Source of the DNA: Candidatus Gastranaerophilales bacterium | Lineage (GTDB): Bacteria; Cyanobacteriota; Vampirovibrionia; Gastranaerophilales; Gastranaerophilaceae | Assembly (NCBI GenBank): GCA_944325575.1 | Contig: CALVAR010000022.1 | Location: 1-38,861 of the forward strand | Reading direction: 5' to 3' | Length of the DNA: 38,861 nucleotides | Shown here: one piece after another, positions 1-38,861 of the stretch | How the letters are laid out: every line of letters starts with the position of its first letter | How positions within the stretch are numbered: the first letter of the stretch is position 1 | Program-made: the position numbers and the translations under genes | Notes under the pieces: model-generated | Told to the model about the DNA's origin: nothing | What the model saw: the letters and a program-made list of their open reading frames with translations, nothing else | The model's database searches: none

Positions 1-501
1 AATAAACGTAAGTTTTACATTATGGACTTCCGGTAATACAGATTTAAGACCTCTTATAAGTATATCTTCTGCTTTTAGTGTTAATTCAGTTATTTTTTCA
101 TTAAAGATTTTGTCTTTATAGAAATCTGTTTTTCCCTTTTGCAAATTGTCCAAAATTTTAACAGCATTATCCAAACTAAGTCTATTTCTTCGCATACCTT
201 GCATTTGAAGTTTCTCACATTGTTGAAGAACACAAGCTGTATCAACAAAAGTATCCTGTATTAGTCTAATGCTTTCACGCTTGCGATTAGGATTATTCTT
301 GATAATAATATTAAGCAAATCATTAGGTAGATTACCAACGAATTTATTTTTTGCAAATTGTGCCATTTCACTTGTAGTTGAATAATTAATACCGTGACTA
401 AATATATTTTTAAATCTTGAAATAGGTGTAGATACTATTGGAGAATTCACCTTAGAAAATCCTTTAGCTATTGACATTACAGAACTTGTAACATTCCCCA
501 T
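1..501 (-). CDS. Hypothetical protein, 3' part cut by window edge
   Basis: An open frame on the minus strand starts with ATG at 501 and stays open for 167 codons to the window edge, so the C-terminus is missing. A good ribosome site (AGGAG, about 8 bases before the ATG) supports the start. The visible part is polar and mostly helical in character, without signal peptide or membrane segment. It begins MGNVTSSVMSIAKGFSKVNS and contains a Lys/Arg/Asn-rich stretch near residues 68-75 (KNNPNRKR). I do not recognise a family. It faces left, away from the structured intergenic region at 550-910, in an accessory-looking neighbourhood of small unknown genes. Confidence 0.7.
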   Translation of the reverse strand, partial: MGNVTSSVMSIAKGFSKVNSPIVSTPISRFKNIFSHGINYSTTSEMAQFAKNKFVGNLPNDLLNIIIKNNPNRKRESIRLIQDTFVDTACVLQQCEKLQMQGMRRNRLSLDNAVKILDNLQKGKTDFYKDKIFNEKITELTLKAEDILIRGLKSVLPEVHNVKLTFI

Positions 502-545
502 ACAAAATAACTCCTAACCTAACTTATATCTATATAAAGTTATTA

Positions 546-632
546 TCTCTCTAAAAATTGCCTAATTTTTAATATACAGAGAAAATAATCTTAACACTTC
601 AACCCTAAAACACTTCTCATATTGTAATACTT
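546..632 (+). repeat. Promoter-like repeated module, copy 1
   Basis: The core TCTCTCTAAAAATTGCCTAA recurs almost unchanged at 1293-1312. The similarity continues loosely downstream (CTTAACACT, then TTGTAATA before the transcribed side). Copy 2 ends in a TATAAT box just before a gene, so copy 1 probably also carries promoter signals, here for the structured RNA candidate that follows rather than a protein. Confidence 0.5.
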
Positions 633-649
633 TTGAGTTGATTGTTTCA

Positions 650-754
650 TATGTGATATAAGCTCTCTATATAATGTCTTTGCACTATATCTAAAAAGTT
701 CCATATTCGGGAGCTTATCGACACCATTTTAAGACTCCATAAGGAGTCTTTTTT
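650..754 (+). ncRNA. Candidate small structured RNA ending in a terminator
   Basis: ATAAGCTC at 658-665 pairs perfectly with GAGCTTAT at 711-718, closing a 45-base loop. A strong hairpin plus T-run (731-754) follows at once. There is no credible reading frame. The promoter-like repeat module lies directly upstream. I do not recognise the RNA class; it could equally be the leader or tail of an unseen transcript. Confidence 0.35.
731..754 (+). terminator. Rho-independent terminator
   Basis: AAGACTCC, loop ATAA, GGAGTCTT, then a run of T. The perfect 8-bp stem and T-tract read on the plus strand. No plus-strand protein gene precedes it, which is why a small RNA is proposed upstream. Confidence 0.75.
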
Positions 755-757
755 AAT

Positions 758-877
758 GCGGACTTTTCACCCGAATTGTTTCTATCGAAACAATAGCGGG
801 TTTACCCGTTCGAGTATCCTGCCTCGTACGGCTCATTCTTCGCCGACGATACAAGACAAGTCCCGCCGTCGACACCA
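758..877 (+). ncRNA. Candidate multi-branched RNA with tRNA-like 3' end
   Basis: A GC-rich island in AT-rich surroundings. The outer ends pair (GCGGACTT at 758-765 with AAGTCCCGC at 858-866, one bulged base). Inside is a strong hairpin: ACCCG..ATTGTTTC / GAAACAAT..CGGGT over 769-801. A second stem-loop follows (CCGT.CGAG / CTCG.ACGG over 806-830). The last 20 bases, AAGTCCCGCCGTCGACACCA, match the arrangement of a tRNA 3' end (T-stem strand, acceptor strand, discriminator A, CCA), but no tRNA 5' part with the matching acceptor strand is present. A terminator follows. The class is unknown. Confidence 0.4.
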
Positions 878-884
878 TAAAAAT

Positions 885-911
885 AAAGCGGCTTTAATGC
901 CGCTTTTATTT
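885..911. terminator. Bidirectional terminator
   Basis: AAAGCGGC / GCCGCTTT with loop TTTAAT, flanked by A-rich and T-rich tracts, so it works on both strands. It would end the structured RNA on the plus strand and the small gene at 947-1186 on the minus strand. Confidence 0.8.
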
Positions 912-946
912 TTATAAACTATTTGTACTAACTTAATTTGCAATTA

Positions 947-1186
947 TTATGCCATTACATCAATAATCTCACCAGTTTGCATAGCTTTAACCGCACATTG
1001 TGCAAATTTATCCGAATTTACAGGAATTCTATCTGATGAAGGGCCAATACCGTTCGGTCCTTGAGCAACAACATTATAAGTAACACAAGTTGTATTATCG
1101 GAATTTCTACCTATGTGAGCTATGTTATACGGATTAATATAATCATTACCTACTTTGATATAACCAGTTGACATGAATTGTTGCAT
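947..1186 (-). CDS. Small hypothetical protein, 79 aa
   Basis: A 79-residue protein starting MQQFMSTGYIKVGNDYINP. The frame opens nine codons further upstream at 1213, but the ATG at 1186 is preceded by AAAGGG at proper spacing, so I prefer the internal start. There is no signal peptide or transmembrane helix. The pattern of short beta strands (YIKVGNDYI, NIAHIGR, CVTYNVV) suggests a small beta-rich domain; I do not recognise a family. The gene ends against a bidirectional terminator. Confidence 0.6.
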   Translation of the reverse strand: MQQFMSTGYIKVGNDYINPYNIAHIGRNSDNTTCVTYNVVAQGPNGIGPSSDRIPVNSDKFAQCAVKAMQTGEIIDVMA

Positions 1187-1292
1187 GATACACCCTTTCT
1201 GTGTAAAAAACACACTAAATAAATACTTCCACTTATTTATAAAGTCAGAATTATAAAAAAAATTGCTAATTTATTTACATTTTGTAAATTGT

Positions 1293-1390
1293 TCTCTCTA
1301 ATAATTGCCTAATTTTAGAAAATTTAGTGAAAAGAATGAACTTAACACTCCATCTCCGGAACAAATTTCATGTTATAATTGTAATATGCC
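1293..1390 (+). repeat. Promoter-like repeated module, copy 2, with TATAAT box
   Basis: The core TCTCTCTAATAATTGCCTAA matches copy 1 at 546. It is followed by CTTAACACT and then TATAAT at 1374-1379, 26 bases before the ATG at 1406. The third, shorter core (TCTAATAATTGCCAATTA, 1939-1956) precedes the PadR gene. The repetition in front of neighbouring genes suggests a shared regulatory module or duplicated upstream region. Confidence 0.5.
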
Positions 1391-1405
1391 TTAGTAGAAT
1401 TTTTT

Positions 1406-1870
1406 ATGCTACAATTTTTAATAAAATATTGTTGGGGGGTAATGTTTGTAGTTGCTGTTTTATTAGCGGTTGTATTATTTGCGGCTTTATTTTTATTTGG
1501 AATAAGACAAGAACAAAAACTGATTCAAACATTCAAAGATAATGATTTTAGTTTAGTACTGCAAAATTCTAATAATTTTGAAGACTGTTTTGAGATTACC
1601 TTGGTCAATTTGGGATTTTTACCTTCTTATAGAGGTGAGTACCAGAGTATTTTGTTTAAAAATAAATTTTATCTTGAATTGTACGAAACTTTTGATATCC
1701 TAACTCTTAATACTTCTGAAGCATCGTATAAAATTAAACTTCCAAAATCAGCAAGCAGGATTAAAAGTGATTTATTTACGGGCAAACTTTTGGAAATTAA
1801 AGTAAAGGGTCAAGCTTTATTATTTAGACTGCCAAATGAAATGCAAAATGTTATTTATAAAAGAATCTAA
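1406..1870 (+). CDS. Membrane-anchored hypothetical protein
   Basis: A 154-residue protein with one N-terminal hydrophobic helix (about residues 13-33, FVVAVLLAVVLFAALFLFG) followed by a cytosol- or periplasm-facing domain of about 115 residues rich in Asn, Phe and Leu. No family is recognised. The start is uncertain: ATG 1406 has no clear ribosome site but sits close behind a TATAAT box at 1374. ATG 1442, right after a GGGGGG run with only two bases spacing, would give a 142-residue protein that begins directly with the membrane helix. The copy 2 promoter module lies immediately upstream. Confidence 0.6.
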   Translation: MLQFLIKYCWGVMFVVAVLLAVVLFAALFLFGIRQEQKLIQTFKDNDFSLVLQNSNNFEDCFEITLVNLGFLPSYRGEYQSILFKNKFYLELYETFDILTLNTSEASYKIKLPKSASRIKSDLFTGKLLEIKVKGQALLFRLPNEMQNVIYKRI

Positions 1871-1920
1871 TCACCTGCACATCCCGAGGGGTTTCAGTAT
1901 GCCTATCATACCCTCTGCAG

Positions 1921-1995
1921 CGATATCATAGTTAGATATCTAATAATTGCCAATTACAAAGCTCTTTAGGAAAAATTTCATGATATCCTATAAAT
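1921..1995 (+). promoter_or_regulatory. PadR upstream region with repeated GATATC boxes
   Basis: GATATC occurs at 1922, 1935 and 1982, together with a short copy of the repeated core (1939-1956). PadR regulators usually bind inverted repeats in their own promoters, so these boxes are operator candidates. No Shine-Dalgarno sequence lies within normal distance of the ATG at 1996. Confidence 0.35.
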
Positions 1996-2505
1996 ATGAT
2001 AGAACTTTTGATTTTATACAGTCTTAAAAACCGCGAACGTACATTGTACTCTTTGCGCTCCGATATTATAGAAAAATTCGGATATTTCACAAAGCCGAGC
2101 ATAGGCACCATTCATCCGGCGCTAAAAAGGCTGGAAAAATCAAATGTTATCTCAAGCCGTGCGGATTACTCCGAGGGCGGGAAAAAGTCCACATTCTGGA
2201 CACTTTCAATGCACTGGCAAAAAAAATTCAATGATCTGTTTTTTACCCCGCTTAGTGAAAACCCCACGCAGTTTTTTACGGAGCTTCAATCCCGTATAGC
2301 TGTAATGTCAATGCTCGATGATGATTTGAAAGAAACATTTATTAAAGATATAAAAATAAAGCTGGAGTCATTTCTGCTTGATTTAGAAAATGCTCTTGAC
2401 GATGAGTATACAAGCTATGACAAATTTCAAACTGCATTGCTGAAGAAAAATATTGCGGATATAAAGAATTACACAATATTTATAAATTCACTGGAGGAAC
2501 AATAA
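1996..2505 (+). CDS. PadR-family transcriptional regulator
   Basis: A 169-residue protein. The N-terminal 85 residues fit the PadR winged-helix domain: LLILYSLKNRERTLYSL, then KPSIGTIHPALKRLEKSNVI (recognition helix), then a wing with GGKKSTFWTLS. The C-terminal half is helical, as in the dimerisation region of longer PadR proteins. An in-frame stop at 1981 rules out a longer start. The stop codon overlaps the ATG of the radical-SAM gene by one base (TAATG), so the two are translationally coupled, and the regulator probably controls that operon and itself. The inducing ligand cannot be deduced. Confidence 0.85.
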   Translation: MIELLILYSLKNRERTLYSLRSDIIEKFGYFTKPSIGTIHPALKRLEKSNVISSRADYSEGGKKSTFWTLSMHWQKKFNDLFFTPLSENPTQFFTELQSRIAVMSMLDDDLKETFIKDIKIKLESFLLDLENALDDEYTSYDKFQTALLKKNIADIKNYTIFINSLEEQ

Positions 2506-3794
2506 TGCCTGCAGTTATCTCCGAAATACAAAAAAACTCCATTGCGCAGGAACTGGGCTTTGAAAAAGGCGATAAAATAATTTCGATAAATCAAGAAAAA
2601 CCTCAGGATATGATAGATTACCGCTACATGATGTGCGCGGAAGAAATAGAGATTGAAATAGAAAAAAACAACGGCGATATTGAAATTTACGAAATAGAAA
2701 AAGATTATGATGAAGATCTCGGAGTTGTTTTTGAATCGGCTGTTTTTGACAGAATAAAGCCCTGTACAAATCATTGTATTTTTTGTTTTGTTGACCAGCA
2801 GCCGGAAGGACTCAGAAAATCTTTATACATAAAAGATGATGATTACAGACTTTCTTATCTTCAGGGGACTTATGTTACCCTTACAAATCTAACGAAAAAA
2901 GACCGTGAACGTATTGAACAGCTTCATCTCGGACCGTTGTATGTGTCTGTTCATACAACAAATCCTGATTTGCGTGTAAAAATGTTGAATAATCCCAAAG
3001 CCGCAAATATTATGGATGATTTAAAATGGCTTAAGAAAGCTGATATTCCTATCCATGCCCAGATTGTGCTTTGCCCCGGGTACAATGACAGAAAAGAACT
3101 GGAGCGAACTCTCCATGATTTTGTACAATTTAAATCAATCATTCAATCAATAGCCATTGTTCCTGTAGGGATTACCCGTTTTCACAAGAATAATCTAAAA
3201 ACTCTTACAAAAGAAAATGCTCTGCATGTAATAAAGCAGGTGGAAAATTTCAATAAAGAAGTAAAAAAACATCTTGCTATGGCAAGTGATGAATTTTTTG
3301 TAAAAGCAGATTATCCAATCCCCGACAAAAAATACTACGGCAGTTTTGCACAGATAGAAGATGGTGTGGGAGCATTGAGGCTTTTAATTGATGATTTTGA
3401 AAAAAAACAAAAAAAACTTCCTAAATCATTAAAAACAAAAAAAGAAATAACTTTTGCAACTACGGACTGTGCAAAGCACGTCATGCGGGATATTATTGAG
3501 GAATTAAATAAAATCGGGAATCTAAAATGTAATTTGATTAACCTGAAAAACAATTTTTTCGGGGAAAATGTTACGGTAGCGGGATTGATAACAGGCAATG
3601 ATTTGATTAATCAGCTTAAAGACAAAGATATAAAAAATCTTGTTATCCCGTCAATTATGCTGCGTCCGTTTTCTGAGGATTTTCTTGACAATGTAACGGT
3701 AAGCGAAGTACAAAAAGCGCTCTGCTGTAATATTCATATTATTAAAGATATTTATTCAACAAAAGAATTTATTGATATTATCAAATCTAAGTAA
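2505..3794 (+). CDS. PDZ/radical-SAM/DUF512 Fe-S oxidoreductase
   Basis: A 429-residue protein of the DUF512 family, described in cyanobacteria as a conserved FeS oxidoreductase and also found in Firmicutes; its reaction is not known. A PDZ-like N-terminal segment (about residues 1-75, with GFEKGDKIISIN) precedes a radical-SAM core whose cluster ligands are visible as C87-x3-C91-x2-C94 (CTNHCIFC). The motif FVDQQPEGLRKSLYIKDDDY directly after it is typical of the family. The C-terminal part (about 295-429) is the DUF512 domain. The gene follows PadR with a one-base overlap, and its last 8 bases overlap the convergent yjbQ gene. Confidence 0.9.
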   Translation: MPAVISEIQKNSIAQELGFEKGDKIISINQEKPQDMIDYRYMMCAEEIEIEIEKNNGDIEIYEIEKDYDEDLGVVFESAVFDRIKPCTNHCIFCFVDQQPEGLRKSLYIKDDDYRLSYLQGTYVTLTNLTKKDRERIEQLHLGPLYVSVHTTNPDLRVKMLNNPKAANIMDDLKWLKKADIPIHAQIVLCPGYNDRKELERTLHDFVQFKSIIQSIAIVPVGITRFHKNNLKTLTKENALHVIKQVENFNKEVKKHLAMASDEFFVKADYPIPDKKYYGSFAQIEDGVGALRLLIDDFEKKQKKLPKSLKTKKEITFATTDCAKHVMRDIIEELNKIGNLKCNLINLKNNFFGENVTVAGLITGNDLINQLKDKDIKNLVIPSIMLRPFSEDFLDNVTVSEVQKALCCNIHIIKDIYSTKEFIDIIKSK

Positions 3795-4203
3795 TAATTT
3801 GCACATATATATTTCTTGCACGCGGTTTGTTGTCAAAATCTATCAGCACAATCTGCTGCCAAGTTCCAAGAAGCAAGGCTCCGTCTATCAAAGGAACAGA
3901 AACAGAACTGCCTAAAAGAGCAGCTCTGACGTGGGCGTATCCGTTTCCGTCATGCCATGTATCATCATGATGATAACTTTTGTCCATTGGAGCTATTTCA
4001 TCCAGAATATCAGGCAAATCTTTTATAAGACCCGGTTCGTATTCTATTGTGGTAATTGATGCAGTGCTGCCCGGCAAAGCAACAACGACACAGCCGTTTT
4101 TTAGATTGTGCTGATATACAGCAGATTTTACTTTTTGCGTAATATCGATAATATCCGTAAAACCGTGTGTATTGATTGTAAAATGTTCTGTATAGACAGT
4201 CAT
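3787..4203 (-). CDS. YjbQ/UPF0047 family protein
   Basis: A 138-residue protein, full length for the UPF0047 family (YjbQ, annotated as secondary thiamine-phosphate synthase from weak complementation activity; the true role is unsettled). Family features are visible: FTDIIDITQKVKSAV at the N-terminus, GCVVVALPGSTASITTIEYEPG in the middle, the histidine-rich SYHHDDTWHDGNGYAHVRAALLG and the C-terminal LGTWQQIVLIDFDNKPRAR. It overlaps the upstream secreted-protein gene by TAATG and is therefore coupled to it, and it converges on the DUF512 gene with an 8-base overlap. Confidence 0.92.
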   Translation of the reverse strand: MTVYTEHFTINTHGFTDIIDITQKVKSAVYQHNLKNGCVVVALPGSTASITTIEYEPGLIKDLPDILDEIAPMDKSYHHDDTWHDGNGYAHVRAALLGSSVSVPLIDGALLLGTWQQIVLIDFDNKPRARNIYVQIIT

Positions 4204-5267
4204 TATCTGGCTTCTCCCGTATATTTGTACAAATCGATATCTCTTACACGCATTGCAAAGTAAGGCTGTGTTTGATTTTTTTCTTTCATAAATATTACAA
4301 ATGTATTGTTAAAGAAGAAATTTCTGCCTCTCTTTTTTACAGTAACTGGCATAGACATGAATTTTACATCCATGATAGCTTCACTTTTAAGTTTTACACC
4401 TGTATTGTTAAGGTTGAAGTCTGCTGTCTGTAATGCCTGTGCAATATAGAGTTTGTTGGTATGAAGGATTTCTTTGTTGCACAATTCTTTGTAATTTGTT
4501 TTTGTTTTCAGGCTCATAAAAGGAACTTTCAGCTGATCGCCCGCAACAAATTTTTTATTTCCTTTATATTTTTTAGTTTTTATCTGCAAGTCATTATATA
4601 AATCTTCAAAATTAAAATTCAGGTTTGTTCTGTACAAGATAACTTCATCCTTAGCGGATTTTAAAGCTACAGCATAGTCAAAGCTGTTGTTGTAAAAGAG
4701 TACATCAACACCATTGTACAGACTCTTGCTGCTGTTTTTGTCAATACCGAAATATTGCACTTTCTGGGAGCTTCTTGCAAATTTTTCAACCTTAAGAATA
4801 TCAAATCTTGTAGTAAACTTAAAATCTTTCAAAAGCATTGAATAAATAAGATAAGCATTTGTAGGATCATTCCAATTTATGTTATCTAAAAGCTCGCTCT
4901 TTTCTCCGAATTTTTTCCATATAGCATCTTCAATTTGTTTTTTCAGTGAGAGACTGGTTCTGCCGTATGCTGTGTAATAAGAATCATCAGAAAGCATGTT
5001 TTTCGTAAATTCCTGACGATTTAAGATTTTGACATTTTGCGGAGTCCCGCCGTTAAACATAATATAGCCTTTGACAATATTGTTCATAAATTCATTCCAG
5101 GCAAGCTGAAATGTTGCTACCCACAGTCTGTCTTGCTGCTTAAATTCCGAAGAAAAAGCAGGCAGCATTTCTACTGAGCTATTTTTCGTTTTTGCACAAA
5201 CAAAACTGCCTCCGATAAAAATTATTGCTAATAAAGATGTTATAACTATTTTCTTTATATCTTTCAT
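4203..5267 (-). CDS. Secreted protein of unknown function, remotely serpin-like
   Basis: A 354-residue protein with a signal peptide or anchor (KKIVITSLLAIIFIGGSFVC, about residues 5-24) and then a globular exported domain. Parts of the C-terminal half recall serpins: QLKVPFMSLKTKTNYKEL, then a strand/hinge-like region ending in FFFNNTFVIFMKEKNQTQPY and a final MRVRDIDLYKY. The match is by eye and partial, so serpin membership is only a suggestion. It is the first gene of a coupled pair with yjbQ. The upstream 139-bp gap to the divergent RelA-like gene must hold both promoters. Confidence 0.7.
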   Translation of the reverse strand: MKDIKKIVITSLLAIIFIGGSFVCAKTKNSSVEMLPAFSSEFKQQDRLWVATFQLAWNEFMNNIVKGYIMFNGGTPQNVKILNRQEFTKNMLSDDSYYTAYGRTSLSLKKQIEDAIWKKFGEKSELLDNINWNDPTNAYLIYSMLLKDFKFTTRFDILKVEKFARSSQKVQYFGIDKNSSKSLYNGVDVLFYNNSFDYAVALKSAKDEVILYRTNLNFNFEDLYNDLQIKTKKYKGNKKFVAGDQLKVPFMSLKTKTNYKELCNKEILHTNKLYIAQALQTADFNLNNTGVKLKSEAIMDVKFMSMPVTVKKRGRNFFFNNTFVIFMKEKNQTQPYFAMRVRDIDLYKYTGEAR

Positions 5268-5406
5268 GAAATTTCTCCCCTTTTAATTAATTTTTTATAA
5301 GTATAAAACAAAGGTAAACATTTGTAACCCGACAGGGTAATTACTAATCAATTATTTTTTATAAAAATACTTTATAAATATAAGGTTAGTTTTATAGGTT
5401 TTATTC

Positions 5407-6402
5407 ATGATTAATTTAATAGGCAAAATTGTTTATTCAACAAGAACTTCCGGTGCAAAAGCGGGTACAATGTTTGATGCATTTTGTGCAACAATGAGCA
5501 GACCTAACGTTGCAAGGCAGAGTGCACGCCGGATAGTGAATGAAACAGCAGCACGTTCAGAGGAATTAAAAGAAGTAGCTGATGATATACTTAAATATTC
5601 CGGCGCAGATGCTATTGTAAAACCACGTGTTAAAGGTGTCGACTCTACTGCAGCCAAGATTCAAAAAAACTTTACAGGATTCCAAAAAGACGGGTATGAT
5701 GCTTCTAAAGAAAAAATATATGAAGTTATTCTCGGCGGTGGAACAAAAGAGCTGGTCTGTGATTCTTACGGTATCAGATTTATATTGCAAAGTGAGAAAA
5801 AGTGCGGACGTGAAAATTCTTTGAGAATTTATGACAGCATTTTAAATGCTCAAAAGAATAATCCAAGGACATTTAGTTTAACAGGATTTGAAGATTATTA
5901 CGGAAGGGGAATTAAACCTTACGGCAACGAAGCAATACGCGATAGATTTGCAGAGCTTAGGTATAGAACCTCATTGGGCAAGCAAAAAGAAACAATTGCA
6001 GCTTTTACGGCTAAACCTTCCGGATATACAAGAACCAACATAAACGGACGCATTAACGGTGTTAATACAGAGATACAGGTTGGCGGTCTGCATACAACAA
6101 AATGGGGCGATGTTGAGCATATTTTATATGACATGCGTCAGGGCAAACCTCTTGATATGTCCAAATATACACCGGAGCAAAAGAAGCTTGCACTGGAGAT
6201 TCAAAAAGCATATAGAGAAGTTTTGCAAAGAAAATCAGGTCATACTGCAGAAGAATTTTCAGAAAAATACTTGAATAAGCTTTGGAATTCTTTTAGAGAC
6301 GCTGAAGTAAAAAATCTTGCTGAGCCGATATATCCGGAATTCCCGCAAGGATATCCGGAAATATTAAAGGTCGAAAATATTTTAAAACTTGTACATGATT
6401 AA
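5407..6402 (+). CDS. RelA/SpoT synthetase-like domain protein
   Basis: A 331-residue protein whose centre follows the (p)ppGpp synthetase motif order. R74 and K76 (KPRVKGVDSTAAKI) match the ATP-binding RxK segment, D119 with GIR (DSYGIRFIL) matches the metal-binding D..AIR, Y207 (GYTRTNINGRI) the guanine-stacking Y.SIH, and E222/Q224 plus W233...E237-H238 (EIQVGGLHTTKWGDVEH) the EIQIRT..M..WAE.EH block. Two normally conserved residues differ: the His of YxSIH is Asn211, and the Arg of QIRT is Gly226. There is no hydrolase, TGS or ACT domain. It may be a small alarmone synthetase, a toxic relative that modifies another substrate, or an inactive offshoot. A small gene follows 80 bp downstream on the same strand. 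Confidence 0.65.
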   Translation: MINLIGKIVYSTRTSGAKAGTMFDAFCATMSRPNVARQSARRIVNETAARSEELKEVADDILKYSGADAIVKPRVKGVDSTAAKIQKNFTGFQKDGYDASKEKIYEVILGGGTKELVCDSYGIRFILQSEKKCGRENSLRIYDSILNAQKNNPRTFSLTGFEDYYGRGIKPYGNEAIRDRFAELRYRTSLGKQKETIAAFTAKPSGYTRTNINGRINGVNTEIQVGGLHTTKWGDVEHILYDMRQGKPLDMSKYTPEQKKLALEIQKAYREVLQRKSGHTAEEFSEKYLNKLWNSFRDAEVKNLAEPIYPEFPQGYPEILKVENILKLVHD

Positions 6403-6482
6403 TATATGTTACAATTTGCCGCAATAAAGAAAAAAATATTATTTACAGGTATTAAAATAATCATAAAATAAGGAATTAAACT

Positions 6483-6863
6483 ATGAATAATAATCTGCAG
6501 CTAAATGATAGTTATGTTAATTTTAAGGCAACCGCTAACGAAATAAAAAGTATCCAAAAAGCTTGTTTAAACCTTGCTAAAAGCAATATTAAGCCGGGCC
6601 ATAAAGAGCCTGTTGATATTGCGGAAATCGGTAACAAAGCATATATTTCAAGCATTAGCAGGGGGAATCAGACTCTCGTGAAAGTTGAGCTTAAAAATGA
6701 TAAAGGCGCTAATGCCTATACTCTTATCAAAACGGGTTCATTAGAAGATACGAAAAAGTTTTTAAATTTGCCTAAAAGTGTCAATAAACTGGCAGATGTA
6801 ATTGACTCTCTTAAAGAAACAGTTAAAAGAACTACGGAAAGAGAATCTTATACTGATTTTTAA
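6483..6863 (+). CDS. Small hypothetical protein next to the RelA-like gene
   Basis: A 126-residue, Lys- and Asn-rich soluble protein with AAGGA before the ATG. No family is recognised. After a short N-terminal tail containing YVNFKA it appears alpha/beta: helix EIKSIQKACLNLAKS, strands around GNKAYISSISRGNQTLVKVELK, and a C-terminal helix LADVIDSLKETVKRTTER. Its position after a RelA/SpoT-like gene invites comparison with toxSAS toxin-antitoxin pairs, where the antitoxin is a small neighbour, but nothing in the sequence itself shows that. It converges on the GHL10 gene with a 5-base gap. Confidence 0.6.
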   Translation: MNNNLQLNDSYVNFKATANEIKSIQKACLNLAKSNIKPGHKEPVDIAEIGNKAYISSISRGNQTLVKVELKNDKGANAYTLIKTGSLEDTKKFLNLPKSVNKLADVIDSLKETVKRTTERESYTDF

Positions 6864-6868
6864 AAATA

Positions 6869-8857
6869 TTATTTTTTTCCGGTTGTGTTTGCAAGCTTTG
6901 GTGCAGGCACAGAAGAAGCATTAGTAAGCTCTTTGTTTTTGCGTTTAAACCATAAGAATTTTTTCTTTTTTTCTTTTGCAGCCTGTTTTGCTGCTGTGCT
7001 TTCCTGAGATAATGTTGTTTGAGACGGAGTGCTCGGGGTAAATGCGTTTGTTAAAAGCACATCCGTATATTTTTCGTCAAGATGAGCAAAATCAAATAAG
7101 ACAATTCCTGATGTTTTTAGTTTTCTGCTTTCGTGCAGCTGACGGAGCAAATCATCCGGTTTGCCGTTCATAAAAGCGACAAAAAGACCCGGATAAATTT
7201 TTGTTGACGGTTTAGAGTTCTGTCTTATATCACTTATTAAATATACAGCTGTATCTTTATCACATGTAAGTATAAGCGGGGTAAATGCATCAATATAATT
7301 GTTATCAGACCAGGTTTTCCAATCCTGCATTTTTACTTCCATACTGTTTATACGATCAGGAAATATTACTGCCGTCAAAGGAATATTATATTTTGAGGTA
7401 AGCTGTTTTGCTTTAAATACAAAACTCGTAACCTTATTCTGTCGGTATTTTGCCCACGCATCCCATTGAGGTGTACCGTATTTTATATCCACAGGGTCAA
7501 TATTCATTGCGGATTTAAATTCATTTCTGGCATATTCTGTATAACCCCAGTTGGATAGTTCATAACCGGGGAATTTTGCACTTATAGACTGGGGATATCT
7601 TATATAATCCAGATTTATGCCATCCGGCTTGTATCTTGTTATTATTTCTTCCAATAATGTCAAAAGATATGTCTGAACCTCAGGATTTGCAGGATCAAGA
7701 AAATATCCGTTATGTTCGGATAAAGATGCAACCGGTGTGGGTGAATTGTATTTCATCTTTGTAATATTTGCCCATTTTGGATAAACGGATATAACATTCA
7801 TTGGATTTTTCATCGGGTTTTCCGGCCCTGCATAATATGTTTCGAACCATATATAAATCTTTAGTCCTCTTTTATGGGCTTCTTCCACCCAAATTTGAAG
7901 CGGGTCAAAACCTATAAACTCCGGTCTTTGCGGTTGTACACCGTATTTTGCAAAAGTTTCCGAAGGAAATATTGTTTTACCCTGATAATATGTTTCTAAA
8001 AATACTGTTTCTATACCGTATTTTTTCACTTTATTAAGAGTTTTTTCGATTTCGCTTCTGGATTTTTCTGTAGGTCGAAGCCAAACTCCTTTAAATTCAT
8101 TTTTATAATAAGGAAGAGCATATTGCATTGCTTTGTTAGCGGAATTAATAGCCATTGATGAGTATTTTTGTGTATCGTCAGGATGACGGTTTGCCCTTTT
8201 CAAATTATCAAGGGCTTTCGTTATATAATCGTGAGCAACCGAATCATCGTAATATATGTCGTTATCTTTGTAATAACGCATCATTTGATCAATCTCTTTT
8301 ATTTTTTCCTGTGTGGCATATATAAAACTGTCATTTGTTAAATATGCATAAAGGGTCATAGTTTTATAATCGACATAGATTTTTGTCCCTACAGTCAAAT
8401 TTTCATTCATCCAGGTTTTTGCTCTGCCATGCCCGCTTATGACCAGGCCGTCTTTTGGAATAATTGAATCAGCGCCACTTATCTGGACTACTGTTCCATC
8501 AACTACTATGGCTTCAGCCCCGAATTCATTTGTACCGGTTCTAAGTCCGTTTTTGTAGGTATAAATAACAAGCTGATTTGCTCCTCTGCCGCCGGGATAA
8601 AAAATACCGGTCTGGCTTACTCCCATCATCGGATTGATAGCGCTTATCTGATATGACGCCTGTGATAATATTCCATCCGGTATAGGAATAGCAGGCAAAC
8701 CATATTCATCATCGTCTTCAGAGATTTTTGCTGGCTGAGATTTTTGTGTTTCATTCTTTATTTTATCCTTTTTCCCGAAAGCATCAGCCCTAAGCCCTGA
8801 CAAACACAGGGCAATTACGAAAAATACAACTGATAAGTTGATGAGAAATTTTTTCAT
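6869..8857 (-). CDS. Exported GHL10 (DUF187-type) glycosyl hydrolase-like protein
   Basis: A 662-residue protein with a signal peptide (about residues 1-26, ending ADA). Residues 85-172 match the N-terminal module seen in cyanobacterial GHL10 proteins (EFGAEAIVVDGTVVQI, SIIPKDGLVISGHGRAK). The TIM-barrel-like GHL10 domain runs from about 255 to 590: FKGVWLRP at its start, IETVFLETYYQGKTIFPSE, EAHKRGLKIYIWFE, and PDGINLDYIRYP with D417. The C-terminus (about 610-662) is a Lys/Ser-rich tail. Members of this family are proposed to act on cell-wall or polysaccharide glycans, but the substrate is not established. It is transcribed toward the small gene at 6483 and divergently from the dnaJ-type gene. 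Confidence 0.88.
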   Translation of the reverse strand: MKKFLINLSVVFFVIALCLSGLRADAFGKKDKIKNETQKSQPAKISEDDDEYGLPAIPIPDGILSQASYQISAINPMMGVSQTGIFYPGGRGANQLVIYTYKNGLRTGTNEFGAEAIVVDGTVVQISGADSIIPKDGLVISGHGRAKTWMNENLTVGTKIYVDYKTMTLYAYLTNDSFIYATQEKIKEIDQMMRYYKDNDIYYDDSVAHDYITKALDNLKRANRHPDDTQKYSSMAINSANKAMQYALPYYKNEFKGVWLRPTEKSRSEIEKTLNKVKKYGIETVFLETYYQGKTIFPSETFAKYGVQPQRPEFIGFDPLQIWVEEAHKRGLKIYIWFETYYAGPENPMKNPMNVISVYPKWANITKMKYNSPTPVASLSEHNGYFLDPANPEVQTYLLTLLEEIITRYKPDGINLDYIRYPQSISAKFPGYELSNWGYTEYARNEFKSAMNIDPVDIKYGTPQWDAWAKYRQNKVTSFVFKAKQLTSKYNIPLTAVIFPDRINSMEVKMQDWKTWSDNNYIDAFTPLILTCDKDTAVYLISDIRQNSKPSTKIYPGLFVAFMNGKPDDLLRQLHESRKLKTSGIVLFDFAHLDEKYTDVLLTNAFTPSTPSQTTLSQESTAAKQAAKEKKKKFLWFKRKNKELTNASSVPAPKLANTTGKK

Positions 8858-8964
8858 AAGCTTATTTAATAAAAACCATGTAAATTTACATATATATTAT
8901 CGGCCAATTTAAAAATAACTTTATTAATAAATAATTAAAATCAACTAAGTAGTGCATATTTTGT

Positions 8965-8970
8965 TATAAA
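8965..8970 (+). promoter_or_regulatory. Probable -10 box for the dnaJ-type gene
   Basis: TATAAA lies 34 bases before the ATG at 9004, with CGGAG as likely ribosome site about 10 bases before the start. No convincing -35 is seen, and no CIRCE inverted repeat or other heat-shock element is visible in the 146-bp divergent gap. Confidence 0.35.
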
Positions 8971-9003
8971 ATGAAGATAGAATAAACGGAGCTATAACAA
9001 TAT

Positions 9004-10071
9004 ATGGAATATAAAGATTATTATCAAATATTAGGTGTAAAACGTGATGCAACACAGGCAGAGGTAAAATCCGCATACCGTAAGCTGGCTAAAAAGTATC
9101 ACCCTGATGTCAATAAAACACCGGAAGCTTCGGAAAAATTTAAAGATATAAATGAAGCTTTTGAAGTGCTGGGTGATAAAGATAAGAGAGCACGCTATGA
9201 CAGTCTTGGTTCAAACTGGCAGGCAGGGGCAAACTATACACCTCCTCCGGGATTTGAAAATTTTGGCTTTGGCGGTAACGGCGGAGCTTATCAATACAGC
9301 ACCTCCGGCATAAATTTTGAAGACTTAGGAGGATTTTCAGATTTCTTCAACAGTTTATTCGGCGGCGGATTTTCCACAGGCTCTTCAACACGCTCAAGAA
9401 GAAATGCCGGTTCTTTTTACGAAGATCTTGGCGGCGGATTTTCTTCCCGTTCTTCAAGGGCATCGTCTCAAAGGCAGCAAAAACCTGCTGTTGATTTAAA
9501 TATAACAAATGATATTAAAGTCAGTGCAAAGGATATTTTTAACCAGAAGCCTGTAAGTGTAAGAATCAATAACCTTGAAAAATGTACAAACTGTTCCGGA
9601 GTAGGCTCTATGTGCAGCCAGTGTCACGGGACAGGATTTGTCACATATTCAAAAACACTGAATGTAAAAATACCTCCGGAAGTTAAAGAAGGACAAAAAA
9701 TCCGCTTAAAAGGCGAAGGTAAATTAGGTTCGGACGGCAGCAAAGGAGATTTGTACCTTGTCGTCAAATTTGCTGATAAAGAATATTCAATAAACGGTGT
9801 TGATTTGACAAAAACGATTGAAGTATCTCCTGCAGAAGCCGTTATCGGAACAAAAAAAGAACTTTCTACACTTCATGGCAACATAAATATAAAAATCCCG
9901 CCAAGAACAACAGCCGGCTCAGTTTTACGACTTAAAGGATTAGGGCTGCCTAAAAAATCAGGCGGATACGGAAATTTAAACGTAAAAATTAATCTTGCTG
10001 TGCCCAAAAATCTTACGGATGAGCAGATAAAACTCTATGAAAAACTTTTAAAACTTGAACAAGGCGGTTAA
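9004..10071 (+). CDS. dnaJ: DnaJ-family co-chaperone with a half-size zinc module
   Basis: A 355-residue Hsp40 that stimulates DnaK ATPase and presents clients. The J-domain covers residues 3-67 with HPD at 33-35. A long Gly/Phe/Ser-rich linker follows (about 70-158, including the repeated DLGG.F). Only two CxxC motifs are present (C194/C197 and C204/C207, [18 protein letters not shown]), enough for one zinc site, whereas classical DnaJ has four motifs and two sites. Two beta-rich client-binding domains and a short C-terminal tail complete it. It is intermediate between DnaJ and the zinc-free CbpA type. No grpE or dnaK lies beside it; its last 4 bases overlap the convergent ATPase gene. Confidence 0.88.
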
Positions 10072-13000
10072 AACTTAATCTGATTTAACTGGCAAAAAGC
10101 TTTAAATGAAGCAAGATTTTTATTAATATCAGCCTGAATATTCGGTATGTCCATATCGTTTGTCATTGCAAGAGCTTTTTTGTAAGCTTCTATTGCATTA
10201 TGTGCATAATTCGCTTTATTTTGAGGTTTTTTAGAAACCATTTCTTCAAGATATTTTGCATAAAGCTGATATAGTGATATCCTCAAAAGCTTCATATCGT
10301 ATTGTTTTACAATCATCAAGCCTTTTTCTATATACATTTTTGCGGATTCCATATCTCCTTTTATCAGGAAAATTTCCGCAATAAGTTTTTTGTACAGCAC
10401 CATAAAATAGTAATTGGAGATTTTTGGATTTTTGGCCACATCAAGAGCTTTTAATGCAATATCAAGAGCCTTGTCGCTTCCGTCTGTTACAAGTGTAAGT
10501 TTTGCAATATAATACCAGCAAAGCATTGCCCCAATTGCAATTTTTTCTTTTGCAAAGATTGTCACCTGTTCATTAAAAATTTCCAGTGCCTTTGACAAGT
10601 TGCCTTCTTCCTGCAAGACCTTACCGAGAAATACCTTTAACATATTTTTGACAAGTACGTCATTATAATTATTTGCAAAGGTTGCAACAGAATACATATC
10701 CTCTTTTATATTGGCCCAGTCCTGTTTGTATATCTTGTTTAAAATATTTATAAAATTCCACATTGATATAACATCGGGTTCGAGAATCTCTTTTGTTGTT
10801 TCCTGACTGAATGTAATAAGAATATCATCCGATTTTTTAATATTTCCCAAAACACTATTCGCCAGAGCCTTGGCAAGCTGTACACGATGCAGATAATTTT
10901 TATTTGTAACGTTATTTTTTGCAACTATTTCATCAATAACTTTCAAAATGGCAAAGCATTTATTGTTACCCTGTGAAATAAGTGACAGTGCAACGGTTAA
11001 ATTACATTCAAGCCATGTTTCATAAATAATATCCATAGAAATATTATTGTTCGGTATAAGACCTGACAGAGCCTGTTCCACAACAGGGATAATTTCACTG
11101 CTTGCAAGGTTGTATATTTCTTCTGCATTACCTATACAAAACATAGCCTTCAATTTTTTATGTTTGATTAAAGCACACTCCAGTTTATTTTCCTGATTTT
11201 CAATCAATGCAAGAACTGTATCAACCGCTTCTATAACACCGTTATAATTGCCTGTCAGAGAGCAGCTCTTTGATAAATAACCGGAAAGTTCAATGATTTT
11301 AGGGCGATTGCTTACTTTTATTGCATTGTTAATTGCAACGGACAGATAGGATATTGCTTCTGTAGGTCTTGATATATAGAGTAATTTTCCAAGACGCTCA
11401 TATATATTATTAACAATAATATCGTTATTTTCCGGATTTATTTCCTGTACAATTCTCAAACACTGTTTTTGAGAAAGTGTCCAGAGATACTCATCTCCGA
11501 GATATGAGCACAGTTTAATATTATCTGTCCATATATTAAGAGCAAGAAGTTTTTGATTCAGGCTCTGTGCAACCAATGCTTTCAGGGCATTGCTTGAGAG
11601 TGTAAACATGTTTATAATATCAAATATTTTTTCATTCAAAAGCACAAAGTCTTTGCTTGTCTTTGCTTTTTCATAGACAAACTTCCATATAAGTGTATTT
11701 TTAAATTCATAAATATTGTTATTAAATTGAGTTATATATGCAAAATCAGTTAGAAGCTGCAGAACATTCTGAAACTCGTCAGGTTTAAGTTTCATAATAA
11801 TTTCCAACAGTTTTACATTAAACTTGTTGCCCATAATAGCTGCAGTACACAATGTTCTGAAGCACAGCGGAAATTTCTGCTGCAGGTAATTAAGCCTTAG
11901 TGCTAATATATCGTGCAGATTTTTAGGCAGATTGGCCTCTATAGAAGTTTGCCTGTATTTGATTTTGTTTGCCTCATTGCCAAACGCTTTATTTTCATTG
12001 AACAGCACTAGCATTTGTTCTAAATATGCACAGTTTCCGTTTGAATACTCATATATAATTTCAAAAACATGTTCCGGCAACGGATTATATCCGTTCAGAT
12101 ACAGTTTTATAAGGTTGTCGGCATCTTTCAGATTGAGCGGTGTAAGCCTTAAATCCTCATATTGATTTTGGGCAAGTTTTTCGGAATAGAAATACCCCTG
12201 TGTCAAACGATTGTCCTTATATGTAACAATCAGTTTTATATTTTCACCAAGATTCCCTTTTTCTATAAATTCAGACAAGAAGGCATAAGACGCACCGTCT
12301 ATCATGTCAAAATCATCAATTACAATAATAAGTTTAGCTTTTTGTGCAATTTCAAGAATCAGTTTTTCCAGCAGTGCAAAAGTTCTGTCTTTATTTATTA
12401 AGATGTCCTCAAAATGTGCAGTAAGTGTCGGGTACAAGAAATTAAACAATAACAAAATTTCTTCCTGTGTAAATCCCGGAAGTGTAGCCGACAACATTTG
12501 CTTTGCCTGTTTTAAAAAGTCATCTGACATATTGGAAAAATTCGGCATATTAAAGAAAGTCAGAATCATTTCCTGAAAAATGCCATAAGGACTTATTTGT
12601 GAATTTGCACTGCATTCACCCCAGAACCAGGCATAATTTTGATGCATTAAATCACCGAACAAATATTTTAAAACAGTAGATTTGCCGCTGCCCTCAGGCG
12701 CACTCAGACCCACAATCAGTTTGTGTGGATTTCTTAGTGCATCAACTATTTTGTTCTTGCATTTCATCTGATCAAATGCATTTATTTCTTCCGCTGCCAG
12801 ATCTTTCAAATCTACGGGTTCCGGAATTTCTTCAGCGGGTATTTTTTCATTCGTATTTTTATCATTTACTTCAGTATTTATTGTGTTTTCTGTAATATCC
12901 TGTTTAGTCTCTGCAACGGTTGTTTCTTGGGACTCAAGTTTCGGCTCTTCCGTATATTTTTCTTCGGGTAATTCTTCCTCTTGCAATGGTTTTTCAGCAT

Positions 13001-13628
13001 TATCTGCTTCTTTCAAGACATCTTTATTTATTACCGGCTCAGGGGTAAGATTTTCTTTTTCCAGACTTTGTGAAATTATATCTATATCATCGGCAATAGA
13101 TAACAAATCATTTGCCAATTCTTCATTAGGCTCAGGTTCTTCCCTGTTTATATCATCAAGATTGGCATTTTCTTCAATATTAATAAGTTCGTAATCGGAG
13201 AGTTTTTCAACAGTAAAATTATCATCATTCTCAGTAAGAATAGGCAAGCTGTCAGGAATATCTATATCATTAGTATTTTTAGCAATATCAGGTTCTGTAA
13301 CAAATTTTTGAGTTTCGTATAATTGACCTTCCTCAAGTTCTTTTTCCTGTGCCGATTCTTGAATTTGTTTTAAATCAACAATAGTTACAGAGCCCTGTTC
13401 TATTTCAAATTCCGTATGACATTTTCTGCAGATTTTAGCATCAGGAAGATTGACGCTATGGCATTGCGGGCAGTATTTTAAGAGCTGCAATCCGCAGCCC
13501 GCACAAAACTCGGATGTAATCGGATTCATAGTACCGCAGACAGGACATACTGTTTGCACTTTAGTATTACAAAAATTACATCTTAAAAGGTTATCAGCTA
13601 TTTCTTTTTTGCATTTAAGACAACGCAT
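10068..13628 (-). CDS. Zinc-ribbon / AAA-type ATPase / TPR protein
   Basis: A 1186-residue multidomain protein. Residues 1-72 hold six CxxC pairs (C3/C6, C17/C20, C28/C31, C42/C45, C53/C56, C67/C70), that is three tandem zinc ribbons. Residues 75-285 are an acidic, probably disordered linker. An AAA_16-type NTPase follows: Walker [10 protein letters not shown] (310-318) and Walker [10 protein letters not shown] (433-441). The remaining 600 residues are helical and TPR-like ([41 protein letters not shown]). The layout resembles the ATPase-TPR part of large class-III-cyclase or MalT-like signal proteins, but without a cyclase or HTH domain. It has its own promoter and sits downstream of the sigma/anti-sigma-like genes. 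Its partner is unknown. Confidence 0.82.
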
Positions 13629-13668
13629 GGTGATGATAATAACCGCTTAGCTAAACTAGGCATATTAT

Positions 13669-13696
13669 ATTATAAAGCGAAATTAAATTACATCAA
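13669..13696 (-). promoter_or_regulatory. Sigma-70-type promoter of the zinc-ribbon ATPase gene
   Basis: Read on the minus strand: TTGATG, 16-base spacer, TATAAT, 41 bases before the ATG at 13628. This implies that the ATPase gene can be transcribed independently of the sigma-like gene upstream. Confidence 0.55.
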
Positions 13697-13726
13697 GCAT
13701 ATAATCTAGAATCAGCTAAAACTGAC

Positions 13727-14317
13727 TTATGCCTCAAATTGAGTTTTTACAAGTTGAGACAATTCTACAAGTCTTTTGCTGACTTCTGCCTGAGAAATGT
13801 TGATTTCTGCTGCAATTTCTTTCTGCTTATATTCTTTTATATATCTCAAATAAAAAATCTTTAAGAATTCTTTTGACGGATTATTTTTTTGCGCAACAAG
13901 CACAATATCCACAATTTTTTGAAGAATATCTTTTCTGACAATTTTTTCTTCAAAAGAATCTTTTGGGTCCGCAATGTCATAGACAAATGAGCTTGCTGCT
14001 ATAACGGGAGCCTGTTTGAATTCTTCAGCTTTCTGCTTTTCTTGAACAGGACTTATAAGAATTTCATGAGAACTGACATATTTATTCTCACGTCTTCTTA
14101 TTCTTCCGTTATCTTTCAATACATTTAAAATTGCTGTATTAACAACTTTGGCAATGTAATTTTCAAGATTTTGTATATCAAGTGAGTCTAATAAAGAATA
14201 TGATCTTTTATATGTTTCTGAGCAAAAATCTTCTAGCAAATCCTCGTTTCCTTTAAACTTGCTGTTAGATTTCACCAGTTTTTCTATAAGGTCCCTTTGT
14301 CTATTTAGCGTATCCAA
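13727..14317 (-). CDS. Sigma-70-family (ECF-like) sigma factor
   Basis: A 196-residue protein with a region-2-like N-terminal half (LLEDFCSETYKRSYSLLDS, then YIAKVVNTAILNVLKDNGR) and a region-4 helix-turn-helix at the end (KIFYLRYIKEYKQKEIAAEI, then NISQAEVSKRLVELSQLV). Between them lies a 55-residue linker, long for a two-domain ECF factor. The start is TTG at 14317: the nearby ATG at 14330 runs into a stop after three codons. The gene directly upstream on the same strand encodes a protein with an anti-sigma-type zinc finger, the usual arrangement of an ECF sigma factor with its antagonist. Promoter specificity is unknown. Confidence 0.75.
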   Translation of the reverse strand: MDTLNRQRDLIEKLVKSNSKFKGNEDLLEDFCSETYKRSYSLLDSLDIQNLENYIAKVVNTAILNVLKDNGRIRRRENKYVSSHEILISPVQEKQKAEEFKQAPVIAASSFVYDIADPKDSFEEKIVRKDILQKIVDIVLVAQKNNPSKEFLKIFYLRYIKEYKQKEIAAEINISQAEVSKRLVELSQLVKTQFEA

Positions 14318-14369
14318 TTTAATAATCCATTTTGAAAAATATATAACCTGATTATATCATATCATATAA

Positions 14370-17171
14370 TTAAAAATTTATTATTAAAGTTAAGAAATAA
14401 TCGGATTTGTAATCTTTCAATTTTGGCACGCTTATATATTTTAAAGTGTTTTTAATACTTCTTAATATAATTTCATCTATTTTATCGGAACCGCTGGATT
14501 CCAACACCTGCATACCTTTCATTGTATTATCCGGTGCAATTTCAAATGAAACTTTTACACTATTATTGAATGCAATATCAGCAGAATTAGCAAGATCATT
14601 TTGTAAATTCATTTGAATATTTTTGCCTGCAGTTTGTAAATATTCTTTAACAGAAGCATCAGCAGCAAGTTTTTCACTGACCTGCCAAGAAAGTTTTGTG
14701 ATTGTTATAGCCGCAGGCTTATCAGAGAAAGAGTTTGTCATAGACTTATTGATATCCTGAGGCACAGCTGCAGTATCCGTATCCTCATCACTTCCGTTAT
14801 TTTGGAAGTCAAATAGCTCATCTCCCTGATTAGCTGCATCCTGCGCTTTGTTCTGCAGCGCTTTTTGATGATTAAAGACTAATGTTGTTCCACCTGCAGC
14901 AACCATCACAACAAGCAACCCAGCAAGTATTGCAAGTTTTTTTGTTCTTTTAACAGTTTCTGCGCTAACAGGTTCCTGAGCAAGTTCGAATGTCTGATTT
15001 TCTCCGCTTTGAGGCTGAGGATTTTCATTATTTTCAAATAATGAATTTATTGTTTCATCGGAGTGTTCTTCTGATTCATCATTGATTTGATTTTGCGGAA
15101 GTTCTTCATAGTTTTGTTGAGAAACAGTATCTTCATAATTATTTTCTGCATTTACAGCCGCATTGTTTGCAGAATCAGAATCATCATTATCCGCAAGAAG
15201 CGCCATAAGATCATCATCCAAAAGATTCTGGATTTCCGAATTTTCATCTTCAGGGTGTTTTTCTACGAAATCAAATGCTTTGTGATAAGCGTCTTCATCT
15301 GTATCGACCTGAGAGTCATTTTCTTTATTAACTTCTTTATCAAAATCAAATCCAGAAGCAACATTTAATGATTCATCGGCTTCAGGTTCATCATCATAAT
15401 TGAGTTCAATAGGTTCCTGAGGAGCGTAAGAGCTTAAATGGTCATCTTCAGATTGTATATCAAGATTAAAATTAATGCTTTCATCTTTTGAGCTTTCCTG
15501 TTGATTATCAACAGAGGTTTCATCTTGTAATTTAAGAGGTCCGTCTAGTGAATCAAGCGTATCAAGATCTTCCGGCTCTAAAGGTGATATAGTATCTTCT
15601 TCTGATTCTGTATTCAATACAAGTTCTTCTGCCTCTGTCTGTTTTGGTTCATTTTTTTCTTCAAAAATCGGCTCCGGTTCAACAGCTTCTATGTTTTCTT
15701 CCAAAAGAAGTCCGTCATCAGCTGATAGCTCCGGTAAATCTCCCTCCGGTTGAATATTATCCAATGTTTCATCTGCATTTTTAGTTAAAAGTTCATCGGA
15801 AGAGGATGTGCCATTGTCTTTTTCGTCAGCAAAAACAAGTAAATTATCGTCATTATCAACGAGATTTTCAAGAGGTTCTTCTTCAACCAGGGTTTCTTCA
15901 GAAAGTTTTTCCTTATCTTCTTCTTCAGGTTCAAGATTTAATTCGGGAATATTGTCTTCAAGAAGGTCTTCATCTTCTTCTATTTTCAGAACATCAGCGT
16001 CTTCATCAGGTTTAATTTCCGCTAAATCCTGAGTTTCTTCAAGAGGTTCAGGCTCTGTTTCCTGTAAAAGAAGAGAATCAGACATATCTTCTTCGAGAGT
16101 TTCATCCTCATGTAAAATCAGATTATCTGCTATATTTTCCTCCTGTGCAGGTGTATTTTCAGAATCAGCATTTAACAACAATTCTTCTTCAGAATCCTCC
16201 TCGAGCAGAAGAGGTTCTTCCGAATCCGGCAATAGCTCGTGGAGCTCTGCTTCTGCTGTCTGCGGCTGTTCTTCTTTTATTTCTTCAATATTTTCTTCTG
16301 TTTGCAAAACTAACGGTTCTTCTAAAATAAGACTCTGATTATCTTCAGGTTCTTCAATAAGAGAAATCGGCTCTTCTTCTGCCTGTCCTTCATCCTCCTG
16401 TGCATTTTCTACAAGTGACATATTGGCAAGCAATGCTTCATCAAATTCTTTTTGATTTCCGGAAAGGACGCTTAAAGTGCTGTCATTTAACAACTCATGG
16501 TAATTTTTAATCTGTGACATAATTGCATCAAACCCTGCTGTAATGCAAAATGCAGTTCTGCAATCAGGACAAGCAATTACATGCTTTATAAAAAAGACCT
16601 TTTCGCTTTCGGAAATTTCATCATCTATGAATGCCGCACACAGCTCTTTTATTTTTTCAAGATCATCAACAGAGCAAGGTTTATTTGACGGTTTCAAAGA
16701 TTTAATAAAATCAGCCAATCTGTCAACCGAAGATAGTATATCTGTACTAAACGCATAATAAGGTGTATCTGTTCTGTTGTATTCTATTTTTGATGCATCC
16801 AGATATCCCAAAAGCTCTGCCTGTTTATTTTTTTCATCAAGTTTTATCACGAGATATGCACAAGGTACCGCATCATATTTTTCGTGCGTTTTGGGTATAG
16901 TAAATGAAGTACCGTCAAATGTAATTCTTACATCCAATCTGCAGCCGTTTACATAAATATCTGCAAGTTCAAAGCTTTTTGCAAAAGAGGATATTTTAAA
17001 AAGACTGTTTTTTGTATCAGCGTTAATTCCAAGCTTATTCAATGCTTCTGCGGCCGCATTTGCTGCTATATTCAATGCATAGGCTCTTATTCTGGTTTCT
17101 TTATCTTCTATTTTGCATGCAATAGCCGCACTTTCATTTATATAGTTATTAATATTTACCGTTAATGACAT
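14370..17171 (-). CDS. DUF1822-like / anti-sigma zinc finger / TonB-C-like fusion
   Basis: A 933-residue protein with an unusual chain of modules. Residues about 25-130 resemble the cyanobacterial DUF1822 domain (ALNKLGINADTKNS, ADIYVNGCRLDVR, AYLVIKLDEKNKQAELLGYL). Residues 175-206 carry the anti-sigma zinc-finger pattern H197-x3-C201-x2-C204 (HVIACPDC) after FIDDEISESE. A very acidic region of about 510 residues follows, with recurring EEPLVL/LLLEED-type phrases. One transmembrane helix lies at about 746-766 (LAILAGLLVVMVAAGGTTLVF). The exported end (about 820-933) looks like a TonB C-terminal or TolA-like fold: VKVSFEIAPDNTMKGMQVLESSGS, then a helix and SDYFLTLIINF. The topology puts the zinc finger in the cytoplasm beside the sigma-like factor and the TonB-like end outside. 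The start has a GAGG site. Confidence 0.78.
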   Translation of the reverse strand: MSLTVNINNYINESAAIACKIEDKETRIRAYALNIAANAAAEALNKLGINADTKNSLFKISSFAKSFELADIYVNGCRLDVRITFDGTSFTIPKTHEKYDAVPCAYLVIKLDEKNKQAELLGYLDASKIEYNRTDTPYYAFSTDILSSVDRLADFIKSLKPSNKPCSVDDLEKIKELCAAFIDDEISESEKVFFIKHVIACPDCRTAFCITAGFDAIMSQIKNYHELLNDSTLSVLSGNQKEFDEALLANMSLVENAQEDEGQAEEEPISLIEEPEDNQSLILEEPLVLQTEENIEEIKEEQPQTAEAELHELLPDSEEPLLLEEDSEEELLLNADSENTPAQEENIADNLILHEDETLEEDMSDSLLLQETEPEPLEETQDLAEIKPDEDADVLKIEEDEDLLEDNIPELNLEPEEEDKEKLSEETLVEEEPLENLVDNDDNLLVFADEKDNGTSSSDELLTKNADETLDNIQPEGDLPELSADDGLLLEENIEAVEPEPIFEEKNEPKQTEAEELVLNTESEEDTISPLEPEDLDTLDSLDGPLKLQDETSVDNQQESSKDESINFNLDIQSEDDHLSSYAPQEPIELNYDDEPEADESLNVASGFDFDKEVNKENDSQVDTDEDAYHKAFDFVEKHPEDENSEIQNLLDDDLMALLADNDDSDSANNAAVNAENNYEDTVSQQNYEELPQNQINDESEEHSDETINSLFENNENPQPQSGENQTFELAQEPVSAETVKRTKKLAILAGLLVVMVAAGGTTLVFNHQKALQNKAQDAANQGDELFDFQNNGSDEDTDTAAVPQDINKSMTNSFSDKPAAITITKLSWQVSEKLAADASVKEYLQTAGKNIQMNLQNDLANSADIAFNNSVKVSFEIAPDNTMKGMQVLESSGSDKIDEIILRSIKNTLKYISVPKLKDYKSDYFLTLIINF

Positions 17172-17227
17172 ACCTTTAATCCTCTTTTTCTTTTATATTT
17201 ATTTAGATTACAGATTTAAAAAAAATA

Positions 17228-17286
17228 TTCCAAAATTACATAATAAATGTTATAATGTAACAAAATGTTTCATGTTTTCAAACATG
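17228..17286 (+). promoter_or_regulatory. Promoter and palindrome before the small membrane gene
   Basis: TTCCAA at 17228 and TATAAT at 17251-17256 are separated by 17 bases. Just after the expected transcription start lies a perfect inverted repeat, CATGTTT-TC-AAACATG (17271-17286), well placed as an operator or 5' UTR hairpin. Confidence 0.45.
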
Positions 17287-17361
17287 TTCGCATCTGATGG
17301 CAATAAAAGTTTTCTTTGTGTTTTGTATGTGTATAAAGTGTAAAAGACAGGAGTGTTTAGT

Positions 17362-17760
17362 ATGTTAGTAGGTTTTTCTACAATCAGACCAATGAGTCAG
17401 GAAACAATTTCAAAAGCGTCAGCTTATTCAGTAAACGGCCAGACGGCAGCACAACCTGCGGCCGCTAATCCAATGGTAGGGCCGGCAGGAACTTATCAGC
17501 CCAAGAAAAAGAGCCACTGGTTTGCAAAAACCGTTGTTACATTGGCTGTTCTTGCAGCAGCAGTAGGTCTTGGCAGAAAATATTTGCCAAATACATTTAA
17601 TCCTGATGCCGTATTAAAAGAAGGTGCAAAATGGTATGAAAAAGGATTGCATTATGCTACAAAATATATAGGAAAAGCCGGTGAGTATGTAAACACCTAT
17701 GCATCTAAAGCATGGAACTGGGCAACTAATTTATTTAAAAAAAGTGAAAAAGCTGCATAA
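17362..17760 (+). CDS. Small single-pass membrane protein
   Basis: A 132-residue protein starting MLVGFSTIRPMSQETISKAS. The frame is open from GTG 17353, but that GTG is part of the ribosome site CAGGAG (17348-17353), eight bases ahead of ATG 17362, which settles the start. The N-terminal 45 residues are Ala/Pro/Gln-rich and probably disordered. A basic segment (PKKKSHWFAK) leads into one transmembrane helix (about TVVTLAVLAAAVGLG), followed by an amphipathic aromatic tail (WYEKGLHYATKYIGKAGEYV). No family is recognised. It is a monocistronic gene with its own promoter and a strong terminator, which suggests good expression. Confidence 0.75.
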   Translation: MLVGFSTIRPMSQETISKASAYSVNGQTAAQPAAANPMVGPAGTYQPKKKSHWFAKTVVTLAVLAAAVGLGRKYLPNTFNPDAVLKEGAKWYEKGLHYATKYIGKAGEYVNTYASKAWNWATNLFKKSEKAA

Positions 17761-17780
17761 TTAAGTAAAAAATACACATA

Positions 17781-17820
17781 AAAACCGCCTTTGACTATAT
17801 AAAGCTTAAAGGCGGTTTTT
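17781..17820. terminator. Bidirectional terminator
   Basis: AAAACCGCCTTT (17781-17792) pairs with AAAGGCGGTTTT (17808-17819), with A and T tracts on both sides. It ends the small membrane gene on the plus strand and the EamA transporter on the minus strand. Confidence 0.85.
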
Positions 17821-18704
17821 TATTTATGCATACGTTTCCTTGTAATAATTAAAAATACACCAAAGAGAATTAACGCAACACCTATGCATATTCGCAAGGT
17901 AAGCTGTTCATGGAAAAATACGACTCCCAAAAATATTGCGGTTAAAGGCTCCAATGCACCAAGAATGGCAGTTGTTGTTGAGCCAATTAATTTTATAGAT
18001 ATTGTAATCGTCTCCAGCGAGATAATAGTAGGGAATAATGCCAGAGCCACCGTGCACAGCCAGAGCATAGGAGAATCTATAATTTGGAGCTGGGTACAGA
18101 ATTTGAGATTGTAAATGTAGACCAATAATCCGAACAGCATCACATAAAAACTGAGTTTATCCGTTTTTATATGGCTCACTGTTTTTATATTTTTAACACC
18201 GACTATGTAAAGTGCATAGAGCAACGCAGAGAGTAAAACAACAGAAACACCGTGAATATTAAGAGTCATGCCGGTTTTCCCCTTATATAAAAGACCTATA
18301 CCCATAGATGTTAATAATATGGAAAATATAACGGTTTTTGTTATTTTTTCTTTGAAAAACAAAGTCATAATTATAGCAACAAGAAGCGGGTAAATAAAAA
18401 GTATGGTACAGGCAATACCTGCTTCTATATATTTAAATGCTTCAAAAAGCGTTAATGAAGAAAGCGAGAAAAACAAACCGAGAAAAAACAAAGGCACGAA
18501 CTCTTTAAAAGTAATTTTTAAAGAAACCTTTTTAACAAATTTAAGCCAGATACCATATATAATTACGGCAAAAGCATATCTGTAAAACAACACCGAATTT
18601 ACCCCTATCCCTCCCGCATACAGAGGAAGTGCAAATAGCGGGTTTGTACCGTAACTTGCCGCTGCTATGGCTCCGTTTATGAATCCTATTGTTTGTCTTT
18701 TCAT
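17820..18704 (-). CDS. EamA-family (DMT) transporter
   Basis: A 294-residue inner-membrane protein with ten predicted hydrophobic helices in two repeated halves of five, the layout of EamA/RhaT drug-metabolite transporters. Recognisable stretches are FINGAIAAASYGTNPLFALP at the start, GIACTILFIYPLLVAIIMTL at the end of repeat one, and ILGALEPLTAIFLGVVFFHE in repeat two, where the LEP-T motif is characteristic. It is most likely an exporter or importer of small metabolites; the substrate cannot be predicted. It is a single gene between the terminator at 17781 and the divergent spermidine synthase. No clear ribosome site is visible. Confidence 0.9.
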   Translation of the reverse strand: MKRQTIGFINGAIAAASYGTNPLFALPLYAGGIGVNSVLFYRYAFAVIIYGIWLKFVKKVSLKITFKEFVPLFFLGLFFSLSSLTLFEAFKYIEAGIACTILFIYPLLVAIIMTLFFKEKITKTVIFSILLTSMGIGLLYKGKTGMTLNIHGVSVVLLSALLYALYIVGVKNIKTVSHIKTDKLSFYVMLFGLLVYIYNLKFCTQLQIIDSPMLWLCTVALALFPTIISLETITISIKLIGSTTTAILGALEPLTAIFLGVVFFHEQLTLRICIGVALILFGVFLIITRKRMHK

Positions 18705-18793
18705 AAGTTTATGTGTATCAACCTAAAATTATAATTTTATTATTACACAAGTTATTTGTAAAAAACGAATGTATTATATACCGCATTTTTACA

Positions 18794-18802
18794 TGATATA
18801 AT
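18794..18802 (+). promoter_or_regulatory. Extended -10 promoter of speE
   Basis: TGATATAAT, an extended -10, lies 36 bases before ATG 18839. The -35 position holds only a weak match. AAGGAAA precedes the start as ribosome site. Confidence 0.5.
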
Positions 18803-18838
18803 TGATACACTGAATAGTTTTTATAAGGAAATTGTACT

Positions 18839-19678
18839 ATGTTGGATATGAAATACTGTGAACTCAGCAAAGACGGATTCGGCTGCTGCATGACAGTCAA
18901 AGAAACTTTATTTAGCAGTCAATCAGAATATCAAAAAGTTGATATTTTTGACACCGAATCTATGGGTAGAGTTTTGACCCTTGACGGATTAATGATGACC
19001 ACAGAACGTGATGAGTTTTATTACCATGAGATGATATCCCATATACCTATGATAAATCACAAGAATCCTGAAAGCATTCTTGTAATAGGCGGCGGAGACG
19101 GCGGTACAATAAGAGAAGTTTTAAAACATGAAACCGTAAAAAAAGTCGTTCTCTGTGAGATTGACGGAATGGTTGTAGACGCCTGCAAAAAATACCTTCC
19201 GACTATCGGCTGTGAGCTTGATAATCCTAAAGTAGAAGTAAGAATTGAAGATGCAATTGAATTTATTAAAGATAAAAAAGCACAGTATGATGTTATACTG
19301 ATAGATTCAACAGATCCTATGGGTCCGGGAGAAGGCCTGTTTACGGAAGAATTCTATACAAACGTAAAAGAAGCCCTTAAAGAAGGCGGTATTATGTCAG
19401 CACAGTCTGAGTCTCCTTTTATAAATCAAGAAGAGATGAAGAAAATGTATCCTCTCTTAAGAAAAGTATTCCCTATTGTTGATACATATACTGGTCCTAT
19501 TCCTTCATATCCGGGCGGATACTGGAGCTGGTGTTTCTGCTCTGAGACAGTTAAGCCTCTTTCATATATTGATGAAGCGAGAGCTGAAAAAATTTCAAAA
19601 CAATGCAAAATTTATAACAAAGAATACCATATGGCACGTTTTGCACTGCCGAATTTTGTGAAAGAATTAACTAAATAA
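18839..19678 (+). CDS. speE: Spermidine synthase
   Basis: A 279-residue cytosolic aminopropyltransferase that moves the aminopropyl group of decarboxylated S-adenosylmethionine to putrescine. Family motifs are clear: LTLDGLMMTTERDEFYYHEM (putrescine side), VIGGGDGGTIREVLKH with GGGDGG at 84-89, acidic D109 in CEID for the cofactor ribose, IDSTDPMGPGEGLF with D156 and D159 in the catalytic loop, and PSYPGGYWSW near the C-terminus. The length is typical. No speD or speA/speC is adjacent in the window. It is a single gene, convergent with the VWA gene 16 bases away. Confidence 0.95.
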   Translation: MLDMKYCELSKDGFGCCMTVKETLFSSQSEYQKVDIFDTESMGRVLTLDGLMMTTERDEFYYHEMISHIPMINHKNPESILVIGGGDGGTIREVLKHETVKKVVLCEIDGMVVDACKKYLPTIGCELDNPKVEVRIEDAIEFIKDKKAQYDVILIDSTDPMGPGEGLFTEEFYTNVKEALKEGGIMSAQSESPFINQEEMKKMYPLLRKVFPIVDTYTGPIPSYPGGYWSWCFCSETVKPLSYIDEARAEKISKQCKIYNKEYHMARFALPNFVKELTK

Positions 19679-19694
19679 AAACTTGTTAAATAAA

Positions 19695-20423
19695 TTAATG
19701 TGAAATAATTACGCCCTGCACTTCTTTTTGAACATTCAAAGAGTTTTGCAGGCTTTGCATTAGCTCGGCAGCTGTATTGGCGGAATAAAATTTTCCGCTT
19801 GTCACAAGAGCAGTACACTTCAGCTGGTTATTAGCCTCTTGATCATAGATATTAAATGCAATAACATCTATAAAAATATCCTGACGGGTTTTTGTAAGCT
19901 CCATTACATAATCACACGGGCTTTCATCACAATTTTCTCCACCGTCTGTCAGTAGTATAATTCTTTTTTTGCCTGACACTCCGGCAAAATCCGAATTTAC
20001 TGCCTGTTTTAATGAATAGGTAATAGGAGTCCAGCCGGTCGGACGCAAAGAAAACAATGCGCTTTGAATTTGTGGGGCGCTTCCCTTTATCATAGGAACA
20101 ATCAAGCTGCTTGCTTTACAGGCCATCCCGGGCATAAAATAACCACCCTTATGCCCGTACACTCTCAAACCAACCCTTTTATCCTGCGGAACCTGCGGGA
20201 GTAATTCCTGCATTGTGTCTAAGACCATATTTATTTTTTTTGTACCGTGCAATTTTTCTGTCATACTGTTTGAAAAATCCACAATAAAAAGTATAAACTC
20301 TTCATCATTTTCTTTTGCAGCAGAACCCTTTTGTATCAAGGCTTTTGAAGAAAGGGTATTTACAAATAGCATAAAAAATACTATAAATATAATAAATATA
20401 AGTTTTCTGGAAAAAATATTCAT
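19695..20423 (-). CDS. Exported or membrane-anchored VWA-domain protein
   Basis: A 242-residue protein if it starts at ATG 20423. A hydrophobic N-terminal segment (KLIFIIFIVFFMLFVNTLSS, about 7-26) acts as signal or anchor. The VWA domain has a complete MIDAS: DFSNS (DxSxS), GWTPITYSL (the Thr), and LTDGGENCDESPCD (the third Asp). Proteins of this kind bind ligands or assemble complexes through a metal ion. The frame is open to 20594, but that extension would run across the start of the divergent nitroreductase gene and I reject it. The two start codons are only 19 bases apart, so each promoter must overlap the other gene's coding sequence. Confidence 0.85.
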   Translation of the reverse strand: MNIFSRKLIFIIFIVFFMLFVNTLSSKALIQKGSAAKENDEEFILFIVDFSNSMTEKLHGTKKINMVLDTMQELLPQVPQDKRVGLRVYGHKGGYFMPGMACKASSLIVPMIKGSAPQIQSALFSLRPTGWTPITYSLKQAVNSDFAGVSGKKRIILLTDGGENCDESPCDYVMELTKTRQDIFIDVIAFNIYDQEANNQLKCTALVTSGKFYSANTAAELMQSLQNSLNVQKEVQGVIISH

Positions 20424-20430
20424 AATATTT

Positions 20431-20435
20431 AGGAG
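20431..20435 (+). promoter_or_regulatory. Ribosome site fixing the nitroreductase start
   Basis: AGGAG lies 7 bases before ATG 20443. It decides against the longer frame open from 20215, which would overlap the divergent VWA gene. Confidence 0.8.
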
Positions 20436-20442
20436 TCCGTAT

Positions 20443-21102
20443 ATGTCGGATAAATTTTTTGATACACCAAAGCGTGAGTTTTTTGATGTACTTAATACAC
20501 GTAAAACTATCAGAAAATATACAAATAAAATACCCCCCATTGAGGCAATAAAAATTATAGCCGATGCGGGCAGACAGGCTCCCAGTGCAACCAATACGCA
20601 AAATTGGGAGTTTATTGCAATTTATGATGATAAAATGAAAGCAAAAATGGCGCAATGTGTCGAAAATAAATATGATGAACTGCAGGCACGAGTCGAAAAC
20701 GAAATAGACAAAGCCAAGTTAAACGGATATAAATACTACTCAATGTTTTTTACAAAAGCACCCGTTGTTTTTGCCATTGTAGAGCAAAAACGTGTATCTA
20801 CAATGCTTACTATACTGGAAAATAACGGCATGACAAAAGAAGAGCTCAACTGTTATGATAACAGGTCATCCATATTAAGTATGGGTGCAGCTATTGAAAA
20901 TATGTCTCTTGCTGCAAATGCGCTGGGACTTGCAACATGCTGGATGTGTGCCCCCCTTGTTGCATATAAAGAATTCAGTGAATTATTGAATATAGGCAAG
21001 GGAAACAAAGTTATATCTCTCTTAACAGTGGGGTATCCCGACGGCGACAATTTTTCACGCCCGCCCAAAAAATCACTAGAAGAAGTATTTCGAATAATCT
21101 AA
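20443..21102 (+). CDS. Nitroreductase-family flavoprotein
   Basis: A 219-residue FMN-dependent oxidoreductase. Family signatures are FFDVLNTRKTIRKYTNKIPP (FMN phosphate-binding Arg-rich start), AGRQAPSATNTQNWEFIAI (typical AP-A-NxQpw), SMGAAIENMSLAANALGLAT with the downstream CWMCAP, and LLTVGYPDGDNFSRPPKKSLEEVF at the end. The central insert with KVYE-like acidic helix (NKYDELQARVENEIDKAKL) is common in this subgroup. It probably reduces nitro groups, quinones or flavin-linked substrates with NAD(P)H; the native substrate is not readable. A terminator follows at 21131. Confidence 0.92.
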   Translation: MSDKFFDTPKREFFDVLNTRKTIRKYTNKIPPIEAIKIIADAGRQAPSATNTQNWEFIAIYDDKMKAKMAQCVENKYDELQARVENEIDKAKLNGYKYYSMFFTKAPVVFAIVEQKRVSTMLTILENNGMTKEELNCYDNRSSILSMGAAIENMSLAANALGLATCWMCAPLVAYKEFSELLNIGKGNKVISLLTVGYPDGDNFSRPPKKSLEEVFRII

Positions 21103-21130
21103 TATTTCATAAATTGTGTGTATTAATAAC

Positions 21131-21157
21131 AAAAAAGGGGACAAAAGTCCTCTTTTT
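21131..21157. terminator. Bidirectional terminator
   Basis: AAAAAGGGGAC, loop AAAA, GTCCTCTTTTT, flanked by A and T tracts. It ends the nitroreductase gene and can serve the 52-aa gene on the minus strand. Confidence 0.75.
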
Positions 21158-21195
21158 CCTTAACTGATGTTTCTGTAACAATTAATACCGACCAC

Positions 21196-21224
21196 AATTT
21201 GCGATGAGTTTATCATCGCAAATT
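21196..21224. repeat. Perfect 12-bp inverted repeat
   Basis: AATTTGCGATGA, loop GTTTA, TCATCGCAAATT. The hairpin lies just behind the stop of the 52-aa gene on the minus strand but lacks a good T-run, so it may be an RNA 3'-protecting hairpin or a protein-binding site rather than a simple terminator. Confidence 0.7.
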
Positions 21225-21246
21225 TGTTCTTCAGTTTTTGCAGTAA

Positions 21247-21405
21247 CTATACTAAACCCAACATTTTTTTATACCAGCTGAAAGTTTCAAGTTCCAGACC
21301 GTTAAATGTTGTTTTTAAGCATTGTCTTTTTAAGTAATTGTCAAATTCGTCATTGAATTTTGACTTAACTTCTTTTACTTCCTGTGATGCAGTTTTAGTA
21401 GACAT
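21247..21405 (-). CDS. Small hypothetical protein, 52 aa
   Basis: A short gene with a near-perfect ribosome site (AAAGGAGG, 6 bases before ATG 21405), a TATAAT box upstream at 21467-21472 and hairpins behind it. The product starts MSTKTASQEVKEVKSKFNDE, continues as a charged amphipathic helix (FDNYLKRQCLKTTFNGLELE) and ends FSWYKKMLGLV. It is soluble, with a hydrophobic/basic C-terminus; no family is recognised. The strong translation signals make it a convincing small gene despite its size. Confidence 0.75.
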   Translation of the reverse strand: MSTKTASQEVKEVKSKFNDEFDNYLKRQCLKTTFNGLELETFSWYKKMLGLV

Positions 21406-21466
21406 AGCGCCTCCTTTGAATAAGTTGTAAGAAATATATATAATATCAAACCTGACCTATGGGTTA

Positions 21467-21472
21467 ATTATA
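21467..21472 (-). promoter_or_regulatory. -10 box for the 52-aa gene
   Basis: TATAAT on the minus strand, preceded by TG in TGTGATATAAT, implies a leader of about 55 bases before the strong ribosome site. The rest of 21473-21600 holds no gene that I can see. Confidence 0.4.
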
Positions 21473-21600
21473 TCACATTTAGACCATGTTTGCTAGACCA
21501 ATTACTATAATTGTAAAACATGTAAAGGTAAATTTTTGCTAAAAATCAAGCCTATTTAAAGAAATATGTCTTTACAAAAAGTAACAAAATAGTGTAATGA

Positions 21601-22323
21601 CTACAATTGTTTTTTTGCAGTCCTTGCAATTTTGCCGGGAGGATGCAGTCTGTCTCCGGCCGGCAGGTCGCCGTATTTTTCCTTTATTCTGTTTATTAGA
21701 GCATTTTTAGAAGGATCCGTATCAAAAAACAATTTTGCATACAGACTTACTCCGTCATTTATAATTGGTTCATTGGAATCAGAAAAAATATCTCCGTACT
21801 TTTTAAGAAAAGCACGATGTGCGATTGCGTTCATCCCCAGAAAGTTTAACTCCTCCTGTATAGAACTGTTTCCGTCTTTATCTTTTGCATGCCCTGTTTC
21901 ATGCAGAATAGCTTCTGCTATAGCAAGCATAACAGCAAAATCAGTAGTGTTTTTATACCTTTTATTTATAGTGATAATATTTTTATAAAAATCATACTGG
22001 GCATGGACTCCTTCTTCTGCCGGAGTATCAAAAATGATTCTTATGTTTTCTTTTTCTATAAAATCTACCGCTTCTTTTCCTGAATGAAACGGGGCTTCTA
22101 TTCCCATTCTTTTCAAATAATATAAATCCTCCGGAGCAAACATAAGCCCTTTTAGTTCCGTTAAAGCTGTTGCTATTGCAGGATCATTAACCCATGGCAT
22201 TTCTTTCATAAAATCGATAGACTGTGCGCGTCTTTGTTCCACTGGGTCGGTAGTATGATTATTCCACCGGTATTTTGAAACACCGGATGCAATATAAGAA
22301 AATACAGGTGATATTGGAGTCAT
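21601..22323 (-). CDS. HExxH putative zinc metalloprotease, cytosolic
   Basis: A 240-residue protein with a zinc-protease motif HETGH (H141, E142, H145) preceded by the hydrophobic helix AVMLAIAEAIL. Glu157/Glu158 (SIQEELNFLGMNA) are candidates for the third metal ligand of a gluzincin. There is no signal peptide, so it acts inside the cell unless exported otherwise. No named family is recognised; the compact N-terminal part (PEDLYYLKRMGIEAPFHSGK) is not diagnostic. It lies 17 bases downstream of the four-domain GntR regulator in one operon. The arrangement recalls regulator-protease pairs such as ImmR/ImmA, which is inference only. Confidence 0.72.
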   Translation of the reverse strand: MTPISPVFSYIASGVSKYRWNNHTTDPVEQRRAQSIDFMKEMPWVNDPAIATALTELKGLMFAPEDLYYLKRMGIEAPFHSGKEAVDFIEKENIRIIFDTPAEEGVHAQYDFYKNIITINKRYKNTTDFAVMLAIAEAILHETGHAKDKDGNSSIQEELNFLGMNAIAHRAFLKKYGDIFSDSNEPIINDGVSLYAKLFFDTDPSKNALINRIKEKYGDLPAGDRLHPPGKIARTAKKQL

Positions 22324-22340
22324 TGTTTCCCGCTTCAGGA

Positions 22341-23537
22341 TTAGTTTTCGTAAGATACAGTATAATCAGGGCTTACAGCAAGCCATTGAAAAGTTTCCTG
22401 CTTTTCGTCTTCAGGTTGTTCAATTACAAAAGTACCGCCGTAACGTCCGCGGGAGAAATTGACATAGCCTTGTTTTGAAAGATTTTGCAGTGCTTTCCTG
22501 ATAGTATTTGAAGATACATCAAAATGTTTTGACAGGGCATCCATTGACGGAAGTTTGTCGCCTATGTCGAAATTATCTCTAATATATGATTTTATGAGAT
22601 TTTCTATTTTTTGATAGCTGTAGAATGCAGCATCCTCAGCTTTCGCAAAAATAGAAGTTTCATTCAACGGTTGCAATACATTTTCACCCGGAATTTTTGC
22701 AATGATTGTTCCGTAGCGGCCTCTTCTGGCAAGCAGACAACCCTCATCAACAAGATTTTTCATTGCATCATGCACTGTTTTAATACTTACTTTTAAAACT
22801 TCTGAAAGTTCTTGATGTGCCGGAAGTCTGTCACCTACTTTAAAATTATTTTTGATATATTCTTTAAGATCATTTTCCACTTTGCTTACAAGTGTATCCG
22901 CAGAAAGCTCTTCTGATGAAGAAAGAATTTTTTCCTCTTCACTCAGCTGAGGAACAACTTTTATTACCCAGTTAGATTCATTGGAACGGAATGCTTTTGT
23001 TTCGATTATTCCCTGAGAACACAAAAAGTCTAATGCCAGACGGGTAGTGTTTGTGGAATTACCGATTATAGAAGACAATGTACGAGCTGAAGGCAATGAA
23101 CTGCCTGCTTCAAGTTTGTTGTCGAGAATATATTTTTTTATCAAAGTGATGACTTTTTCTCTTTTAGAAGAAGCTTTTCTTATAATAGGATTTGAATTGT
23201 TAGCATCACGCAGAATGGTACCGATTCTTTGTTTAGATTCCAAATATCCGGCGTCTTCTACAAAACGGATAGCATTCTGTACCGTTCCGACACTTACGCC
23301 AAGATAGTATGCAAGGTCGGATTTTTTAGGCAAAAGAGTGTTTTCTTTTAGCATACCTTTTTTGAATCCTGCTGTTATCCAATCTGTAAGCCATTTTTTT
23401 ATAACAGAATCTTTTGATTCAAAAGAGTTTTTAAAATTAGGAATTTCTTTTGGCAGCTGAGAAATTTCAATTCTTTTTAATCCCGATTTTTCAATTTTTT
23501 CATAATTTGATGTTTCTGATGCAGTTTTCTTTTGCAT
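22341..23537 (-). CDS. Regulator with four tandem GntR-type winged-helix domains
   Basis: A 398-residue protein made almost wholly of GntR-like winged helices, at about residues 44-110, 126-193, 216-281 and 308-373. Each has the same plan: an entry helix (for example LIKSYIRDNFDIGDKLPS), a recognition helix (VSVGTVQNAI, NSTNTTRLALDFL, VSIKTVHDAMKNL, VSSNTIRKALQNL) and a wing ending in RGRYGT-like sequence, weakest in repeat two. No FadR-, HutC- or aminotransferase-type effector domain is attached; normal GntR proteins have one DNA-binding domain plus such a domain. GGAGG and a TATAAT box lie upstream. The adjoining divergent region holds palindromes of the GntR operator style. Confidence 0.82.
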   Translation of the reverse strand: MQKKTASETSNYEKIEKSGLKRIEISQLPKEIPNFKNSFESKDSVIKKWLTDWITAGFKKGMLKENTLLPKKSDLAYYLGVSVGTVQNAIRFVEDAGYLESKQRIGTILRDANNSNPIIRKASSKREKVITLIKKYILDNKLEAGSSLPSARTLSSIIGNSTNTTRLALDFLCSQGIIETKAFRSNESNWVIKVVPQLSEEEKILSSSEELSADTLVSKVENDLKEYIKNNFKVGDRLPAHQELSEVLKVSIKTVHDAMKNLVDEGCLLARRGRYGTIIAKIPGENVLQPLNETSIFAKAEDAAFYSYQKIENLIKSYIRDNFDIGDKLPSMDALSKHFDVSSNTIRKALQNLSKQGYVNFSRGRYGGTFVIEQPEDEKQETFQWLAVSPDYTVSYEN

Positions 23538-23568
23538 TTATAATTATGCCTCCACAAATAGTCATCTT

Positions 23569-23574
23569 ATTATA
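23569..23574 (-). promoter_or_regulatory. -10 box of the four-domain GntR gene
   Basis: TATAAT on the minus strand with ATGTTG 17 bases upstream as a weak -35; GGAGG follows before ATG 23537. Confidence 0.45.
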
Positions 23575-23609
23575 CCATAAATATAAATAAACAACATATA
23601 TTTTTTTGC

Positions 23610-23671
23610 TATAATATAAAAATTTTTACACAATATTGTTAACAAAAGTTTATACGCATAATTGTTTACAA
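23610..23671. promoter_or_regulatory. Divergent control region with two TTGTTxACAA palindromes
   Basis: The perfect palindrome TTGTTAACAA (23636-23645) and the near-copy TTGTTTACAA (23662-23671) are 26 bases apart. A plus-strand TGCTATAAT box lies at 23607-23615. The GT..AC core is the shape of known GntR-family operators. The spacing of about two and a half helical turns could suit a protein with several DNA-binding domains. Both flanking genes could be controlled from here. Confidence 0.45.
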
Positions 23672-23699
23672 AGTTTATATTTAAACAAAATTGTAGTAA

Positions 23700-23705
23700 T
23701 ATAAT
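23700..23705 (+). promoter_or_regulatory. -10 box placed for a leaderless TPR mRNA
   Basis: TATAAT ends 7 bases before ATG 23713 and no Shine-Dalgarno sequence is present, so a transcript starting here would begin at the start codon. Confidence 0.4.
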
Positions 23706-23712
23706 AAGTATT

Positions 23713-24798
23713 ATGGAAATTAGCAACAATAACGAAAAAGAATTAAAAGAACAGTTAATAGAAAAAATAGCCAAAGATCCGTCAAACGAGGATAATTACA
23801 TAGAGCTGAGCAAAATTTATCTGGGAGAACAAAATTTTGAAGAGGCTTTGGGTGTTTACGAAGCCCTTTTGAAAATAAATCCTTTTAACTCTCAGGCACT
23901 GATTAATGCAGGCAGTTTATATTTTTATTTTAAAAATATAAATAAGTCTATTGACTATTACACAAGAGCTACGGAGCTGGAGTCCAAAAGTTTTTCCGTA
24001 TATATGAATCTCGGAAATGCTTATGCCGAACTGAATGACTTCGACAAAGCAATGAAGAATTATACAAAAGCTCTTGAGCTGGAAAATAACAGTGCTGCTT
24101 TATTTAATGCTATAGGCCTTTTATATCAGGACAACAAAGACTATTTAAGCGCAATAGTAAATTATGACAGAGCTATAGCAATAGAGCCGGAAGAGCCTGA
24201 GAACTATATAAATAAAGCCAGTGCACAAATGTCTATGCATATGTACAGAGAAGCAATCAAAACACTTAAAAATGCACTTTCTCTTGATAAAACAAATCTG
24301 AAAGCATTAATCTGCACTGCAAACTGCTATGCGTCAATAAGAGACTTTGATAATGCAGAAAAGTTTTTCCAAAAATGCTACAAAATAGATGATAAATTCT
24401 ATCAGATATATGTCTGCCATGCCATTGCTTTTTCTGATGCCGGCAGAATCGATATGGCAATAGATAAATACAAAGAGGCTATAACAATAGCTCCCAATAT
24501 GCCGAATGCATACATATTGCTGGGTAATATATATGTAGACAGACACAAATATTTGGAAGCGCTTGATTGTTATAAAAAAGCATCAGAAATACAACCGCAA
24601 GATGCAAAAACTTATACCTTTATAGGTAATACCTATTTTATGCTTAACGATCTGGAAAACGCAATTTATACTTATAGAACAGCTCTTCAACAAAAGCCGG
24701 ATTCTATGGAAAACAAACTTGTTTATATTGAAATACTTAGGGAATATATAGACAGAAAAGAAAATAAATCTTCGGGAGAAAAAAGTGCCGTATTATAG
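23713..24798 (+). CDS. TPR repeat protein
   Basis: A 361-residue protein starting MEISNNNEKELKEQ. A longer frame from 23662 exists, but its extra residues fall in promoter DNA. About nine tetratricopeptide repeats fill the protein, with the usual 34-residue spacing and G/A-Y-A signatures: YMNLGNAYAELNDFDKAMKN, FNAIGLLYQDNKDYLSAIVN, YILLGNIYVDRHKYLEALDC, YTFIGNTYFMLNDLENAIYT. No signal peptide, enzyme domain or membrane helix is seen, so it acts as a cytosolic scaffold or adaptor. It overlaps the next gene (Tic20-like) by 14 bases and is presumably cotranslated with it. Confidence 0.85.
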   Translation: MEISNNNEKELKEQLIEKIAKDPSNEDNYIELSKIYLGEQNFEEALGVYEALLKINPFNSQALINAGSLYFYFKNINKSIDYYTRATELESKSFSVYMNLGNAYAELNDFDKAMKNYTKALELENNSAALFNAIGLLYQDNKDYLSAIVNYDRAIAIEPEEPENYINKASAQMSMHMYREAIKTLKNALSLDKTNLKALICTANCYASIRDFDNAEKFFQKCYKIDDKFYQIYVCHAIAFSDAGRIDMAIDKYKEAITIAPNMPNAYILLGNIYVDRHKYLEALDCYKKASEIQPQDAKTYTFIGNTYFMLNDLENAIYTYRTALQQKPDSMENKLVYIEILREYIDRKENKSSGEKSAVL

Positions 24799-25207
24799 AA
24801 ATTATGCAAAACCTTCTGTATTTGAAAAATTGACAGCTGCTTTGTCATATATTTTTCCTCTTATAGGTTTTGTATTTATAATTATTGCAGCGCTTATGAA
24901 AAAGGATTTAAAACCTTTTTTAAAGTATCATATATTCCAATCAATATTCATTGCATTTGGACTCTGGTTAATTCTTACGGGCTTAACATATCTGTTTAAT
25001 CTTTTGAGCTATATTCCTGTTTTGAAGAATATAATCGGTATGATTACATTCTTTTTAAACACACCGATTATCTTAGGATTTTCAATAATTACATTTATAT
25101 ACTGCATGTTTATTCTCTATCTGATTTTTGGTGTAATCAGAGGTTCTGACAGTTATGTTCCCTGGGTTTCCGATATTATTAAAACAAATTTAAAAGGTCA
25201 GATTTAG
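24785..25207 (+). CDS. Tic20-like membrane protein
   Basis: A 140-residue inner-membrane protein with three to four hydrophobic helices: LTAALSYIFPLIGFVFIIIA, FQSIFIAFGLWLILTGLTYL, IIGMITFFLNTPIILGFSII and the following ILYLIFGVI. The features shared with the Tic20-like family of cyanobacteria are the L-YIFPLIG start, a conserved charged turn before the second helix (KPFLKYHIFQS) and the end YVPWVSDIIKTNL. The start is GTG 24785 with GGGAG about 5 bases before it. In plastids Tic20 is part of the protein import channel; the bacterial role is unknown. The coupling to a TPR gene is notable because import receptors often carry TPRs. Confidence 0.7.
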   Translation: MPYYRNYAKPSVFEKLTAALSYIFPLIGFVFIIIAALMKKDLKPFLKYHIFQSIFIAFGLWLILTGLTYLFNLLSYIPVLKNIIGMITFFLNTPIILGFSIITFIYCMFILYLIFGVIRGSDSYVPWVSDIIKTNLKGQI

Positions 25208-25246
25208 TTCTGTTTTTTATATATTTAAGAGAGTTGGAGAGAAAGA

Positions 25247-26512
25247 ATGAATTTTGACACAATAGCGGTGCAAGGTGCGCACAAAGCCAAAGACAACAGA
25301 CACTGTATACCTGTGCCGATATATCAAACAACGGCATTTGATTTTGATAATGTGCAATATGCAGCGGATTTGTTTGATTTGAAAACATCCGGAGATATTT
25401 ATACAAGAATTTCCAACCCTACAACACAAGTATTGGAAGAACGAATTGCTATGCTTGAAGGCGGCGTCGGGGCACTGGCATTATCGTCCGGACAGGCTGC
25501 ATCATTGATTGCCGTACTTAATATAGCAAAAGCCGGAGATGATGTAGTTGCTTCTTCGACTCTATATGGCGGCACATTTAACCTTTTAAATTCTACTCTT
25601 CGAAAACTCGGTATAAACACAATTTTTGTCAACGGAGAAACAGCACAAGACTACGATAAAGCAATTACACCAAAAACCAAATGTGTATTTACGGAAATGG
25701 TAGGCAATCCAAAGCTTAATGTTCTTGATATAGAATCTGTTGCAAATGTTGCACATTCGCACAACATACCGTTGATTGTTGATAACACGGTATGTTCACC
25801 TTATCTGTGCAGACCTTTTGAATGGGGGGCAGATATAATTGTTCACTCAATGACAAAATATATATCCGGACATGGCAATTCCATGGGCGGTATTATTGTT
25901 GATTCAGGAAATTTTGACTGGACAGCATCAGAAAAATTTGCAGAGCTTGTTGAGCCTGATCCGTCATACCATGGACTGAGTTATACGGAATCTTTCGGAA
26001 AAACAGCATATATTGTAAAAGCACGAGGACAGCTCTTAAGAGATTTGGGAACCTGTATAAGTCCTTTTAATGCCTATCTAACTCTGCTGGGACTTGAAAC
26101 TCTGCATCTTAGAATGCAAAGAGTGTCTGATACTGCGTTAAAAGTAGCTAAATATCTGCAAAAACATCCGCAGATTGCCTGGGTAAACTACCCGGGACTT
26201 GAAAACAATGAATACTATCCGCTTGTACAAAAATATATGCCCAAAGGTGTTTCTTCAATAATAAGTTTTGGTATAAAGGGCGGAAAAGAAGCGGGAATCA
26301 AATTTATAGAGAATGTAAAACTTTTAATACACGCAACAAACATAGGCGATTCCCGCTCTATAATTACATATCCTTGCCTTACGACACACAGACAGCTTAA
26401 TGATGAACAATTAAAAGCCTGTGGTATCTCCGATGATTTTATGAGGTTGTCTGTTGGTCTTGAGGATGTTGATGATATAATAAATGATATTGAACAGGCA
26501 ATTATACACTAG
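25247..26512 (+). CDS. metY: O-acetylhomoserine sulfhydrylase
   Basis: A 421-residue PLP enzyme of the Cys/Met metabolism family, making homocysteine from O-acetylhomoserine and sulfide. Key features are Y52-x-R54 (IYTRISNPT, from the neighbouring subunit's PLP phosphate site), SGQAA (81-85), D179 facing the pyridine nitrogen (LIVDNTVCSPYLCRPFEWGA), and the Schiff-base Lys204 in HSMTKYISGHG. The length and the FNLLNSTLRKLGI segment favour metY over cystathionine synthases and lyases. GGAGAGAAAG precedes the ATG. Neighbouring apt follows 23 bases later. No SAM or B12 riboswitch is visible in the 39-bp upstream gap. Confidence 0.92.
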   Translation: MNFDTIAVQGAHKAKDNRHCIPVPIYQTTAFDFDNVQYAADLFDLKTSGDIYTRISNPTTQVLEERIAMLEGGVGALALSSGQAASLIAVLNIAKAGDDVVASSTLYGGTFNLLNSTLRKLGINTIFVNGETAQDYDKAITPKTKCVFTEMVGNPKLNVLDIESVANVAHSHNIPLIVDNTVCSPYLCRPFEWGADIIVHSMTKYISGHGNSMGGIIVDSGNFDWTASEKFAELVEPDPSYHGLSYTESFGKTAYIVKARGQLLRDLGTCISPFNAYLTLLGLETLHLRMQRVSDTALKVAKYLQKHPQIAWVNYPGLENNEYYPLVQKYMPKGVSSIISFGIKGGKEAGIKFIENVKLLIHATNIGDSRSIITYPCLTTHRQLNDEQLKACGISDDFMRLSVGLEDVDDIINDIEQAIIH

Positions 26513-26535
26513 AAAAAGAATAGGATAAGAAAAAG

Positions 26536-27063
26536 ATGCAAAATTACGTCGAATCAAAGGTTAGAGACATTGTTGACTTCCCCAAGAAAGGAATTATTTT
26601 CAGAGATATTACAACAGCTGTAAAAGATGCCAAAGCTTTACAGTTTATGGTAGATTTTCTTGTTCAGCAATATGAAGATAAAAAAATTGATTATGTTGCC
26701 GGTATAGAATCAAGAGGATTCATTTTTGGTGCACCGCTTGCATACAAGCTTAATGCCGGTTTTATTTTAATCAGAAAGCCCGGAAAACTTCCTGCTGACA
26801 CTATTTCTCAAGAATATGAACTTGAATACGGAACAGACAAAATTGAAATGCATGCAGACGCAGTAGAACCCGGTAAAAATGTACTCGTTATTGATGATTT
26901 GCTTGCTACAGGCGGTACCGTTGATGCGGCTTGTAAATTGCTCAAAAAAGCTGGAGCCAATGTAGTCGGTGCAGGATTTATTATCGAACTTTCAGACCTC
27001 GGCGGAAGAAAAAAACTCGAAGGCATTGATGTTACTTCAATGATTCAATATAAGGGTTTATAA
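26536..27063 (+). CDS. apt: Adenine phosphoribosyltransferase
   Basis: A 175-residue purine salvage enzyme joining adenine with PRPP to AMP. The PRPP-binding motif VLVIDDLLATGGT covers residues 117-128. The N-terminal part has the family pattern DFPKKGIIFRDITTAV, AGIESRGFIFGAPLAY, and the flexible loop KPGKLPADTISQEYELEYGT. The length is that of bacterial Apt. It lies 23 bases after metY and 64 bases before ileS, probably in one transcript; the three genes have no obvious pathway link beyond housekeeping metabolism. Confidence 0.96.
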   Translation: MQNYVESKVRDIVDFPKKGIIFRDITTAVKDAKALQFMVDFLVQQYEDKKIDYVAGIESRGFIFGAPLAYKLNAGFILIRKPGKLPADTISQEYELEYGTDKIEMHADAVEPGKNVLVIDDLLATGGTVDAACKLLKKAGANVVGAGFIIELSDLGGRKKLEGIDVTSMIQYKGL

Positions 27064-27127
27064 TTTTTGCTTATAAATCTTTTTAATATAAAATTATTAT
27101 TATAGAACTAATGAATAGAGGGATGAA

Positions 27128-29953
27128 ATGTCAGATAAAAAAGAATTTGAGTTTAAAGATACATTAAACCTGCCTCAAACAACTCTTGCAATGCGTGCAA
27201 ATGCTGCTGTCAGAGAGCTTGAGATTCAGGATTTTTGGGAAGAACGCAAAATTTATGAAAAGAATCTCGCACAAAGAGATATTGATAAAAAATTTGTGCT
27301 TCATGACGGTCCGCCGTATCTTAGTGCACCTAAAATCCATATAGGACACGCTTTAAACAAAATTCTAAAAGACATTGTAATCAAATATAAATCGCAAAGC
27401 GGATATTATGCACCGTATGTTCCGGGTTATGACGGACACGGATTGCCTATTGAAAATGCTGTTGTAAAAACTATTGATGGCGGACGTCAGGCTGTTTCAA
27501 AATATCTCCTGCGTCTTAAATGCAGAGAATTTGCACTCAGAAATCTTCACGGGCAGGAAGAAGATTTCAGACGCCTCGGCGTATGGGGTAACTGGTCAAA
27601 CCCCTATGTGACAATCTCTCCTGAAATTGAAGCAGAGCAGGTAAGAATTTTTGGTGAAATGTACCAGAAAGGTTATATAGAAAAAGGTCTTAAACCGGTA
27701 TACTGGTGTCCAAAATGCGAAACTGCCCTTGCAGAAGCAGAAGTTGAATATGCAGATCATACTTCAACCGCAATATATGTAAAATTCGAATTTAGAGAAG
27801 TTGATTCACTAAAGATTAAAGAACTTGCGGGTATTCAAAGTAAAAACAAAGTTTATGCAGTTATATGGACAACTACTCCGTGGACAATTCCGTCTAACCT
27901 TGCAATCTGCTTAAATGAAAGATTTGAATATTCTCTTGTTCAATATACCGATGAAATTTATCTGATTGCGACAGACCTTGTAAATGCGTTTGTTGCGGAC
28001 AATGCATTTGATGAAAAAGATATTACAATTCTCGGTACGGTAAGCGGAAAAGATTTGGAAAATATGAAAACCAAACATCCGCTATATGACAGAATGAGCC
28101 AGATAATCTTAGGCGATCATGTAACGCTTGATGCAGGTACAGGTTGTGTACATACTGCACCGGGACACGGTCTTGAGGACTGGGAAGTCTGTCAGAAATA
28201 CGGTATTGATGTATTATCGCCTCTTGATGCAAAAGGCTACTGGACTGACGAAGTCGAAGATATGAAAGGCATTTACTACGAAGACGGCAACAAGGTTGTA
28301 CTTGAACGTCTGGATGCAGCAGGAGCACTTCTCGGACATAAAGAAATTTCTCACAGCTATCCGCATTGCTGGAGATGCAAACATCCTGTTATATACAGAG
28401 CAACTCCTCAATGGTTTGTAAAAGTAGACAAATTCAGAGATGAAGCATTAAGAGAAATTAGCAATGTACAGTGGATTCCGGCATCAGGTGAACAGAGAAT
28501 CTCTAACATGGTAGCTTCCCGTACAGACTGGTGTATTTCAAGACAAAGAGTCTGGGGAGTGCCTATCCCTGTGTTCTATTGCAAAGACTGTAAAGAAGCG
28601 ATTGTTACACCTGCAACTATCGAAAATCTTGCAAAAATATTTGAAAAAGAATCATCAGATATATGGGTAAAAGAAGAAGCAAAATACCTTCTTCCTACTG
28701 CATTCAAATGTCCTCACTGCGGAGGCAGACACTTCCTTAAAGAAAAAGACATCATGGATGTTTGGTTTGATTCCGGTATCACACACCGTGCAGTAGTAGA
28801 AAAAAGATACAAAGAACTGGGACATCTGCCTGTTGAAATGTATCTTGAGGGTTCTGACCAGCACAGAGGCTGGTTCCAGTCTTCATTGCTTACTGCAGTA
28901 GCAACAAGCGGTCGTGCTCCTTATATGACAGTATTAACCCACGGTTTTGTACTTGATGCTGAAGGCAAAAAGATGAGTAAATCATTAGGCAACACGGTTG
29001 CGCCTCAAGACATCATAAAACTGTACGGTGCTGATGTATTAAGACTCTGGGCTGCTTCAGTAGACTACAGAAACGATGTAAGAATAGGCGACACAGCTAT
29101 CAAACAGATGGTTGAAATCTTTAAGAAGATGAGAAACACTTCAAGATTTCTTCTCGGAAACCTATATGATTTTGACCCGATTACGGATTATGTATTCTAC
29201 AAAGATTTGAAAGCAATTGACAAATTTGCGCTTCATAAATTGAATAACCTTATTGCAAATGTTACAGAAGCATTTGAAAATTACGAATTTTATAAATACT
29301 TCCAGCATCTGCAAAATTTTGCGGCTGCAGATTTGAGCTCGTTCTATCTTGATATTGTAAAAGACAGATTGTACACGGCCGGCAAAAAATCTCTGTCAAG
29401 ACGTGCATGTCAGACTGTTTTGTATGAAATATCACAGGCTTTGACAAGAATGCTTGCCCCTGTAATGCCGCATCAGGCAGAAGATATCTGGCAAAATACT
29501 CCGGAAAAACAAAGAAACAAACTGGAAAGTATTTTGCTCTCCGATTGGCCTGTTACAAATGCAAAATGGTCAAATGAAAAGGTAGAAAAAGAGTTCTCTA
29601 AGATATTAAAATTAAGAGAAATTGTTACAAAAGCTATCGAGCCTTTAAGAGCAGACAAAAAAATAGGCAGCTCACTGGAGGTTGCTGTATATGTAAAAGG
29701 CGGAGATCATTCACTTTTGAAACACTACGCAAAAGAACTTTCGAATATATTTATTACATCTCAGGCAGAACTCACGGATAAAGCTCCTGACAATGTACTA
29801 AATGAATATTCGGAAGATGATTACACTATATATGTTACGGCAGCACACGGCGAAAAATGCGACAGATGCTGGAAATACAGAGAGCTTTCCGATTACGGAG
29901 AACACGGAAGAATCTGTCCGGAATGTCTTAATGCTATAAACGGCAAAGACTAA
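27128..29953 (+). CDS. ileS: Isoleucyl-tRNA synthetase
   Basis: A 941-residue class I aminoacyl-tRNA synthetase charging tRNA-Ile. HIGH occurs at 71-74 (PKIHIGHALNKILKD). The editing domain has WTTTPWTIPSNLA and GTGCVHTAPGHG. KMSKS is at 615-619. The C-terminal zinc site has C911, C914, C930 and C933 (CDRCWKY...CPECL), as in the bacterial IleS type with a C-terminal zinc ribbon. The motif DGPPYLSAPKI departs slightly from the common DGPPYANG. GAGGGATGAA precedes the ATG. No T-box leader is visible in the 64-base gap. A strong terminator follows. Confidence 0.97.
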   Translation: MSDKKEFEFKDTLNLPQTTLAMRANAAVRELEIQDFWEERKIYEKNLAQRDIDKKFVLHDGPPYLSAPKIHIGHALNKILKDIVIKYKSQSGYYAPYVPGYDGHGLPIENAVVKTIDGGRQAVSKYLLRLKCREFALRNLHGQEEDFRRLGVWGNWSNPYVTISPEIEAEQVRIFGEMYQKGYIEKGLKPVYWCPKCETALAEAEVEYADHTSTAIYVKFEFREVDSLKIKELAGIQSKNKVYAVIWTTTPWTIPSNLAICLNERFEYSLVQYTDEIYLIATDLVNAFVADNAFDEKDITILGTVSGKDLENMKTKHPLYDRMSQIILGDHVTLDAGTGCVHTAPGHGLEDWEVCQKYGIDVLSPLDAKGYWTDEVEDMKGIYYEDGNKVVLERLDAAGALLGHKEISHSYPHCWRCKHPVIYRATPQWFVKVDKFRDEALREISNVQWIPASGEQRISNMVASRTDWCISRQRVWGVPIPVFYCKDCKEAIVTPATIENLAKIFEKESSDIWVKEEAKYLLPTAFKCPHCGGRHFLKEKDIMDVWFDSGITHRAVVEKRYKELGHLPVEMYLEGSDQHRGWFQSSLLTAVATSGRAPYMTVLTHGFVLDAEGKKMSKSLGNTVAPQDIIKLYGADVLRLWAASVDYRNDVRIGDTAIKQMVEIFKKMRNTSRFLLGNLYDFDPITDYVFYKDLKAIDKFALHKLNNLIANVTEAFENYEFYKYFQHLQNFAAADLSSFYLDIVKDRLYTAGKKSLSRRACQTVLYEISQALTRMLAPVMPHQAEDIWQNTPEKQRNKLESILLSDWPVTNAKWSNEKVEKEFSKILKLREIVTKAIEPLRADKKIGSSLEVAVYVKGGDHSLLKHYAKELSNIFITSQAELTDKAPDNVLNEYSEDDYTIYVTAAHGEKCDRCWKYRELSDYGEHGRICPECLNAINGKD

Positions 29954-29975
29954 TAATTAGTTATATTTAAACAAT

Positions 29976-30004
29976 AAAAAGGATGGATATTATCCATCCT
30001 TTTT
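29976..30004. terminator. Bidirectional terminator
   Basis: AAAAAGGATGGATA and TATCCATCCTTTTT form a near-continuous 14-bp inverted repeat around one central base. It separates the convergent ileS and dapA genes. Confidence 0.85.
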
Positions 30005-30021
30005 ATTTGTCTGATTACAAG

Positions 30022-30918
30022 CTACTTTGTATGAACATAATCTTTTAAAACTGATAAAAGCTCTTGTTTTTCATCTTCATCGAGTTCTACAAGAGGACGT
30101 CTTACATAGTTTTCAATAATTCCCATTTGTGCAAGACATTCTTTTACGGGAACCGGATTTGGAGCCATGAAGATTTTTTTGAAAAGCGGATAGAGTTTCA
30201 AATGCATTTTAGTAGCGTCTGCGACCTTGCCGGATTTATACAAATCTAACATCTCATGCATTTGCTTTCCGATAATATGAGAAGCAACAGAAATTACACC
30301 GTGTGCCCCAACCGAAACCATCGGCAGTGTGAGGCTGTCATCACCGGAATAAATAACAAAGTCATCCGGACAAAGTCTTCTTGTTTCCGTAATAACATCC
30401 ATATCTGCCAAACTTTGTTTTACAGCAAAGATATTTTTGTATTTTTCAGCCAGATATGCAATTGTTTCCGGTTTCATTGTAATACCTGTACGTCCGGGGA
30501 TATTGTACAAAAGAATCGGCAAATCAGTAGATTCCGCAATAGTTGAAAAATGTGCAATCAAACCTTTTTGTGATGGTTTGTTATAATAAGGAACTACTGA
30601 TAAAATTGCATCTGCGCCGCACTGCTTTGCATTGTTAGTTGCCATAACAGCAGTTTTTGTGCAATTAGATCCTGCCCCCATAATCAGCTTTGCTCTGCCG
30701 TTTGCAACCTTTTTGACAAAATTAAAAATTTCAACTTCTTCATCATGAGTCAAAGTCGGCGATTCACCTGTTGTGCCTGCAACGAGAATACTTTCAGTTC
30801 CGGTAGCTATCAGGTGTTCTACGAGTTTTTCCAGTGATTTATAATCGACATTTCTTTCTTTATCCATAGGCGTTATCATCGCCGTAATAATCTCACCCGC
30901 ATCAAACCGCATAGTCAT
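30022..30918 (-). CDS. dapA: 4-hydroxy-tetrahydrodipicolinate synthase
   Basis: A 298-residue enzyme of lysine and diaminopimelate synthesis, condensing pyruvate with aspartate semialdehyde. T49-T50 (VAGTTGESPTL), Y138 and R143 (LLYNIPGRTG) and the Schiff-base Lys167 (FAVKQSLADMD) are in place on a TIM-barrel scaffold; the second GDDSLTLPMVSVGAHGVISV block is also typical. The start ATG 30918 has AAGGAGAG six bases before it; the second ATG three codons on is less likely. It lies 66 bases behind the SNase-like gene in the miaB direction. No lysine riboswitch is seen. Confidence 0.95.
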   Translation of the reverse strand: MTMRFDAGEIITAMITPMDKERNVDYKSLEKLVEHLIATGTESILVAGTTGESPTLTHDEEVEIFNFVKKVANGRAKLIMGAGSNCTKTAVMATNNAKQCGADAILSVVPYYNKPSQKGLIAHFSTIAESTDLPILLYNIPGRTGITMKPETIAYLAEKYKNIFAVKQSLADMDVITETRRLCPDDFVIYSGDDSLTLPMVSVGAHGVISVASHIIGKQMHEMLDLYKSGKVADATKMHLKLYPLFKKIFMAPNPVPVKECLAQMGIIENYVRRPLVELDEDEKQELLSVLKDYVHTK

Positions 30919-30984
30919 ACAACTCTCCTTTATAAAATCATTTATAATGCCAGTATAGTTTATTAAAACAATTTATACAATATT

Positions 30985-31446
30985 TTATTTGACATAGTCG
31001 CAATAACCGGCATCAACCATGTGTTTGCTAAGGCTGTCGTTTCCTATATAAAACTCGCCTACCAGATTGCCGTACAAACCGACACCGTTGGGTTTAAAAT
31101 AGATATTATCTTTGTGTTCCCTAAAAATTTTCAACAAATATACGGTCGGTTCTCTGCTGATTCTTACAGAACGCTGTCTTGGGCGAAGATAAACATTTCC
31201 GCCGCTGCTTTTTAGTGCATATACCCTGCTGTATTCATGGCAGTTGAGGTTTGAGACATAAGCAGGACCTAGCAAACGGTCTACTTTTATTTTTACTTCC
31301 AGTGCGTCTTCTATGCCGATAAATTCTGCTTTTATTTTCTGATTCCATTCTATTTTGTTAATGACCTTCATTGAAAAGGCGGGTAAAGATATCATTATCA
31401 TAACTGATAATAAAACAAAAATTTTTTTATCTAATACCGGCTTCAC
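30985..31446 (-). CDS. Exported SNase-like (thermonuclease-fold) protein
   Basis: A 153-residue protein with a signal peptide (FVLLSVMIMISLPAFS, about 10-25). The remainder resembles a staphylococcal-nuclease-type OB fold: strands IKAEFIGIEDALEVKIKVDR, then CHEYSRVYALKS, and the C-terminal signature YGNLVGEFYIGNDSLSKHMV with AGYCDY, which matches the yGR-lg-vy...sln--lv--G-a pattern. The Arg of that pattern is Asn here, and I cannot assign the catalytic Arg/Glu set, so nuclease activity is doubtful. Its start overlaps miaB by 20 bases, so it is cotranscribed and perhaps coupled to it. Confidence 0.65.
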   Translation of the reverse strand: MKPVLDKKIFVLLSVMIMISLPAFSMKVINKIEWNQKIKAEFIGIEDALEVKIKVDRLLGPAYVSNLNCHEYSRVYALKSSGGNVYLRPRQRSVRISREPTVYLLKIFREHKDNIYFKPNGVGLYGNLVGEFYIGNDSLSKHMVDAGYCDYVK

Positions 31447-32845
31447 TGCAGATTTCTCCTCTTAAGTGCCATGTGCTTGCACCTGTTATTTTTACGTTAA
31501 CAAATTCTCCGACCAGATTTTTCTCGCCCTCAAAATGCACAATTTTATTGTTTCTTGCACGACCGGCAAGTATAATTTTTCCTTCTTTTTCTTCAAAAGA
31601 CTCAACTAAAATTTCAAAAATTTTGCCTATACATTTTTCATTAGATTTTAAACAAGCCTGTCTGTTTTTTTCATTTAAACGGGCCAATCTTTCAAATTTT
31701 GTATCTTCATCAATGAATCTGTCCGTCCATTTTGCCGCTTTCGTTTTTACACGCGGTGAATACGCTGCGGTATTTGAATAATCGAGTTCAAATTCATCAA
31801 TTGCACTCATAGTATCAAGAAACTCTTCTTCTGTTTCTCCGGGAAATCCTGCGATAAAATCAGAAGTTATTGCAACATCTTCAAAAGTATCACGGATTTT
31901 TTTTACAATCTCTCCGTATTCTTCTCTGTTGTATCTGCGATTCATTTCTTTCAGCACTTTAGAATTACCTGATTGCATAGGAATATGAAAGAATTCACAC
32001 ACCTTATCACATTCTTTTACAGCATGAATTAAATCATCTGTAATATCTGTCGGATATGATGTTACAAAACGGATTCTAAATTTTCCGTCAATTTTATTCA
32101 AGTCTCTGAGAAGGTTAGCCAGAGTAACGTCTCTTCCGTCATAGTCTTTGTCTTTATCAAGTGTCTTGCCGTAGCTGTCAACATTTTGACCAAGCAGTGT
32201 TATTTCCTTAAATCCTTCTTTTATAGCTTTTTTAGCTTCGTCAATAATTTCTGACGGTTTTCTGCTTCTTTCTCTTCCTCTTGTAAAAGGGACTATACAG
32301 TAGGTGCAAAAATTATTGCACCCTTCCATGATAGGAATCCATGCGTTCAGGCTTTTTGCCCTTTTTATTTCGTATTTTGCTTCTTCTTCACCTTCCGTAA
32401 ATTTTTTCGGAGTTTCATTTGTTGCGCATACTCTTTCACCGGTATTGATTCTTCTTATTAAATCAGGCAGTTCATAAACATTGTTTGTACCAAAAACAAG
32501 ATCTACATAAGGGAAACGCTTTAAAAGTTTTTCTTTGTCCTGCTGTGCCACGCATCCGCAAAAAGCAACTTTTATATCTCTAAAAGGCTTGCCCTCAAGC
32601 TCTTTTTTATGTTCTTCCTGTTTCCATTTGCCCCATACACCGACAAGGCTGTATGCTTTGTCGGCAGAAAGCTGTCTTATAGAACAGGTATTTACAATGA
32701 GCAGGTCAGCATTTTTTGCATCTTCTGTTTGTTCATAGCCAAAATGAGAAAGCATTCCCAGTATTCTTTCCGTATCAGATTTATTCATCTGACAGCCCAT
32801 TGTTTCTATATAAACTTTTTTATCAAAATGTTTTGTATTTTCCAT
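31427..32845 (-). CDS. miaB: tRNA-2-methylthio-N6-dimethylallyladenosine synthase
   Basis: A 472-residue methylthiotransferase that modifies A37 of tRNAs after MiaA. The N-terminal UPF0004 domain carries the auxiliary cluster cysteines C18 (MGCQMNKSD), C54 (NTCSIR) and C98 (FCGCVAQ, next to C96). The radical-SAM motif is C176-x3-C180-x2-C183 (CNNFCTYC) followed by VPFTRGRERSR. A C-terminal TRAM domain ends the protein (GRARNNKIVHFEG). The sequence matches MiaB rather than RimO or MtaB by the FTRGRERSR stretch and length. It heads a minus-strand run with the SNase-like gene and dapA. Confidence 0.95.
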   Translation of the reverse strand: MENTKHFDKKVYIETMGCQMNKSDTERILGMLSHFGYEQTEDAKNADLLIVNTCSIRQLSADKAYSLVGVWGKWKQEEHKKELEGKPFRDIKVAFCGCVAQQDKEKLLKRFPYVDLVFGTNNVYELPDLIRRINTGERVCATNETPKKFTEGEEEAKYEIKRAKSLNAWIPIMEGCNNFCTYCIVPFTRGRERSRKPSEIIDEAKKAIKEGFKEITLLGQNVDSYGKTLDKDKDYDGRDVTLANLLRDLNKIDGKFRIRFVTSYPTDITDDLIHAVKECDKVCEFFHIPMQSGNSKVLKEMNRRYNREEYGEIVKKIRDTFEDVAITSDFIAGFPGETEEEFLDTMSAIDEFELDYSNTAAYSPRVKTKAAKWTDRFIDEDTKFERLARLNEKNRQACLKSNEKCIGKIFEILVESFEEKEGKIILAGRARNNKIVHFEGEKNLVGEFVNVKITGASTWHLRGEICSEAGIR

Positions 32846-32906
32846 ATTTTCAAGCCTTTTATTTCCAAAATTTCATATTGTCAACTGACTCCGACTACCA
32901 GATGAA

Positions 32907-33130
32907 CCTGTGCGATAAACAAGTACATTTTTACCAACAAGTCCGGCACAGGCAACAAGTGCATGGGGTCACTTTAGCTATATTTATGCTTATGTGGCCT
33001 CGCTACCTCTCATAAATATGCCACCGGCATATTTATTCGGCAGAGTGTGTATCACTTCTAGCTTGAGATGCAGGCAAGTTTACAAGCCGTACATATCAGG
33101 ATACTCTTGAGTACAAGCGAGGTCGCCTCA
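32907..33130. ncRNA. Candidate structured RNA between miaB and ftsH
   Basis: The 411-bp gap 32846-33256 has no credible gene but is full of pairing. CCTGTGC (32907) pairs with GCACAGG (32946). ATAAATATGCC (33012-33022) and GGCATATTTAT (33026-33036) form a perfect 11-bp hairpin. CCTCGCT near 32998 can pair with AGCGAGG near 33116, enclosing the region. It is richer in GC than its surroundings. I checked for tRNA, SRP RNA, tmRNA and RNase P core motifs and found none. The strand is undecided. Confidence 0.35.
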
Positions 33131-33211
33131 GATAAATATTATAAATAAAAGACAGTTTAGTTTGTGTAACAAAACATTAATAATGCCGATATGTTTAATA
33201 TCCCTAAAAAT

Positions 33212-33240
33212 AAAAAGGCCGGCTAACAACCGGCCTTTTT
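33212..33240. terminator. Bidirectional terminator behind ftsH
   Basis: AAAAAGGCCGG, loop CTAACAA, CCGGCCTTTTT. It lies 17 bases behind the ftsH stop on the minus strand and could also end a plus-strand RNA from the structured region. Confidence 0.88.
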
Positions 33241-33256
33241 ATTTTATTTATGAATC

Positions 33257-35131
33257 TTACATATCATGCGGTTGTCTGGACTCTTCCACACGTTTCATTA
33301 TTGCAACGAACTCTTCTTCATCCAGAGTTTCTTTTTCCAGAAGCTCTTTTGCGATAACTTCCAACATATCACGGTTGCCCAGCAGAAGTTCTTTTGCAAG
33401 ATTGTATCTCTCATCAACGATTCTTTTGACTTCTCTGTCTATATCAGCAGCAATTTCTTCCGAATAATCTCTTGAATGACCGAAATCTCTGCCCATAAAC
33501 ACGTGTTCTTCACTTTTACCGTATGCCATATTTCCCATTTTGAATGACATACCGTATGTTGTAACCATATTTCTTGCGGTAGAAGTTACTTTTTCAAGGT
33601 CATTCTGTGCACCTGTTGTAATAGAATCTGGTCCGTATATAATCTCTTCCGCAACACGTCCGCCAAGGAGCATTGTAATTCTGTCCAGAAGCTGTGATTT
33701 CTTCAAAGTTAAATGATCTTTTTCCGGCAAAGTCATTGTTACACCGAGAGCCATACCTCTCGGGATAATGGATACCTTGTGAAGAGGATCAGTATTTTGT
33801 AAAAGCTTAGCAAGAAGTGCATGACCGACTTCGTGATATGCAGTATTTTCCTTTTCTTCATCAGAAATAATTCTGCTTTTCTTTTCAGGTCCTGCAATAA
33901 CTTTGTCGATAGCTTCTTCCAAATCCGGCATATCAATTTTATCTTTGTTATGTCTTGCCGCAAGCAAAGCAGCTTCGTTCAAAAGATTTTGCAAATCAGC
34001 GCCGGTAAAGCCCGGAGTTCTTTTTGCAAGAACTTTTAAATCCACATCATCAGCGAGCGGCTTATTTTTTGCATGAACATTAAGAATTTGCTCACGGCCG
34101 AGAATATCCGGTCTGTGTACAACAATCTGTCTGTCAAAACGACCCGGTCTTAACAAAGCATTGTCCAAAATATCAGGTCTGTTTGTTGCTGCAATAACTA
34201 TGATATTTGTATTTTCATCAAACCCGTCCATTTCAACAAGGAGCTGGTTAAGTGTCTGTTCTCTTTCATCGTGGCCTCCGCCCATGCCGGCACCTCTCTG
34301 GCGGCCGACAGCATCGATTTCATCGATAAATATGATACAGGGCTGATGTTTTTTTGCCTGTTCAAAAAGGTCTCTTACTCGAGAAGCACCTACACCTACA
34401 AACATTTCAACAAAGTCGGAACCGCTTATGGAGAAGAATGGAACGCCTGCTTCTCCGGCAACAGCCTTTGCCATTAATGTTTTACCTGTACCGGGGACAC
34501 CAACGAGCAAAACGCCTTTTGGTATTTTAGCACCGAGTTTAATATATTTTTCGCCGTTTTTCAGGAAATCAACAATTTCTTCAAGTTCCTGTTTTTCTTC
34601 ATCAATACCGGCAACATCTTTAAATGTCACTTTAACTTTGCTGTCCAGCATAAGTTTAGCCTTGCTTTTGCCAAAAGACATTGCCTGCGAACCGCCAGAT
34701 TGAAGAGTTTTTGCCATTAATATTACAAAACCTATAATCAGAACAAAAGGAAGAATTATAGACAAAAAGCCCATAAACTGTGATGTATCACTGGGTTTTT
34801 TAACATTTACATCCACATTTTTTTCTTCCAATTTCTGATAAAGGCTCAGATCGTTCATTGGAATCATAACCCTGTATTGAACACTGACAGTGTGTTTTTT
34901 ATTTACAACCGAAACAACAGTCTCCTGCTGGCCTGCCTTTGGTTTTGCAATAAGAGTGTCTTTGTCAATCTGGACAGATTCTATCTGTCCGCTTTTAACT
35001 TTATTCAAAAACTGTGAATATGAAATATCTTTTGTGTCCGTAGCCTGCCCGGGGAATAACATTGAAGCAAGGCATAAAACCAAAAGAACAACAACTATCC
35101 AGATACCTGTAGATTGGCTTTTATTCATCAT
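33257..35131 (-). CDS. ftsH: ATP-dependent zinc metalloprotease FtsH
   Basis: A 624-residue membrane-bound AAA protease that degrades membrane and unstable cytosolic proteins as a hexamer. Two transmembrane helices (about 9-26 and 120-141) flank a short periplasmic domain. The AAA module has Walker A GVPGTGKT (211-218), the pore motif [14 protein letters not shown], Walker [16 protein letters not shown] and the second region of homology [20 protein letters not shown]. The protease site is HEVGH (433-437), with an acidic third ligand later in the GAQNDLEK region. The length and all motifs are intact. It is transcribed alone, with palindromic DNA upstream and a strong terminator downstream. Confidence 0.97.
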
Positions 35132-35165
35132 TTCTTCCTCTAATTAATCTAATCTAGTGTCGCAA

Positions 35166-35252
35166 ATGCCGCCGGCTCAACGCAGCCGGCATCTGCTCAC
35201 CTTTTCAAGTGACACTCAAAAATTTTGCTCATGTTCCTTATCGCAAAATTTT
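35166..35252. repeat. Two adjacent palindromes upstream of ftsH
   Basis: First GCCGGCT (35171) with AGCCGGC (35184), extended by ATGCC and GGCAT. Then a perfect 10-bp pair AAAATTTTGC (35219-35228) and GCAAAATTTT (35243-35252). They lie within the 295-bp gap between ftsH and the plus-strand gene at 35427, which otherwise shows nothing recognisable. They may be an RNA leader of ftsH or a dispersed palindromic repeat. Confidence 0.5.
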
Positions 35253-35426
35253 CTCGGACAGCTTTTACAAAATTATATCATTTTTTTTTATTTATACAAA
35301 GAGATACGGACAAAATGTCTGTTTTATCCAATTGTAAACTTATGTAAATTATAAATCAAAAAACATAAAGATTCCACCTCAATATGCCGATACAAAAAGT
35401 ACAAGCAATAAGGGGTATGATAAAAA

Positions 35427-35948
35427 ATGAGTCTTGGCATCACATTAAACACAAACAGAAACTACATCGATACATCTGCAGTAAATGAAATTACTAAACA
35501 AATTTTTACTAAAGCAGATACCAAAACAACAGCTTTTGATACAAATGTAGTTGATTTGTCAAAATTCAGAAGACCTGAAGTAGGTATTGATTTATACAGC
35601 CAGAGAACAAATATTGATACAGCAAAATTTGTAGCTGTAAGAAATGCAGGTCTTGATATCAACTTAAATCAAAATTTCATTGCTAATGTTCAGTATTTAA
35701 ATACAATGGCTGCAATGGGTACGGATAAAGTTCAAAAAAATGTTGAAGGCAAGCTGATTGCTCCTGTTGCAGAAGGTGAAAAATCAGAGATTAAAAATGT
35801 TTTCAATCTTCCCGGAACTATTGAATTAACAAACTCTAAAAATCTTGATAAAGATAAAAGAGGTTCCAATCCGTTTTCTTTCAATTTCATGAATACAAAT
35901 AAAGGCAAAGAACAAAGAGAAGAAAAACCTTTAAACATCTTTGCATAA
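35427..35948 (+). CDS. Hypothetical protein, Asn/Thr-rich
   Basis: A 173-residue soluble protein starting MSLGITLNTNRNYIDTSAVN. It is rich in Asn, Thr, Lys and Asp, with no signal peptide or membrane helix. The N-terminal half has a loose repetition of RNYIDTSAV / RTNIDTAKFVAV. The C-terminal third is low-complexity and charged (KNLDKDKRGSNPFSFNFMNT). No family is recognised. AAGGGG lies 13 bases before the ATG, further than usual. A good terminator follows at 35995, so it looks like a real single-gene transcript. Confidence 0.65.
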   Translation: MSLGITLNTNRNYIDTSAVNEITKQIFTKADTKTTAFDTNVVDLSKFRRPEVGIDLYSQRTNIDTAKFVAVRNAGLDINLNQNFIANVQYLNTMAAMGTDKVQKNVEGKLIAPVAEGEKSEIKNVFNLPGTIELTNSKNLDKDKRGSNPFSFNFMNTNKGKEQREEKPLNIFA

Positions 35949-35994
35949 TAAAGATTTCAACATTCCCCTAGTAAATACTTATTGCTTAATTATC

Positions 35995-36022
35995 AGATGA
36001 GTCCCCAAAACTCATCTTTTTT
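35995..36022 (+). terminator. Rho-independent terminator
   Basis: AGATGAGT, loop CCCCAAA, ACTCATCT, then TTTTTTATTT. It ends the gene at 35427-35948. Confidence 0.85.
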
Positions 36023-36088
36023 ATTTATTTTGGCAGAATTGTATCTTTTCTTGTACCAAGTTTAGGCCTTAGGATATCAGCCGGTAAG

Positions 36089-36291
36089 ATCCTGAACACA
36101 AACGAATAAAGAACAACCCGCAAATCACGCTTCAGGATGACAAATCGCCTTCATTCTAAATAATGTCAGCTTAGTAAAGCTGACCTACCATCTGACCTAT
36201 CTTTTTCATTTAAAAGTTTTTTATATAGAAGAGCCCGTGGCTGAGGCCCCGGGCTCACAGCAGAACTAACAATATCAATACGGATTCTGCT
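36089..36291. repeat. Cluster of palindromes between 35427 gene and HdeD-like gene
   Basis: Four separate stems lie in this gene-free stretch: ATCCTGAA (36089) with TTCAGGAT (36131), GTCAGCTT (36165) with AAGCTGAC (36177), GAGCCCG (36231) with CGGGCTC (36250), and AGCAGAA (36259) with TTCTGCT (36285). The last two lie just behind the minus-strand gene and may help end its transcript, though no long T-run follows. The first resembles dispersed intergenic palindromes of the atcctgaa...ttcaggatgac kind seen in many genomes. Confidence 0.5.
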
Positions 36292-36300
36292 GTTAAAGTG

Positions 36301-36849
36301 TTATGCTTCTGCCATTCTCTGACAACCTGCTCCCGTATAAACGGAGATAAGAGCAATACCGGAGAGTATCATACTTATACCGAGCAGCAAGCCTATTGTA
36401 TAAAGTGCGCTTCCCGGCAGGCCGAAAAGAATAAGAAAAGCAAGAGCAAATTGTGCAAGACCGGCTAATATACCGACCCACCAGTGTTTTAGCACGCCTT
36501 TGCTTTCAAAGGCTATAATCATGGAATTAATACCTTCCAAAACAAAGTAGATACCGACACCGAGAGTGATTAAAAACAGGTTAAATAAAGGTCGGACCGT
36601 TAAATATGCACCGGTACCAATCATCAGTATGGCGATGATTGCACTAAGCCACGATTTTTCTATTTCATCGCGTCTGATTACGGAGCTTATCAGTTTATAT
36701 ATACCGGCAAGAATCAGCGCAACACTAATCATAAGACTGAGCGCAAGAGTTGACACCTGAGGCAATATAACAAGCAGCATTCCGACAATCAGGATAAAAA
36801 TACCTTCCACGAGAAATGTATTACAGAATCTTTTTACCATATCTGCCAT
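36301..36849 (-). CDS. HdeD/DUF308-family membrane protein
   Basis: A 182-residue inner-membrane protein with six hydrophobic helices in three hairpin repeats: LVEGIFILIVGMLLVILPQV, SLMISVALILAGIYKLISSV, SAIIAILMIGTGAYLTVRPL, LITLGVGIYFVLEGINSMII, WWVGILAGLAQFALAFLILF and TIGLLLGISMILSGIALISV. The repeat G-hy-P/L pattern and length match the DUF308 family that includes HdeD, linked to acid resistance in enterobacteria; a general role is not established. AAGGAG precedes the start. It is a single gene; the region to its right begins the phage-like module. Confidence 0.88.
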   Translation of the reverse strand: MADMVKRFCNTFLVEGIFILIVGMLLVILPQVSTLALSLMISVALILAGIYKLISSVIRRDEIEKSWLSAIIAILMIGTGAYLTVRPLFNLFLITLGVGIYFVLEGINSMIIAFESKGVLKHWWVGILAGLAQFALAFLILFGLPGSALYTIGLLLGISMILSGIALISVYTGAGCQRMAEA

Positions 36850-36969
36850 ATTTTTAACTCCTTTTTCCTTTCACTGTTTCATTGTAATTTGTGTTTCGGG
36901 CTTTTTCATTGGAAGAAACGGGGATATTATTTTATAACTCTTTCCGGCTAGATTTGCCGTACAAAAAAG

Positions 36970-36987
36970 TTTATCCACAAGGATAAA
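36970..36987. terminator. Weak bidirectional hairpin with A/T tracts
   Basis: TTTATCC, loop ACAA, GGATAAA, with A6 before and A8 after. It could end transcripts from either side and insulate the tail module. The 278-bp gap 36850-37127 also holds the hairpin at 37047 and no gene. Confidence 0.4.
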
Positions 36988-37046
36988 AAAAATATGCTAT
37001 ATATAAAAACGTAAACTGTTTGCAAATGGTTGTAAGCACAATTTAC

Positions 37047-37074
37047 ACAAACAGGCACAACTGTGCCTATTTGT
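37047..37074 (+). terminator. Hairpin before the phage-like module
   Basis: ACAAA-C-AGGCAC, loop AACT, GTGCCT-A-TTTGT, followed by TCTATTTC. A moderate terminator-like hairpin at the left border of the tail genes. Confidence 0.45.
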
Positions 37075-37098
37075 TCTATTTCATATTGTAATCAGGTA

Positions 37099-37104
37099 TA
37101 TACT
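37099..37104 (+). promoter_or_regulatory. Possible -10 box of the tail-like operon
   Basis: TATACT lies 24 bases before the TTG start at 37128, with a weak -35 candidate TATTTC at 37077. AGGAGAGAGG follows as ribosome site. Confidence 0.3.
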
Positions 37105-37127
37105 TCAATTTAATAAGGAGAGAGGTC

Positions 37128-37616
37128 TTGAAATTTTATTGCTGCGGAATTGTGTATTCAACACATGATCCGGAAACTTACTGGTGCATTGAAACTTATC
37201 ATTTAAAAAAGCCGCTGGATGATATTATCGGCGGAAAAAGAATTTACAAACAGATTGTATATGCGCTCTGCTGCAAAATACACGGGTGTTTAAAACTTGA
37301 ACTTCACAGTTATGGCAAAGAAAACGGGAAGTTAAAGCTTTTGTATACCCAATCTATAAAAGGTCAGGGCGCAATAACATTTTTAGAAAGGACTAAAAAA
37401 ATGAGAATAAAACAGCAGCAATGCTGCCCGCTAAAGACTTATCAGTATTCAAAGAAAATTCCGTGGGTTTATGGCAAAACCGTAAATTCTACGACTCAGG
37501 TTGTCAGATATTTTGATGAATCCGGCAACAGGCAGGTTTTTAAAGGACAAATGCCGGACGGCAAAAAATTTGAACCGGAATATATTAAGTCAGAAATAAT
37601 AAGAAAGGAGATATAA
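37128..37616 (+). CDS. Hypothetical protein at the start of the tail-like module
   Basis: A 162-residue protein using a TTG start, supported by AGGAGAGAGG directly before it. It is Cys- and Tyr-rich (about nine cysteines, including FYCCGIVYS, ALCCKIHGC and QQQCCPLKTYQY) and basic, without signal peptide. No family is recognised. Its stop is followed two bases later by the chaperone gene start, whose ribosome site lies inside this gene, so the two are cotranslated. In tailed phages this position usually belongs to a tail tube, terminator or minor tail protein, but the sequence does not resemble a tube protein I know. Confidence 0.6.
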   Translation: MKFYCCGIVYSTHDPETYWCIETYHLKKPLDDIIGGKRIYKQIVYALCCKIHGCLKLELHSYGKENGKLKLLYTQSIKGQGAITFLERTKKMRIKQQQCCPLKTYQYSKKIPWVYGKTVNSTTQVVRYFDESGNRQVFKGQMPDGKKFEPEYIKSEIIRKEI

Positions 37617-37618
37617 TC

Positions 37619-38014
37619 ATGCTGACAGATATTTTACATTCTTCGCATAAAGTTGTAATAGGAGAAAAGACATACGAATTTGAGTTTGACCATTTGTCTT
37701 ATGCAATGTTGGAAAAACAAACTCACAAAAGTATTTATGAGTTTTACGATGATTTGCTTGTAAAGCATAATATACTGTTTCAGGAGACTTATGCCTTTAT
37801 CGCAGCAGGTCTTTTAAAACACCATACCGACACAGATGTTATTGATTTACAAAATAAATTAAGACAAAATCCCGGTCTATGGCAGACTATAAAAAAATCT
37901 GTCTGCAGTGCTTTTATTGATCCTTTGCTCCCGCCGGAGATTCTGCTGCATACTAAAAAAAAAGTACCGGCGAAAAAACGCAAAAAATCAAAGAAGCCAG
38001 ATATAACTGGGTAG
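37619..38014 (+). CDS. Phage-type tail assembly chaperone, zero-frame product
   Basis: A 131-residue protein with AAAGGAG eight bases before the ATG. The pattern VVIGEKTYEFEFDHLSYAML followed by KSIYEFYDDLL and ETYAFIAAGLLKHH resembles the GTA-gp10/tail assembly chaperone group: a short N-terminal beta part, then helices. Its last 20 residues are very basic (KKKVPAKKRKKSKKPD), with nine A in a row at 37955-37963 read as three Lys codons. This is a slippery A-AAA-AAA site, and a -1 shift there enters a long open extension, exactly the G/GT arrangement of lambda-like and many other tails. The role is to coat the tape measure during tail assembly. Confidence 0.75.
   Translation: MLTDILHSSHKVVIGEKTYEFEFDHLSYAMLEKQTHKSIYEFYDDLLVKHNILFQETYAFIAAGLLKHHTDTDVIDLQNKLRQNPGLWQTIKKSVCSAFIDPLLPPEILLHTKKKVPAKKRKKSKKPDITG
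37955..37964 (+). other. Programmed -1 frameshift slippery site
   Basis: Three in-frame AAA codons followed by G give the heptamer A AAA AAA. The -1 frame has a stop at 37954-37956, immediately before, and is then open to 38214, so slippage within this run would join the chaperone to its extension. Two further runs of six A (about 37972 and 37982) are weaker alternatives. Confidence 0.65.
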
Positions 38015-38214
38015 AGAATTATGTTATATCAAGAAAAATTTTGGGTTGGTCCGATACGGAATTCTGGAAATCAAGCCCAAGAAAATTATATGCTTTTCTG
38101 TATACTTACACAGACCTGCAGGTGGAATCTTCCAAAAATGCAATGAAAAAACAGGCGCTTGTCGGTAAAGATGCAATAAATGCTCTTACTCAGCTTGCTT
38201 CACGTATACGTTGA
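37957..38214 (+). CDS. Tail assembly chaperone, -1 frame extension (GT-type)
   Basis: A -1 frame stretch without its own credible start codon or ribosome site. It encodes a well-formed helical segment: KEARYNWVENYVISRKILGW, SDTEFWKSSPRKLYAFLYTY, TDLQ, and a tail KQALVGKDAINALTQLASRI ending at TGA 38212-38214. The W-SDTEFW-SSPRKLYA phrase is reminiscent of frameshifted T-domain sequences that contact the tail tube. With a shift at the A9 run the fused protein would be about 198 residues. The alternative is a plain frameshift mutation of a once longer single gene. Confidence 0.65.
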   Translation, partial: KKSTGEKTQKIKEARYNWVENYVISRKILGWSDTEFWKSSPRKLYAFLYTYTDLQVESSKNAMKKQALVGKDAINALTQLASRIR

Positions 38215-38217
38215 TAA

Positions 38218-38230
38218 GTGATATAATCAC
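38218..38230 (+). promoter_or_regulatory. Palindromic extended -10 promoter of the moron-like gene
   Basis: GTGAT-ATA-ATCAC is an inverted repeat that contains the extended -10 TGATATAAT (38219-38227). The -10 ends 6 bases before ATG 38234, so the mRNA would be leaderless, and a protein bound to the palindrome would block the promoter. Confidence 0.45.
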
Positions 38231-38233
38231 AAA

Positions 38234-38752
38234 ATGAAAAAAGTTGTTTATACTGTTCTAATACTGCTCCTTACTTTGCCTTTGTGCGGATATACACTAA
38301 AAGGCGGAGTTACATTTACTGTAGAGCAAGCAAGAAAAGAAGCTTTTGCTGATGTTCAATATCGTCTTCCGCAATCTATAATCAATGCCCACCTCAAAGA
38401 TCCTAACTATAAAGAAAATATGAAGACGAAAAGAAAGGGCTATATAGATATGGGTGACAGATATATAGCTTTTTATTCAGACGATACCTATGCAATTTTA
38501 TATAAAAACAATATGTATTATGAGTACTATTATCACTTAAATGGTAAATTAGGTATGGTGGGGAAAAGAACAAGTACAAGTTACCCTGCAAAAAGCTACA
38601 AATATGATACAAAAGGGAAATTACAATCCGTAATCTTGTATATAAGAAAAGGTGAATCATACAGTTTTACACCTTCCGGTCAATTAAGTGCCCATTGGAT
38701 AGACAATAAATGCTATGATTTAAACGGTAACTTAATTATAGAGAGATATTAA
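38234..38752 (+). CDS. Exported protein inside the tail module, moron-like
   Basis: A 172-residue protein with a signal peptide (VVYTVLILLLTLPLCGYTLK, about 4-22; the Cys in LPLCGY might be a lipobox of poor fit). The mature part is rich in Tyr and Lys and ends in short beta-hairpin repeats of YD.KGKL-S / YSFTPSGQLS / YDLNGNLI type, similar to MORN- or YwqK-like repeats. It has its own promoter and its own strong terminator, and lies between the chaperone and the next tail gene, where phages usually go directly to the tape measure. This is the layout of a moron (an extra cargo gene). The function is unknown. Confidence 0.7.
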   Translation: MKKVVYTVLILLLTLPLCGYTLKGGVTFTVEQARKEAFADVQYRLPQSIINAHLKDPNYKENMKTKRKGYIDMGDRYIAFYSDDTYAILYKNNMYYEYYYHLNGKLGMVGKRTSTSYPAKSYKYDTKGKLQSVILYIRKGESYSFTPSGQLSAHWIDNKCYDLNGNLIIERY

Positions 38753-38780
38753 TTTAATAAGTAAAAAGTATACAATATCA

Positions 38781-38808
38781 AAAAGCAGGTATTTAAATAC
38801 CTGCTTTT
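38781..38808 (+). terminator. Strong terminator behind the moron-like gene
   Basis: AAAAGCAGGTATTT directly abuts AAATACCTGCTTTT, a perfect 14-bp inverted repeat ending in a T-run. Confidence 0.85.
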
Positions 38809-38830
38809 TACAATACAGAAAGGAATTAAA

Positions 38831-38861
38831 ATGGGGAAAAAGACAGGTTTTGACATATTTA
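38831..38861 (+). CDS. Start of a further gene, cut by window edge
   Basis: AAGGAATTAAA precedes ATG 38831; the first ten residues read MGKKTGFDIF and the gene runs off the window. From its place after the tail assembly chaperone it could be the tape measure protein, but ten residues cannot show it. Confidence 0.45.
   Translation, partial: MGKKTGFDIF

Follow-up and report, generated by a model that had tools for sequence, protein, structure and literature searches.

A predicted ECF-like sigma factor and a putative membrane-anchored anti-sigma factor with DUF1822 and TonB/TolA-like domains in Gastranaerophilales

Genes and sequence features of the locus

The window (38,861 nucleotides, the whole stretch of DNA that was analyzed) comes from a Candidatus Gastranaerophilales genome and carries on its minus strand three genes in the order gene A, sigma factor gene and DZR/AAA_16/TPR gene, with gaps of 52 nt and 98 nt according to the ORF coordinates. 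The features of the locus are as follows:

17251-17272, minus strand: second conserved block TGAAACATTTTGTTACATTATA, with the dyad TGTTA-N5-TAACA, found in the window's own genus
17205-17231, minus strand: promoter-like element GGAATATTTTTTTTAAATCTGTAATCT, which begins 60 nt before the ATG of gene A
14370-17171, minus strand: gene A, 933 aa, with a DUF1822-like domain, an anti-sigma domain, an acidic tract, a transmembrane (TM) helix and a TonB/TolA-like C-terminus
16677-17171, minus strand: DUF1822 domain of gene A, residues 1-165, for which the model shows a diverged alpha/beta fold of PD-(D/E)XK-like type that includes D71...D80-x-R82
16503-16667, minus strand: predicted anti-sigma domain (zf-HC2/ZAS), residues 169-223, with the zinc motif H197-x3-C201-x2-C204
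14967-16451, minus strand: acidic low-complexity tract, residues 241-735, net charge -154
14871-14945, minus strand: single transmembrane segment, residues 743-767, predicted N-in/C-out, preceded by KRTKK
14373-14696, minus strand: TonB/TolA-like C-terminal domain, residues 826-933, with a TonB_2 match and a fold match
13727-14317, minus strand: ECF-like sigma factor, 196 aa, TTG start, with the region 4 helix ISQAEVSKRL
10068-13628, minus strand: third gene of the cluster, 1186 aa, with a double zinc ribbon (DZR), an AAA_16 NTPase and TPR

The first-pass annotation had placed a sigma-like gene directly behind gene A, and the product of the gene found there on the same strand indeed passes the TIGR02937 (sigma70-ECF) model (50.2 bits; cut-off: 42.9). 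All its Pfam scores fall below the cut-offs (region 2: 15.6 vs 24 bits; region 4: 23.3 vs 24.1; region 4_2: 24.1 vs 25.7), the profile comparison detects SigW (E-value 9.6e-4), and its region 4 helix has the form SQxExxKR. The DZR/AAA_16/TPR gene adjoins the sigma gene in most sampled loci in which the pair is linked. Beside gene A, a divergent gene for a 135-aa membrane-type protein (17353-17760, plus strand) is kept in the window's own genus and in some other genera, and its product matches no family above the Pfam cut-off. The Rfam search of positions 9900-18000 reported no match.

Domain architecture of gene A

The N-terminal domain, previously proposed to be DUF1822 (PF08852), gives a weak match in the window's own protein (E-value 1.5e-4), and in one Pfam search the full-length protein showed no DUF1822 match at E<=1; most orthologues score above the cut-off. 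At the level of sequence profiles, an HMM-HMM comparison against 20 DUF1822 proteins of cyanobacteria bears out the homology (99.4%, E-value 1.9e-20, 166 columns). The AlphaFold model, built from residues 1-275 of gene A together with ten related sequences, has a pLDDT of roughly 72-93 per ten-residue block over residues 1-210 and lower values beyond. For residues 1-160, the top structural matches are mostly PD-(D/E)XK proteins (Hjc, NhoI, DpnI, PvuII and others), the best being Hjc (Z-score: 8.1, 107 residues, 3.1 A), a Z-score near the level that the tool calls common. D71 stands at the head of a strand and D80-x-R82 on the strand that follows, at the positions expected for the nuclease motif; the catalytic D...(D/E)xK pattern of PD-(D/E)XK nucleases is not retained, with Arg in place of Lys, and the motif residues vary across the sampled order. 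DUF1822 may have a degenerate PD-(D/E)XK fold, which we offer as a structural hypothesis; the model of the N-terminal half would be at odds with the label "TPR protein" given to DUF1822 in PMC8195603. Foldseek alone, run with the N-terminal model against the PDB, reported nothing under E 0.001, and the PDB sequence search with the N-terminal alignment yielded weak matches only (RslA, E 0.5). Against a viral library, the same model matched phage proteins of about 130-250 aa, mostly unnamed, with one named restriction endonuclease among them.

The next domain contains the HVIACPDC motif (residues 197-204) behind DDEISESE, as noticed in the first-pass annotation, which took it for a zinc-binding ZAS domain. 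The zf-HC2 family (PF13490) is matched with 26.3 bits (cut-off: 22.2), and the modelled residues 169-222 align to MucA (Z-score: 5.5, 54 residues, 2.7 A), with further matches to the zinc form of RsiW (Z-score: 4.8) and to RslA (Z-score: 4.7). Both motif and fold are thus present in the window, and it is the importance of zinc that has to be revised: because the ligands are missing in 17 of the 40 aligned orthologues while the helices align in all of them, the ligands appear, from the alignment, to be dispensable. A comparable mixture is found among the class I anti-sigma factors (ASDI), about half of which carry Hx3Cx2C (PMC7406223).

Residues 241-735 form a tract with 34% D/E and 3% K/R, followed by the only TM window of the protein, for which the positive-inside rule suggests the N-in/C-out orientation. 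The acidic tract is absent from gene A in genera g17, g18, g22 and g24, in which the sigma factor is unlinked or undetected, and it is short in one genome of family f7; in family f6 it is retained though sigma is unlinked. Acidic segments also occur within sigma factors: in genus g14, two sigma proteins, of 582 and 485 aa, have their regions 2 and 4 separated by acidic inserts (424 and 341 residues, respectively), and an insert of 173 residues occupies this place in one sigma of f7. According to PMC11119718, the accessory domains of cyanobacterial sigma factors are never situated between the essential domains. Since the tract is missing from gene A in the four genera and lies inside sigma in g14 and one f7 genome, we speculate, quite tentatively, that it works within the sigma/anti-sigma complex as a module that can be transferred between partners, e.g. 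a DNA mimic that bars sigma or the RNA polymerase from promoters. An acidic module that changes its partner amounts to a natural experiment.

The isolated C-terminus scores above the TonB_2 cut-off (26.3 bits vs 22), with the full-length protein just below it (21.2), and of 33 orthologues, 29 match TonB_2 at E<=0.1. The model, less confident than that of the N-terminus (residues 826-933: pLDDT mostly 71-82, with a single block at 64), matches the C-terminal domains of TolA and TonB. The TonB-type fold postulated in the first-pass annotation is thus recovered, and both this fold and the ZAS-type fold, whose absence from the models would have spoken against the proposal, are found. Other features of a TonB energy transducer are missing: the TM segment KKLAILAGLLVVMVAAGGTTLVF contains no His and the linker has only a few Pro residues. 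Moreover, a search of 13 genomes of the genus detected no Plug domain of a TonB-dependent receptor, whereas three control genomes were positive. We therefore rejected gene A as a TonB energy transducer; a route via a TonB-dependent receptor seems unlikely from these searches, and TolA or GltJ would be the better comparison for the outer end.

Two further loci of the window's genome encode proteins of related type. One (L147:3841-9517, G000:C1) is a row of genes for TonB (398 aa), ExbB, two ExbD proteins and a 646-aa protein resembling the Omp85/BamA type. The other (L148:4995-9856, G000:C3) encodes a 340-aa zinc-ribbon/TM/TonB_2 protein with a GltJ-like order of domains, as well as a 286-aa TM protein and a 223-aa protein that, judged by eye, have a TonB-like end and a vWA-like domain, respectively; no sigma gene was recognized alongside.

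Conservation of the pair and of the promoter-like element

Gene A was found in 142 of the 146 species (genomes) of the order and the sigma factor in 141, both in single copy. Many of these genomes are metagenome-derived, so the absence of a gene from one of them is weak evidence. The sigma gene lies directly downstream of gene A, on the same strand, in 117 of 140 genomes; the proposal thus also withstands the other check set in the first-pass annotation, that the two genes be neighbors in relatives. Some pairs are on different contigs, where adjacency cannot be judged. The pair is split in family f6 and in g17, g18, g22 and g24; in these four genera the zinc motif of gene A is intact though no sigma adjoins it, and in two of the three g22 genomes no sigma relative was detected. 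In genus g12, gene A corresponds to two genes, one for DUF1822 and the anti-sigma domain and the other for the acidic, TM and TonB parts.

The alignment of regions upstream of gene A within the window's own genus revealed the two conserved blocks listed above. Most of the genera and families sampled have the block with GGAATA, a T-tract and TCT (GGAAT-N19-TCT), with fixed spacing and about 50-65 nt ahead of gene A. Among the matches listed, 48 of 69 genomes have the exact element no more than 500 nt ahead of gene A, where the remaining matches of the element would predict 0.013. Every one of the 17 sampled loci whose sigma carries SQxExxKR in region 4 has the element, and none of the 8 loci that lost this helix does (Fisher p 9e-7, a value that ignores the shared ancestry of the loci). 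In family f6, sigma is unlinked yet has kept the helix, and the element is preserved before gene A. The form of the GGAATA element, its position and its co-variation suggest a putative ECF promoter; the same bases could also be read as a sigma-70 promoter. A regulon search with the promoter block in the window's own genome returned no second convincing target, the other exact match lying inside an ORF.

Two genera deviate from this arrangement. In g23, a distance of about 440 nt separates the upstream element from the first N-terminal match, and in one locus of this genus (L186:529-846, G132) a 105-aa ORF is found between the element and gene A. In g14 (L091-L093), the GGAATA element is missing upstream of gene A and a different stretch, TATAGATTTTTTTT..., is shared, which could possibly represent a changed promoter suiting the changed sigma.

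Comparison with known systems and predicted function

The closest parallels are the ECF sigma/ASDI pairs (SigW-RsiW, AlgU-MucA, SigL-RslA), which likewise have adjacent genes, an Hx3Cx2C anti-sigma domain, one TM helix, a GGAA-type -35-like element before the operon and a mixture of zinc and zinc-free members (PMC7406223). Unlike them, gene A possesses DUF1822 ahead of the anti-sigma domain, an acidic tract of ~500 residues and a TonB/TolA-like outer domain, and the anti-sigma gene precedes the sigma gene. The same genome also contains an ordinary ECF/zf-HC2 pair (G000:C16, L151 3756-5078), similar in that sigma lies beside a zf-HC2 protein, apparently membrane-anchored, but with sigma first and an anti-sigma factor of only 231 aa that has no acidic tract and no recognized DUF1822 or TonB-like domain. 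GltJ/AgmX of Myxococcus gliding and TolA/TonB share with gene A a cytoplasmic part, a TM segment and a periplasmic TonB-type C-terminus; gene A differs from them by the lack of a proline-rich linker and of a TM His, by the internal anti-sigma-like domain and by the paired sigma gene. In the literature searched, no paper combined zf-HC2 with TonB and anti-sigma, and none named Gastranaerophilales alongside sigma factors or Melainabacteria alongside anti-sigma factors. We found no precedent for this order of modules there, and the first-pass annotation knew of no such anti-sigma factor.

Given the domains, the order-wide pairing, and the element with its tie to SQxExxKR, an autoregulated ECF-like sigma factor with a transmembrane anti-sigma factor appears very probable, and we favor with good confidence the prediction that the autoregulation is positive and that the product of gene A is the membrane-anchored anti-sigma factor. 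The pairing of a sigma with its anti-sigma factor, suggested in the first-pass annotation, is supported by the anti-sigma-like fold in the model and by the conservation of the pair across the order. We infer that gene A binds and inhibits sigma, and likewise the membrane topology, the periplasmic signal and the mechanism of release. At rest, sigma would be bound through its regions 2/4 by residues 169-223 and so be kept on the inner side of the cytoplasmic membrane; DUF1822 and the acidic tract would play accessory roles in the cytoplasm. The TonB/TolA-like C-terminal domain would sense a periplasmic change and transmit the signal through the one TM helix, either by proteolysis or by a change of conformation. 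Sigma would thereby be released and could then join the RNA polymerase and transcribe its own operon from the GGAATA-N-TCT promoter.

Alternatively, gene A might be mainly an envelope-structure protein (TolA-, GltJ- or SjdR-like), the target of sigma and not its inhibitor, in which case the zf-HC2 region would be a structural relic or would dock another partner. Gene A does persist without a neighboring sigma in g17, g18, g22 and g24, its C-terminus is more strongly conserved in the genus than any other part (identity per column averaging 81% for residues 725-933 vs 67% for the N-terminal part), and the genome encodes another zinc-ribbon/TM/TonB_2 protein with no sigma gene recognized beside it. 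We nevertheless regard this possibility as unlikely, in view of the anti-sigma-like fold and motif, the helices retained even where the zinc ligands are lost, the order-wide pairing and the promoter-like element shared before both genes.

It is less likely still that DUF1822 is the main sigma-binding part and the zinc-finger region an accessory. As stated in the first-pass annotation, cyanobacterial DUF1822 genes do adjoin sigma genes: in several sampled loci they immediately follow genes with sigma-70 region 4 and encode homologous proteins without HxxxCxxC, and neighborhoods of ECF sigma, DUF1822 and EACC2-caspase genes have been reported (PMC8195603). Some of the sampled loci include a CHAT/CHASE2 protein. 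There DUF1822 is free-standing and sigma lies upstream, in contrast to the window, and DUF1822 frames outside the order reach at most 500 aa among the matches listed, compared with the 933 aa of gene A. What speaks against DUF1822 as the binding part is the persistence of the anti-sigma helices throughout the sampled order, in contrast to the variable DUF1822 motif residues; in addition, the cyanobacterial proteins might contain an anti-sigma domain of the zinc-free kind.

Cell-surface signaling of the FecR/FecA type, with a TonB-dependent receptor acting on the periplasmic domain of the anti-sigma factor, would fit the TonB-like C-terminal fold and the TonB-ExbB-ExbD-ExbD locus of the genome, but was rejected as very improbable in the face of the Plug search of the 13 genomes and its positive controls.

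Returning to the sigma/anti-sigma prediction, which we prefer, the proposal of the first-pass annotation that an envelope state is sensed through the outer end may stand with TolA or GltJ, in place of TonB, as the model for this end. Gastranaerophilales inhabit animal guts and are a poorly known order. The findings reported here offer for it an order-wide, single-copy regulatory pair together with a ready-made candidate promoter for testing in a surrogate host, and add a TonB/TolA-like outer domain for anti-sigma factors as well as a structural hypothesis for DUF1822. As the near-universal pair carries a promoter-like element of fixed spacing, envelope-responsive gene switching in this order can now be tested.
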